Source: a virus. Taken from it: DNA of 49,936 bases. Both the position numbers and the translations under genes were made by a program. Location: positions 1-49,936 of IMG/VR virus record IMGVR_UViG_3300028417_000006; one strand, 5' to 3'. A model generated the notes under the pieces. The model was not told where the DNA came from. It did not search any database and saw nothing but the letters and a program-made list of their open reading frames with translations. Below, piece by piece: positions 1-49,936 of the stretch. Numbering within the stretch: position 1 is the stretch's first letter; each line of letters opens with the position of its first letter.

Positions 1-164
1 GCTCAACTTGCTGTCGCTCAACCTGCTGTTGCTCAACCTGCTGTCGCTCAACCTGCTGTTGCTCAACCTGCTGTCGCTCAACCTGCTGTTGCTCAACCTG
101 CTGTCGCTCAACCTGCTGTTGCTCAACCTGCTGTCGCTCAACCTGCTGTTGCTCAACCTGCTGG
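1..164. repeat. 15-bp tandem repeat (coding), left part
   Basis: Ten full copies of GCTCAACCTGCTGTY plus a partial eleventh. The last base of the unit strictly alternates C/T here, giving a 30-bp higher-order period. Apart from one CCT-to-CTT change in the first unit, all variation is synonymous (Val GTC/GTT). It continues the array at 49592-49936. Confidence 0.97.
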
Positions 165-198
165 TGGAATAGCGATACCTACTATAAATTTTGGGTAG
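1..198 (+). CDS. 3' part of wrap-around AQPAV-repeat protein
   Basis: This is the C-terminal end of the gene that begins at 49040. The last codon at 49936 is complete, and base 1 opens the next codon in the same frame, so the two pieces join as one 364-residue protein if the contig is circular. This part encodes ten AQPAV units (the first has Leu for Pro) plus a partial unit. A short unique tail ending in PTINFG follows, with a TAG stop at 196-198. The next gene starts 12 bp later. The tail is not acidic, so it does not look like a classical SSB tail. The function is unknown. The join is seen in the sequence; circularity is inferred. Confidence 0.85.
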   Translation, partial: AQLAVAQPAVAQPAVAQPAVAQPAVAQPAVAQPAVAQPAVAQPAVAQPAVAQPAGGIAIPTINFG

Positions 199-210
199 GT
201 ACTTAATATA

Positions 211-468
211 ATGATACCTAAAAGCTTAATAGATGGAGAAGACACAAGTGAGCAAGTATGGAGTGTATTTTTAGAGGATACCAAAATTACTCTACATATT
301 CAAACACATACAACTATAGCTGTACCGATACAAGTATTAGAAATAAGTGATACACACTTAAGATTAAAAGGCATGGTAACAGTACTTATAAGTCACAAGG
401 CTTTAACTAAAAGAGCTTTAGCCTTACTTTATGCTGAATATCCAGAATTTTTTAGCGAAAACCATTAG
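211..468 (+). CDS. hypothetical protein, 85 aa
   Basis: This small protein follows the repeat-protein gene by 12 bp and lies in the same rightward DNA-metabolism unit. The TAATATA stretch before the ATG lacks a strong Shine-Dalgarno, so expression may depend on coupling to the upstream stop. The sequence alternates polar and hydrophobic residues (VFLEDTKITLHIQTHTTIAV), which suggests a small beta-rich fold. The C-terminal third looks helical. No catalytic motif, signal peptide or membrane segment is visible. Codon use matches the neighbours. I do not recognise the family. Confidence 0.75.
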   Translation: MIPKSLIDGEDTSEQVWSVFLEDTKITLHIQTHTTIAVPIQVLEISDTHLRLKGMVTVLISHKALTKRALALLYAEYPEFFSENH

Positions 469-473
469 ATTAC

Positions 474-495
474 CCTGCTCTCTTAGGAGAGTAGG
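474..495 (+). other. RNA hairpin between two early genes
   Basis: CCTGCTCTC-TTAG-GAGAGTAGG forms a 9-bp stem with one G-T wobble and a TTAG tetraloop, 6 bp after the stop of the 85-aa gene. No U-tract follows, so it is more likely an RNA-processing or stability element, or a weak attenuator, than a full terminator. Confidence 0.6.
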
Positions 496-521
496 ACTAA
501 ACTAATATAAAGGATAAAACA

Positions 522-737
522 ATGGTAGAGTTAACTAAAGAAATGAAAACTTTTAGTGATGCTAATATAAGAGATAAAGACTTAGTAAACGCATACAAGT
601 ATGTAGATAAAACTAGAACACAGTACTTAATACACTTACAAACATATAAGAAGAGAAGTCTATGGGAGTACTATATTAACCTACACTCAGCCGCTTACTT
701 AGCAAGACAAATAGAATTAGGACATACAAATGCTTAA
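522..737 (+). CDS. hypothetical protein, 71 aa
   Basis: A small, highly charged and probably all-helical protein (many Lys, Asp, Tyr, Arg) encoded directly before DNA polymerase. Its last 8 bp overlap the polymerase start, which suggests translational coupling. AAAGGA lies about 9 bp before the ATG. No known motif is visible, and there is no membrane segment or signal peptide. Position suggests a polymerase accessory or regulatory peptide, but that is inference only. Confidence 0.75.
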   Translation: MVELTKEMKTFSDANIRDKDLVNAYKYVDKTRTQYLIHLQTYKKRSLWEYYINLHSAAYLARQIELGHTNA

Positions 738-2814
738 ACATGGTACAATAAGCCCTTACTCTATAGTAAGGCTAGAAGATATAATTGATACTTTTGATAT
801 GAGTAAGCCTATCTTCTTTGATATGGAGAGTTATAATGCTACTAAGCTATATAAAGGTGGTTTTTATGGTAGTATTAGATTAGCTCAGTTTATGCAAGAA
901 GGTTGGGATAGGTCTTTAATAGTTGACTTTAAGTACCTAAGCACTAGCGAAGAAGCTGGAAATATGTTGTATAACTTAGTTATGGAGGGTATTATGATAG
1001 GACAAAACTTAGCCTATGATTTCTCTTTACTACAAGAACACCTATCAAGAGAATTTCCTAACAAAAAGTGGGAGGTTTACAAAAAAGACCCTAGTACATA
1101 CCACGACACCCTCTTATATACTAGGGATTTATACCCTTTACAGAAAAGTCATATCTTTAGTGGAAGGTATTCATTAGACGATACATATGATAGTGTATTA
1201 GGATATAACCCATATACAGAAATGAAGATTAACAAAACAAAAATGCAAAAGTCTAACTGGGAGCATAGTTTAGGAGAGTTGCAGATAGAATACGCATCTA
1301 GTGATGTGTACCACTTACCTCAACTATGGAACAAGATTAAAGAGAGAGAGGCTACAATAACAAGTCAGATGACACAACAACAAGAGGATAACTACTATCT
1401 AAGAAACAAAATATCTCATGAAGCTGTTCTAATTGGTGTTAAAATGCAAGATACAGGGTTAACAATAGGCTATGATGAAACTGCTGATTTTATTGTTAAG
1501 CAGAAACACAAAAGAGATATATCCTTTTCTAAGTTAGTTAACCTAGGTATGGATAAGAATTTAAATATTAACTCCTCCTCACAAGTTAGTAAGTGGCTTG
1601 ATTTACCTAGTAGTAGTAAGGATATACTTAAGCGTGTTCAGCATTTAGATTTTAATGATTACTTAATTGCACTAAATGGTGATGATGAAGCTGAGTTAAG
1701 AAAAATTAATAACAGTAGAGTATCTAAAGAGGCAAAAGCTGATAAACTTATTAAATTAGAAAATAAACTAGCAAAGCGTCCTATACTAACTGCTGAGAGA
1801 TACTTAGAAGTTTCTAAATGTATGCAGTATATAATGGATTGGAGAGGGGCAAATAACAGAGTAAGCGTAGCTACTAAGATGACTGAGGTTGTACTTAGTA
1901 ACCCAGATAATAGGATACATGGACACTTTACACCTACAACTGCCACAGGGCGTTATAGTAGTAGTCAAGAGAACATGCAGAACATGCCTAGGGATATGAA
2001 GGGTATATTTAAAGCTCCAGAGGGTACTGTCTACATAGGCTTTGACTTTGCTCAAATTGAAATTAGAACTATGTGTGCCTTAACAGGTGAAGAACGCATG
2101 TATGAGGTATTTAACAACGATGGCGATATACACCAAAATACTCAAGATATGTGTAACCTTACCCAGAGGGTAGTAGCTAAAAATGTTAACTTTGGTAACT
2201 TGTACGGTATGGGAGTACCTACCTTTCAAGATTTATTACTACAGAATGATGTATCAATACCCCGTAGTGAATTAGCTGAAATTAAAAGGAAATTCCTAGC
2301 TACTTACCCTAGAATACCAGAGAGTCACGAGATAGGAGCTAGTAATAGCAAGGCTAACAGACCTAACTATTCTATACTAGGACACCCTTACTTTAGTAAG
2401 TATTATAACCAGATGAATAACATGTGGAATCAAGCAAGTGGTACAAGTGAAGCATTAAAAGTAGCACTTAGCCTTTATAAAGAGTATAACTTAATATGGA
2501 GTCCTGATTGCGAGATAAATTTAAATGTCCATGATGCAGTATTATTTGAGTATAAAGGGGATATGCGAAATTTAGAAGCTTATACTTATGCGATAGGACT
2601 TTTAGCTCAAAAAGCGTGGTTTTTATGCCTCACTAAGGGATATAAGGGTGGTTATTGTAAATTATATGATGTTCCTATGCCTATTGAAGTATCATATAGC
2701 GACATATGGAGCAAAACAGATAAAGATATACCTGATATAAAGATAGCAGGGAGATATTATATAGAGCATATGGAAGAGGCTGAAAAATGGTTAGAAGCTT
2801 TTAAGAATAGGTAA
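730..2814 (+). CDS. Family A DNA polymerase with 3'-5' exonuclease domain
   Basis: Replicative phage DNA polymerase of the Pol I/T7 type, 694 aa. The N-terminal proofreading domain shows Exo I (D31-x-E33), Exo II (NLAYD, D97) and Exo III (Y188-x3-D192). The polymerase domain shows motif A DFAQIEIR (D439), motif B R480-x3-K484-x3-FG with Y492-G493, and motif C HDA (H601-D602). All catalytic acids are present, so both activities should be intact. Length is close to T7 gp5 (about 700 aa). It overlaps the preceding small gene by 8 bp. It acts in the cytoplasm with the primase-helicase encoded at 45760-48672 and the ligase and nucleases of this unit. The identification is firm. Confidence 0.97.
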   Translation: MLKHGTISPYSIVRLEDIIDTFDMSKPIFFDMESYNATKLYKGGFYGSIRLAQFMQEGWDRSLIVDFKYLSTSEEAGNMLYNLVMEGIMIGQNLAYDFSLLQEHLSREFPNKKWEVYKKDPSTYHDTLLYTRDLYPLQKSHIFSGRYSLDDTYDSVLGYNPYTEMKINKTKMQKSNWEHSLGELQIEYASSDVYHLPQLWNKIKEREATITSQMTQQQEDNYYLRNKISHEAVLIGVKMQDTGLTIGYDETADFIVKQKHKRDISFSKLVNLGMDKNLNINSSSQVSKWLDLPSSSKDILKRVQHLDFNDYLIALNGDDEAELRKINNSRVSKEAKADKLIKLENKLAKRPILTAERYLEVSKCMQYIMDWRGANNRVSVATKMTEVVLSNPDNRIHGHFTPTTATGRYSSSQENMQNMPRDMKGIFKAPEGTVYIGFDFAQIEIRTMCALTGEERMYEVFNNDGDIHQNTQDMCNLTQRVVAKNVNFGNLYGMGVPTFQDLLLQNDVSIPRSELAEIKRKFLATYPRIPESHEIGASNSKANRPNYSILGHPYFSKYYNQMNNMWNQASGTSEALKVALSLYKEYNLIWSPDCEINLNVHDAVLFEYKGDMRNLEAYTYAIGLLAQKAWFLCLTKGYKGGYCKLYDVPMPIEVSYSDIWSKTDKDIPDIKIAGRYYIEHMEEAEKWLEAFKNR

Positions 2815-2877
2815 ATTTAAGCGTACATTAAGTAAAATAAGGATACAATTTTAACATTAAAATAAAAAGGATTAACG

Positions 2878-3378
2878 ATGGAAGATACATTCATAGAGGC
2901 ACTACTTACTCAGCACACCTTACCACTAGAAGTAAGTGGTTCAGTTATAAATCAAGTACAAGAGTATAAAGCTATTGGAGCAACAAGAGATATACTTACT
3001 ATGATACATAAAAGCATCTTAGTAACAGGGTGTGATACACTAGTAACCATTAAGTTTGATGAAAACGCTGAAAACTATATAAGGCTAGAACACGATGTAA
3101 ATAAACCTGTAACATTAATAGTAGGTAAGTACTTACTAACATTAGTAACTAATTATAGTACTAGTAAGAAACTAGGGTTTGCTTTTAATAAGAATGTAGA
3201 TTTAATTTATAGACTTATTATTTGTTGTGGGGATAGAAGAGGTGATATGTATAGAGAGAGCATTAATAAGATAGATAAAACCCCTTTTGCAACTAGTTTA
3301 GATGAGCCTGTTTCATTTCTTATTAAAAGCTATATGGTAGGTATGGAGGAGTATAATGAAATGCAAAGTGTGTCATAA
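2878..3378 (+). CDS. hypothetical protein, 166 aa
   Basis: Starts after AAAAAGGATTAACG, a good ribosome site. The protein is mixed alpha/beta with no membrane segment. It contains two cysteines close together (IICCGD) but no clear zinc or catalytic motif. Its end overlaps the 32-aa zinc-ribbon gene in another frame by 23 bp, so the two are probably translationally coupled. Placement between polymerase and the RecB-like nuclease suggests a DNA-metabolism role. The family is not recognised. Confidence 0.8.
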   Translation: MEDTFIEALLTQHTLPLEVSGSVINQVQEYKAIGATRDILTMIHKSILVTGCDTLVTIKFDENAENYIRLEHDVNKPVTLIVGKYLLTLVTNYSTSKKLGFAFNKNVDLIYRLIICCGDRRGDMYRESINKIDKTPFATSLDEPVSFLIKSYMVGMEEYNEMQSVS

Positions 3379-3454
3379 AAAGTGTACAAGTACGGTTAAG
3401 TTCAAGGTTTACTATTGTAGTGAAAAATGTTATAAAATAAGTAAGGATAAATAA
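3356..3454 (+). CDS. 32-aa zinc-ribbon-like microprotein
   Basis: This very short gene has the translation MKCKVCHKKC...YYCSEKCYK. It shows a CxxC knuckle (C3, C6, with C10 nearby) and a second CxxxC pair (C21, C25), the pattern of a tiny treble-clef or zinc-ribbon protein. Support for a real gene comes from GGAGG about 6 bp upstream, the 23-bp overlap with the preceding gene, and the TAATG stop/start overlap with the nuclease gene that follows. It is highly basic (many Lys), which fits binding nucleic acid or a protein partner. The role is inferred from cysteine spacing only. Confidence 0.7.
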   Translation: MKCKVCHKKCTSTVKFKVYYCSEKCYKISKDK

Positions 3455-4443
3455 TGGAAACATACGGTATCACTAACAAGCCTATTATAGACCCAGCGTT
3501 AAGTAATGAGAATGAAGGTAACAATGTAACAAAAAAGATAGATGGTAAAATAGTAATGCGTCCTTCTAGCTTAGATATAGGCTGTTGGTATAAATACGCT
3601 CAAAATGCAATACTAGGTAAAAAGTCTAAACCATCAGGGGCGAGTCAGCTAGGAACTAGTTACCACTATGCTATAGAATTAGCTTACAGTGAGAAACTAT
3701 TAACACATCAAACTCCTGATATGAGTGTTATCAAGGACATTGCAGTAGTTAACTGGGATATGGCAGTAGATAAGCTTGATTTATCATTTAACTCTAAAGG
3801 TGATAGTAAGGAGAAGGCTAGAGATGACATAGCTAACGCAGTTAATACATATGCTAAAGTAATACCTCAGGTTATACCTATAGCTACAGAACAAAGGTTT
3901 ACTGTTGGATTACCTAAACCTAGTAGTGTATATTCTGCACTTAGTGGAAGTATAGATTTACTAGCTGATAATAGGTTAAGCACTATTAAGGTAGTTGACC
4001 ATAAGTTAACCTCAGCTAAAAAGACCTCCAACGCTTATCGTATGCAAACAGGAACTTATGAGTTAATGGGTAAAGCTTTAGGTTATAACATAACCGCTAC
4101 TGAGTTGCATAATGCAGTGAGAAGCAAGGAATTAAAGACTAAGATTACTCCTGTAACTCAACACATTATAAACCCAACTAGGGATAAGGCTACATTTAAC
4201 ATAATTCAAGCTAGAATGTATGAGTTAATAAACAAGGCTGAGGTTTATACAATGTTAGTTACAGAGAAGTCAATAGAGCCTAATGTAGCAGTTAGCCTTT
4301 TATACCCTACAACATCACATGAGCAACATTACTTATGCAGTGAAGATTGGTGCGGGTTTTACTATGAGTGTCCTATTAATAACCCTAGTATGTTCTCTAA
4401 CTTTAGTCTGTTAGATATGGTTAAGAGTGATGGTATGTCATGA
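3454..4443 (+). CDS. PD-(D/E)XK nuclease, Cas4/RecB-like, likely Fe-S
   Basis: A 329-aa nuclease of the RecB/Cas4 fold. Visible motifs are H71 in an early helix, G165-S-I-D168, then D182-H-K184 (the D-x-K core), and Q198-x3-Y202. Cysteines C44, C295, C300 and C306 have the one-plus-three arrangement of the 4Fe-4S cluster in Cas4 and AddB nucleases, although the C-terminal spacing here is C-x4-C-x5-C. The protein probably degrades or trims DNA ends during replication, recombination or host DNA breakdown. It starts by TAATG overlap and ends with ATGA overlap to the methyltransferase-like gene. No other CRISPR gene or array is present, so a CRISPR role is unlikely. Confidence 0.88.
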   Translation: METYGITNKPIIDPALSNENEGNNVTKKIDGKIVMRPSSLDIGCWYKYAQNAILGKKSKPSGASQLGTSYHYAIELAYSEKLLTHQTPDMSVIKDIAVVNWDMAVDKLDLSFNSKGDSKEKARDDIANAVNTYAKVIPQVIPIATEQRFTVGLPKPSSVYSALSGSIDLLADNRLSTIKVVDHKLTSAKKTSNAYRMQTGTYELMGKALGYNITATELHNAVRSKELKTKITPVTQHIINPTRDKATFNIIQARMYELINKAEVYTMLVTEKSIEPNVAVSLLYPTTSHEQHYLCSEDWCGFYYECPINNPSMFSNFSLLDMVKSDGMS

Positions 4444-4997
4444 ACCAACTTTACGGTGTGAATACAAATAAGAGTGATGAAATGTATACCCCTAGATATG
4501 GTGTATTACCTATCTTACCACATATAGCTAAATTAGAGGCTAGATTACAGAAAAAGCTTACTATATGGTGTCCTTTTGATACATTAGAGAGTGAGTTTGT
4601 TAAAGTATTGTATGAAAACGGTTATACTGTAATATGTACTCATATATATACAGGACATGACTTCTTTAGTTATAGACCTAATTTTGAGTGGGATATTATG
4701 GTTAGTAACCCACCATTCTCTAATAAGAAGGATATCTTTAAGAGAGCATTAGCATTTGGTAAACCTATTGCACTAATAATGACATTAGCATGGTTAAATG
4801 ACTCAGGGAGCAAATTAGCCTTCTCTGAAACAGGTCGTAAAATGCAGTTACTAATGTTCTTAGAGCGTATGAACTTTATAAGAGGTGATGGGTTAAAACA
4901 TGATAGTACACCTAGTTTCAGCAGTGCTTATTATTGTAGTGACTTCTTAGAAGAAGATATTGTAATAGAAAGTTTAAAAAAGTATAAGGAGAAATAA
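4440..4997 (+). CDS. NPPF-motif DNA N6-adenine methyltransferase-like protein
   Basis: A 185-aa protein with the amino-methyltransferase motif IV NPPF at residues 90-93, preceded by a beta strand (WDIMVS). The usual glycine-rich SAM motif I is not obvious; an early CPFDTLES segment (44-51) sits where it would be expected, as in many short phage proteins of this kind. It may methylate phage DNA, protecting it from restriction, or be a degenerate relative without activity. The gene overlaps the nuclease by 4 bp (ATGA) and shares its last base with the next gene. No target-recognition domain is visible. Confidence 0.75.
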   Translation: MNQLYGVNTNKSDEMYTPRYGVLPILPHIAKLEARLQKKLTIWCPFDTLESEFVKVLYENGYTVICTHIYTGHDFFSYRPNFEWDIMVSNPPFSNKKDIFKRALAFGKPIALIMTLAWLNDSGSKLAFSETGRKMQLLMFLERMNFIRGDGLKHDSTPSFSSAYYCSDFLEEDIVIESLKKYKEK

Positions 4998-5233
4998 TGG
5001 TTAAGATTAGAGTATTAGAGATACATAGAGAGGAAGATGTTGTGTATGCATCAGTTATACAGTACGACAAAGGCAATAACCTGTATTTAGCTGTATCACA
5101 CCTTATAAAACATGCCGAAGATATAAGCGGTTATACTTATAGAGATAAAACTAATCTTATAAGTCAAGTGTTAGATTTTGAGTTTGCATTGCATGTAAGA
5201 GAGGTCGAAGTATACCTAAACAAGGATGACTAG
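4997..5233 (+). CDS. hypothetical protein, 78 aa
   Basis: Coupled to the upstream gene by a TAATG overlap, with AAGGAG 6-7 bp before the ATG. Small mixed alpha/beta protein with a strand-like start (VKIRVLEIHREEDVVYASVI) and an acidic end. No motif, membrane segment or signal is visible. The next gene begins directly after its stop codon. Function unknown. Confidence 0.8.
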   Translation: MVKIRVLEIHREEDVVYASVIQYDKGNNLYLAVSHLIKHAEDISGYTYRDKTNLISQVLDFEFALHVREVEVYLNKDD

Positions 5234-5401
5234 ATGGATAAGTTATATAAGTACAAGGTTATTTATAGAAAAGGCTTTAGTAAGAAGATATATGAAAAAG
5301 TGGTTGAAATTACTAAGCAGAACCCTAATATAAGTGACTTTAGACAGGCTATATCTAAAGATGTTAGATATTCAGGTGTACGCTTTGAGAGAGTCGTATA
5401 A
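5234..5401 (+). CDS. hypothetical basic protein, 55 aa
   Basis: A short gene whose ATG immediately follows the TAG of the preceding gene, so it is probably read by termination-reinitiation. The product is lysine- and arginine-rich (YKYKVIYRKGFSKKIYEKVV) with a predicted strand-helix-strand pattern, and could bind nucleic acid. No recognised motif. Codon use matches its neighbours. Confidence comes from tight packing and same-strand continuity. Confidence 0.65.
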   Translation: MDKLYKYKVIYRKGFSKKIYEKVVEITKQNPNISDFRQAISKDVRYSGVRFERVV

Positions 5402-5431
5402 GATAATAATATTAATAATAAAGGATATATA

Positions 5432-6217
5432 ATGAAAGTAAAAAGAATAGAAACACCAACAAGCACACTAGATAGAGCTGAAATAGCTAATTACTTAGCT
5501 ACTATATCAGATGTGGTATTTGGTAAGACAATTAAAGACTCAGAAAGGTTATTAAAGAGGTTACTAAAAGAGGCTTATGGTAGTACACCTAGCAGGGTAT
5601 TAGAGTTCTTACCTTGTACGATATCAGAGGATACTAGTAGACATTTAAATATGGAAGATAGTAGACAGTTCTTTGGGTTCTTTGATAATGATAGGAACTA
5701 CTACACTAATGCAAGAGAAATACTTAACTGGGGTAGCCTCTCTTTTGATGATATACTAAAGTATGTAAACTTTGATAAATACACAGTGGTTAAGTGTAAA
5801 GCTCCTTATTTTATATACGGGCAACTATCTACTCATAACCAGATTACAAGCCTATGTCATAGTAATAGGTACAGTGCTTCAGGTTTAGGTTATTGGTGTC
5901 CTGTATCTAATTATGATAGTGACGATTGGACTAATGTAGTTGTGAACTCTTCTCCTATAGAGCTTACGCGATATATGCAGTACACTTTACATCAGCATAG
6001 AAGAGAGGTGTATGCTAGGGGTGTAGATATGTTAGAATATAGAGATTTCTGTTTAGGGGGTTATACTAATAACATCAATGCATGGGATTGGTTTATAAAT
6101 CAAAGAAGCGATAAGCATACACAAAAAGAAACAAGAGAATTCGTAAAAGAAATTAAACATTGTGTATATTGTCCTGATAAACCAGATAACTCTCACGATA
6201 TGCACTTATACATATAG
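5432..6217 (+). CDS. Divergent ThyX-like flavin-dependent thymidylate synthase
   Basis: The 261-aa protein follows the ThyX plan. A segment PYFIYGQLSTHNQITS (125-140) leads into SNRY (144-147), matching the family's RHR-x7-S motif in spacing but with THN (134-136) replacing RHR; H135 and S144 remain. The C-terminal half has YAR (195-197) and a TN-NINAWDWFINQR block, then TQKETREF (230-237), the counterpart of the family's AQ-x-EIR. ThyX makes dTMP from dUMP using FAD, NADPH and methylene-THF, supplying phage DNA synthesis. Loss of both arginines makes activity uncertain. AAAGGA precedes the ATG. Confidence 0.72.
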   Translation: MKVKRIETPTSTLDRAEIANYLATISDVVFGKTIKDSERLLKRLLKEAYGSTPSRVLEFLPCTISEDTSRHLNMEDSRQFFGFFDNDRNYYTNAREILNWGSLSFDDILKYVNFDKYTVVKCKAPYFIYGQLSTHNQITSLCHSNRYSASGLGYWCPVSNYDSDDWTNVVVNSSPIELTRYMQYTLHQHRREVYARGVDMLEYRDFCLGGYTNNINAWDWFINQRSDKHTQKETREFVKEIKHCVYCPDKPDNSHDMHLYI

Positions 6218-6227
6218 AGGCTATGTT

Positions 6228-6398
6228 ATGAGAAATACTATAAAAGGTCATGGAAACCCAAACAAGGTCAAGAAGCGTACAAGAATGAACGCTAAAAGAA
6301 GGGGTTGGTTAGCACAACAAGAAGACATAGCTAGGCTAAAAGATATAGCCTTTAATGTTTATATAAAGGACTTGAAGCATGTTACTACAAATGATTAA
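6228..6398 (+). CDS. hypothetical basic protein, 56 aa
   Basis: I chose the ATG at 6228 because AGAGG lies just upstream and because an earlier in-frame ATG would overlap ThyX by 56 bp. The product is small and very basic (KVKKRTRMNAKRRGW), suggesting nucleic-acid binding. Its end overlaps the ligase start by 20 bp. No known domain is visible. Confidence 0.7.
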   Translation: MRNTIKGHGNPNKVKKRTRMNAKRRGWLAQQEDIARLKDIAFNVYIKDLKHVTTND

Positions 6399-7704
6399 TG
6401 ATATGATACAGTTAGATGGTACTCCTACTGATAACACTGCTATACTAAAGAGGTATACTGATAAAGATGAACATCTTAAGATATTGATTGGTATGATGTA
6501 CGACCCATTGATTAGGTTTGGTATAAAAATATCTTATGATGAGTTTAATCTAAACTATTTCGATATGGTAGAAGATGATATTTATCGACCAAATGAGTTA
6601 ATGGAATTACTATTAAAATTGTCAAACAATCAGATAAAAGGAAAGGCTAAAAGAGCCATTATTTACGACTTTATCAACAATAATGGCTCATACATTGTAA
6701 TGTTCCTCAGGAGGTCTTTAGACTTGCAAATAGGCATTAGTACAATCAAAAAATTAGGTATAATTAGTCAATATTCTTTACAAAAAGGTATACTCTTAAA
6801 TGATTTAAGTAAAGTGCAATATCCTTTAGTGGCGGATTGGAAATACAACGGCTCACGACTAACTATTACAGTTAGTGGGCAAGAGCAAAAAGTCACTTGT
6901 AAACTACTAAAAGGCAGGGTTATAAAGATACCCTTGTTAGAAGACATTATTAAGTTACGCTCTAATATGACAGATTATGTTTTAGATGGAGAGTTAACAT
7001 TTAATGGAGGCATAACAGAGGCTGATAGGTTAGTAATAAGCGGTTTAATTACATCAGCCACTTCTACTTATAGTGATATGCCATTCACAGGGTTAAAGTT
7101 TATAGCATATGATGTACTAAAAAGAGATGACTTTGAAAATTGTAGAGTAGATAGAAATGCTACTTATGTTAAGAGGAGGGCAGTTTTAATGAGTATACTA
7201 AGAGATATCTCTCATGAACAAGTTATAGGAAGTGCTAACTTTACTATTAATAACATATCTGAGTTACAAGAGTTAATGGGTGCAACAAAGTCTGAGGGAG
7301 GGGAGGGTTTAATGCTTAAGCCTCTTAATAGCCTTTATATGTACACTAAAAATAGTCAATGGTATAAACTCAAAAATATGCAAGAGGCTGATTTAACTAT
7401 AGTAGGGTATAAACCTCATACTAGAGATAACAGATTAATAGGCTCTTTAGCGTGTGAAGGTTATATTAATGGGTTTAAAGTACAAGTTAATACAGGTTCA
7501 GGTTTAAACGAAGCCGATAGACCTATAGCTCTTATGGATAAGTACTTAGGTAAGATAGTTGAGGTTACTTACTTAGAGGTCTTAAGTCACTCTAATGGTA
7601 CTTATAGTTTAAGTAACCCTAGGTTTGTTAAACCAGAGAGGGCAACACCTCTTTTAGATATACTAAGGGACGGTAAAATAGATGCAAACAATATCAATTA
7701 CTAA
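6379..7704 (+). CDS. ATP-dependent DNA ligase
   Basis: A 441-aa nucleotidyltransferase-superfamily ligase that seals nicks, for example between Okazaki fragments. Motif I is K155-Y-N-G with R160, so the adenylated lysine is present but the usual KxDG aspartate is Asn. Other motifs are LDGEL (E205), GGEGLMLK (K314) and WYKLKNMQEADLTIVG, followed by an OB-fold C-terminal domain. An N-terminal helical DNA-binding domain (about 1-140) is longer than in T7 ligase. AAGGA lies upstream of the ATG, and the gene overlaps both neighbours slightly. The family call is firm. Confidence 0.94.
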   Translation: MLLQMINDMIQLDGTPTDNTAILKRYTDKDEHLKILIGMMYDPLIRFGIKISYDEFNLNYFDMVEDDIYRPNELMELLLKLSNNQIKGKAKRAIIYDFINNNGSYIVMFLRRSLDLQIGISTIKKLGIISQYSLQKGILLNDLSKVQYPLVADWKYNGSRLTITVSGQEQKVTCKLLKGRVIKIPLLEDIIKLRSNMTDYVLDGELTFNGGITEADRLVISGLITSATSTYSDMPFTGLKFIAYDVLKRDDFENCRVDRNATYVKRRAVLMSILRDISHEQVIGSANFTINNISELQELMGATKSEGGEGLMLKPLNSLYMYTKNSQWYKLKNMQEADLTIVGYKPHTRDNRLIGSLACEGYINGFKVQVNTGSGLNEADRPIALMDKYLGKIVEVTYLEVLSHSNGTYSLSNPRFVKPERATPLLDILRDGKIDANNINY

Positions 7705-9145
7705 ACCTATTAAGATAGGTACAAAACCACTATCTAGTAGAATACTCAAAAAGTTTGTAAAACCTAATAACTTTGATTGGCGACCTCACCAGATAACAGA
7801 GGGTATTAGAGCATGGAACTTATTAAGCACCACTGGGTGGGTTTACTTACAACATGAGCCACGGACAGGTAAGACTGGAACATCTCTTTATGCATTAGAG
7901 TATCACCCAGATAAACTAAATGTGTTAATTATAACTACTAAGAACGGTATCTTAGGAGCTGATAAAGATAAACTAGGTGGTTGGGTTGACTTTATCCTAT
8001 CAGCTCAGTCTAAAGGTTGGTTATTACGACATGAATATCGTATCATAAACCACCACTCAGTAAACAAGGCTGTAGAAGATGGTTGGAAACCTAGTATAGT
8101 TATTGCAGATGAAGCTCATAAAGTGTTTAGTACTCCTTCTCCCAAGACACCGTTACTTTGGAAGATGGCGAAGATGGTTATAGGTACTTGTCCTGTTATG
8201 TACTTATCCGCTACTCCTCACGCTCAAACACTAGCTCAGTTATACTGGCAGTTAGCCTTGTGTGTACACACTCCATTTGTTAAGATGGGTTATGATGACT
8301 TCAACAAGTGGTTTGATAGGTATGGTATACTAAGAACTGTTCCTATTGGTAACGGAAAGGCTGTACCTGTATACAAAGAAACTCATGAGGAAGAAATAGA
8401 GGAGATTGTGGGTGGTAACTTCTTAACACTTACTTATAAAGATGTTGGAGGTGTGGAGGAATTAGAACCTGTAGATAAGATACACTACATAGAATTAACA
8501 GGAGTAGTTAAGCGTATATACGATGAATATCAAAAGAATGAAATAGTAAAGCTTAATGATGTAATAGTTCATACTATGACAGCTAAAGATATACCTGTAA
8601 GATTACATCAAATAGAAGGTGGTACACTTAAATATAGAGATATGTTTGCTATTACTAACCCAGACACGGGCGTTAGACATAGAGGAGTTAAACCTGTAGA
8701 GTATAACTGGCAATTCCCTGTACATGATAAAATAGCCTATATAAAGGCTAACTGGGGTGATACTAGTGATATATGTATAATGCATGAGTATACTAATGAA
8801 GGTAAGCTACTCAGGAAGCATTTCAAACACGCTAGAATACTACAAGCTACTACATTTGCGGAGGCTGTAGATTTATGGCGATACAATGATATGATTATAT
8901 ATAGTATGAACTTTAGTACTAGTAGTTATATCCAAAGAAGAGATAGACAAAAGCATTTAACTAACAGAACTAAGCCTATTACTATACACTATCTTTGTGT
9001 TAAGGGTGGAGTTAGTGAAGATGTGTTTAATGTTGTTGTAGAGAATAGAGAGGATTATACTGAGAAGTATTACATGTTAAGGAGAGAGAAAAACCTTACA
9101 AGAGATAGTGTATTACAAGGAGTTAAAAGTGCAAGGGTTATATAA
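7682..9145 (+). CDS. SF2 (SNF2/DEAD-like) DNA helicase/ATPase
   Basis: A 487-aa superfamily 2 helicase. It shows a Q-like start (RPHQITEGIRAW), Walker A EPRTGKT (K64), motif II DEAH (143-146), motif III SAT (176-178) and, near the C-terminus, a motif VI-like QRRDRQKH. The sequence context resembles SNF2-type phage helicases that act on double-stranded DNA or recombination intermediates. It overlaps the ligase gene by 23 bp and is followed by an overlapping small gene, so it is part of the same unit. It probably serves replication-linked recombination or fork remodelling; the main unwinding helicase is more likely the primase-helicase at 45760-48672. Confidence 0.92.
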   Translation: MQTISITKPIKIGTKPLSSRILKKFVKPNNFDWRPHQITEGIRAWNLLSTTGWVYLQHEPRTGKTGTSLYALEYHPDKLNVLIITTKNGILGADKDKLGGWVDFILSAQSKGWLLRHEYRIINHHSVNKAVEDGWKPSIVIADEAHKVFSTPSPKTPLLWKMAKMVIGTCPVMYLSATPHAQTLAQLYWQLALCVHTPFVKMGYDDFNKWFDRYGILRTVPIGNGKAVPVYKETHEEEIEEIVGGNFLTLTYKDVGGVEELEPVDKIHYIELTGVVKRIYDEYQKNEIVKLNDVIVHTMTAKDIPVRLHQIEGGTLKYRDMFAITNPDTGVRHRGVKPVEYNWQFPVHDKIAYIKANWGDTSDICIMHEYTNEGKLLRKHFKHARILQATTFAEAVDLWRYNDMIIYSMNFSTSSYIQRRDRQKHLTNRTKPITIHYLCVKGGVSEDVFNVVVENREDYTEKYYMLRREKNLTRDSVLQGVKSARVI

Positions 9146-9446
9146 ACATAGTACAGTTTACGGTATAAGTGATGAGGATTATATAGATGAGTTAAAGCTT
9201 TTAAAGTGTGCTGGTGATGTGTTATCTGCTAGTATAACTGCTTTAGAGGTTGATATAAGACTGTTAGAAGCTAGATACTCTGATATAAGACTTATGTATA
9301 GGAATGAGTTATCCTCTGATTTAGTGCCTGAAATGCAAGAGATTAATGTTAAAGATACTAATGATTTTATATGTCTATTATCATTAATACCAAAGAAGTT
9401 AGTATCTAAAAAGGTTAAATTAAAACGCTTAAAGGCTTTATCATGA
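9129..9446 (+). CDS. hypothetical protein, 105 aa (GTG start)
   Basis: The GTG at 9129 is preferred because AAGGAG sits 6 bp upstream (9117-9122); another in-frame GTG at 9108 has no such site. The gene overlaps the helicase end by 17 bp. The product is helical with leucine-rich heptad-like segments (LKLLKCAGDVLSASITALEV), possibly a coiled coil, and a basic C-terminus. It ends with an ATGA overlap to the next gene. Function unknown. Confidence 0.72.
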   Translation: MQGLYKHSTVYGISDEDYIDELKLLKCAGDVLSASITALEVDIRLLEARYSDIRLMYRNELSSDLVPEMQEINVKDTNDFICLLSLIPKKLVSKKVKLKRLKALS

Positions 9447-9952
9447 ATCTTCAAAATTGGAAACATAATAAAGAACTTTGGCAACAAGTGGAGGCTAATT
9501 ATAGAGATAGTTTAGATAACATTAGCAATAAAGAAGCTAATTTTAGAAACTCTTACTTTAATTTATCAATGGATAGTAAGGCTTTAGGTATGTCACATAG
9601 CTATCTTAAGACAATATCTAATTCTAGTGGCAGGAAGTGGGATTTTCTACAGATACTAGCTGATACACCTATAAAAGCAATTAGGAAGTATGAATATTTA
9701 CAATCTAAAGCCTTGTGTGATTTCAACACATTAACATGGGAGTTACAGGACTCTAACACTATGTCTATATATGATTTTAGTAAGTACTTAAACAAGATAG
9801 GGTTATTCAAATGTAAGAACTCTTTTAGCACCATGAGCTTAAGTATTATTCAAAACAATGTCGTTGCTATGGATATAAATAGATTTTTTACTATTCAGGC
9901 GGTGCTTAGAGCATATCCTAAGTATAAGGAGTTACACAATGAAACACAATGA
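9443..9952 (+). CDS. hypothetical protein, possibly HTH DNA-binding
   Basis: A 169-aa helical protein, coupled by ATGA overlap to the gene before it and overlapping the nuclease after it by 14 bp. Residues around 47-75 (SKALGMSHSYLKTISNSSGRKWDF) are spaced like a helix-turn-helix of the phage-repressor type, and the surface looks basic. This is only a by-eye resemblance. Context (between helicase and nuclease) would fit a DNA-binding accessory factor or a transcription regulator. Confidence 0.75.
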   Translation: MNLQNWKHNKELWQQVEANYRDSLDNISNKEANFRNSYFNLSMDSKALGMSHSYLKTISNSSGRKWDFLQILADTPIKAIRKYEYLQSKALCDFNTLTWELQDSNTMSIYDFSKYLNKIGLFKCKNSFSTMSLSIIQNNVVAMDINRFFTIQAVLRAYPKYKELHNETQ

Positions 9953-10304
9953 TTTACAGAAAAAAATTACTCACTACATGAGTCAATTCTGTAGGACAAA
10001 GGTAAATGTTGTTAGTACAAATGGAATGCGAGGGGTAAGTGATTTATTATTTTGCTATCGTGGTATATTTATAGCTGTAGAGGTTAAGGTAGGAGCTGAT
10101 AAGTTAAGAAACTCTCAAATAGCCTTTTTAAATGCTGTTATTGATGATGGTGGTGTGGGGTTAGTAATACACGAAAAACACTTTAGCGTGTTTAAGGCTT
10201 TAATGACAGAATGGCATTTGCATGGTAGTGAGAAGATACCTTTGATAATACCCTTAGAACTCTTACCACCTAAAGAGGCAAAAGTTAAAGGGTTTACATT
10301 TTAA
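9939..10304 (+). CDS. VRR-NUC family nuclease
   Basis: A 121-aa stand-alone VRR-NUC domain, a PD-(D/E)XK nuclease type common in phages and linked to Holliday-junction or flap cleavage. The core is GVSDLL (D35), then E48-V-K50 (the E-x-K pair), and S59-Q60 in the following helix, with the usual G-V-G-L-V strand after it. It is the last gene of the rightward unit. Its TAA is only 2 bp from the stop of the convergent 1272-aa ejection-protein gene. It likely resolves branched DNA before packaging. Confidence 0.9.
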   Translation: MKHNDLQKKITHYMSQFCRTKVNVVSTNGMRGVSDLLFCYRGIFIAVEVKVGADKLRNSQIAFLNAVIDDGGVGLVIHEKHFSVFKALMTEWHLHGSEKIPLIIPLELLPPKEAKVKGFTF

Positions 10305-10306
10305 AT

Positions 10307-13300
10307 CTACTTTGGTGCAAATTTCTTAGTACCATCACTAAAATATAAGATGTCCTTCTTCAATGTATCTGCTGAAAACAGTACTTGATTAAGAGCATCT
10401 TGATGTTTTTCGTGAAACAAGGCTAAAGATTTATTATCTAGTCCTAATTTCAAACTTCTAGCAACTTCTGTAACAAACCTAGCCTCTACCTCTCCTAAAG
10501 TCTTAAGATACATCGCATAAGTTCCATAGTCTTCTTTTAATGACTTTAATGTATCCCCTGATACTATAGGTTTACCTCCCTTTTTCTTAGATAGTTTTGT
10601 TAGGATATTGTCTAGGAACTTTTCAGCGTCTTCCAAAGTTTTTAAATCTGCTGGAGTATCTTTATCAAGATATTTCTTGAATAACCCTGTCTTGTTTACA
10701 GTTTCAAAGTACTTTACCCTATCATTTTCAAAAGCTTTTAAACTCTTACTATTTGCTGTTAAACTACCTGCTTTTAAATCAGATAATGCCATTAACATAT
10801 TATACACATAATTTCTCTGAGTAGAGTCTAGTGTGTGCATATTAAGAGCATTTTTAGTAGCTTTGCCTATCTGAGCTACTGCCTTATCCTGAGCTAACTT
10901 TGTATTACTACCTCTAGGCATACCAAATTTCTTAGATACTAAGTGTTGTAATTCATGGTTAAGCGTTTTAGCTCCTTCCTCCCATGTCTTTAAGTTAGCC
11001 TTGTTTATTGTTATAACATTAGTTATGCGATTAAATCCACCATCACTATCTAAGGCTTTATCGTTAACAACTTTAATCTGTATATTGCCTATATCTAAGG
11101 AAGGTAATGATTTTTGCAACTCTTTTATGCTTGACTGAGTCCATAACTGATTAAGATTATATGTCTTATTAGGCTCTACCTTACTCCATAATTGCTTAGG
11201 CTGAGTCTTTTTTGAGTCTATTAAGAACTTAGCTCTACCATCAGGTGCTACTACTATACCATGACCATTAACTCTTTTATTCATTTTAGACCACTCATTA
11301 GTTAGTATGTTACTATCCGCTAAAGGTCTAAACTTTTCACCTGTAGCATAGTCCATAGTAGTTATACCTGTTTCAGGGTCTACTGTTAATGACTGCTTAA
11401 TTTCGGCCATGGCACTGTAACCACCTTTTGTTATTACATCCTTAGTAACAGGGGTTAGTAGTACCGTACTTTGAGCCTTTATATTGTTTGGCATTAGTAC
11501 TAAGTCTAAACCATCCATATCTAGTGCGTCTATATCCATAAACTTACTAGCTTTACTCATTAACTCCATTGCACCTTTAGCTGTCATAAACTCCTCAGAA
11601 CCATCAGTTATCTTACTTATGTTAGGGTTAGGGTTAAATGTTAATACATCATCACTAAGTGCTTTAAATATTTTATCCATCTGCTTTACTGAGTAATAGT
11701 GATTGTTAAGTACACTACCTTTTGTTTGTATTCTACCCCAAATACCTAGTATAAGTGAGTTCTTTATTCTACCTATTTCAGTAGAAGCTGTTATCTCTCC
11801 ACTACCTATCTCAGGAGCTTTTAGCTTGAAACTAAGAGTATCTATAAAGTAATCCCTCTGAGCTTTAAAACTATCACCTTCATTAGTAACAGGACTCCAA
11901 TTCTCAAACTCCCCTGCTCCTAGTTCAGCGTCTTTTGATGCTACAGATAAATCTATATCATTAACTCCCTTAGGATTTCTAGCTTTCATAGATAACACTC
12001 TACCTATAGCTAACTCCACCTTAACCTGTTGTTCGTAAGGCAAGGCTTTAACTATTTTGTTATAAGTATCCTTGTTCAAAGTAGACAGTGCTTTAACACT
12101 AGCCTTTGCTGCGGACTCATCCATTGCCATATGACCTGTCTTTAATAAGTTAAGAGCAGTGTTAGGGTTTTGTAATGCCTGTTGAAAGGCTCTATCCATT
12201 TCACTAATCTCTTTAAGTACCTTACCTAGTTGTGGGTTAGTTGCTTTAGTAAACATATCCACTAAAAACTCATCAGCTTGTTTACTAAAGATATTACCAC
12301 TCTCCATGTGCTTAGTATATAAATCAGTTCTTTTAAACTCTTCCATAATATTAAGCATGTCCGCTGGTGTTAACTGAAATAAATCTCCATCTCTCCAACC
12401 TTTACCTACTTGCAGTTTAATCAACTTAGTAAGCTCTGAACCAAACTCTGACATTATAGGAGCTGGAAAATCCGACTCAGCACCTTGTACCTTGGACTTC
12501 ATATAGTTAGCTAAGTTCTCACCTGTAGCATCAGCGTTTATCTCTAACTTGTAATTCATAGGTTCTATACCCTTATCACCAGCTCTAAATAAGTTACTAT
12601 TCATATCTAACCAAATATCTTTCTTAGTACGGTATGCTGAAGCCATGTTTTCTACATTTGCGTCTTTACCTGCAAGTATGCGTGAGAAAACTTCAAAGTT
12701 ATCTCTATCAGCAAAACCTCCTGCTTCACTAAACCACTTAAAGAATGTATTAGAGGCTACTTCTTCCCCGCCTGCATTAATTGTTTTAACACCTTTAGTT
12801 TGCAGTACCTCTAAACCTTCCTCTGTAACCTTCTCCATACTGTTGTATAAATTAGCCTTTATTTTGTTATACTTATCTAATGTTTCTTTATCCCCATCTT
12901 TTAACATTCGGGTCATTAGTCTTCTACCCTGAGCTGATTGTGAGCTTGTAATAAAGAGTTGTTCTTCATAGCTTAAGTTCTTAAACTTTTTACCATCTGA
13001 GTTCATAGTTTCAAACTCTTTAATCTTATTAGCTAACCCATCTGGGTTGGTTAACTTAGCTTCATCGTACAACGCTCTAGCTACCTTCTTCATTGCACCT
13101 TGTGATGTTACATTTACATTCCTTTTAGCTACATGTACTATGCCTTCAAACCCCAGTACCGCGGCTGCGTTGATAGCTCCTGATGCAACTGCTTTAAGAG
13201 TATCTTCATGCTCTCCATAAGAAGTAATATAACCTGCTGTAGCACCTGCTACCATCTCACTACCTACTCTAACTTTACCTGATACCCTTTCAGTAACTAA

Positions 13301-14125
13301 ACCACCTTTCTTGTATACTTTAGCTATACTGTTACCCTTCTGAGCTATTGATACTAATGATTTTGCCACTTGAGCTTCTATTAAGGCTACCTCAGGTATT
13401 ACACCATATATCATACTGAGTCCACTGTTTATCCAAAGTGTTTCTCCGTTCTCATCTTTAGTATGTGTATCCTCCCACTCATTAGCCTCTTTTATAGTTT
13501 GTTTAATAAAGTCTGGTGTAATATCAGTATCTTTATAGTACTTATCGTTCCACTCTTTAGCTGTTTCACTACCCATCCAAGAGGCTAACTTAGTAGCATT
13601 ATCTCCTACCCAGTGACCTGTTTCTAATACAAAGTTTCCTATTGCCATCGTTGCCTTAGTAGTTTGTTGACCAAATGCTAGTAGTTGATTAGTTACTCCA
13701 TTTTTAGCTTCTTCATCGTACTGCTCCTGAGTGATTATACCTTGTGCTAATGCAGATTTCCAATAAGCATTCTCTTTAGCTATGTCACTATCCATACTAG
13801 CTATTTCACTCCAGCTTCTACCTTCTTGTTGTCCTACTGTCTTAACTTCTCTGTTAGCTTTTAACTTTTTAGCTATGTCCTCAGTAGGATTATCCTCTTT
13901 AGCCTCTTCTTGTACATTAACCTCAGTATCTATCCCTAGCATACTATCTAAATCATCAGGTATGCTAGTAAAACTATCATCAGGTACTACACTTGGTGCA
14001 GGTTGAGGTACTACCTCTTCCTGTTGTGGCGTGTATGATTGCTCAGGAGTCTTAGTATCCTGTGGCGTAAACTTACCTTCTAAATCATCAAATAGGCTAT
14101 TTACAAATTCTTTATCTAGTGGCAT
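10307..14125 (-). CDS. Giant internal virion/ejection protein with metallopeptidase motif
   Basis: A 1272-aa protein at the place of the large T7 ejection protein gp16. The N-terminus (1-90) is acidic and Pro/Gln-rich, apparently disordered. The middle is helical with Ala/Gly-rich stretches near 255-310 that could insert in membranes. Near the C-terminus is HELQH (residues 1057-1061) and, 150 residues later, GEVEAR (1211-1216). This pairing is seen in the zinc-peptidase domains of phage large polyvalent proteins and would give two His ligands plus a Glu. It probably travels in the capsid and enters the host with the DNA. AAGGAGG precedes the ATG, which overlaps the portal stop (TAATG). Confidence 0.8.
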   Translation of the reverse strand: MPLDKEFVNSLFDDLEGKFTPQDTKTPEQSYTPQQEEVVPQPAPSVVPDDSFTSIPDDLDSMLGIDTEVNVQEEAKEDNPTEDIAKKLKANREVKTVGQQEGRSWSEIASMDSDIAKENAYWKSALAQGIITQEQYDEEAKNGVTNQLLAFGQQTTKATMAIGNFVLETGHWVGDNATKLASWMGSETAKEWNDKYYKDTDITPDFIKQTIKEANEWEDTHTKDENGETLWINSGLSMIYGVIPEVALIEAQVAKSLVSIAQKGNSIAKVYKKGGLVTERVSGKVRVGSEMVAGATAGYITSYGEHEDTLKAVASGAINAAAVLGFEGIVHVAKRNVNVTSQGAMKKVARALYDEAKLTNPDGLANKIKEFETMNSDGKKFKNLSYEEQLFITSSQSAQGRRLMTRMLKDGDKETLDKYNKIKANLYNSMEKVTEEGLEVLQTKGVKTINAGGEEVASNTFFKWFSEAGGFADRDNFEVFSRILAGKDANVENMASAYRTKKDIWLDMNSNLFRAGDKGIEPMNYKLEINADATGENLANYMKSKVQGAESDFPAPIMSEFGSELTKLIKLQVGKGWRDGDLFQLTPADMLNIMEEFKRTDLYTKHMESGNIFSKQADEFLVDMFTKATNPQLGKVLKEISEMDRAFQQALQNPNTALNLLKTGHMAMDESAAKASVKALSTLNKDTYNKIVKALPYEQQVKVELAIGRVLSMKARNPKGVNDIDLSVASKDAELGAGEFENWSPVTNEGDSFKAQRDYFIDTLSFKLKAPEIGSGEITASTEIGRIKNSLILGIWGRIQTKGSVLNNHYYSVKQMDKIFKALSDDVLTFNPNPNISKITDGSEEFMTAKGAMELMSKASKFMDIDALDMDGLDLVLMPNNIKAQSTVLLTPVTKDVITKGGYSAMAEIKQSLTVDPETGITTMDYATGEKFRPLADSNILTNEWSKMNKRVNGHGIVVAPDGRAKFLIDSKKTQPKQLWSKVEPNKTYNLNQLWTQSSIKELQKSLPSLDIGNIQIKVVNDKALDSDGGFNRITNVITINKANLKTWEEGAKTLNHELQHLVSKKFGMPRGSNTKLAQDKAVAQIGKATKNALNMHTLDSTQRNYVYNMLMALSDLKAGSLTANSKSLKAFENDRVKYFETVNKTGLFKKYLDKDTPADLKTLEDAEKFLDNILTKLSKKKGGKPIVSGDTLKSLKEDYGTYAMYLKTLGEVEARFVTEVARSLKLGLDNKSLALFHEKHQDALNQVLFSADTLKKDILYFSDGTKKFAPK

Positions 14126-16047
14126 TATACGCCTCCTTGTTGGTTAAAACCTTGTGGTTGGTTATCATTAGTTAACCCACCTGCGTCTAACATTTTGCCT
14201 GAGTTATCAGCTATGTTACTGATACCCTGACCTGCTGTAGAACCTCCTTGCATACCACCATTGATATACAATCTAGGGTCTTCTACATCTAAACTACCTA
14301 GTTGTTGTGCCATCATTTCTAACAACTTAGCTACTCTCTCACTATTTCTAGTTTTCATGTGCTTAGTAAGTAAGCCTTGTATGTATAATACACTTGCTGG
14401 ACTACTGTTAGCTAACAGTTGACCTGTTATACCGTTAAGCATACTCTCTAAGTAAACCCTCTCCATTTCATCAGTATCATTGTAAGGTGCTGTGTATATC
14501 TCACATTCTATAGCAATATCTCTTAAGCTCATAGCATTCTCATTAACAAAACTAATTTCCCAATTACCCGTGTTCTTGTTTTTAACCTCTTGTTTAACGG
14601 GTTCTACCTCTAAACTCCCATTTGCATTAATGTTGCCTGTTGGCATCATAAAAGGCTGATTTATCGTTACCCATCTATCTTGATTAAAGTCATCTAAAAA
14701 TCTAACCGTTTCAGTTGCTTGTTTATAAGTACTATTGAAATGAATACACTTAATCAGCAATTCTTGGTGCATTAAATTTATAGGAGTAAAAATATATTTT
14801 AAAGTTGCTTCACTAGCTCCTCTTTGCCCCTCAAATTTACGACCGCTATCTCCTGCCTTACTTTGCCCCATGAAAGCTTCATTTATCCCTATCGTTTCCA
14901 TTACAAAGCTTATTGATGTATATAATCTATCAATTTGCATTCTTGCATCATTTGACATACTATCAATTCTAATACCTGTCAATTTGTTAACAAATAATAC
15001 TTCATTAACCATTTTGTACTTCTTAGTAAATTCAGCTAAATCGTCTTTTCTTATAGCTGTACCATCTATTGTAACTCTGTTAGAGTTTAATAAAAGTTGA
15101 AACTGTAGTAAAGCTTGATTAATAGCGTCTTGACTAGGTAGTAACTCTCTGTATAATGAGTAATAAGCATTAGTATCACTCTCTCTTAGTAATGTAATAG
15201 GTATCTGAGGAAATGTCTTAACATCTAAGATTTCCTTCTTTAACTCTAAATCTCCATGCCAATGTAGCACTGTAATAGTACCATCTTTAGCCTTAGTAAA
15301 TGTTTTAATGATTAAGTAATCTTGACCATCAGTCCAGTAAGTAAAGTTGTTCATGTTGTTATATGTAACTATAGATGTAGTATCTGGCAGTAAACCACCT
15401 TGATACTCTGAATGGTCACTCTGTAACAAGCTAACCTTAGCTCTACCATACATATCAATACAATCGTCATTGCTAATCCACGCCCACTCATGTATGTATT
15501 TAGCATCACTATAATCAGGCTCTCTACTCTTAGCGTCTAGTAGATAGTGCTTGGGGTCTTTGTGGTGTATCTTTATGTCATATATTGCTCTACCTAAGTT
15601 ATCTACTTCCTCTGTCTGTACAACTTCTATGCTTGGTACACATAAACCTGTAGTTATTAAGTCATCTATCAATGCTGACCTCTTACTATCCCACTTACTA
15701 ATCCTCTTAGTATATGCATACATCTCATTGTGTAGTAGTGAGCTAACAGTTTCGTCAGGTTTTAATGCCTTAGCTATTGCTGTTGTAACCACCTCATCAA
15801 AGTAACCTGTTAAGAGTCTTTTAGTTCTTAATAGAACATTATAACTCTCAGGAACTCGCCTCATAGAGGCTAATTCAGCTATTTGTTGTTGTGTGTAGTG
15901 ATTACCTTCCATATACCTCTTAACAGTTTGTCCTACTGCAATAGCATCTGAGTAAATCTCTAAAGATGTTTTAAGTTGCTCCTGAGCTGTACCTAGTAAT
16001 TTAGATATAGCCCTTCCTTTGTATCTTCCTAGTGAGTAAGTGTTCAT
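14125..16047 (-). CDS. Portal (head-tail connector) protein
   Basis: A 640-aa portal protein, the dodecameric channel at the capsid vertex. Evidence is the length, a DPKHYLLDAKSREPDYSDAK segment (about 188-207) typical of podovirus portals, the helix-rich stem region with repeated polar helices, and a Gly/Gln/Asn-rich flexible C-terminus. The gene sits next to the ejection proteins. In T7 the portal precedes the capsid; here it lies at the far end of the structural unit. GGAGGG lies just before the ATG, which overlaps the upstream gene by 4 bp. Confidence 0.85.
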   Translation of the reverse strand: MNTYSLGRYKGRAISKLLGTAQEQLKTSLEIYSDAIAVGQTVKRYMEGNHYTQQQIAELASMRRVPESYNVLLRTKRLLTGYFDEVVTTAIAKALKPDETVSSLLHNEMYAYTKRISKWDSKRSALIDDLITTGLCVPSIEVVQTEEVDNLGRAIYDIKIHHKDPKHYLLDAKSREPDYSDAKYIHEWAWISNDDCIDMYGRAKVSLLQSDHSEYQGGLLPDTTSIVTYNNMNNFTYWTDGQDYLIIKTFTKAKDGTITVLHWHGDLELKKEILDVKTFPQIPITLLRESDTNAYYSLYRELLPSQDAINQALLQFQLLLNSNRVTIDGTAIRKDDLAEFTKKYKMVNEVLFVNKLTGIRIDSMSNDARMQIDRLYTSISFVMETIGINEAFMGQSKAGDSGRKFEGQRGASEATLKYIFTPINLMHQELLIKCIHFNSTYKQATETVRFLDDFNQDRWVTINQPFMMPTGNINANGSLEVEPVKQEVKNKNTGNWEISFVNENAMSLRDIAIECEIYTAPYNDTDEMERVYLESMLNGITGQLLANSSPASVLYIQGLLTKHMKTRNSERVAKLLEMMAQQLGSLDVEDPRLYINGGMQGGSTAGQGISNIADNSGKMLDAGGLTNDNQPQGFNQQGGV

Positions 16048-18746
16048 ATCTTTCTCCCTCCTCTATACTTATTGTTCCACATCTTTATTACCTCACCTTT
16101 AGCTAACAATGGCTTATCTCTATACTTATCACCTAAGTTATCTTGCATTACTCTGATATCCTTAGATGTTAGTGTTTTATTGAAAAACCTCTTAGCTCTT
16201 GGTTGACCTAGTTGGTGTACAGTATACACATTAAACTTACTAGCTGGTTGTCCTAATGCTTTCAAGTCACTCTTTATCATATTGTAATTTACATACATAA
16301 CTTGTTCTTGTACTAAAGGGTCTGTTTTATAGTCTTCATAGGTCTTACCTAATTTATCTAGTATACCTTTAGCGACCCCTTTATCGCTCATTAAGAATTG
16401 ACCTTTTCCATAAGCTGTAGAGTTAGGATTTTGTAAGTTATACACACTAGCATCTGTAGCTCCTCCGTTTTCTAAACCGTACACATACTTTAATATGTCG
16501 TTATCTTGCTTATTGTATCTTATACCTACACTAGCTAAATCCTCTTTACTAGGAGGCTCTGTTATATAACCTGCTTGAGGTTGTGTACCCTTTGGTTTTG
16601 CAGGTGCTTTTTCCATAGCTTGTGCGTTCTTAGTAGCATCTTTATAAGCTACTAAAGCCTCTTTGTATAATTGTTGTGTCTTAGGGTCTGCGTTGCTAAA
16701 AAGCTTATTCTCTTTAGTAAAGTCATAGCCTTCTATCTTACCACCGTTGTTAAGTCTATAGTTATAAGCTCCATTTACGAAGCTCTTAATAAACTTCTCT
16801 GTTCTTGGGTCATTAATCTTCTTAAAGAAGGCTCCAGCATCATTTGTTTGTAGTGTAGGGTCTGATAGCTTAACACTTCCTAAACCTGTTGTATATACAT
16901 CATCTCCCCATGTACTTCTAAGCTCCTGTGAGTCTTTTCTAAGACTAAGTGCTTTAGCATACGCACTATAATATGAACCTGCACTTACTGAGTTAGAGAA
17001 GTCTATGTTAAAGCTTTCCATACTCTTTTTAGCTGATGAAGTTAAGTTCTGTATAACACCTTCCATATCTGTATAGTCTGTACCAATAAAAGAGCTTGAA
17101 TATCGTTCTAATTCCTCATTAGTAACACCTGCACCTGATAATAGCTTAAGCATATCTTTCATAATAAGAAAACCTTCTGTATTAGCACCCATTCTAAACT
17201 TAGAAGCTATAGTACGCTTAGCTATATCTTTTTGTGACTTAGTAGCTTTAGGGTCTTTTAGTACATTATACAAGTCATCTGCCTCAGTAGCTAAAGAAGT
17301 TATATCTAATCCTCCCGCACCCCACTTAGTATCGCCTAGTAATTGACCTACTGATTTAACCGATTTATCATATACACTAGTACCTAAGTTAGCGTATGTA
17401 GTACCTATATTCTTTTGTAACTCTTTCCAATCCGCTCTTAACTTGTTTGAAAATCTTACAACTTTACCATGTGCGTCCATAGAGGCTAGGTATTCACTTT
17501 GTGTTTTATTAGCCTTTTCTGTACCTTGTAATTGCTTAAGTACTTTAAGTGAACGCTCTGTATCTTTGTTAACTATTCCAGAGAGTAGTTCTTGACTTTG
17601 CATGTTAAGTACATCACTTTTATCATTGTTAAACAGTGCATTAGCTAGTTGTGACCTTCTAACTGACATAACCTTCTCACTAGGTTTACCTGCTGTAACA
17701 TAGTTAGTAACCTTATTTGTTATGTCATTTACATTACCCTCAGTAATATCGTCAGGGCTTAAATTAGTAAGCTCACTTTGTAAGTTATTAAACTTATCTT
17801 CTTCCTCTAATTTACGCTGTTGGTCAAAGGTTAAGGGTCTAACAGTCTTATTAGCTTTTACGCTAGTTTGTAGTTTTTGAAAACGCATTAGCCTTTCGTA
17901 CTGTTCTATTGCAAGTTCTGCCCCTTTACCATCACCCTCTTCTACTGCATCTAAAAACGCTTGTTGTGCGTCTTCTAATGTTATAGGTATTTTACGACCT
18001 GTCTTATTATCCATAGACATATAATCACTTAAACCTTTTACTATAGCTTTAGATGAACTGTCACCATTCTTAGAACCTATTAGAGCTTTCTGAAATAAGT
18101 CCTTAAGGTTAACCTCACCTGTAGTTACATTTGTAGAAGCTTTCATTAATGTATCTGTATAAGCTGATACTCCAACTCTAACAGGTGTACCTAGTCTTTG
18201 AGTAAATCCATCTAAGTCAAACAAGTGTTCTTGCACCTCACCATTTGGTAATTGTATCTGTATTTTAGACTCTGTATCGTCATCTTCACCTTTATCTGGA
18301 TTAGGTTCAATTTTAAGTACTCTACCACCTAATGACTTTTCTAACTCAGTCTTAACCATTGAGTGAACATTGTTCTCTGTACTGTCTGTAAGCACTCTAT
18401 TTAACTCTGTATAATCATTAGTTTTAAATGTGTTCATCATAATAGTATCTAGTGCGTTTACATTAGTCTTATTATTTTGCTTCTCTATGTTTGCCATCAT
18501 ATCATAAAGAGCTTGGTTCTTATCTTCCTGTCTACCTTGTTGTTTAGATAGTTCTTGTTGAGATTGGTCAAAAAGAGTATTCTTTTGATTAGCTGTTACT
18601 TGATTTCTCTGTTCCTGATTACCTGTGATAGCTATGTTCTGCTGTAACTGTTCTAACTTTAACTTTCTATCAGCTTCTAAGTCTAATACTTTTTGTTGGT
18701 CATCTTTAGCCTTATAAGACTTTAATACATTTTCTCCAAACCCCAT
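16044..18746 (-). CDS. Internal virion protein with C-terminal lytic transglycosylase
   Basis: The ATG at 18746 is preferred over an in-frame GTG at 18761 because AAGGA lies 6-7 bp before it; this gives 900 aa. The N-terminal 150 residues are Gln/Lys-rich coiled coil, and the long middle is helical. The last 150 residues form a lysozyme-like SLT domain: GLENGG with catalytic-type E759, then STAYGKGQF, and later NVYTVHQLG. It is an ejection protein that would cut peptidoglycan during DNA entry. In T7 the equivalent domain is at the N-terminus of gp16; here it is at the C-terminus of a different core protein. It overlaps the portal start by 4 bp. Confidence 0.85.
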   Translation of the reverse strand: MGFGENVLKSYKAKDDQQKVLDLEADRKLKLEQLQQNIAITGNQEQRNQVTANQKNTLFDQSQQELSKQQGRQEDKNQALYDMMANIEKQNNKTNVNALDTIMMNTFKTNDYTELNRVLTDSTENNVHSMVKTELEKSLGGRVLKIEPNPDKGEDDDTESKIQIQLPNGEVQEHLFDLDGFTQRLGTPVRVGVSAYTDTLMKASTNVTTGEVNLKDLFQKALIGSKNGDSSSKAIVKGLSDYMSMDNKTGRKIPITLEDAQQAFLDAVEEGDGKGAELAIEQYERLMRFQKLQTSVKANKTVRPLTFDQQRKLEEEDKFNNLQSELTNLSPDDITEGNVNDITNKVTNYVTAGKPSEKVMSVRRSQLANALFNNDKSDVLNMQSQELLSGIVNKDTERSLKVLKQLQGTEKANKTQSEYLASMDAHGKVVRFSNKLRADWKELQKNIGTTYANLGTSVYDKSVKSVGQLLGDTKWGAGGLDITSLATEADDLYNVLKDPKATKSQKDIAKRTIASKFRMGANTEGFLIMKDMLKLLSGAGVTNEELERYSSSFIGTDYTDMEGVIQNLTSSAKKSMESFNIDFSNSVSAGSYYSAYAKALSLRKDSQELRSTWGDDVYTTGLGSVKLSDPTLQTNDAGAFFKKINDPRTEKFIKSFVNGAYNYRLNNGGKIEGYDFTKENKLFSNADPKTQQLYKEALVAYKDATKNAQAMEKAPAKPKGTQPQAGYITEPPSKEDLASVGIRYNKQDNDILKYVYGLENGGATDASVYNLQNPNSTAYGKGQFLMSDKGVAKGILDKLGKTYEDYKTDPLVQEQVMYVNYNMIKSDLKALGQPASKFNVYTVHQLGQPRAKRFFNKTLTSKDIRVMQDNLGDKYRDKPLLAKGEVIKMWNNKYRGGRKI

Positions 18747-18748
18747 AA

Positions 18749-19459
18749 TTAGTCCTTCCACTTATAAAATAGTTCATTATCACCATAGGCTGACTCTGTT
18801 GCACCTGTTACCTCAGTACCTGCCTCAGTTCTAACTGTTTTGCTGTTGTTCTGAGCCATGTAATCAGTTACACCTCTATTAAAGGCTTCACCTATAGCTC
18901 CAAAGCTATCTGCTTGACTTTTATAATACTTGTTATCACTTATCTGTTGATTACCTAACAGGTTAGACATATTAGTCGTACTAGGTCTTTGAGGTTCTCT
19001 GTTGTTAGAGAGTAATCCCTGTCTTTGCTCTTGATGATTAGCTTTTATCTTTTGCTCATATTCAATTTTAAACTGAGCTTCTTGACTAGATATATTAGCT
19101 AATGTATCCGCTGTAACTCCACCCCCTACATCAAAACCTCTATCTGCTAAAGTTTCAAGTGCTGTAGTTCTAGCTGTATCAAACTTAGCCTTTATATTAC
19201 CTTCCATCTTTTTATATGTTGCTGAACTATCTAAGTCCTTTACATATTGTGCTAAATTGTGTTCTACACTGCCATACATCTCATTCCACTTTTGGCGGTC
19301 TTGTGCTTGTTGTGCGTACTCTGACTCAGCTAGTTGCATCTGTTTAGCTTGACTAGCTTTTTGTGCTTTCCTAGCTTTACGCTCTGATGAAGCTCCTAAT
19401 AATCCCGAAAATATACTTACCCCTGCTGATACTGCTAGGGCTGCTGTTGCTACTGCCAT
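18749..19459 (-). CDS. Internal core protein (T7 gp14-like)
   Basis: A 236-aa protein with an Ala/Gly-rich hydrophobic N-terminus (AALAVSAGVSIFSGLLGA) followed by a long Lys/Gln/Ala helix and a Gly-rich loop (DVGGGVTADT). This is the layout of gp14-type internal virion proteins, which form the outer-membrane pore at infection. It lies directly upstream of the transglycosylase ejection protein, matching the T7 gp14-gp15-gp16 order. GAGGAG precedes the ATG. The similarity is to overall architecture, not to a diagnostic motif. Confidence 0.78.
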   Translation of the reverse strand: MAVATAALAVSAGVSIFSGLLGASSERKARKAQKASQAKQMQLAESEYAQQAQDRQKWNEMYGSVEHNLAQYVKDLDSSATYKKMEGNIKAKFDTARTTALETLADRGFDVGGGVTADTLANISSQEAQFKIEYEQKIKANHQEQRQGLLSNNREPQRPSTTNMSNLLGNQQISDNKYYKSQADSFGAIGEAFNRGVTDYMAQNNSKTVRTEAGTEVTGATESAYGDNELFYKWKD

Positions 19460-19693
19460 TTAATACTCCTCATTGTTTAGTCTTGATATTACTTGATTTA
19501 GTTTCTCTATAATAGCTACAGTGCTATAAGTGTTTAAGTCTAATAACTCTACAGTGTTTCTCTCATCTAAATCAGGTAATTCTAATTCGTTAATCTTTTC
19601 TGATAGGTTATTTACTGTATTAACCATTTTGTTAATGGTGTCTAATACTTCTTCCTCATCAAATGTTGCGATTGAATTAAGCTTACTATCCAT
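19460..19693 (-). CDS. hypothetical coiled-coil protein, 77 aa
   Basis: An acidic, leucine/isoleucine/asparagine-rich helix with heptad spacing (INKMVNTVNNLSEKINELEL), so a likely coiled coil of about 70 residues. AGGAT lies upstream. It ends 1 bp before the gp14-like gene and begins 4 bp after the tail nozzle gene, so it is embedded in the structural unit. It may be a small virion component or assembly helper; no family is recognised. Confidence 0.75.
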   Translation of the reverse strand: MDSKLNSIATFDEEEVLDTINKMVNTVNNLSEKINELELPDLDERNTVELLDLNTYSTVAIIEKLNQVISRLNNEEY

Positions 19694-19697
19694 TTTA

Positions 19698-22304
19698 CTA
19701 ATCCTCCCATTGGTGCGTTAAGTATTTAAGTCTAACGCTATTTATCTTAAGTGTACCTTCTAACTTAATCGATACGCTGTATCCTTGATTATTGTTATTA
19801 GGGAACTCAACCTCTGTTGCAGTACAACCAGTTAATTTAGTAGTACCTATTGTTCTACAGTCTACATCTATAGTAACTGCTCCTTCTAATGTAGTATCTC
19901 TATCTATCTCCTTGTATGGTTTATTGTCGTGGTATATCATAACTCCTAAGAACCTCTGTCTTACATCGTACGAATATCCAGCGAAGCGTTTAAGTGTTAC
20001 ATTAAAGGCTGTAACTTCATCACCTTGAAATAAAGCTATAAGTTCATTACCTGTTGAAACTCCAAATAGCCTTCCTTTAATCTCTGAGATACTTAATACT
20101 GTTGGTGTATTATGTGTTAGTATCTTACCTGTTTTTGGTTCAAACTCTAAAAGCTTATTTGGTAAGGCTCCCTCTGGTGTATACAGTATATATATAATAC
20201 CTGCTATTTGTAGAGTTTGTAACACCTCTCCTTCAACTAAATCCTTTGGTGGTGTCCAAAAGGTGTCTGTTATGGAAGCACTACCGTAACCTGATGTATT
20301 GTGAAAACCATATTGACTTAACCATACTACATTGTTATCATTAACTGTTTTGGCTCTTGCATTAAGTATCCCTACATTTTGTGCTATCTGCTTAATAGCT
20401 ATAGTATCTTTAGTAGTTGCACCATCACTAGAATTACCAACTGTTAATAAGTAAACTGTTCTGTTAGTAGTCCATATAATAACCCCTGCACCATTGCTTG
20501 ATATAGCCTTTATGTTTTGTGAGGCATTGACAAAGTTAAGTGATGACATTCTATTTGGGTATGCCTTCTCAGTAAACCAAATTTTTTGTGAATTCTCTTG
20601 TATCAAGAACATAATACCCTTATATTCAGTTATTCCAATATAATCTGAATGTGGGGTTGATATCTGGTCTTTATATCCTAAAACACTCCCTAAGGGGCTA
20701 TCAAATGATATATTTAAAAACTCAGTTTCATTTGATGGTATACTCGCAATTTTAAGATAGTATGTTTCATTATAAGGCTTTTTATACAAATACCAATCTG
20801 TAACCTCTAATTTAGCGTCAAAGCCTTGTATTGTTATAGTGCTGTCATTGTAAACTGTAGGTAGTGTTAACAAATTAGAGTAAGCTTTTGTGTTACTGCT
20901 ATAACCTACTACTGCGTAACTATGTATAAACTCTCCCATTGTAGTATCCAAATTATAAGCACTTGTTTTATCTCTCAGTGTAGTTAACGCCTGTCTTAAG
21001 TTGGTGTATCTTAACTCTAAGGTATTCTCAGTTTCTCCGAAATATTCAGCTGTGGCGTTACCTCTTCTAGGTATCATCTTTAAACCTTGACTAGCTGTAC
21101 TAGAAATATCTAACTTCCTTAACCCATAAAACATAATATCTATCTCTTCATCTGTTATATGAGAGTTTACAAAGTTTCTTATATCTGTAGCTAATGCATT
21201 GCTAGGTGAAAAACTGTTAGTAAACGCTGAATTGTTTACTAAGTAAGTTGAGTAAGCTCCTATAAGGGTATTGAACATTGTTAATAACGCTTTGGCTAAA
21301 CCTTCTACACTACCTCTAAATAATGAAGTACCATTACTTGGAGTTACTATATGTGTTAATGCGTCTAAGTATATCCACTGAGATACACTGTCATCTATAA
21401 CTAATTCCATAAGCTCTATGAAAGTAGGTAAGTTATTGACTATGTTAGCTAATACCCCTGCCTGAGTTTCATAACTAGACGCACCTGCTGGGAGTACATG
21501 CTCTGTATATACATTAACTCCTATAGCATTTAACGATTGACTTAGTAATAAGTTACTGTTGTGTAATGTGTTAAACCTTGCTACTAATGTTCCTGACATC
21601 TCTGTTATCCTGTCTGTTAGTAAGTTAACAGTGTCAAGCTTAAGAGCTGTATGGTTTGAAATTACTGAGTTTATGTTACTACTATCTACTATACCTGTTA
21701 AAGTCTTAAAAGTATAAAAGCTGTTATATATAGGTAAGTTAAATAAATTATCTCCTAAAGGTACACCTCCATCATAGTGAACTCCTATAGGTTGGTCATA
21801 ATAACTAACATCTGCATTTACTGCTGTTAGATATTCTACATTATAAAAGTCATACACTTCATCTAAAACTGTTTGGATAGACTGCTGTATATCCTCTCCT
21901 GTTGAAGTTAGTGTACCTGTTATACTTAAATGTGTATTATGTTGAGTAACCACGGCATCACACTCTGTACCTGCTTCATTAGCCTTTACTAATTGTTTTA
22001 GTGGACTACCCTCTGTTTCGATGTAATAGACTGTATCTCCATAGTTTACGAACTCTATTGTCGTATCAAGTTCTACTAAAGGCTCACAATCATTTACATG
22101 CTCTTTAATTACATTTGTTGTTAATGCGTTTAGTGATTTATCTACTCGATGTGACCGTACAGGTCGTAAACTACCCGTTGAGTTATCTAAGTTACTTGCA
22201 TCAGTAAATGATATATCTCTAATAAGATGTTCCTCTACTTTATTCTCTATACCCCCAGTCCATTTGTTATAAACTTTAAGTTGCATATTTCGTGCATTTG
22301 CCAT
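19698..22304 (-). CDS. Tail nozzle/tubular protein B (T7 gp12-like)
   Basis: The ATG at 22304 is chosen because AAAGGA lies 6 bp upstream; the in-frame GTG at 22376 has no site. The 868-aa protein is beta-rich. It opens with RNMQLKVYNKWTGG and RDISFTDASNLDNSTGS, and the C-terminal half shows propeller-like repeats including EKAYPNRMSS and NRTVYLLTVG, as in nozzle proteins of short tails. An alpha-helical insertion (about 180-460) makes it longer than T7 gp12 (about 790 aa). It would form the tail tube end with the adaptor encoded at 34112-34879. Confidence 0.8.
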   Translation of the reverse strand: MANARNMQLKVYNKWTGGIENKVEEHLIRDISFTDASNLDNSTGSLRPVRSHRVDKSLNALTTNVIKEHVNDCEPLVELDTTIEFVNYGDTVYYIETEGSPLKQLVKANEAGTECDAVVTQHNTHLSITGTLTSTGEDIQQSIQTVLDEVYDFYNVEYLTAVNADVSYYDQPIGVHYDGGVPLGDNLFNLPIYNSFYTFKTLTGIVDSSNINSVISNHTALKLDTVNLLTDRITEMSGTLVARFNTLHNSNLLLSQSLNAIGVNVYTEHVLPAGASSYETQAGVLANIVNNLPTFIELMELVIDDSVSQWIYLDALTHIVTPSNGTSLFRGSVEGLAKALLTMFNTLIGAYSTYLVNNSAFTNSFSPSNALATDIRNFVNSHITDEEIDIMFYGLRKLDISSTASQGLKMIPRRGNATAEYFGETENTLELRYTNLRQALTTLRDKTSAYNLDTTMGEFIHSYAVVGYSSNTKAYSNLLTLPTVYNDSTITIQGFDAKLEVTDWYLYKKPYNETYYLKIASIPSNETEFLNISFDSPLGSVLGYKDQISTPHSDYIGITEYKGIMFLIQENSQKIWFTEKAYPNRMSSLNFVNASQNIKAISSNGAGVIIWTTNRTVYLLTVGNSSDGATTKDTIAIKQIAQNVGILNARAKTVNDNNVVWLSQYGFHNTSGYGSASITDTFWTPPKDLVEGEVLQTLQIAGIIYILYTPEGALPNKLLEFEPKTGKILTHNTPTVLSISEIKGRLFGVSTGNELIALFQGDEVTAFNVTLKRFAGYSYDVRQRFLGVMIYHDNKPYKEIDRDTTLEGAVTIDVDCRTIGTTKLTGCTATEVEFPNNNNQGYSVSIKLEGTLKINSVRLKYLTHQWED

Positions 22305-22335
22305 TTTGTATCCTTTACTTAGTAGGGTTAATACC

Positions 22336-22785
22336 CTACCGTCTTTCAAAGTGTGGACAGTCTTTAAACCTACCACCCCATCTATTCTTAGAGTCCAGCG
22401 ACTCCCAGTATGTGCCTAGAACTTCATACGCTTCACACGAAGTTTGATACACCCCATTAACAAAAAGATTTACATCACCTGCCTTCCTAGTAAGATGTTT
22501 ACTGTTGTATGTCCATGATAAACCATCTCTGACATACCTCTTTTGCTGGTACATAGTTCTGTACAACTCACCCGCTGTTAACTTGTACCCTATACTATCT
22601 GCATATTGTATCAGTTGTGCATAGTCCTTTAAGAACTCCCACTGTTGGTCTGATAGTCCTGCCTCTAAGGCTTGATTAACCTCAGTATACTCATTATCTT
22701 GTTGCCACTCTAATACTGTGGGAATAGATAACCACGATGTTACTACTAGCATAATACCCATTAACCAAATAGTTAAAGTCTTCAT
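22336..22785 (-). CDS. Endolysin, M15 peptidase family, with N-terminal membrane anchor
   Basis: A 149-aa M15-type peptidase (L-alanyl-D-glutamate or D-Ala-D-Ala endopeptidase). The zinc ligands are read as H97 (in NSKHLTRKAGD), D104 and H145 (in KDCPHFE), with the family's WGGRF between them. Residues 4-22 form a hydrophobic segment after one Lys, so it could be a signal-anchor-release or signal-peptide endolysin reaching the periplasm without a holin. The ATG at 22785 follows AGAGAGG and overlaps the upstream stop (ATGA); an in-frame start further up lacks support. It degrades host peptidoglycan at lysis. Confidence 0.9.
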   Translation of the reverse strand: MKTLTIWLMGIMLVVTSWLSIPTVLEWQQDNEYTEVNQALEAGLSDQQWEFLKDYAQLIQYADSIGYKLTAGELYRTMYQQKRYVRDGLSWTYNSKHLTRKAGDVNLFVNGVYQTSCEAYEVLGTYWESLDSKNRWGGRFKDCPHFERR

Positions 22786-22997
22786 GATAGCCTCTCTTTC
22801 AAGTTTTCTAACTTCCAATAAGGTATCTCATTGTACAGCTCAAATGTTTCTACTAAACCAGTATAAGCTCCCATTGTTCTCATGTTTGTTTCTAGGTCGC
22901 CCCTTAGACTAGCTTTATCCGACACTTTGTTGATTATAGTTGTGTACGCTGTATCATCAACAAATCTGACTACATCTATTGCGTCATATATACTCAA
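22782..22997 (-). CDS. hypothetical protein, 71 aa (TTG start)
   Basis: The start is TTG with a perfect AAGGAG 5 bp upstream; no in-frame ATG occurs early enough. The product is a small soluble helical protein with no membrane segment. It lies between the o-spanin and the endolysin and overlaps the endolysin start by 4 bp, so it belongs to the lysis block, but no lysis motif is visible. The weak start codon may keep its level low. Confidence 0.7.
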   Translation of the reverse strand: MSIYDAIDVVRFVDDTAYTTIINKVSDKASLRGDLETNMRTMGAYTGLVETFELYNEIPYWKLENLKERLS

Positions 22998-22999
22998 AG

Positions 23000-23323
23000 T
23001 TACTCCTTATATATATTGTTGTATGCGTCTATATCCTTTACATAGTTGTCGTTTATAGTTTCTAACAACCTTATCTTCACTATCAGTTTCTTAGTAGTGT
23101 TATAGGATACACAGTCACCTATCTTATTAGATACCTTCTTGTTATCTAATACAACGGTATTGTAACAGTCAGGTTTAACTTCCACCTGCACTCTTGTAGG
23201 TTTTGGATACACGGTAAACCCACGAAAGGGTATAGCCTTGTATTGAGCTTTCTCGTATATGCTACATCCCTGTATCATTGTCATCATCGTCACTATCAGC
23301 ACCAAATACAGTGTACGAACCAT
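23000..23323 (-). CDS. Outer-membrane spanin lipoprotein (Rz1-like)
   Basis: A 107-aa lipoprotein: a short basic start, a hydrophobic signal and a lipobox ending MIQGC (Cys20), followed by a periplasmic domain of about 85 residues containing prolines. The first 62 bp lie inside the end of the inner-membrane spanin gene in another frame, the classic nested or overlapped Rz/Rz1 layout. AAAGGAG lies just upstream of the ATG. With its partner it fuses inner and outer membranes in the last step of lysis, which shows that the host is Gram-negative. Confidence 0.87.
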   Translation of the reverse strand: MVRTLYLVLIVTMMTMIQGCSIYEKAQYKAIPFRGFTVYPKPTRVQVEVKPDCYNTVVLDNKKVSNKIGDCVSYNTTKKLIVKIRLLETINDNYVKDIDAYNNIYKE

Positions 23324-23618
23324 CTTCTCTCCTTTCAGCTTGTTTGAACTCTTCAGTTACTTCTTCTTCTATCTTGTTAAGCTTATTCGTATATTCACTA
23401 CTACGCTTTTGTATCTGTTTAGCTACATCTATCTGCCTATTGATAGTGTTTATCTGACTATCATCAAACTCTTTTTGCTTTTCAAACTGCTTTAACTTAA
23501 GTAGTTGATATTGATTGTTAGCGTACCATACTAATATAGAAGAGAACAGTAAACCTAATACCCACTTAGTTGTTGAGGTTATAGCTAAACCTTTTATCCA
23601 CGAAAATAAGTTATTCAT
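23262..23618 (-). CDS. Inner-membrane spanin (Rz-like)
   Basis: A 118-aa type II membrane protein with one N-terminal transmembrane segment (about 17-33), a long charged coiled coil (about 36-95) and an acidic aspartate-rich tail. This is the i-spanin architecture, and the o-spanin gene begins within its 3' end. It starts just inside the end of the upstream cysteine-peptidase gene (8-bp overlap), with AGGG before the ATG. Confidence 0.87.
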   Translation of the reverse strand: MNNLFSWIKGLAITSTTKWVLGLLFSSILVWYANNQYQLLKLKQFEKQKEFDDSQINTINRQIDVAKQIQKRSSEYTNKLNKIEEEVTEEFKQAERREDGSYTVFGADSDDDDNDTGM

Positions 23619-24456
23619 TGTAACCCTTTTTCCGTTCTACTTCTTCATATGTTACAGCTCTTAGGTATAAGCCTATCGCACCGAACACACTAAGAACTAT
23701 TCCAGCTATTAACATAGTAGTCTGTGACACACTCTCTACTGTAGTAGCTAGTGACACAATAGCTGTAGTAAGTCCACCTACTATCTGTATCCAGTTGTTT
23801 ACTTGTGTCTTACTAGTATCTACTGCTGTCAACGCTCTAAGTGTTACTCTAGGTTTCTCCGACTCTAAGTTAGGAGGTGTGTTGTATATGATGTCCTTTA
23901 CCTTATTAGGTGCTTTATTCCACTTCTTAGTGTTTAACATACTAGAGAATAACCAGTACTCGTATCCTAAGTCACGCATATATCGCACTGTTCTAGGTCG
24001 CTTTATTCTGTTCTCCATTTGGTAGTACACACCCTCTTCAGATATAGCCCACGCTACGAAGTGCGGCTCTCCTGTTTCAGCGGCACAACTGCTTCTAAAG
24101 ATGTCTGTTGACTTATATCCAAATACATGGTAAAGTATACCTAGAACTGCGTAACCGAATTCATCACAATCCCCATACCAACCATCCTCCTCAGCTAGTA
24201 AACACTTCATCCACGCTGTGGTATCCCAGTAGTCCCCTAGTTTAAACTGCTTATCATCACCTATGTAGTTAAACTTACTTAGTACATAGTTTTGTATTAA
24301 CTCTAGTTGTAGATAGTATAATCTACTATTACCTTCTATATTATTTACTCTATCTCTAAGCTCCTTGATAGCAGGGTGTAAAGTTATACCTAGTAAGTTT
24401 TGTGCCTTTAGACGCTTTATATACTCTGTACCTACTTCTCCATAAAACACTGTCAT
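23611..24456 (-). CDS. Transglutaminase-like Cys peptidase fused to two-TM holin-like tail
   Basis: A 281-aa protein. The N-terminal part (about 1-200) has a transglutaminase-type triad: C97 in YGDCDEFGYAVL, H132 in EPHFVAWA, and an acidic or amide residue in YQMENR (E148/N149). The C-terminal part has two membrane segments (about 222-242 and 246-266) followed by YLRAVTYEEVERKKG, which resembles a small holin or membrane anchor. The catalytic domain could cut or cross-link peptidoglycan or envelope protein. The N-terminus lacks a signal peptide, so topology is unclear. AAGGGA precedes the ATG, which overlaps the lipoprotein stop (TAATG). Confidence 0.8.
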   Translation of the reverse strand: MTVFYGEVGTEYIKRLKAQNLLGITLHPAIKELRDRVNNIEGNSRLYYLQLELIQNYVLSKFNYIGDDKQFKLGDYWDTTAWMKCLLAEEDGWYGDCDEFGYAVLGILYHVFGYKSTDIFRSSCAAETGEPHFVAWAISEEGVYYQMENRIKRPRTVRYMRDLGYEYWLFSSMLNTKKWNKAPNKVKDIIYNTPPNLESEKPRVTLRALTAVDTSKTQVNNWIQIVGGLTTAIVSLATTVESVSQTTMLIAGIVLSVFGAIGLYLRAVTYEEVERKKGYNE

Positions 24457-24767
24457 TACTTATCCCTTCTTATTTTTATATACCTCTGTAAGCCTTTGTG
24501 TATTGTACTATTGTACTCTACTAATGTGTTGTTGTACTCTACATACGCCTTAGAACCCCAACTAGCGTTTAGCACTGTTGGCTCCCACTCTTTAGGACAA
24601 AACAACTCATCATAGTATACTAAGCACCCTTCTCTCTGACCTTCATACACTACAGTTACCTCTTGATATGTATGATTACCTTCTCTCTGTTCCTGTTTAT
24701 CACTATTACACCCCAAAATTAAGAGTGCAATTAGTATTGTTAACAGTATGTATTGATATATCTTCAT
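24456..24767 (-). CDS. Small lipoprotein, 103 aa
   Basis: N-terminal signal with lipobox LILGC (Cys20), then a mature polar domain with two more cysteines (REGC and LFCPK) that could form a disulfide in the periplasm. It starts the lysis block, with AGGAG before the ATG and a TAATG overlap to the next gene. It is not nested in a spanin gene, so it could be a second o-spanin, a superinfection-exclusion lipoprotein, or a partner of the downstream cysteine peptidase. The lipobox is clear; the role is not. Confidence 0.8.
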   Translation of the reverse strand: MKIYQYILLTILIALLILGCNSDKQEQREGNHTYQEVTVVYEGQREGCLVYYDELFCPKEWEPTVLNASWGSKAYVEYNNTLVEYNSTIHKGLQRYIKIRRDK

Positions 24768-24776
24768 CTATGCTCC

Positions 24777-25847
24777 TTATAGTGGTTGTTGTAGTGTTAT
24801 GATAGCACTTCCAATAGTATTCTCTGGATATGGTAATACATGTATGAAGGCTGGAATACCTATTAAGTTTACAGCTAACTCTCCATTTATAGGTGATAAG
24901 TTCTCCATATTACCTCCCGCATTACTTAGAATATTTCCTATAGTTGTTTCTGTTGTAGAACTATATAGTGTGTATGTTTCTGTATCTCTAAGACCTTTTA
25001 AAGTTACAAAACCTGTACCATCATTATCATCTCTAAACCTAGCAAATGATACACTCTCTACATAAGGTATAACTTCAACTGTTATGTTCTCATAAGGAGG
25101 TGTACCATCTGGGTGCATAGGTCTTACTGATATAGTGTTTATACTTGTATCAGCTACTACATCTAATGTAACTACACCTGCACTGTTTACAGAGAAGTTT
25201 GCATCTGATGGCGTAGACAGTAAGAATGTAGAAGGTGTATCACCTGTGTACTGTATATTACCGACTACAGTACCTATAACAGCTCCCTCGGGTATTCTAA
25301 ATATTTGACCTGCTACTACCGCTGGAAGTGTTACAGGTGTTGACGCTACTGTAACTATAAACTCTAAATCCATAGCGTCTATTACATCACCATTAGCGTT
25401 AAGAGCTTCTATTGTTTTATATGTAGTACCTGTTAAAGTAATACTATCACCTGATGTTATATTAACCGCTGGGTTTACTGTACCTGATGTCATAGTAGTA
25501 CGATATTGTACCATATCTGGGTTGAGTGTTACGGTATCTATACTGTATACCCCTGTATCTAAGTTTCTCTCTATGAGGTTGAAGTAACCTTCTGGAGATA
25601 CATAACTATCTATGAAAGCTTGTGTTTGAGTTGTTACCTCTGTAGCTACTATATCAGCTATAGCCTCTGGTACATTTAAGGTTGTGTTAGTAGTACCATA
25701 TATAGGTTGAACTACTGTTAACGCATAAGTACCTTGTTGTAACTGTAATGTATGCGATGTTCCTACAACATTTATAATAGGGTCTGCGTCTATTTGTAAT
25801 GTTGAACCTGCTTCTAATCCATCTATTGATATATTTGTTAATGCCAT
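24777..25847 (-). CDS. Tail fibre/virion protein with cadherin-like beta-sandwich
   Basis: A 356-aa threonine/valine/glycine-rich, beta-sandwich protein. Residues about 195-265 look like a cadherin- or Ig-type repeat: FRIPEGAVIGTVVG, a central F-x-V strand, then AGVVTLDV. No signal peptide. GGAGGTG precedes the ATG, which overlaps the preceding gene by one base. It lies at the end of the tail-module cluster, just before the lysis block. It is probably exposed on the virion for receptor or surface binding. Confidence 0.65.
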   Translation of the reverse strand: MALTNISIDGLEAGSTLQIDADPIINVVGTSHTLQLQQGTYALTVVQPIYGTTNTTLNVPEAIADIVATEVTTQTQAFIDSYVSPEGYFNLIERNLDTGVYSIDTVTLNPDMVQYRTTMTSGTVNPAVNITSGDSITLTGTTYKTIEALNANGDVIDAMDLEFIVTVASTPVTLPAVVAGQIFRIPEGAVIGTVVGNIQYTGDTPSTFLLSTPSDANFSVNSAGVVTLDVVADTSINTISVRPMHPDGTPPYENITVEVIPYVESVSFARFRDDNDGTGFVTLKGLRDTETYTLYSSTTETTIGNILSNAGGNMENLSPINGELAVNLIGIPAFIHVLPYPENTIGSAIITLQQPL

Positions 25848-26305
25848 TAAGCACCTCCATATGTTATTGTAAATCCACCGCCACCAGCTGGTATCTCTAT
25901 TGCGAAGTCTTGTGTTAACCCTCTTAGGTCATCTACTGCCTGAACCTTAATAGTGTGATTACCTATAGGTAAGTTTAGTAAAGTGTAACTATTTGTACCT
26001 GTACTTGTTATTGGTGCATCACTGTCTAGTGTTATGTTAACTGCTTGATTACCTGTCCAACCTATAAGTAAATCATTACTATTCACTATAGTTAGTGCTA
26101 AGCCTGATATAGTTATAGCCTGTTGTATAACAAAATCTATCAAATTAACTAATGAACCATCAGCTAGTTTATGATATATATCACCTGCCCATATAGGCTC
26201 TACCTCTGAACCACACTTGTTTATATTAGCTTGCGTAGTAGGAGAACCTAGTAACACCTCTTGTTTACCGTATTTTAAATTATCACTAATTACTAGTAAT
26301 GCCAT
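25847..26305 (-). CDS. Tail-associated protein with adaptor-type N-terminus
   Basis: A 152-aa protein. The N-terminus (MALLVISDNLKYGKQEVLLG, then LADGSLVNLIDFV) aligns by eye with the 99-aa gene at 28905-29204, suggesting a shared virion-attachment module. Residues 70-140 form a beta-sandwich. The C-terminus ends GGGGFTITYGGA, a motif also found inside the 827-aa fibre protein (GANFTITYGGEG). These internal links argue for module shuffling among tail proteins. GGAGG lies upstream. The function is inferred from position. Confidence 0.65.
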   Translation of the reverse strand: MALLVISDNLKYGKQEVLLGSPTTQANINKCGSEVEPIWAGDIYHKLADGSLVNLIDFVIQQAITISGLALTIVNSNDLLIGWTGNQAVNITLDSDAPITSTGTNSYTLLNLPIGNHTIKVQAVDDLRGLTQDFAIEIPAGGGGFTITYGGA

Positions 26306-26306
26306 T

Positions 26307-26621
26307 TTAACCTCCTAAATTTGATTTAATCATATATACTAGTATAGCTACATTAGCTGTACCTATAACTGATACTATTCTCCATACTAACCGTCTACCA
26401 GCTTGTACTTCCTTAGCTAAAGCCTCATATTTTATATTACAGGAGTTCATATCTAAGCGTATAGCTTCCAACTCCTGATACATTTTAGTCTTATTAGCTC
26501 CATCAGACTCTAATACCTTAGCTAGTGTTGTTGCGTTTTGTTGAGTTAGGTGAGCTGTAAGCTTAAGCTCTATCACTATCTCATTGAGTATATCTTCTGT
26601 TTTAGCTAATCTATCTTCCAT
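26307..26621 (-). CDS. Holin candidate: coiled coil plus C-terminal TM (XhlA-like)
   Basis: A 104-aa protein with an N-terminal amphipathic coiled coil (about 1-70), a basic RR-x-VWR turn and one C-terminal membrane segment (about 79-98). This is the layout of XhlA/hemolysin-type phage membrane proteins that help holins permeabilise the cell. It overlaps the permuted NlpC/P60-like gene by 11 bp, so peptidase and membrane protein are coupled. It could instead be a tail-linked anchor. Confidence 0.65.
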   Translation of the reverse strand: MEDRLAKTEDILNEIVIELKLTAHLTQQNATTLAKVLESDGANKTKMYQELEAIRLDMNSCNIKYEALAKEVQAGRRLVWRIVSVIGTANVAILVYMIKSNLGG

Positions 26622-27183
26622 TTGAGTACCCTACCCTTCCATATCTATCTATCTCTTTGATATTGGTTTTAAATCTTAGGTCGGTTTTAAATCCTAAGTC
26701 GCTTTCAGTAGTCTTGGGAGCTAATACTTTTCTAAGTCCTATCTTCTCCCTAAGCTCTAAGTAATGCTCATTCGGCATAGGTAGTGCGTCTATAACCTCG
26801 GGTATCACTAGTGCTTCTCTTATACAAGTTGCTGTATGCTCACTACACCACTCCTTAGCTTCTTTATCTCCTATGTTTAAACCTATGAAATGTAGTACAA
26901 CACCTAAAGTATCATATTCCATTCCTACCCTTTTATGAGCTTCTTCTAGTATCTTTTCGGAGTCTAAATCTATTTCATATATATCCCAATTTTTGGAATT
27001 ATAAATGTTGTTGTAGTAGAAGACACCCGTACCGCCTCTTAAGTAATGACTACCTATCATAGTTTTAGAGTCTATCACTAACTCACAGTGTGAATAGCCT
27101 ACTCTACCGCTAAATAGGTCTATTGCTTTACCGAACCAATCGTCCTTACTAGCTTTAAAGAAAGCTATTCTCTGTTTATTCAT
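26611..27183 (-). CDS. Permuted NlpC/P60 (YiiX-like) cysteine peptidase
   Basis: A 190-aa papain-fold hydrolase in permuted order. The histidine comes first (GYSHCELVID, H32) and the candidate catalytic cysteine later (KEWCSEHTA, C113), with VGMEYDTLGVVLHFIG between them, as in YiiX/YebB-like proteins. The family cleaves peptidoglycan peptides or acyl bonds. The C-terminal 40 residues are variable and basic. GGAGG precedes the ATG. Its place between tail-module genes and the XhlA-like gene fits either a second endolysin or a virion-associated wall enzyme. Confidence 0.75.
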   Translation of the reverse strand: MNKQRIAFFKASKDDWFGKAIDLFSGRVGYSHCELVIDSKTMIGSHYLRGGTGVFYYNNIYNSKNWDIYEIDLDSEKILEEAHKRVGMEYDTLGVVLHFIGLNIGDKEAKEWCSEHTATCIREALVIPEVIDALPMPNEHYLELREKIGLRKVLAPKTTESDLGFKTDLRFKTNIKEIDRYGRVGYSNGR

Positions 27184-27185
27184 AA

Positions 27186-27602
27186 CTATCCTCCTGTAAT
27201 TATCTCTGACTTAGTAATCATAACCTTGTGTAGAGCTTCTAATATGGATTCTACCTGTACATTACCTATAGTGTTATCTACCTTCTTCCAGTTTACCTTG
27301 TTATCTTTGTATACTCCTTTATATACACTAGATACCAATGAACTTAGTTGCTTCATCTCTGTAGAAGCTGTTGGTGATGTAGAAGCTAGTTCTAACGACT
27401 CTGTGAGTACCTTGTTAAACTGCCAATTAGCTAAAGTACCTACTGCGTTCATATTAGCTTGTGCTGTTTCATTACCATCATATTCTATGTTGTTTGTTTT
27501 AACTGTTATCTTATCTAACTTCTCTCTAGCTTTTAATCTCTTATATTCTGCTTCATTAGCTAGTTTATAGGCTTCTAGTTCTTCCTCTGTTACTACTAAC
27601 AT
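27186..27602 (-). CDS. Tail fibre assembly-like protein (DUF4376-type)
   Basis: A 138-aa helical protein. The features EYDGNETAQANMNAVG near residue 40 and VNWKKVDNTIGNV near 105 recall small phage proteins (DUF4376 type) encoded next to tail fibres, where YNG-x-F-x-AD and W-x3-DN motifs are usual. It lies immediately downstream of fibre-module genes, as expected for a fibre chaperone or tip protein. GGAG precedes the ATG. The family match is by eye only. Confidence 0.55.
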   Translation of the reverse strand: MLVVTEEELEAYKLANEAEYKRLKAREKLDKITVKTNNIEYDGNETAQANMNAVGTLANWQFNKVLTESLELASTSPTASTEMKQLSSLVSSVYKGVYKDNKVNWKKVDNTIGNVQVESILEALHKVMITKSEIITGG

Positions 27603-27611
27603 TCTATCTCC

Positions 27612-28313
27612 TTACCATAAGTTATTGTTAATTAGTGTGTAGTTAGCAGGTATTGAAGGCTCAAAACCTATACTCCATCCACTATCCCAGTCTACACTCT
27701 CTGTGTTTGCATACCCTAGTATTAAGTTATTTAACACTACCTTTGGATATCTCCACGCTGAGCCTGTAGCTATATCTGCTCCTAACATTAAGTGCATACT
27801 ATAGTCATTCATATCAGTACTACCTACTGAGGCTCCAGCCTTAAGTTCTCTGTACACTCTCACTCCGTTAATAGCTGAATTGACTGCAGTTAACTTCCTA
27901 GTAGTTAGATTATGAGCTGTAGGTACTCCTGCAGCTCCGCCACTGTAGTTATAAAAGGCAACAAACGCTTTAAAACTTCTACTAGCTGTGTATTGAAATA
28001 AGGTTAAGTCAAAGGTCAACATAGTATTAGTACCAGCGGCTGGTAGTGTTATACGCAAAAACCCTTGATTGTTTAACATATCTCTACTAAAGTATCCTGA
28101 CTTAGGTTGTGTTATAACTCTAATAGGACTAGTTCCAGTGTAAGAGTTCTCTTGGTTTTTCTCAGCTACTACTGTAAGCTCTCCTGCATCATTCTTAGTA
28201 ACTATGTTACCGTTTAGGTCTAAGACTACATCACCTTTCACTATGTCGGCTTGTACTGCGTCGCCATTACCTACTATAATTTTCTGTTTTCTGTTTGTCT
28301 TTATTATTGCCAT
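27612..28313 (-). CDS. Tail fibre/receptor-binding module, 233 aa
   Basis: The N-terminal 35 residues (MAIIKTNRKQKIIVGNGDAV) are clearly related to those of the 190-aa gene just upstream (MAITKTPRKVQVIIGTGNPV), so the two share an attachment domain. The rest is a beta-rich, Asn/Thr/Gly-rich domain with many aromatics (SGYFSRDML, DWDSGWSIGFEP), typical of a receptor-binding tip. GGAGG lies upstream. It is probably a trimeric fibre or spike component. Confidence 0.65.
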   Translation of the reverse strand: MAIIKTNRKQKIIVGNGDAVQADIVKGDVVLDLNGNIVTKNDAGELTVVAEKNQENSYTGTSPIRVITQPKSGYFSRDMLNNQGFLRITLPAAGTNTMLTFDLTLFQYTASRSFKAFVAFYNYSGGAAGVPTAHNLTTRKLTAVNSAINGVRVYRELKAGASVGSTDMNDYSMHLMLGADIATGSAWRYPKVVLNNLILGYANTESVDWDSGWSIGFEPSIPANYTLINNNLW

Positions 28314-28322
28314 TACAACCTC

Positions 28323-28895
28323 CTAGTATTCATAGATATATGCTGTAGCTTCTTCGATTGCTTGTCTTATACCTGTTTCACCTACTAAGCTGTTATCAGT
28401 AGCTCCTGTAGCTCTTACAGTATTCCTCTGTGAACCTAGGTTACTTAACTTAAGTATTTCAGCGTCTGTAACTAAAGAGCTTCCAGCTATCTTGTCTACT
28501 TTGTTTGCTTGGTTGGAGAGTATAGTAGACAAATCAGTATCATTAGACAGTATAGCCTGTTCTAACTCTAACAGTGTATCATACGCATTAGAGGCTCCAT
28601 TAACTATACTAGCTACTATAGTTGCTTGTAGTTGTGCTGGTGTTTGACCACCTAGTAATGCACTGTCAGCGGCTTGTGCTGTTGCGTCTAGCTTTGCGTT
28701 AATTATATCCATTGTAGCTTGATTAACTGTTATAAGCTCTTTAACAGTTAAACCATCTCTTGAACTCCACAGACCTTGAAAATCTCCACCTGCACTAAAG
28801 TTAATATAGATACCTCCATTTGCTACATCTCCAGCTACAGGGTTTCCTGTACCTATAATTACTTGTACCTTTCTAGGTGTCTTTGTTATTGCCAT
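28323..28895 (-). CDS. Tail fibre module, 190 aa
   Basis: The N-terminal attachment-type domain is shared with the neighbouring 233-aa protein. The middle is a collagen-free helical stretch with heptads (AKLDATAQAADSALLGGQTP) of the kind seen in fibre shafts (DALLGG-x-x-AQL). The C-terminus (STILSNQANKVDKIAGSSLV and AIEEATAYIYEY) resembles short phage fibre linkers. GGAGAT lies before the ATG. It likely assembles with the proteins encoded either side. Confidence 0.65.
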   Translation of the reverse strand: MAITKTPRKVQVIIGTGNPVAGDVANGGIYINFSAGGDFQGLWSSRDGLTVKELITVNQATMDIINAKLDATAQAADSALLGGQTPAQLQATIVASIVNGASNAYDTLLELEQAILSNDTDLSTILSNQANKVDKIAGSSLVTDAEILKLSNLGSQRNTVRATGATDNSLVGETGIRQAIEEATAYIYEY

Positions 28896-28904
28896 GTTAT
28901 CTCC

Positions 28905-29204
28905 TTATATTGACTCTTGAATGTAGGCTATGTCGTCTGCCATCTGTTGTAGAGTGATTACATCACCATCGCTGTTTGTTATCGTACCTGTACTAAGGTT
29001 TGGTATGCTACCTGTATACGCTTGTATAAACTGTGCTAATGTAACTACCGACCCATCTATAAACTTCATATCTAAGTCATTAGCCATTAAGCCGTTTACT
29101 TGTACAGGGTTTCCATCACAGTCTGCTACTGTAATAGTTACATCACCCAGTAATAAGCCTTCTTTAGATACTTTACTTTCATCTGGTACTACTATGTTTG
29201 CCAT
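28905..29204 (-). CDS. Tail adaptor-type protein, 99 aa
   Basis: A small protein whose plan (MANIVVPDESKVSKEGLLLG, then FIDGSVVTLAQFIQAY) matches the N-terminus of the 152-aa protein at 25847-26305, including an aligned cysteine (DC/KC), DGS and a following hydrophobic helix. It is acidic, with no membrane segment. GGAGG precedes the ATG. It is probably a structural adaptor or fibre-base protein in the tail-module cluster. Confidence 0.62.
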   Translation of the reverse strand: MANIVVPDESKVSKEGLLLGDVTITVADCDGNPVQVNGLMANDLDMKFIDGSVVTLAQFIQAYTGSIPNLSTGTITNSDGDVITLQQMADDIAYIQESI

Positions 29205-29215
29205 CTTTTACCTCC

Positions 29216-29788
29216 TTATGAGTTTGTTTTTGTGTATGTGCCTATAGGATTAGTATAGTCTATACTACTAGGTGCATTAGTTACACTTACTAGGATTGTC
29301 ATACTATTCCCTACTGTTGGTGTGTCTGCGTTTATAGCTTCCACAAAAGATGTAACCCCTATAGGTACTGTTATATTGTTTGAGAATGTTACACCGCCAC
29401 CTACAGGTACTGTTTCTATGGTTATATTAGCTGGGCTTGTTAACGCTATAGATAAGTTAAATGTTATACTTGTAGACGATACAGGGTTAGGTGCATCTGT
29501 TAAGCTTACCGATGTAATTACGCTTTGTGGTGGATTGTCTGTTACATCGTCTGTTACTGTAATAGTAAAAGTCTCTGTTGTAGTACCTATAAGATTCGTT
29601 ACATTTGCTGTGAATGTTTGAGGTACATTGAACGGAGGAGTATCATAGTCTATGTTTGCTATAGCTGTAATAGTACCATCTAAACCTATCGTAAAGTTAT
29701 CGTTGAATAGTACTTCATCAACGGTAACTGCTGTTATAGGTGAACCTCCTGATTGTATGTTAAGTGTACCCACTATCTGATTTGCCAT
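29216..29788 (-). CDS. Virion Ig/cadherin-like beta-sandwich protein
   Basis: A 190-aa threonine-, valine- and isoleucine-rich protein with two beta-sandwich domains. The first (about 1-80) looks like a cadherin/Ig-type repeat (FTIGLDGTITAIANIDYD, ending TETFTITVTDD); the second (about 88-185) is Fn3-like. Proteins of this type decorate capsids or tails and bind carbohydrates or cell surfaces. GGAGT lies upstream. No signal peptide is present, so it is a virion protein and not secreted. Confidence 0.65.
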   Translation of the reverse strand: MANQIVGTLNIQSGGSPITAVTVDEVLFNDNFTIGLDGTITAIANIDYDTPPFNVPQTFTANVTNLIGTTTETFTITVTDDVTDNPPQSVITSVSLTDAPNPVSSTSITFNLSIALTSPANITIETVPVGGGVTFSNNITVPIGVTSFVEAINADTPTVGNSMTILVSVTNAPSSIDYTNPIGTYTKTNS

Positions 29789-29798
29789 TTAATACTCC

Positions 29799-32282
29799 TT
29801 AAATGAATACTAAGCTATGTAATATTCTATAGTTATACTCTAGTGAGCTATACCTAGCCATTTCTATTCTTATTGATGTTGCTCCATCTAGCTGTACTCT
29901 TTCTACTCTGTTAGATACCGCTCCTACATCTACACTTACACCATTAACCTCTAAATCTTGCTGTGTTGTAGAGTATTGGTCTAAATATCTTAGTAATATA
30001 GTTGCGTTTGTTATATCGAGTATCTTCATCGTTCCTTGTGCTAAGTTACTAGCACTTAGTAGTGAACTGAAGCTTATATCGAAAGCTGTAGCACCGTTAG
30101 GTACAGCGACATCAAAACTCTCTACACTCCAACTACCTGTCTGAGGAGGATTCCAATATACACCTGTACCATCATTAACAAAATTAGCGTCTACTATGTT
30201 ATCAACTAAGTAGTTTATATTGCTTCTAATATCTGATAGTGTACTGCTACTATTAACTATTACTGCTCCTGCTATCTCTGTATAATTACCTTCCAAGAAA
30301 CTTATATCTTGGTTAGGTGCTATGATAGGTGCTGTGGTAGGTATTACTTCATACAACTCTATATGTCTAGCGTTATCTGGATATAATACCTGTGTACCCC
30401 TAGTAGCTATAAACTCACTAGTTATGTCTGTACTTACTGTGACCCCAAATTTAGTATTAGCTGTAGCAGGTGTTATAGTTTCTACATACATCCAAGAGTT
30501 ATCAATCTGTTTTACGAATATCTTCACCCCTCCTGCTGTAGCACCTAACAATTTACCTCCATCTATAGATACAGAAAAACTAGTTATGTTTGCTACTACT
30601 AATGCTCCTCCACTACCAGTAACTACAAAGTCTGTAGCTACCCAGTCATCGTTTATTGTAGTTCTTCTATACTCTCTTATATTAGTATTACTGTTTGCTC
30701 CTATTATTAATTTACCATCTAGAGATGTAGTAGCGTACCTATTATTACCAAACGAAGGTATTGTTGTAGGTACTTCCTCTACCCAAGAAGCATACTCATT
30801 TAGTCTAAACTCTTTTATAGAACCGCTAAAGCCTAATACAAATAGCATATCACCTGTACCACCTAAACACATTTCTCTAACTGTATATCCTGATACTACT
30901 ACTGTATTTATTTGGTTCCAATTAGTTCCATCAAAATCATATGTTACAACGCTACCGTTATAGTAGAAACATGTAGCTAGTCGTTTACCGTCTGGAGTAA
31001 CTGATAATCCATATGTACCCTGATTACTTACTGATTCTATAATCCTTGTTAAGTTACTAAGTGTTCCTGTAGCTCTATCTAAATCCATAGTACCTATGTA
31101 AGTTCTCTGTACTCCTGAACTAGGGGCTGTGTTATCTATATACCCAAAATATACTTTATCCTCTAGTATACATATATCTTTCACTTCAGGCGGTGTACTG
31201 TTACTTGTCTCTACAGATGTTGTTTCACTATCTTTAAGTTCGTACAACCCAGTAAATGCAGGTCTTGTTTCGTTATATATGTAAGTTTGCTGTTCTGTCT
31301 GTAGTGGACTGTTGTTACTAGATATTCTAGTAGTTACTGCGTCATCAATCATAGTCTGCACCTCAGCTTGTGTTATACCACTTATGTTATTGATGTTAGC
31401 TATATCTACTACAAACTCTCTTATGCCTTCTCCTCCATAAGTAATTGTGAAGTTAGCTCCTCCACCTGACGATATGTTGTTATTAGCTATGTACTGTGCT
31501 GTGAGAGCGTTAACTGCAGCTGTGAATACACTTTGAGTCTGTATATCAGCTATCTCACTACCAGTAAGTACGCTATCGAATACTAATGTATCTTTGTACA
31601 GTTTAGTATCGAAAGAGCCTGAATAGTTGTTAAGCCTAACTCTATAATTTAATGAGCTATCTGCCAATACTGCTTGTGGTGTACTAGATATCACCTCTGT
31701 ACCGTTTACATAACATGTAAGTGTATTAGCTACACTATCGTACGATGTAGCTAGACTGAATACATCTCCTATCTCTATGCTTGATATATCTATAAATCCT
31801 GGTGATGGAGCGTCTAACCAGTGATATGCACCTGTATTATCCCTTATAGTAGCCAACATTCTTAACTCTGTACCTTGATAGTTTACACCTATCTGATAAG
31901 TTATCTCAAATGCACCTGTTGTATCTAGTATCTCTATAGCCATGCTCTCTTGTGTAGATTGTGCTGATACCTCACTATACTTAGCGTAGGTTATAATTGT
32001 CCAAGAGCTGTCTGTGTTAAGGGCATCTGTTTGATAGTAGTTGTAGTTCTGTGGTAGGTAACTCCAATCATCCAAATTTAAGTTCGGGTCAAAGTTGTTT
32101 AATGTACTAGTGCTTGATGTACTAACTATGAACCTACTCTCTATTAGAGGTATCACATCCTCTTCCTTCAAAGTAGCGTTAGATTTAATCTTACCTAGTA
32201 TAGGTAAACTTTGAACTGTTACCTGCTTAGCTATAGCCTTAGATAGTCTCGTTACTAATGTTCTCTGTTCTATATCAGTCAT
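29799..32282 (-). CDS. Large tail fibre/spike: LamG-like plus beta-propeller
   Basis: An 827-aa protein. After a helical N-terminus (1-50), residues about 60-245 resemble a concanavalin/LamG jelly roll (AYHWLDAPSPGFIDIS, NTLTCYVNGTEV). A linker with GANFTITYGGEG follows, then a repeating propeller-like region (about 360-690) with blades such as GLSVTPDGKRLATCFY, RYATTSLDGKLIIGA and SFSVSIDGGKLLGAT. The C-terminal 130 residues are another beta domain. This domain set suggests glycan binding. GGAGG precedes the ATG. It overlaps the upstream 609-aa gene by one base. It is the best candidate for the main receptor-binding protein. Confidence 0.75.
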   Translation of the reverse strand: MTDIEQRTLVTRLSKAIAKQVTVQSLPILGKIKSNATLKEEDVIPLIESRFIVSTSSTSTLNNFDPNLNLDDWSYLPQNYNYYQTDALNTDSSWTIITYAKYSEVSAQSTQESMAIEILDTTGAFEITYQIGVNYQGTELRMLATIRDNTGAYHWLDAPSPGFIDISSIEIGDVFSLATSYDSVANTLTCYVNGTEVISSTPQAVLADSSLNYRVRLNNYSGSFDTKLYKDTLVFDSVLTGSEIADIQTQSVFTAAVNALTAQYIANNNISSGGGANFTITYGGEGIREFVVDIANINNISGITQAEVQTMIDDAVTTRISSNNSPLQTEQQTYIYNETRPAFTGLYELKDSETTSVETSNSTPPEVKDICILEDKVYFGYIDNTAPSSGVQRTYIGTMDLDRATGTLSNLTRIIESVSNQGTYGLSVTPDGKRLATCFYYNGSVVTYDFDGTNWNQINTVVVSGYTVREMCLGGTGDMLFVLGFSGSIKEFRLNEYASWVEEVPTTIPSFGNNRYATTSLDGKLIIGANSNTNIREYRRTTINDDWVATDFVVTGSGGALVVANITSFSVSIDGGKLLGATAGGVKIFVKQIDNSWMYVETITPATANTKFGVTVSTDITSEFIATRGTQVLYPDNARHIELYEVIPTTAPIIAPNQDISFLEGNYTEIAGAVIVNSSSTLSDIRSNINYLVDNIVDANFVNDGTGVYWNPPQTGSWSVESFDVAVPNGATAFDISFSSLLSASNLAQGTMKILDITNATILLRYLDQYSTTQQDLEVNGVSVDVGAVSNRVERVQLDGATSIRIEMARYSSLEYNYRILHSLVFI

Positions 32283-34111
32283 TATTGTACCTCCCCTTTG
32301 GTTGTTATGTAATCTATACCTTCTGTTAAGTAGAAAGGTCCAACTGCTGTAGGTCGCATTAGTACTGTTATGTATCCGTTGGTATCGTCACCTATCCTCA
32401 CTTTAAATAAGCTATCTACTACGAACCCAGCTTCTATATTGAAGGTTACATTATAGTTAGGTAGTGTACCACCTCCTGCTGTTCCGTTAAGCGTTATTGC
32501 ATCAAACGATAACCCAGTACCTTCTATAATCTCTACTGTGTCTGGTATATTACTAGCTCCGACTTCTACAGTAGGTTTAGCTCCCATAGTAGGAGATGAA
32601 CGCCAAGTAGTTGCCCTAGTAAGGTCGTATCTAAGTCTGTTTTGTCCTGATATTGTAACTGTGGATGTAGCAGGGTCGTAGAATATGTCTACACCTACAT
32701 AAACCTCTATACCGTCTACATTGAGTGTAATATAATGTTCTCCGTCATCTGCCGAACTCATACCTGTTGGGTCTACTGCTAATGTAACCGATATCAAACC
32801 CATACCAGTAAAGAATGATAGGTTATCTACTGTAACAGTATATTCAGAACTGTGAGCTGTTATTACTGCTGTGTTAGGAGCTTTAACTAGTATACCTCTG
32901 CCTGTATTCACTAAAGCTATTGTATTGCTATCTATAATCTCTGTACCTACTATGTTCTCTACCAATTTTTCTGATAGTATAGCATCATTTGTACTATCTG
33001 TGTGCGTGTATAGTGTATACTCTATCAATGAACCATCTGCTAGTCCAAATATATAGTTTACTTTTAGTGTTTCAAACGCAGTAGCTCTAAACTGTGTTGC
33101 GTCTGTACCTGCTACAAAGCCTTGCTCTGTTATCATATATTGCATAAAAGCGTCTGTAGCTAACGGATATGTAATCTTATCATAGTTAGGTACTGCTCCA
33201 CCTTCACTACTTACTACTTTCCAGTTTAATGCTTCCTCTATAATACGATACTCTGTATCTACTATAGGGTTAGCTAAGTGATATGCACTTATTAGTGCGT
33301 TTACATCTGCTGTGGTTACTCCTCCACCACCTAGTGCTAGTGTCGCTAAATATGCGTCTGTAGTAGCTTGTACTATTTGTGTTTCTACTTGAGATTGTAA
33401 TACTGCACAATCACCTTTAACCGTTGGTATCTGCCATATTAACCTTTGGTGTACATCGTCTATAATGAAGTTTGGGTTAGCACAATTAGGTTTAGGTTGT
33501 ATTACGAGTGTGTAAGTACCAAACTTCTGAGCTAACTCGTTACCAGCTGTTATATCTGCTACTGCATTAGCTAATAATGTGTCTAATCTTGCTTCCATTA
33601 AATCCATTTTGGTATCTAGTGGGTCTAACTTGTTTACATATAAGTCGTAAACAAACTTCTCTGAGTTTCTTAACTCTTTCATTAATTTACGCATATTACA
33701 CTCTATATAAAGAATATCCCTCTTAATAGTCTGTATATATGCTAAATCTGTTGGTATTTGAACTAATAAAGGTATATTACTTGCTAAAAGCGTTAAATCT
33801 ACAATATTAGCTTGTATATTAAGTATACTAACTAAATTACCCTCTACATTTACTAACTTAGCTAAATTATTGTGTAGTGTAACCAACTTAGTTAACTCTG
33901 TTGATATACTAGCGTAGTCACTGCTTGTAAGTAGTGTTTCAAACTCATTAAGAGCCTCTCCTACTGTTCTTGTTGCATCAAAAGGTATATTACTAAGATT
34001 TATTTCAGTTATGTTTTTAAAATTACCATTACCTAAGTCAATCTGTAGTATTCCTGTACCAAATGCAATATCTTCTAACCCTAGTTTGCCTAGTGTAATT
34101 GGTGTAGCCAT
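32282..34111 (-). CDS. Tail fibre base/shaft protein with coiled coil
   Basis: A 609-aa protein directly downstream of the tail adaptor gene, where podoviruses often encode the fibre that attaches to the tail. The first 50 residues are a compact domain (LGKLGLEDIAFGTGILQIDL). Residues about 55-190 are long leucine/asparagine-rich helices, likely a trimeric coiled coil. A beta-rich region follows with WQIPT, a GGGG hinge near 262-265, and a C-terminal Ig-like part. It overlaps the 827-aa gene by one base, so the two are probably produced together. Confidence 0.7.
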   Translation of the reverse strand: MATPITLGKLGLEDIAFGTGILQIDLGNGNFKNITEINLSNIPFDATRTVGEALNEFETLLTSSDYASISTELTKLVTLHNNLAKLVNVEGNLVSILNIQANIVDLTLLASNIPLLVQIPTDLAYIQTIKRDILYIECNMRKLMKELRNSEKFVYDLYVNKLDPLDTKMDLMEARLDTLLANAVADITAGNELAQKFGTYTLVIQPKPNCANPNFIIDDVHQRLIWQIPTVKGDCAVLQSQVETQIVQATTDAYLATLALGGGGVTTADVNALISAYHLANPIVDTEYRIIEEALNWKVVSSEGGAVPNYDKITYPLATDAFMQYMITEQGFVAGTDATQFRATAFETLKVNYIFGLADGSLIEYTLYTHTDSTNDAILSEKLVENIVGTEIIDSNTIALVNTGRGILVKAPNTAVITAHSSEYTVTVDNLSFFTGMGLISVTLAVDPTGMSSADDGEHYITLNVDGIEVYVGVDIFYDPATSTVTISGQNRLRYDLTRATTWRSSPTMGAKPTVEVGASNIPDTVEIIEGTGLSFDAITLNGTAGGGTLPNYNVTFNIEAGFVVDSLFKVRIGDDTNGYITVLMRPTAVGPFYLTEGIDYITTKGEVQ

Positions 34112-34879
34112 TTAAATATCTCCTCTGTATGTTGATAAGCTAATATCTTCCCATCTATGATTAGACTTATCTAAGTTATCTCGCATATAAATATAAAAAT
34201 TGAAATGTTCTTTAGCCTTATTTGTAGCTTCGTTAGGTTGGTCACTCTCTAACGCTTTAGCTCCTATGTAATACTTAAGAGTAAGTAACAGGTCTTCATC
34301 TGTTACTACATTTGCATTTAAATCTGTATGCCACTCAGCTGTATACTTATACCTTAGCGATATAATCATTTTATCTTCTAATTGTTCTGCGTATAGAACC
34401 CCTGTACCTGATAATACTAATTGCCCTGATTGGACTAAATAATTTATAATGTCTTGTGATATTACTACTCCTGATAGTAAGCTCTTTTTCCACTGTTGTA
34501 CCATTTGTGATGTTATAGGTTCATCAAATACTAATCGTTTACCCTGTATATTCAACTTCACTATTGTGTCGTTCATATATCTTGTATCATCAGTTCCTGA
34601 TATGTTTATGTTACCACTTATTCTGCTATGGTGTCCTGCAAAATCATCTGGTAGGTTTAATTCTCTTTGACCTACTGATATTAAGAAGTGAGCTTCTTTG
34701 TTTAAGAAGTCTGTATGTTTTGCTACATCTCTAAGAGCTTCATTGTATAAAGTTTGTAAGTAAGTATCCTCATACTTTAACATGTTATTCACTAACACAT
34801 TATTAGCGTCATACTGTTTAACATCTCCTATCAAAGGTCTTACAAATGTCTGTAGGTATTTATTTAGTGTTATATCCAT
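34112..34879 (-). CDS. Tail adaptor / tubular protein A (T7 gp11-like)
   Basis: I chose the ATG at 34879, which follows GGAG by 8 bp; an in-frame start 84 bp upstream would read through the terminator hairpin. The 255-aa product has the helical-plus-beta plan of head-to-tail adaptors: NNMLKYEDTYLQTLYNEALR in the first helices and a C-terminal LKYYIGAKALE helix. Such proteins bind the portal and carry fibres and the nozzle. It is the first gene after the terminator, so it may start a separate late transcript. Confidence 0.75.
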   Translation of the reverse strand: MDITLNKYLQTFVRPLIGDVKQYDANNVLVNNMLKYEDTYLQTLYNEALRDVAKHTDFLNKEAHFLISVGQRELNLPDDFAGHHSRISGNINISGTDDTRYMNDTIVKLNIQGKRLVFDEPITSQMVQQWKKSLLSGVVISQDIINYLVQSGQLVLSGTGVLYAEQLEDKMIISLRYKYTAEWHTDLNANVVTDEDLLLTLKYYIGAKALESDQPNEATNKAKEHFNFYIYMRDNLDKSNHRWEDISLSTYRGDI

Positions 34880-34900
34880 TTTATTCACTCCAATCAAGTA

Positions 34901-34928
34901 TAAAACCCCACCCATAAGGGTGAGGAAA
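34901..34928 (-). terminator. Rho-independent terminator after capsid genes
   Basis: Read on the minus strand, CCTCACCC-TTAT-GGGTGGGG makes an 8-bp GC-rich stem (one wobble) with a four-base loop, followed by TTTTAT. It lies 6 bp downstream of the 115-aa gene stop. It would terminate or reduce transcription between the abundant capsid genes and the tail genes, as after the capsid gene in T7. Confidence 0.85.
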
Positions 34929-34934
34929 ATAAGG

Positions 34935-35282
34935 TTAGGGTCGTACCTCAATTCCACTAACATTGAAGTCAGTGAGTGTGAGATACGACTTACCTCTTAT
35001 AAGGTTAGTTGCTTCTTCCTTATCTAGTATAATGCTATCACCATCCATTAGCCTTTTATTAGAGCCTTTTATATACTCTTTAACTGATGGTCTATTGTGT
35101 TTTGATAAATCTACTTTCACAATAGCTAACTCACCAAAGTAGATAGGTAATCTATCCTGCTCTTGTTCCACTATTTCTGGTGTACTAGCTTGTAATGGTA
35201 TAGGAGTTGGTGTTAAAGCTGGTTGTACCGCTGGTGTTAAAGCTGGTTGTACCTGTATAGGTGTAGGAATTGGTATGTTCAT
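34935..35282 (-). CDS. Capsid-linked protein with Pro/Ala linker, 115 aa
   Basis: The N-terminal 35 residues are a Pro/Ala/Thr/Gln linker with an internal duplication (VQPALTPA repeated at a 24-bp period, 35209-35253). Residues about 45-115 form a small alpha/beta domain (YFGELAIVKVDL ... KSYLTLTDFNV). A globular domain on a flexible Pro-rich tether just downstream of the major capsid gene fits a decoration or head-completion protein. GGAG lies upstream, and the terminator follows. Confidence 0.68.
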   Translation of the reverse strand: MNIPIPTPIQVQPALTPAVQPALTPTPIPLQASTPEIVEQEQDRLPIYFGELAIVKVDLSKHNRPSVKEYIKGSNKRLMDGDSIILDKEEATNLIRGKSYLTLTDFNVSGIEVRP

Positions 35283-35290
35283 ACTAACTC

Positions 35291-35758
35291 CTAACTAGGG
35301 TAATAGGTTTTTGTACCTGTTTTCATACCCTCTAATGAAACTGTTGCAGTACCATCTAATAGTGTTGGAGTAGCTCCTGTAACTACTAATAAGATAGGTG
35401 TTCTCTTTGTAGCAACGAAGTTACAATCAGCCTTTCTTACAATAGTACCTGCTACTGCATCTAGTGGTGCAGCATCAACAAATAACTTAGGTTGTGCTAA
35501 TGTACCAACATCAACAAGTACTGGGTTATCCATAGGTGTGTTAACTACAATAGTAGCTCCTGTTATCACTGTATCTTTTTCTACTGTACCTAGAATATAG
35601 GTTTTGTTCTCTAACTTACCGTTGGTGTGTTGAGCTGGGAAAACTGAAGTGATGAACATCGTAATAGCTAGTTTAAAGCTAGTTAAGTTGTTCTCATTCA
35701 ATCTACTTATATCCTCATACTCATTACCGTCCGATAGCTTCGTTTTATCTAATGGCAT
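35291..35758 (-). CDS. Putative head decoration/stabilising protein
   Basis: A 155-aa beta-rich protein encoded 12 bp after the major capsid gene, with GGATGAG upstream. Strands such as TYILGTVEKDTVITGATIVV and AGTIVRKADCNFVATKRT suggest a jelly-roll or cement-protein fold. No catalytic motif. Small beta proteins in this position usually bind the capsid surface. The assignment is from position and fold type only. Confidence 0.65.
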   Translation of the reverse strand: MPLDKTKLSDGNEYEDISRLNENNLTSFKLAITMFITSVFPAQHTNGKLENKTYILGTVEKDTVITGATIVVNTPMDNPVLVDVGTLAQPKLFVDAAPLDAVAGTIVRKADCNFVATKRTPILLVVTGATPTLLDGTATVSLEGMKTGTKTYYPS

Positions 35759-35770
35759 ATCTCATCCTCC

Positions 35771-36964
35771 TTATGCAAATAATAGGTCTGGTTGTGGTAC
35801 AAAGTAGTTAACATTAATTAACCCTAAGTCATAACCTGCCATTTTTCTATCTGTGTAATCACCACTATGCTCAAACAATGATGTACGCTTAACATTTTGT
35901 GTCCACTGATGACTAGCCTCGCTCATAGTCTTATGGTTAGATTGCTCTAACACATACTCTGACTCTGAACTTGAACCCGATATCATTGCACCTTTACCTA
36001 GTACAAATGCTGTACCTACTTTAGGAATAGCTTTATCGTAACCTTCCATACCTTGCCATGTACCATTTAAGTTTCTAAGTCTAAGACCTGCGTTCTCCAC
36101 AGACGACTTATTCAACTTAGCTTCTACGCTGTACCCTTGGAATAGTGGAGCTCTCTCTATAATAAGGTTTCTAAATCTACCTATCTCATTCTTTAGCCTT
36201 CTATTCTTATCTCCTAAAAGGTCTAACTCCATAAGCTTCTGCCATGCTGGGTCTTGACCTAGTAAGTGTTCAAAGTAGCAATCCACTACTAATCTGTAGT
36301 AACCTGAACCATCCCCATTAGCTGAACTATCTGCAAAAGCATTAAGTCCTGGTCTAGTAGAAGGTGCAGTACCTTGTGCAATAAGTGTTTCACCTGAGTT
36401 ACAAGCGTGAAGTACCTGCTCAATAAATGCTAAACTTGGTTTATCTGCATCAGTTAGTGAAGCAATGTTTGTTTGTCCATTTGGTAAAACTATGTGACTT
36501 GGTTGGTCATCTTCAAAGAACCCCATTGCACAATCAAAGTAAGCTTGGTTTCTAATTCTCCAATATAAGTTACTAAGTTTATCTCTTGAGTCTTGGAATG
36601 TATTAAGTGTTGTAGCATCTAAGTGAGCTAACTCAAACTTCCACCCTTGGTCTACTGTATTAGCAAAGAACTTAGTAGACATCTCAGCTGAGAACTTCTT
36701 CTTATTCTCACCAGTTCCTGATAGTTGCACTTTACCTTCAAATGGTATTTGTGCTAAGAACCCATCAAAATCAAATATAATCTTGTTACCGTTCCCATTT
36801 GTGTTTAAATCTCTAATGTGAAAAATAGGTGACTCAAATGTGTTACCCATCTTACCATTGAAAAAACTTGTTTGTCCTGCTTGTACTAAGCCTTCTTTAA
36901 CCCATCTCTGTCTGTTAAGACTATCTCCATAGGTAAATGAGCCTGTCTGACTTCCTCTTGGCAT
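35771..36964 (-). CDS. Major capsid protein
   Basis: A 397-aa protein between the scaffold candidate and the decoration protein. Its features fit the HK97-fold capsid group of N4-like and related phages (DUF4043 type): an N-arm with TYGDSLNRQRW, a long middle helix region, TVDQGWKFELAHLD, a polar loop with ADSSANGDGSGYY, and ENAGLRLRNLNGTWQGM near the C-terminal third. GGAGGAG stands before the ATG, as expected for the most abundant virion protein. I see no slippery site for a frameshifted long form. Confidence 0.85.
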   Translation of the reverse strand: MPRGSQTGSFTYGDSLNRQRWVKEGLVQAGQTSFFNGKMGNTFESPIFHIRDLNTNGNGNKIIFDFDGFLAQIPFEGKVQLSGTGENKKKFSAEMSTKFFANTVDQGWKFELAHLDATTLNTFQDSRDKLSNLYWRIRNQAYFDCAMGFFEDDQPSHIVLPNGQTNIASLTDADKPSLAFIEQVLHACNSGETLIAQGTAPSTRPGLNAFADSSANGDGSGYYRLVVDCYFEHLLGQDPAWQKLMELDLLGDKNRRLKNEIGRFRNLIIERAPLFQGYSVEAKLNKSSVENAGLRLRNLNGTWQGMEGYDKAIPKVGTAFVLGKGAMISGSSSESEYVLEQSNHKTMSEASHQWTQNVKRTSLFEHSGDYTDRKMAGYDLGLINVNYFVPQPDLLFA

Positions 36965-36987
36965 ATTAATCTCCTCCTGTTTGTAGT

Positions 36988-37575
36988 TTAACTAAGTACA
37001 TCGTCCGAACTAACCTCTACATTACTTGGTGCTTGTTGTGTAACCTGTGGGTTATTGTCTAAGTTAGTAGGCATATCACCCTGAGGTGTATTGGTTGGTG
37101 CTTGTGGTTGATATACTTGTGCATTTTGATGATACTGCTCAGTAGCTTGGAATAACTCGTTGTAGTCTTTTAATTTACCACTTTTAAAGTCATCCATTAA
37201 CCTAGCTGGTGTATCCTTTGTAAGCTGTTCATATGTTAGTTTACTTTTGTTAGCTGTAACATACTTAGCTAACTCTGTTTGTAGTTTTATCTCATCATTA
37301 TTATACTTACTCTCTATAAATGTATTAGTGTCTTTTTCTATCCCACTTATTGCATCTAAGTAAGCCTTCTCTTGGTTTTCAGTAAAGTTCCTAGCATACT
37401 CCATCATTGCTGATGGATTATTTGGGTCGTGTTGAGCTTGTAAGTCATCATCGCTAAGTTTGTTTTCTGAGAATTTTTGTTTGAGTGCTGTTTGAGTAAG
37501 TTCTAATTGATGTGTTGCCTGAGCTAACTGTCTGTTAAGCTCTACTATTTTTATATTTAAATTTTGATTGTCCAT
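36988..37575 (-). CDS. Scaffolding protein
   Basis: A 195-aa protein, first gene of the late leftward unit and directly upstream of the capsid gene. The N-terminal half is a charged coiled coil (LNRQLAQATHQLELTQTALK), the middle is helical and acidic, and the last 60 residues are Gln/Pro/Asn-rich and disordered. This composition and location match phage scaffolds. The ribosome site AAGG is weaker than in its neighbours and lies within AATAATAAGGCTATGGG, one copy of a motif repeated elsewhere. Confidence 0.8.
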   Translation of the reverse strand: MDNQNLNIKIVELNRQLAQATHQLELTQTALKQKFSENKLSDDDLQAQHDPNNPSAMMEYARNFTENQEKAYLDAISGIEKDTNTFIESKYNNDEIKLQTELAKYVTANKSKLTYEQLTKDTPARLMDDFKSGKLKDYNELFQATEQYHQNAQVYQPQAPTNTPQGDMPTNLDNNPQVTQQAPSNVEVSSDDVLS

Positions 37576-37617
37576 CCCATAGCCTTATTATTTATTTGGT
37601 TATAGTTTGTAATTGTA

Positions 37618-37708
37618 GGTTATTGTACTAAATATCATAAGGATTAAAAACTTGAAAGGATTTTGGTAAATACATATTCACATGATGTTCTAATGGCGTA
37701 CAATAACC
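37618..37708. promoter_or_regulatory. 11-bp inverted repeat in divergent late promoter region
   Basis: GGTTATTGTAC (37618-37628) and its exact reverse complement GTACAATAACC (37698-37708) flank 69 bp in the 244-bp gap between the scaffold gene (left) and the terminase genes (right). A perfect 11-bp pair in such a short gap suggests a two-site operator, possibly with DNA looping, or a packaging signal. A smaller ATGAGT/ACTCAT pair lies nearby (37711-37750 area). No strong leftward -10 was found. Confidence 0.6.
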
Positions 37709-37791
37709 GATGAGTGTACATGTAAACACTATAATTCACACGACTCATGTTCATGATACCATACTTAAGCTTAAAATTATCTTATGTTTGT

Positions 37792-37797
37792 TATACT
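37792..37797 (+). promoter_or_regulatory. Putative extended -10 promoter for terminase genes
   Basis: TGTTATACT gives an extended -10 (TATACT at 37792-37797) identical to the -10 blocks of the two leftward early promoters. No good -35 is seen. AGGAGG (37809-37814) and the ATG at 37820 follow closely, giving a very short leader. Confidence 0.55.
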
Positions 37798-37819
37798 TTG
37801 TTAAAAATAGGAGGTATTT

Positions 37820-38185
37820 ATGAATGCTTTTTGGTTAAAACAATGGCTAGATTTAGGGCTTTTAGCAAGTTCTGCTGAAATTGGTTGGAAAACATACGGG
37901 GTGAGGTGGGTTGATAAGAGATTAAAAATCAATTCTTCTTATAAGGAAGTTTTTGACAATAATGAAGCTGTAGATGAACTATCTACTAAGGAGCTAACTA
38001 GGGATAGTGCAAAGTTAGTAGCTGGGTTGGTATCTGATATGTTAAACAGTGATAGCCTTAGTATAGCTGATTTAAAAGATTTAAACAGCATGAATAAAGA
38101 TATACAGAATAGCTTTATTAAAGGTGCTATTGTTAGCAATGTCGATGTTGATTTAGAGAAGTTTAGAAGGAGCTTAGTATGTTAG
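37820..38185 (+). CDS. Terminase small subunit (putative)
   Basis: A 121-aa helical protein immediately upstream of, and overlapping by 7 bp, the large terminase gene. Segment 1-60 could hold the DNA-binding domain; 60-115 are oligomerisation-type helices (SKELT.., SIADLKDLNSMNKDIQNSF). There is no strong sequence motif, so the call rests on gene order, length and helical make-up. AGGAGG stands before the ATG. It would recognise the packaging site, perhaps in the adjacent gap. Confidence 0.7.
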   Translation: MNAFWLKQWLDLGLLASSAEIGWKTYGVRWVDKRLKINSSYKEVFDNNEAVDELSTKELTRDSAKLVAGLVSDMLNSDSLSIADLKDLNSMNKDIQNSFIKGAIVSNVDVDLEKFRRSLVC

Positions 38186-39915
38186 TTAGTGAGGGTCAGC
38201 TTGTTGATATGATACCTAGGGTGCGTGACTATGTAGATATCTTTTATACTGTACCTAGTAGTGTTCAGGAGTTAAAAGAGCGTTACTTAGTTAGTAAGTT
38301 ATGGCGTTTAAATAATCTTTATAGTGTAGTTGGTAAACAAGTTGATGGTATAGATAGTATAGTATCTTTTAAGATGAACTATGCTCAACTTAGCCTTTAT
38401 GCAAGTTTATCTCGACATCCTAGGTTAGTATGTCTTAAAAGTAGACAGCGTGGTATTAGTACAGTTACAGTTCTTATGTTAGCTGATGATATGTTTACTC
38501 TACCTCACTTAAACTGTGGTATTATAGCTCAAGACCAAATTGCAGGTGACACCCTTAAGGATAAGATTAGTATAGCGTGGGATTATCTTGATGATGGTAT
38601 TAAAGGCTTCTTTGACATTGATGTAGTAATCGATAATAATAGTGAGTTTGGTATGAATAATGGTAGTGGTTGTATGGCTAAACTATCTTTTAGGTCTGGT
38701 ACACTTCATAGATTAGTCTGGACTGAGGTAGGTAAAATTTGTGCAACTGATATGGCTAGGGTTACAGAAACTAAGTCTGGTTCTTTACAAACTATACTTG
38801 GTACACTTGACAATATTGTTGTACTAGAATCAACTGCTCATGGTGATAATGACTTTAAAGATACCTTTGACTTAGCTAGTAAGATGGCCGATAAGCCTAT
38901 TACTAATAAGATGTACCGACCAATCTTCTTTAGTTGGTTAACTGATACAGACTGTACAAGTGATGTAGAAGTATGGGATGATAGAGTAGAAAAAATAGTT
39001 GCTGACATAGAGCGTGAATATAGCCTTTATATAGGTACAATTGCTTACAAAACTCAGATAGGTAACTTTATCTTTAGCGAAGGACATCAATATAAGCTTA
39101 GTAACACTCAGCGAAATTGGTTAGTCGGAGTCTTATTTGAGATGAACTTTGACTTAGAGTTGTTTTATCGTGAATATCCTCATACTCCTGAAAGTGCTTT
39201 TTATGTTAGTAATGAGAGTTTATGGTATAAAGACGGGTTAGCCTTACTTAAAAGAAGCAATCGATTATGTTTTGATAAAGGCTCTTATGATGGTTTAAGT
39301 GCGTTGTACAACCCTGATTATGAGGTGTTTTGTTTTATGGATATAGGTAGTACAGATTTATGGTACTGTGGTTATGTTCAGATAATAGACAATGGTGATG
39401 TTGATATGTTTGGTAATCCTCAATGGGATTATTTTATATTAGATGTCGACTTTGCTAGTTATGAGAAAGTTCCTTACTTTAATGATTTAATTAGAAGTAA
39501 ACCTTTTGAAGTTACTAAGTTATTCCTCCCTCACGATGGTGTACATGAAAGAGCTGAGGGTAACTCTATTGAAACTCAGTTTAGAGATTTTGGGTGGGAT
39601 GACATTGATATCATTCCTAAGACTACTATTTTAACAGGTATACTCAATGTGCGTAGAAAAATGTCTAGCCTTTATATAGATATGATATTTGCTGGTGATA
39701 TATTTGACAGGCTTAATGACTACAAGAAGAAGTACAATAACAAGTTGCGTAAATATGAGGCTGTACCTGTACACGATGATGCTAGTCACGGTGCTGATAT
39801 GGTACGATACCTTATGCAATCTCCAGAGTCTTGTAGATTAATCCATCAACATTCTAAGTTTAATAAAAACTTAAACTCTTCAAATGATACTTCAAGTAAT
39901 TCCTTTAGTGTATAA
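38179..39915 (+). CDS. Terminase large subunit (packaging ATPase/nuclease)
   Basis: A 578-aa terminase. The ATPase domain has the Walker A-like KSRQRGIST (87-95) typical of terminases, and a Walker B-type strand ending RLVWTE (E183). The RNase H-like nuclease domain has D388 in FMDIGSTD, D453 in LPHDG, and D540 in HDDASHGADMVRY. All three nuclease acids are present. It drives DNA into the procapsid and cuts concatemers. It ends in a Ser/Asn-rich tail. A hairpin follows 10 bp after the stop. Confidence 0.95.
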   Translation: MLVSEGQLVDMIPRVRDYVDIFYTVPSSVQELKERYLVSKLWRLNNLYSVVGKQVDGIDSIVSFKMNYAQLSLYASLSRHPRLVCLKSRQRGISTVTVLMLADDMFTLPHLNCGIIAQDQIAGDTLKDKISIAWDYLDDGIKGFFDIDVVIDNNSEFGMNNGSGCMAKLSFRSGTLHRLVWTEVGKICATDMARVTETKSGSLQTILGTLDNIVVLESTAHGDNDFKDTFDLASKMADKPITNKMYRPIFFSWLTDTDCTSDVEVWDDRVEKIVADIEREYSLYIGTIAYKTQIGNFIFSEGHQYKLSNTQRNWLVGVLFEMNFDLELFYREYPHTPESAFYVSNESLWYKDGLALLKRSNRLCFDKGSYDGLSALYNPDYEVFCFMDIGSTDLWYCGYVQIIDNGDVDMFGNPQWDYFILDVDFASYEKVPYFNDLIRSKPFEVTKLFLPHDGVHERAEGNSIETQFRDFGWDDIDIIPKTTILTGILNVRRKMSSLYIDMIFAGDIFDRLNDYKKKYNNKLRKYEAVPVHDDASHGADMVRYLMQSPESCRLIHQHSKFNKNLNSSNDTSSNSFSV

Positions 39916-39924
39916 CCTCTATAA

Positions 39925-39953
39925 TACCCCTATAAAATTCATCTTTAGGGGTA
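39925..39953 (+). terminator. Hairpin after terminase, possible terminator
   Basis: TACCCCTA (39925-39932) pairs perfectly with TAGGGGTA (39946-39953) across a 13-base loop. A weak AAATTTAAA tract follows instead of a clear U-run, so termination efficiency is uncertain. Confidence 0.55.
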
Positions 39954-40341
39954 AATTTAAACAATCTCCATCTCTTTGATTCATTATATTCCTTAACAAT
40001 TCTCTTCCTCTATGGCTAAATTTACTAATATAATACTATTAAGTTTTCTTTAAGCTTACTAAATTAAAAATAAAATTTTTTAGATATAGCCTTTATGTAG
40101 ACAGCTACTTAGTAAAGGATTAAGCTAACTCTAAGTAGTATAAAATTAGTGATTTATTTAAGTGTGTACTCCACAACCTCTCACTACCCTTCCCTTGCCC
40201 TACCCACCTACCACCCCAACTAGTTCAGCAACTTGATAATGACATTCAATTTCAATTAGTAGTGGCGATTAAACTATTTGTACTTAATAGGTAGGGATTA
40301 AACTATTTAACCTTGCAATAGAGGAGAGTTATTCTTAAGTA

Positions 40342-40433
40342 GTAACACATTAAGCTTATTATACCTTGTAACACATTAAGCTAGTTATACTTATGTTAAT
40401 GTGTTACTACTTTTAAGCATTTTACTGTGTTAC
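40342..40433. repeat. GTAACACATTAA elements, direct and inverted
   Basis: Copies at 40342 and 40368 (both GTAACACATTAAGCT, direct), an inverted copy TTAATGTGTTAC at 40396-40407, and a partial inverted copy at 40424-40433. The same core recurs in the 63-bp arms to the right. They look like protein-binding iterons. Confidence 0.85.
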
Positions 40434-40562
40434 TCATTAAAGGTAGTTGCAAATAGTTTAATTTCAAATAGTTTAATATTAAATATCTTTCATTTCTTTA
40501 GTTAAAGGATAAAGACCCTTATTTTTGTTATCGATACTAATTTGACAAGGTGGTTAAAAGTA

Positions 40563-40983
40563 GTAACACATTGATGGTTTTCTGTAACTAGGTTAATGTG
40601 TCACTTATCTGGGTCGATGTGTTACTTCGTATCGATAGTAAAAGCCTATTTTTTTATTTGTTACTAACTGATTTTTCTTAAAATTTTAATTATAAACACA
40701 TTAAACACATAAACACATAAAAAAGTGGTTATATGCAAGAGAAAAATGGTTTAAGGTTAAATTAAGGTTTAAATAAAAAAAAAGTATATAAATAGCAAAA
40801 GCGATGTGTTTATGTGTTAGATGTGTTTGGCATTTTTGAACACTACTAATTTGACAAGAGAAGACCCCAAAAAGCAGGGGTTACATACCTATCAAAATAA
40901 GGGTCTTTTTTAGCTAACAGGTAACACATTAACCCAGATAAGTGACACATTAACCCCGATACAGAAAACCATCAATGTGTTAC
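40563..40983. repeat. 63-bp inverted repeats flanking 295 bp
   Basis: The left arm 40563-40625 and right arm 40921-40983 are inverted copies with 58 of 63 matching positions by my alignment. Each arm starts GTAACACAT and ends ATGTGTTAC, so each is itself bounded by inverted copies of the GTAACACATT core, and each has a third core (GTGACACATTAACC) inside. The 295-bp spacer is AT-rich and non-coding. Confidence 0.92.
40695..40828. repeat. Nested 25-bp inverted repeat of ACACAT units
   Basis: Left copy 40695-40719 (AAACACAT, then AAACACATAAACACAT) and right copy 40804-40828 are reverse complements with 23 of 25 matches. They lie inside the spacer of the 63-bp repeats, giving a two-level nested symmetry centred near 40765-40775, with an A/T-only stretch (AAATAAAAAAAAAGTATATAAATA is broken up at 40770-40794) near the centre. 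Confidence 0.88.
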
Positions 40984-41085
40984 CCTCTTTACTAACCAAT
41001 TTCACCCATCCAACAATAATAAAAGGCTATATCTTCTTAGTATTTCCGCAGGTAATGAAATATACTATACAAATAAATAAAAATA

Positions 41086-41396
41086 TTAAACTATTAGAAT
41101 ATTAGAATATTAAACTATTTGAATATTAAACTATTTGAATATTAAACTATTAAAACATTAAACATACTTAATATTAAACTATTCAAACATTAAGCTATTC
41201 AAATTAATTAAACATACTTAATATTAAACTATTAGAATATTAAACTATTAGAATATTAAACTATTAGAATATCAAGTATATCAAATTAATCAAACTATTA
41301 AAACATTAAACTATTAGAACATTAAGTATATTTAATATTAAACTATTAGAATTATTAAGTATCTTTAACATTAAATATATTAAATATTAAACTATT
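41086..41396. repeat. TTAAACTATT iteron array
   Basis: Eleven exact TTAAACTATT copies start at 41086, 41110, 41126, 41142, 41174, 41224, 41240, 41256, 41306, 41338 and 41387, with degenerate copies between (41190, 41289). Spacings are often 16 bp or multiples near it. Two further direct copies lie at 40269 and 40298, and two inverted copies (AATAGTTTAA) at 40452 and 40467. The array is almost pure A/T, so easily melted. Confidence 0.9.
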
Positions 41397-41464
41397 CAAA
41401 GTTAAAGATATTGTATCTACCTAAACCAATAATATAACCCCACCATAATAATAAGGCTATATCT

Positions 41465-41512
41465 CCATGGTGTAGCTTAAGAAATTAACAACTAAATAAA
41501 CCTACACCATGG
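41465..41512. repeat. 11-bp inverted repeat at end of early unit
   Basis: CCATGGTGTAG (41465-41475) and CTACACCATGG (41502-41512) are exact inverted copies with 26 bp between, starting 16 bp after the stop of the last early leftward gene. No U-tract follows on the minus strand. It may be an RNA 3'-end stabiliser or an operator. Confidence 0.75.
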
Positions 41513-41527
41513 ACTCTCAAATACCAA

Positions 41528-41803
41528 TCAAGATAGAAATTGCATAACTGTCTGAAACAACCACAAAACAAACATAACCATAATAAAGGCTATACCACAA
41601 AACAACAACAACTTAAAAACACTACCAACAAGGTCGCTAACAAACTCCATCACCCAACTAATGCCATCACAAAGCGTAATCACAATAAATGCAAGAGCCT
41701 TAAACAGACCCTTAACAAACAAGACAATAATAAAGGCTATATCTTTCCCGACATAACCACCCAAAAATTTATAAAAGCTCCGATAAAAGTAATCTTTAGT
41801 CAT
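41528..41803 (-). CDS. Small integral membrane protein, 91 aa
   Basis: Very hydrophobic: membrane segments at about 20-45 (possibly two short passes around KGLFKALAF) and 58-86, with Lys and Tyr at the N-terminus. Two internal stretches are similar (GKDIAFIIVLF and FCGIAFIMVMF). It lies in the probable early unit, so a superinfection-exclusion or host-envelope role is more likely than late lysis, though a holin cannot be excluded. A weak GG-rich site precedes the ATG. Function is inferred only from hydropathy. Confidence 0.75.
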   Translation of the reverse strand: MTKDYFYRSFYKFLGGYVGKDIAFIIVLFVKGLFKALAFIVITLCDGISWVMEFVSDLVGSVFKLLLFCGIAFIMVMFVLWLFQTVMQFLS

Positions 41804-41811
41804 AGCCCAAC

Positions 41812-42030
41812 CTATCGCAATTTTAATATTAAAATAGTTTCATATACAGTAAGGTTGTATAAAAGACCTCTAACAGACACAACAACCTCAACAAGGCTAT
41901 GCTTATAAAGTTTAACATCTTTGCTTAAAACCCTCTCCAACTCCTTTAAATTACCCTCAATTCCGACCTCTAAATCGTTGTCACTCAAACCAATCCAAAA
42001 CCCCTTAATATCTCCCTTAATAAAATTCAT
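41812..42030 (-). CDS. hypothetical protein, 72 aa
   Basis: A small alpha/beta protein (GFWIGLSDNDLEVGIEGNLK, then a KHSLVEVVVSVRGLL strand pair). It shares its first base with the stop of the gene upstream (TAATG), with GAGGTG before the ATG. No motif, signal or membrane helix is visible. It belongs to the leftward block of unknown early genes. Confidence 0.75.
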   Translation of the reverse strand: MNFIKGDIKGFWIGLSDNDLEVGIEGNLKELERVLSKDVKLYKHSLVEVVVSVRGLLYNLTVYETILILKLR

Positions 42031-42674
42031 TATAAAGCACCTCTTATTGTGATAACAACATCACTAGTAACATCTGCTTCATATGACTCAATAAGAGGAT
42101 TAAGAAATTCAACAAGGCTCAGGATATCACCCTCCTCTAAATCTAAAGGTCTTTTGTTGACATGATAAGCACCTACTATTTTAACCCCGTAATAAGGAGT
42201 TAGTCTGATATCACTACCACCAACAACTCCAACAATTCTATCTTCTGCATAGTAATCACTAGGGATAACCCCGACTTTAACCAACTCATGGTTGCCGATA
42301 TCAGCACCGTTCAACTTTGAAGCACCCTCAAACAGTGCTTCAAAATTCTCTTTAATGAAGCTACTAATCTTTATTAAGTTAGCTTCATTTTGATTGTAGC
42401 CCCTGCTACCTATTGTTAATTTTATCTCATTTGTATCATTTGTTTTAATTTGTATATCATTTGTTTTAAGGAACTCTTTATCAAGAGTGTTCCCGTACAC
42501 CTCCATAGAAGGTGTTATAATTGTAGATATATCCTCGTAACTGTAACCCTCCATTCTTAAAGTATTAAGTATCGCTACATGTGTTAAAGCAGGTTTACTC
42601 TTTTTAAATATAGAGATGGTATGCCCGTTATCCAAAATTAATTTTATCTCGTATGTGTTAGTAGTTGTTTTCAT
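42030..42674 (-). CDS. hypothetical protein, 214 aa
   Basis: The first gene after a strong leftward promoter (42726-42755), with AGGG before the ATG and a leader of about 45 bases. The product is acidic, mixed alpha/beta, with an N-terminal strand-rich part (YEIKLILDNGHTISIFKK), a helical middle (IKISSFIKENFEALF) and a C-terminal part with a VVGVVGGSDIRL-like glycine turn. No catalytic motif or membrane segment. An early host-takeover protein is a reasonable guess from context; I do not recognise it. Confidence 0.8.
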   Translation of the reverse strand: MKTTTNTYEIKLILDNGHTISIFKKSKPALTHVAILNTLRMEGYSYEDISTIITPSMEVYGNTLDKEFLKTNDIQIKTNDTNEIKLTIGSRGYNQNEANLIKISSFIKENFEALFEGASKLNGADIGNHELVKVGVIPSDYYAEDRIVGVVGGSDIRLTPYYGVKIVGAYHVNKRPLDLEEGDILSLVEFLNPLIESYEADVTSDVVITIRGAL

Positions 42675-42725
42675 AATAACCCTTTGTAGTTGTAAGTATC
42701 AGTAGCTCCGATGAACTAGAAGTAT

Positions 42726-42755
42726 AGTATAACATTAGTAACAATAAGAAGTCAA
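42726..42755 (-). promoter_or_regulatory. Sigma-70-type early promoter
   Basis: On the minus strand, TTGACT (-35, 42755-42750), an 18-bp spacer and TATACT (-10, 42731-42726) with TG-T just before it (extended -10). The block matches the promoter at 45082-45111 almost base for base across AATGTTATACTATACTT. It drives the 214-aa gene and the two genes after it. Confidence 0.85.
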
Positions 42756-42913
42756 GAGTATTAGATAAAAGTAGTAATAAAGGCTATATTGTAGTTACGA
42801 TAAGTAACAAACCGCCATAAATCAATGAATGGCATGAAGTGCATACCAAAGTAAAGGCTAAAGCTATTAGTTAAATAAGGTGTAAGTAAGAGTGTTTAAG
42901 GGGTAATTAGTAA

Positions 42914-42935
42914 GAGTGAGGGTTAACCCCCACTC
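42914..42935 (-). terminator. Hairpin terminator after the 231-aa gene
   Basis: On the minus strand GAGTGGGGGTTAACCCTCACTC folds into a long GC-rich hairpin with one wobble; the sequence after it (TTACTAATTA) is only partly U-rich. It begins 6 bp after the stop of the repeat-headed 231-aa gene. Confidence 0.75.
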
Positions 42936-42941
42936 AATAAG

Positions 42942-43637
42942 TTAGTCTGCTGACGGTGTAAGAGATAAGTTAAGAAGTGTAGCTTTAGCCTCTTCTTTTG
43001 TTGCTCCTAAATATTTACCAAGAGTATTATAGTTTGCAACGATTGTGTTTATTTCGTCACCCATCAACCCTACTAAAGCATTATGTACATCTGTACTAGT
43101 ACTGTTAGGGTCGTAAACAGTTTTTTCAACTGCATCTAAAGCTACTCCCGACATAAGCTTGACACGACATCCTGCATCAATTTCTTTTCGTTTTCTAGCT
43201 AGGGCTGAATACATATCCTTTGTTTCATATTTGTTTTTGCTGAAACATTCGTCAAGGAACCAAAATCCACTAACACTATCTCTTTTTGCAAGAAGAGTTC
43301 CCAAAGTGTCCTCAATTCGTTTGCTCCAATCCTTAAGACCTCCTCCACCTGTACTAGGTTTGTAATTTGCAACTAAAATAGCTGATAAATCGGGGTTACT
43401 CGCCACAAATTCAGGGGTTAGAAATCCACCAACCAATGCCCATGCATCAGTTTTACTTAATTTTTTCTTAACAGTTGGTTCAACCGTTACTACTGTATCA
43501 GCTTGTACTGGTGCTACTTCTGCAACTGCTGGTGCTACTTCTGCAACTGCTGGTGCTACTTCTGCAACTGCTGGTGCTACTTCTGCAACTGCTGGTGCTA
43601 CTTCTACTTGTGTTTGTCCTACTACTGGAATATTCAT
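42942..43637 (-). CDS. Protein with AEVAPAV tandem repeat, 231 aa
   Basis: Residues 11-43 are a perfect AV-AEVAP tandem repeat (7-residue unit), followed by a short Val/Thr linker and a domain of about 170 residues (KKKLSKTDAWALVGGFLTPEF ... GGGGLKDWSKRIEDTLG ... LARKRKEIDAGCRVKLMSG) with two cysteines and a helical C-terminus. The repeat acts as a flexible arm. AAAGGATG precedes the ATG and a terminator follows, so this gene may be expressed on its own at high level. The domain is not recognised. A structural or DNA-bound protein on a tether is possible. Confidence 0.78.
   Translation of the reverse strand: MNIPVVGQTQVEVAPAVAEVAPAVAEVAPAVAEVAPAVAEVAPVQADTVVTVEPTVKKKLSKTDAWALVGGFLTPEFVASNPDLSAILVANYKPSTGGGGLKDWSKRIEDTLGTLLAKRDSVSGFWFLDECFSKNKYETKDMYSALARKRKEIDAGCRVKLMSGVALDAVEKTVYDPNSTSTDVHNALVGLMGDEINTIVANYNTLGKYLGATKEEAKATLLNLSLTPSAD
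43510..43605. repeat. 21-bp perfect tandem repeat (coding)
   Basis: Four identical copies of a 21-bp unit (GGTGCTACTTCTGCAACTGC plus T on the plus strand) at 43510, 43531, 43552 and 43573, then a 12-bp partial copy to 43605. Perfect nucleotide identity points to recent expansion by slippage. Confidence 0.96.
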
Positions 43638-43739
43638 AATCCATCCTTTAAAATTTTTATTATCTGATATACAGATTACAGGAAGCTATCTTTATAGCTC
43701 CCTAAATTTGTATATATTTAATGTTAGCAAATATAGCCT

Positions 43740-43988
43740 TTAAACCATCTTAACAATTAGTGCTACTTTTGTTAATTGTAATTGTTGATTAAAGTATTCA
43801 CACAATCGCCTCATCACTACTTTCATCTCCGCTTCGTTTGCATCTTTATAGTATCGCGTATCACCATCGATACTATAACTATCGTTAAAAATGTAAATAG
43901 TAATCCAAAAGCTATCATTTACCTTACTTCTAATTCTAACCTCCCTAACATTTAATAAGGCTAGAATTTTATTGATATCAGCTTCCAT
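43740..43988 (-). CDS. hypothetical protein, 82 aa
   Basis: The ATG at 43988 is preferred because AGGGG lies about 9 bp upstream and it begins one base after the upstream stop; a longer in-frame version would overlap the upstream gene by 65 bp. Small alpha/beta protein (DSFWITIYIFNDSYSIDGDT, then a basic helix MKVVMRRLCEYFN). No known motif. Confidence 0.7.
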   Translation of the reverse strand: MEADINKILALLNVREVRIRSKVNDSFWITIYIFNDSYSIDGDTRYYKDANEAEMKVVMRRLCEYFNQQLQLTKVALIVKMV

Positions 43989-43989
43989 T

Positions 43990-44340
43990 TTAATAACCCC
44001 TGCATAATAAGGATTTATTGTCATCAAACGATATGACATAATAATCACTTTCAAGTATTATCGTTAGGATATCCTCCAAGGGCAATTCTTTAAATTTGCA
44101 ATCATAGTCACTAATAGTTATATCAGACTCTTCAAAATATTCATAGAAAAAATCTCTTGCACTGTATTCTGTATACTGTTGTATCAAGTCATTGCAAATT
44201 TCAAGGCTATCGTCCTCCAAATTGCCTTCCAACATCTCAAACTCTTCATACAAAGCTTCGATAGCTTCATATGTGTAATCACCCTTATAGTTTTTATTTA
44301 TATAGTCAAAAAATTGACTTTTTCCTATATCTATATGCAT
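43990..44340 (-). CDS. hypothetical acidic protein, 116 aa
   Basis: A very acidic helical protein (YEAIEALYEEFEMLEGNLED) rich in Glu, Asp and Tyr. Such highly acidic small early phage proteins often mimic DNA and block host DNA-binding proteins (for example Ocr-like or other anti-restriction proteins), but no specific family is recognisable. It overlaps the upstream gene by 10 bp, and AGGA lies before the ATG. Confidence 0.75.
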   Translation of the reverse strand: MHIDIGKSQFFDYINKNYKGDYTYEAIEALYEEFEMLEGNLEDDSLEICNDLIQQYTEYSARDFFYEYFEESDITISDYDCKFKELPLEDILTIILESDYYVISFDDNKSLLCRGY

Positions 44341-45041
44341 GTTAAATCCTTTGGTATTATTTTAGTAAGCTCTTCTTTAAACAAGGCTACATCAAAAAGT
44401 TCAGTATGATTAGTTAGCATTACTTGTTGTACAAAATCTTCAAGAACTGCTTCTTTATTCCATACATAATTATTCTCATATGTACTATAAAAATCTACTC
44501 CATTATAAGTCAATGAACATGAAATAGGTGACTCAAAAAGTAGATTATAAAGATAATCCTTCATACCTGCAAAGATATCGCATTTTTTAACTATTATGGT
44601 GTAGTATTCATTGTAACCCCGTACTTCCAAAAAGTCGTAATGTAAATCGTAATCAATTCCATAGTATCGCAACTTCCTTAAGAAAGACTTCATATCACTT
44701 GTATCAAGTTCATTTGCGAAATCCCTAACAGTATTGATTATAACATCGTCACTATCACCATCTTCCATCTCTTCCGACATCTCACCTTTAAAAAAGGCTA
44801 AAAGCTTGTTTAAATAAGCTCCCATCTTTTCATCTTTAGCTTGTTTAAGGGTAAATATATCAGTGTTAGAAAAGTTAGTTAACTTATCCTCCCTGTAACT
44901 AGGGCTATAAAGTAAGTAGTTATCGCATTTAAATCTCTCAAATTGTTCATCAAATAGTATTCTCCCGCAATCACTATCCAAGTAAGCACTTAGAGTTAAA
45001 TTAATCCCTGTACTACTTATATCAAAGTTATTATAATTCAT
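44331..45041 (-). CDS. hypothetical acidic protein, 236 aa
   Basis: The first gene after the leftward promoter at 45082-45111, with AAAGGA before the ATG. Rich in Asp, Glu, Tyr and Phe, with an acidic EMSEEMEDGDSDDV patch near residue 95. Regular alternating strands and helices; no membrane segment. It forms a coupled group with the two smaller genes downstream. Early expression and strong negative charge suggest interaction with a host protein, but there is no direct evidence. Confidence 0.78.
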   Translation of the reverse strand: MNYNNFDISSTGINLTLSAYLDSDCGRILFDEQFERFKCDNYLLYSPSYREDKLTNFSNTDIFTLKQAKDEKMGAYLNKLLAFFKGEMSEEMEDGDSDDVIINTVRDFANELDTSDMKSFLRKLRYYGIDYDLHYDFLEVRGYNEYYTIIVKKCDIFAGMKDYLYNLLFESPISCSLTYNGVDFYSTYENNYVWNKEAVLEDFVQQVMLTNHTELFDVALFKEELTKIIPKDLTCI

Positions 45042-45081
45042 ATTAATCCTTTATGTTTTATTTGTGTCAAACTGAAAGTAT

Positions 45082-45111
45082 AGTATAACATTATTAATAT
45101 CAAAAAGTCAA
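45082..45111 (-). promoter_or_regulatory. Sigma-70-type early promoter
   Basis: On the minus strand, TTGACT (-35, 45111-45106), an 18-bp spacer and TATACT (-10, 45087-45082) with an upstream TG-T. The ATG of the 236-aa gene lies 41 bp downstream. It is nearly identical to the promoter at 42726-42755, so the two units are probably co-regulated. Confidence 0.85.
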
Positions 45112-45215
45112 GGGTTTATAGTACAAAGTATTAAAAACAGTAAGAAGCTCCTAAAGTGTTACTTTTACCCTCCTAACATATAAAGACATATACTTTCACT
45201 AGTTACAGTTTTATT

Positions 45216-45258
45216 AATGTATATAAATACAATAAAGTAACTTAAAAGAAAATTAAAT
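45216..45258. repeat. 43-bp element, copy 1
   Basis: AATGTATATAAATAC followed by ATAA and, after a short variable part, CTTAAAAGAAAATTAAAT. It aligns with 48884-48925 with a single gap and a few mismatches. Both copies lie in non-coding gaps of the early region in the same orientation. Confidence 0.75.
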
Positions 45259-45344
45259 AGGCTAAGAGGGAGCTTAAGTTTACGAAGTAGTTGTAAGACC
45301 TAAGGTTCATACAAGGTTAGTTATTTAGTTAGTACTTAGTCACT

Positions 45345-45444
45345 CACGCAATCGCATATGGTATAAATCTCAAAGTTTTAGTAGAGTTAGTTAACACACG
45401 CAATTGCATCTAGTATAAATCTCAAAGTTTTAGTAGAGTTAGTT
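45345..45444. repeat. Two 48-bp direct repeats
   Basis: Copies 45345-45392 and 45397-45444 match at 45 of 48 positions, with a 4-bp gap (52-bp period). Each contains CACGCAAT-x-GCAT at one end and TATAAATCTCAAAGTTTTAG in the middle. The second copy ends 5 bp from the stop of the 102-aa gene. Likely regulator-binding or RNA elements. Confidence 0.92.
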
Positions 45445-45449
45445 TAGAA

Positions 45450-45758
45450 CTATCTAATAAAACCCTCCTTTAGTAAGACCTCCTTGTAATAATCATATAA
45501 GGCTCTATCTTCATCAGACATACTAGCCTCACTAAGCTTGTTAGGTAACATAACTTTAACACCTATACAGTAATCTACTAACTGATGATAGTAGCGTCTT
45601 AATCCTCTAACAGTTTTAAAATCACTTAGTGGATAAAACCAAGTAATACCCCACTTAACAAAACCAACTACTATACCATTTATAACGATAACCTCATCTG
45701 CTTTATAAACACAATTAGCTGGGCTAACTCTTAACTCACTTTTATTATTACTAAACAT
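45450..45758 (-). CDS. hypothetical protein, 102 aa
   Basis: Follows the primase-helicase by one base, so it is co-transcribed and probably coupled, with GGAG before the ATG. Contains a strand-turn-strand start (ADEVIVINGIVVGFVKWG) and a basic helix (TVRGLRRYYHQL), followed by an acidic helix. Small size, basic patch and position suggest a replication accessory protein. The family is not recognised. Confidence 0.75.
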   Translation of the reverse strand: MFSNNKSELRVSPANCVYKADEVIVINGIVVGFVKWGITWFYPLSDFKTVRGLRRYYHQLVDYCIGVKVMLPNKLSEASMSDEDRALYDYYKEVLLKEGFIR

Positions 45759-45759
45759 C

Positions 45760-48672
45760 TTATTTCTCCAACTTTTTAATTATGTCTTCTATAGTATATA
45801 AATCTACTGTTTTGCCTCTTGTACCAAACTTACTAACATTTCCTGCAACGGTATCAGCATTAAGAAGGATAGGCTTACAAACCTTATCTCTACTATACTT
45901 CACAGCAGGCTCACCTAAGAAGCGTTTAAACTTACCAATATCTAACTTATTAGCTATAGCATAACCCCTTTTCTCTCCAAACATTTTTATACATATCTGC
46001 TGATACCAACCTGCAAAACCGAAGCCTCTTCTAGTAGTGTTAATTGTAGGTATGTATAGATAACTAGTGTCTTTTATGTTAGCCTCTTCTAAGTAACCTA
46101 TATAACCATCTGTACCGCCTAAGTTGTTAGGTTTAAGTGGGTGGTATACTGTACAGTAATCTATATCTCCCATAAGCTTTGACTTGTAATCCATAATAAA
46201 ACCTAAAGCTTCAAGGTTAATAGTTTCTGAATCAGTTAGAGATGTTACTAAGGCTAAGTCACCATTTTCATCTTCTATCTCTTCTAATATACCCGAGTAT
46301 TTAACTTTAAGTACTTGTTTAAACTCAGAAAACAAGGCAGTTACATCGGAGATAGCTAGTTTACTAATAAGTGCCTTCCACTCAAAGTATCTATCACAGA
46401 TAAAATACTGTACTGCTTTATCTAAGTAACCTGCATCAGTATCACATAGCTTGATAAACTCACTATCTAGTAAGTCGTCACTGTAGTTTATAGTAAACAA
46501 CCTATTTCGTATTTCATAACTTTGGTCGCCTAAAAGTAATGCTTCATATGCCCTACTACCCCACATAACCTTAGCATAGGCTGGGAATGATTGATTTATT
46601 AAACCTTTAACATTAAGTGTCACATCAAGCCTAGTAAGATTACCTAAAAAGGCTGATACTCTTATATTTTTCATTACTTTAGGACTTAGTTCATCACCTG
46701 TAACCCATAATCTGTCAGTTAATTCTTCTATGCTGTAAGGGTATAAACCATCGTAACCAAACAAGTCAGCTACATGAGTATCAGAGTTGCTGAGTCCTAC
46801 TTTGTGAAAGTTAGTTAAGATGGCACTCTTACCAGAACCAGAAGCTGAGGTAATAGCAAAGGCTGTATGTCGTTGGTTGGATACTCCATTACTATAAAGA
46901 TTAAGCATACTAAAAAGAATAAGTAAGTCAACTATACTGTTAACCTCAAAGCCTTTAAGCATAACTGAACCCCTAGGTAACTTCCAATGATTAACAAAAG
47001 CTTTTACAATCTCACCATATCTAGGATTACTATGTACTCCCTCCTTCAATAGCATTTTACGATATTGAAAAGTAGGCTCATCAAAGCTATTATTCACGAT
47101 ATACTCACTCCTACACCCAGAGGCATAAGATATCTTAAGACTATTAGTGGCTAACTGAGTTGGTTCTAAAGCTGATGCTGTATTAATAACAGTTACAAAC
47201 GATGTGTATGTAGAAACTATCTCAACTATTTTCTTAACTACTAAACCTTTACTAAACCCTTTATCACCACTAACTTGATAGAACTCTGTATAGTCAGGTT
47301 TAAATAGTGAGCCATACCATGTACTTTGCAAGGACTCATTCTGTTTACCTAGTACAACTGTAGTTTCTCTACTACCTGCAAGGTTTACATTGTGTATCAT
47401 TACTGCACTATTACTAGCCTTATTAACCATCATACATAGAATATACAAACAGTTTTCATCTATTAACTTACTAAAAATTCTCTCTTTAGCAAAAGCCTCT
47501 TTTTCATACCAATCATCAAGCTTTGCACCCTCCATGTTACATATAGACTCAGCAAAGAGTCTTACAAGGCTAACTGTAACACTTGCTACTATACCTCTAA
47601 GTATCTGAGCTGTAGAGTCAGGGTTATTAGCATGGAGGAAATACTCCCACTCAGGTAATACAATGTTACGGTACTCACCATAAGTAGAAGTACAAGTGTT
47701 GGAACCACAGTATAACCTAGTACGATTACCTGAGGTTTTAAGTAACCAAGCGTATCGCTCATCTGCTGAGTCAGTGTGTAGGTGAGAAGTAGGACATTTA
47801 CATAGAACCCTCTGATTACCTAGTAACGCACTAGATACATCACCAATACATACATCACCACGCTCTTTAAGTCGTCTGAACTCATTCTTATTAAGGCTAT
47901 TGCTGGGGTCATCGTATATCTCTGTTAAGGTAGTACCGCAAACTGTTTTAACAATAACCTCATCTTCTTTAGGAGCGAAGAGTAACATATCCGTATGAAA
48001 CTGTAAAGGATTACTAAATTGATAAGGGAATAGTTGAGAGTCTATAGTTAATTGTCCATCCTTTAGTAAGCCCTTAGTAGTTAAGGCTATTTCTACATCA
48101 GTAGCTGTAACTTTATAAACCTCTTTAGCTTTTTCTTTATCCTTAGGAGGAGCTTCAAAGTAATCAAACACTTGACCCTCTATAGGTATAGTAGGAGCAA
48201 AGAACCTAGCCACGCTTCTACTAGCCTTATCCACTGAAGGAATTCTAAAAGTTTCAACTACCCAGTTAACTACCGCTATATAACCTTCAACATCAGGTAT
48301 ACCAGTACAAGGGATTAGTAACCTATATTTGTACCCATTAAGTAAATAGTTTTGACTAGGTATAGTAAAGGCTGTAAAAGGCATAGTTCTTATACAAGCT
48401 GTTAACTCTATAAGTATGTCGTGAACACTGTCTATATCTATTATAATTAAATCACCAACTCCTACTATACTATTTTTATCTCTATGCCCACCGTTATATA
48501 TAAAGGGGCTTACTGCACTAAATAGTAAATCATTGTATACTACATTTATATCATCAGTTACTACATCAGCGAAGCCGTACGAAGTAGCCTTACCGAAGCA
48601 CATCTCATTAGCACTAACTCTAAAGGAGTTCTTCCTACTACCTTTTATTTGTGTACTTTTGCTATATCTCAT
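45760..48672 (-). CDS. Primase-helicase: AEP-like primase plus SF3 helicase
   Basis: A 970-aa replication protein. The N-terminal part (about 1-170) has an archaeo-eukaryotic primase-type core: D79-I-D81 after a hydrophobic strand, SQN (106-108), YRLLIP (116-121) and D148. A cysteine/histidine cluster (C291, C293, H297, H299, C322, C327) could bind zinc. The C-terminal third is an SF3-type ATPase: Walker A SASGSGKS (K615), Walker B WVTGDE (D660, E661), a sensor strand and EIRNRL with likely arginine finger. It should open DNA and make primers for the family A polymerase. Promoter-like DNA and AAAGGATG lie just upstream. Confidence 0.85.
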   Translation of the reverse strand: MRYSKSTQIKGSRKNSFRVSANEMCFGKATSYGFADVVTDDINVVYNDLLFSAVSPFIYNGGHRDKNSIVGVGDLIIIDIDSVHDILIELTACIRTMPFTAFTIPSQNYLLNGYKYRLLIPCTGIPDVEGYIAVVNWVVETFRIPSVDKASRSVARFFAPTIPIEGQVFDYFEAPPKDKEKAKEVYKVTATDVEIALTTKGLLKDGQLTIDSQLFPYQFSNPLQFHTDMLLFAPKEDEVIVKTVCGTTLTEIYDDPSNSLNKNEFRRLKERGDVCIGDVSSALLGNQRVLCKCPTSHLHTDSADERYAWLLKTSGNRTRLYCGSNTCTSTYGEYRNIVLPEWEYFLHANNPDSTAQILRGIVASVTVSLVRLFAESICNMEGAKLDDWYEKEAFAKERIFSKLIDENCLYILCMMVNKASNSAVMIHNVNLAGSRETTVVLGKQNESLQSTWYGSLFKPDYTEFYQVSGDKGFSKGLVVKKIVEIVSTYTSFVTVINTASALEPTQLATNSLKISYASGCRSEYIVNNSFDEPTFQYRKMLLKEGVHSNPRYGEIVKAFVNHWKLPRGSVMLKGFEVNSIVDLLILFSMLNLYSNGVSNQRHTAFAITSASGSGKSAILTNFHKVGLSNSDTHVADLFGYDGLYPYSIEELTDRLWVTGDELSPKVMKNIRVSAFLGNLTRLDVTLNVKGLINQSFPAYAKVMWGSRAYEALLLGDQSYEIRNRLFTINYSDDLLDSEFIKLCDTDAGYLDKAVQYFICDRYFEWKALISKLAISDVTALFSEFKQVLKVKYSGILEEIEDENGDLALVTSLTDSETINLEALGFIMDYKSKLMGDIDYCTVYHPLKPNNLGGTDGYIGYLEEANIKDTSYLYIPTINTTRRGFGFAGWYQQICIKMFGEKRGYAIANKLDIGKFKRFLGEPAVKYSRDKVCKPILLNADTVAGNVSKFGTRGKTVDLYTIEDIIKKLEK

Positions 48673-48694
48673 TATTACATCCTTTCATAATACT

Positions 48695-48700
48695 ATTATA
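48695..48700 (-). promoter_or_regulatory. Putative -10 for primase-helicase
   Basis: TATAAT on the minus strand, in an AT-rich setting (TATAATAAAATTATACTATAAT), 23 bp before the ATG at 48672. No clear -35. The leader would be very short, with the ribosome site AAAGG at 48682-48686. Confidence 0.5.
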
Positions 48701-48803
48701 GTATAATTTTATTATAAAGAGCTTAAAGTTATGTGTATTTTAAGACACTTTTTCAAAATATGTGAGTAGATATACCATGGAAACGCTCACAGAGGCATAA
48801 AAT

Positions 48804-48824
48804 ATTAAATATATTGTATTTAAT
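48804..48824. promoter_or_regulatory. 21-bp palindrome, candidate operator
   Basis: ATTAAATA-TATTG-TATTTAAT is a perfect 8-bp inverted repeat with a 5-bp centre. It is directly followed by GTGAGC, and GCTCAC lies at 48785-48790, giving a second, wider inverted pair. The position, midway in a divergent promoter region, suits a regulator that controls both early units. Confidence 0.6.
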
Positions 48825-48883
48825 GTGAGCATATTAAATATTAAGTACTCATTACAGATATGAGCTATAACTCCAGCTTGTAT

Positions 48884-48925
48884 AATGTATATAAATACCA
48901 TAAGTTTCTTAAAATAAAATTAAAT
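48884..48925. repeat. 42-bp element, copy 2
   Basis: The counterpart of 45216-45258: AATGTATATAAATAC, ATAA, then CTTAAAATAAAATTAAAT. Non-coding, same orientation. Confidence 0.75.
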
Positions 48926-48984
48926 TCTAGTATCTTAACAACTTTTGTAATAGTGTCAACTTTAAGCTACTTTTAATAAATTTA

Positions 48985-48993
48985 TGATATAAT
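48985..48993 (+). promoter_or_regulatory. Extended -10 promoter for rightward DNA-metabolism unit
   Basis: TGATATAAT gives a consensus TATAAT (48988-48993) with the extended TG. No convincing -35 is present, but T/A-rich tracts lie upstream. The ATG of the repeat protein is 46 bp downstream, with AAGGAG at 49028-49033. Confidence 0.7.
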
Positions 48994-49039
48994 TATAATC
49001 TAGTAATTGAAAGATTACATAAAATTTAAGGAGCATTAA

Positions 49040-49936
49040 ATGCTAAATATTCAAGGTGTTAAAACAATCAATGTATCAGCTAACTTAGCGAGTCTATTCG
49101 CAGAAAAACAATCATGGTCAACTGTACCTAATGGTACTAGCTTCACTATGCTATTTGCTAGATTATCACAAAGAGCTGGAGGTTATCAGGATAAGGATTT
49201 TATAGTTGCTGAGGGTGTATACATACCTGCTGATGTTACTACAATAGAAGAGGCTATATCTAAAGCTGTACCTGTACAAATGTATACAAATACAGTTATA
49301 AACAATAGAGTAGAAGATAGGAGTATGAGAGTTGGTAAAGTCTACACTATAACAAAAGCCTTTTCTAAAGGTGATGTAGTCAATGGTAAAGCTATGGCGT
49401 ACCATGGTTTTGATATGAGTGTATTGGAGAGTGAAGAGTTAGAGAGAGGTCTTGCGGAAATTTGGAATACTACCCAGATGGATAAGATAAATCCTGAAAT
49501 GAGATTTACTGTTACTAAAGATGAGATAGGTAATACCCGTGTATTTGAGTCTATAGCAGGTGAAACTCCTCATGACAATGCACCTGCTGTTGCTCAACCT
49601 GCTGTCGCTCAACCTGCTGTCGCTCAACCTGCTGTCGCTCAACCTGCTGTCGCTCAACCTGCTGTCGCTCAACCTGCTGTCGCTCAACCTGCTGTCGCTC
49701 AACCTGCTGTTGCTCAACCTGCTGTCGCTCAACCTGCTGTTGCTCAACCTGCTGTTGCTCAACCTGCTGTTGCTCAACCTGCTGTCGCTCAACCTGCTGT
49801 TGCTCAACCTGCTGTCGCTCAACCTGCTGTCGCTCAACCTGCTGTCGCTCAACCTGCTGTTGCTCAACCTGCTGTCGCTCAACCTGCTGTTGCTCAACCT
49901 GCTGTCGCTCAACCTGCTGTTGCTCAACCTGCTGTC
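49040..49936 (+). CDS. 5' part of wrap-around AQPAV-repeat protein
   Basis: Open to the right end of the contig with no stop; it continues at 1-198 in frame to make a 364-aa protein. Residues 1-180 form a unique mixed domain ([16 protein letters not shown], a [16 protein letters not shown] strand pair, then an acidic helix [13 protein letters not shown]). From about residue 185 it is pure AQPAV repeat: 23 units here and 10 more after the join. AAGGAG lies 6 bp before the ATG. As the first gene of the replication unit with a beta-rich domain on a long flexible arm, it could be an ssDNA-binding or scaffold-like replication protein, but no family motif supports this. Confidence 0.88.
49592..49936. 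repeat. 15-bp tandem repeat (coding), right part
   Basis: Exactly 23 units of GCTCAACCTGCTGTY run to the last base of the contig. The only variation is C/T at the last position (synonymous Val codons). The first seven units all end in C; later ones mix C and T. It joins the array at 1-164. Assembly across such an array is unreliable, so the true copy number may differ. Confidence 0.97.

What the first reader, a model, noticed from the sequence alone, without database searches (positions are those of the whole stretch)
40563..40983. Nested large inverted repeats in the 1.6-kb gap: candidate replication origin
Two 63-bp arms (58/63 matching) flank 295 bp that contain a second, 25-bp inverted repeat, giving two-level symmetry. 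Each arm is bounded by inverted GTAACACAT cores and has a third core inside. The spacer centre is nearly all A/T. Iterated binding sites plus an easily melted centre is an origin-like or resolution-like design, and I know no standard phage origin with this exact layout.
Basis: partly seen in the sequence, partly recalled or inferred. Interest (0 to 1): 0.75.

Follow-up and report, generated by a model that had tools for sequence, protein, structure and literature searches.

The report
Nested inverted-iteron replication origin candidate
A phage carries, just after its DNA-packaging gene, a symmetric set of short repeated DNA words around an easily melted centre; the same design with different words recurs at the same place in dozens of distant relatives, so it is probably where these viruses start copying their DNA.

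Summary
The repeat is real: 58/63-bp arms around 295 bp, score 48 against a maximum of 22 in shuffles, with a 23/25-bp inner repeat and ten GTAACACATT-like cores in 40342-40983. The phage is a distant relative (TerL 31-35%) of KF-1-like podoviruses. In 32 of 48 relatives the 2.5 kb after TerL holds a significant spaced inverted repeat, against 4 of 71 regions before TerL. In all six complete relatives this region holds the genome's strongest one. Their arms consist of iterons phased 8-9 bp apart, and the spacer is AT-rich (median 86 bp). The window's INNER repeat (25-bp arms, 85-bp spacer) fits this design; the 63-bp outer arms are an elaboration. The likely initiator is the 970-aa protein, a divergent primase/SF3-type helicase. 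Best explanation: a bidirectional replication origin (about 0.6), close to the pRN1 stem-loop origin and to P4 iteron origins. A packaging junction is the main rival; a separate dyad next to TerL is a better candidate for that. GC skew is uninformative. No experiment exists. A test of whether iterons follow primase or terminase leaned to primase but was not robust. New variant of a known kind; the family-wide pattern is the interesting part.

The parts
38179..39915 (+). Large terminase gene (TerL), left neighbour of the gap
   Evidence: PHROG terminase match; 31-33% identical to TerL of KF-1-like phages
39916..41527 (.). 1.6-kb noncoding gap between convergent genes that holds the whole element
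   Evidence: No ORF above 42 aa lies wholly in the repeat part of the gap; gene table
40342..40433 (.). Left palindromic cluster of four GTAACACATT-like cores (two forward, two reverse, 26-bp steps)
40563..40625 (+). Left outer arm, 63 bp, three cores (40563 forward, 40595 and 40616 reverse)
   Evidence: 58/63 match to right arm; score 48 vs shuffle maximum 22
40921..40983 (-). Right outer arm, 63 bp, three cores (40921 and 40942 forward, 40974 reverse)
40694..40718 (+). Left inner arm: three AAACACAT iterons at 9- and 8-bp steps; the family-conserved part
   Evidence: 23/25 match to right inner arm; phasing as in relatives
40719..40803 (.). AT-rich spacer, 85 bp, 22% GC; putative unwinding core or loop
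40804..40828 (-). Right inner arm: mirror iterons
40537..40549 (+). CTAATTTGACAAG, copy 1 of a direct repeat (second copy 40846-40858); role unknown
40846..40858 (+). CTAATTTGACAAG, copy 2 of the direct repeat
41080..41396 (.). 16-bp AT-rich tandem array (AAACTATTAGAATATT, about 19.5 copies, 74% matches)
45760..48672 (-). 970-aa protein P0001: probable primase plus SF3-type helicase, candidate origin binder
   Evidence: Homologue in L019's contig at 31%, E 4e-18; that homologue matches DUF5906 and N4-like primases; own motifs read by eye

Best explanation
The region is the phage's replication origin. A phage initiator, most likely the 970-aa primase/SF3-type helicase, binds the inverted clusters of 8-10-bp iterons and assembles on both sides of the AT-rich core. 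It melts or extrudes that core, whose inner arms can form a hairpin with an 85-nt loop. It then primes synthesis so that two forks leave in opposite directions, extended by the phage family A DNA polymerase. The outer 63-bp arms and the left four-core cluster add binding sites for loading or copy control. Shown here: the anatomy, its non-randomness, and its conserved position and architecture in relatives. Inferred: protein binding, melting, priming and bidirectionality.
For: Repeat far beyond chance. Spaced inverted repeats beat all 60 shuffles in 32 of 48 post-TerL regions against 4 of 71 pre-TerL regions. They are the strongest of the genome in six of six complete relatives. Arms are iterons phased at 8-9 bp around an AT-rich spacer, median 86 bp, 26% GC against 35% for the region. 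Relatives encode a DUF5906 primase-helicase whose helicase part matches the NrS-1 primase structure, and the window encodes a distant counterpart. pRN1, a primase-SF3 replicon, needs a 21-nt-stem, 58-nt-loop element to replicate (PMC4234260). The gap is convergent in the window and poor in promoter-like sites, which disfavours an operator. With raw scores, iteron similarity follows the primase rather than TerL.
Against: No experiment or read depth. GC skew only follows gene strand. The iteron-primase correlation vanishes with length-normalised scores. 16 of 48 relatives show no significant spaced repeat by this test. Post-TerL DNA is largely noncoding while pre-TerL DNA is coding, which may inflate the contrast. 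P0001's function rests on a chain of homology and motif reading; its structure prediction failed.
Confidence: 0.6

Rival explanations
1. Packaging or concatemer-junction region. In T7-like phages (general knowledge) the genome end with short tandem repeats lies after the large terminase gene; the inverted repeat could be a terminase-binding or concatemer-processing site.
For: Position directly after TerL; tandem arrays in many post-TerL gaps; many contigs end shortly after TerL and two isolate records start there.
Against: A different dyad, TAATAAATTTATTA and variants, sits within 400 bp of TerL in 38 of 75 relatives against 7 of 256 control pieces, and the isolate records start next to it, not at the inverted repeat. 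Iteron similarity does not follow TerL once the primase is accounted for. AT-rich spacing is not needed for packaging.
Confidence: 0.17
2. Transcription control region: iterons are operators of an early repressor or activator, and the hairpins include terminators of the converging operons.
For: In most relatives the repeat lies upstream of the early genes. A terminator-like hairpin lies at 40864-40881.
Against: In the window the neighbouring genes converge on the gap, so no neighbouring gene starts there, yet the element is at its largest. Promoter-like sites are fewer than in shuffles, 6 against 13.7.
Confidence: 0.12
3. Partition, recombination or resolution site, or neutral expansion of repeats in an unconstrained gap.
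For: Multiple cores in both orientations; the gap accumulates tandem repeats in many relatives.
Against: No recombinase or partition protein among the proteins searched. Neutral repeats would not be expected to keep inverted, 8-9-bp-phased arms around an AT-rich core at one genomic place across phages with about 30% identical proteins.
Confidence: 0.11

Closest known systems
pRN1-type stem-loop origin of AEP-SF3 replicons (PMC4234260; also proposed there for Bordetella phages BIP-1/BPP-1)
   Same: Inverted repeat of about 20-25 bp with a loop of tens of bases; replicon encodes a primase plus SF3 helicase; stem sequence not conserved between relatives while the structure is.
   Different: Here the arms are phased iterons and the window has a second, 63-bp level; pRN1 is reported to lack iterons. 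In pRN1 the stem-loop directly follows the replication gene; here it follows TerL, kilobases from the primase gene.
Phage P4 origin recognised by alpha protein (as described in PMC4234260)
   Same: Short repeats recognised by a primase-helicase that also unwinds and primes.
   Different: P4 alpha has a bacterial (Toprim) primase; the relatives here carry a DUF5906/NrS-1-like type. No second distant site was established here.
NrS-1 phage primase-polymerase recognition sites (PMC7102993, PMC8718748)
   Same: Helicase part of the relatives' primase matches the NrS-1 primase structure. NrS-1 has two copies of its 8-nt recognition sequence, one per strand, proposed as a possible origin.
   Different: NrS-1 motif is TTTGGTTA, a single pair; here there are many iterons of other sequences. 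The NrS-1 genome itself was not examined.
Post-TerL repeats of KF-1-like phages (KF-1, Amaethon, VPMS1, PH1)
   Same: Same genomic position, inverted iterons, AT-rich spacer.
   Different: Different iteron words (AAATCC, ATACC and others) and mostly one level of symmetry; not annotated as an origin in the records read.

Membership tests
pRN1-type stem-loop origin | Stem of about 21 bp with a loop of about 60 nt | tested here: met
   Window inner repeat 25 bp / 85; KF-1 23 / 45; Amaethon 21 / 63; hairpin z-scores -4.3 to -4.9
pRN1-type stem-loop origin | Replication protein with AEP primase and SF3 helicase domains | tested here: inconclusive
   Relatives: DUF5906, NrS-1 primase match. Window: only through a homologue that is borderline for DUF5906 (27.8 bits in the genome search, 23.4 in the direct scan, cut-off 27.6)
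pRN1-type stem-loop origin | Stem-loop directly 3' of the replication gene | tested here: not met
   Window: about 4.8 kb beyond the primase gene with other genes between; relatives: after TerL, kilobases before the primase gene
pRN1-type stem-loop origin | Element needed for replication | not testable with these tools
   Needs a deletion or plasmid replication assay
Iteron origin of the P4 type | Several short repeats next to an AT-rich stretch | tested here: met
   Ten cores plus six inner copies around a 22% GC spacer
Iteron origin of the P4 type | Toprim primase fused to SF3 helicase (alpha protein) | tested here: not met
   P0001 gives no Toprim match in Pfam, PHROGs or NCBIfam; its homologue matches an N4-like primase
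T7-like concatemer junction | Physical genome end or terminal repeat at the element | tested here: inconclusive
   Contig ends and isolate record starts cluster just after TerL, near a different dyad; no read data
KF-1-like (Kafunavirus-related) podoviruses | Homologous TerL, portal, capsid and DNA polymerase with TerL followed by the repeat-rich gap | tested here: met
   TerL 30-33%, portal 27-29%, capsid 28-32%, polymerase 24-28%; early block on the opposite strand and primase unlike theirs, so a distant relative, not a genus member

The most novel reading that the evidence does not exclude
KF-1-like podoviruses and their distant kin share an undescribed origin class: inverted arrays of 8-9-bp-phased iterons around a roughly 85-bp AT-rich loop after TerL. 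It combines the pRN1 stem-loop and P4 iteron designs, its iteron sequence changes with the primase-helicase, and the window carries its most elaborate, two-level form.
Probability: 0.35. Interest if true: 0.68.

Novelty: new variant of a known kind. Interest (0 to 1): 0.5.

Why it matters
Origins are unknown for most phages outside a few models. A position and architecture that recur across dozens of phages give a directly testable origin prediction for cultured members (KF-1, IW-1, Amaethon, VPMS1, PH1). They would also show how primase/SF3-helicase replicons recognise their origins when the binding words change completely between relatives.

Tried and rejected
The GTAACACATT dyad pattern has no match in IMG/VR. 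Single-protein searches with TerL, polymerase, capsid and P0001 found almost nothing; only a family alignment worked. Direct profile comparison of P0001 with the relatives' primases failed, and its AlphaFold model was useless (pLDDT 30). The AT core looked like L019's core by eye and by BLAST, but a shuffle test rejected that (score 35 vs shuffle maximum 42; other AT-rich gaps scored higher). GTAAC clustering in L019, the only other genome found with a P0001-type primase, is significant alone (p 0.002) but is only the tenth-best 5-mer there: kept as suggestive. Fork-gene co-orientation puts the repeat in the top 11-16% of positions and GC skew in the top 12-41%, both following gene strands: not decisive. 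The iteron-versus-primase test was positive with raw scores and null when length-normalised. A MITE or other transposon was dropped because no target duplication is seen at the arm ends. A protelomerase-type telomere was dropped because it needs a continuous palindrome (general knowledge). No Rfam family matches the gap. An accession fetched as NrS-1 from memory turned out to be phage MSW-3 and was not used.

Full report
WHAT IS THERE. An ungapped search scores it 48; the best chance repeat in shuffles of the gap or of the whole window scored 22. Inside lies a 25-bp repeat (40694-40718 / 40804-40828, 23/25) around 85 bp of 22% GC. The word GTAACACAT occurs eight times in 40342-40983 and once in the rest of the 49.9 kb. 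Allowing one mismatch over ten bases, there are ten cores: four in a palindromic cluster at 40342-40433 and three in each outer arm. The inner arms carry three shorter AAACACAT-like copies each. A 16-bp AT array follows at 41080-41396.

CONTEXT. The record is a viral contig whose two ends lie in the same 15/30-bp tandem repeat, so it is probably a circularly permuted genome broken at that repeat (inference). TerL, portal, capsid and family A polymerase are 24-33% identical to those of Edwardsiella phage KF-1, Dickeya phage Amaethon, Vibrio phage VPMS1, Pseudoalteromonas phage PH1 and two uncultured phages. In these phages TerL is followed by a partly noncoding stretch, the early genes and a primase-helicase that carries DUF5906 in the two scanned and whose helicase part matches the NrS-1 phage primase structure. 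In the window the early genes lie on the opposite strand, so the gap is convergent and no neighbouring gene starts in it.

COMPARATIVE TEST. A TerL family search gave 80 relatives. In the 2.5 kb after TerL, a spaced inverted repeat beat all 60 shuffles in 32 of 48 cases; before TerL it did so in 4 of 71. In the six complete relatives, the strongest spaced inverted repeat of the whole genome is in the post-TerL region; in VPMS1 it is seen by wrapping the record start. The arms differ in sequence, for example AAAATCCAAAAAATCC..89 bp..GGATTTTTTGGATTTT in L017, or ATATAATACCTATAATACTAAAA in KF-1, but share a plan. Iterons are phased at 8 or 9 bp (all nine arms with strong self-similarity; shuffled arms have no preference) and face an AT-rich spacer with a median of 86 bp and 26% GC. 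Some relatives have several levels, such as L082 with forward AAATCC iterons on one side and reverse ones on the other. The window's inner repeat fits: 9- and 8-bp phasing, 85-bp spacer. The outer arms are therefore the special feature, the inner repeat the conserved one. The regions after TerL are largely noncoding and those before it coding, which is a caveat for the 32/48 versus 4/71 contrast.

THE PROTEIN. The 970-aa product of 45760-48672 has an aspartate motif and a YRLLIP stretch reminiscent of archaeo-eukaryotic primases, a Cys/His cluster and Walker motifs (motif reading is inference). No database names it. One 50-kb contig (the one holding L019) has a homologue (31%, E 4e-18) that matches DUF5906 at the border of its cut-off and, in its N-terminus, the DNA primase of N4-like phages (E 1e-3 to 5e-3). 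A primase plus SF3-type helicase is therefore likely, but rests on a chain of homology.

MECHANISM. Most likely the initiator binds the inverted iterons, assembles head-on across the AT core, melts or extrudes it and primes two forks. The published pRN1 origin, for a primase-SF3 replicon, is a 100-bp stem-loop with a 21-nt stem and 58-nt loop, and its authors proposed the same for some phages (PMC4234260). As single strands the inner repeats of the window, KF-1 and Amaethon fold far better than shuffles (z -4.9, -4.8, -4.3), as any inverted repeat would.

RIVALS. Position after TerL suggests a packaging junction. But a different dyad sits next to TerL in 38 of 75 relatives against 7 of 256 control pieces, and two isolate records begin just past it, so packaging has its own candidate. 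Iteron similarity followed the primase (r 0.30, p 0.003; partial on TerL p 0.0055) and not TerL once the primase was accounted for (p 0.84). With a length-normalised score there was no signal, so this is only a lean. An operator is less likely because the gap is convergent and poor in promoter-like sites. GC skew follows gene strand and cannot decide.

VERDICT. The origin reading is well motivated comparatively (0.6) but untested. It is best filed as a new variant of stem-loop/iteron origins of primase-helicase replicons, with the family-wide pattern being the valuable part. The paper searches made here turned up no description of an origin for this phage group, but the library holds open-licence papers only.

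Noticed in passing
L005 (KF-1) 2190-2236; first 400 bp after TerL in relatives; window 48974: A TAATAAATTTATTA-type dyad, often repeated at 30-70-bp steps, follows TerL in 38 of 75 relatives against 7 of 256 control pieces. Records of two Edwardsiella phages begin just past it. Candidate packaging or terminus site; the window has it only in the divergent gap 48673-49039.
   Followed up: partly
48695-48730 and 48958-48993: A second spaced inverted repeat (score 18, spacer 227 bp, 25% GC) in the divergent gap between the 970-aa gene and the repeat gene.
   Followed up: no
1-206 and 49040-49936: Both contig ends lie in the same 15/30-bp tandem repeat coding an AQPAV-like repeat protein; the record is probably a circularly permuted genome broken at this repeat.
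   Followed up: partly
L019 7666-10367: 2.7-kb noncoding gap after TerL with repeated palindromes (CGTATTTTACCCCTTAAC...GTTAAGGGGTAAAATACG) and a GTAAC cluster at 9287-9700, in the only other genome found with a P0001-type primase.
   Followed up: partly
40085, 41022, 41585, 41732, 42779, 43732 and others: AAAGGCTATA recurs (4 forward, 5 reverse copies in the window), several of them in or near noncoding DNA; possible phage promoter or leader element.
   Followed up: no
45345-45444: 52-bp tandem duplication between genes of the early block.
   Followed up: no
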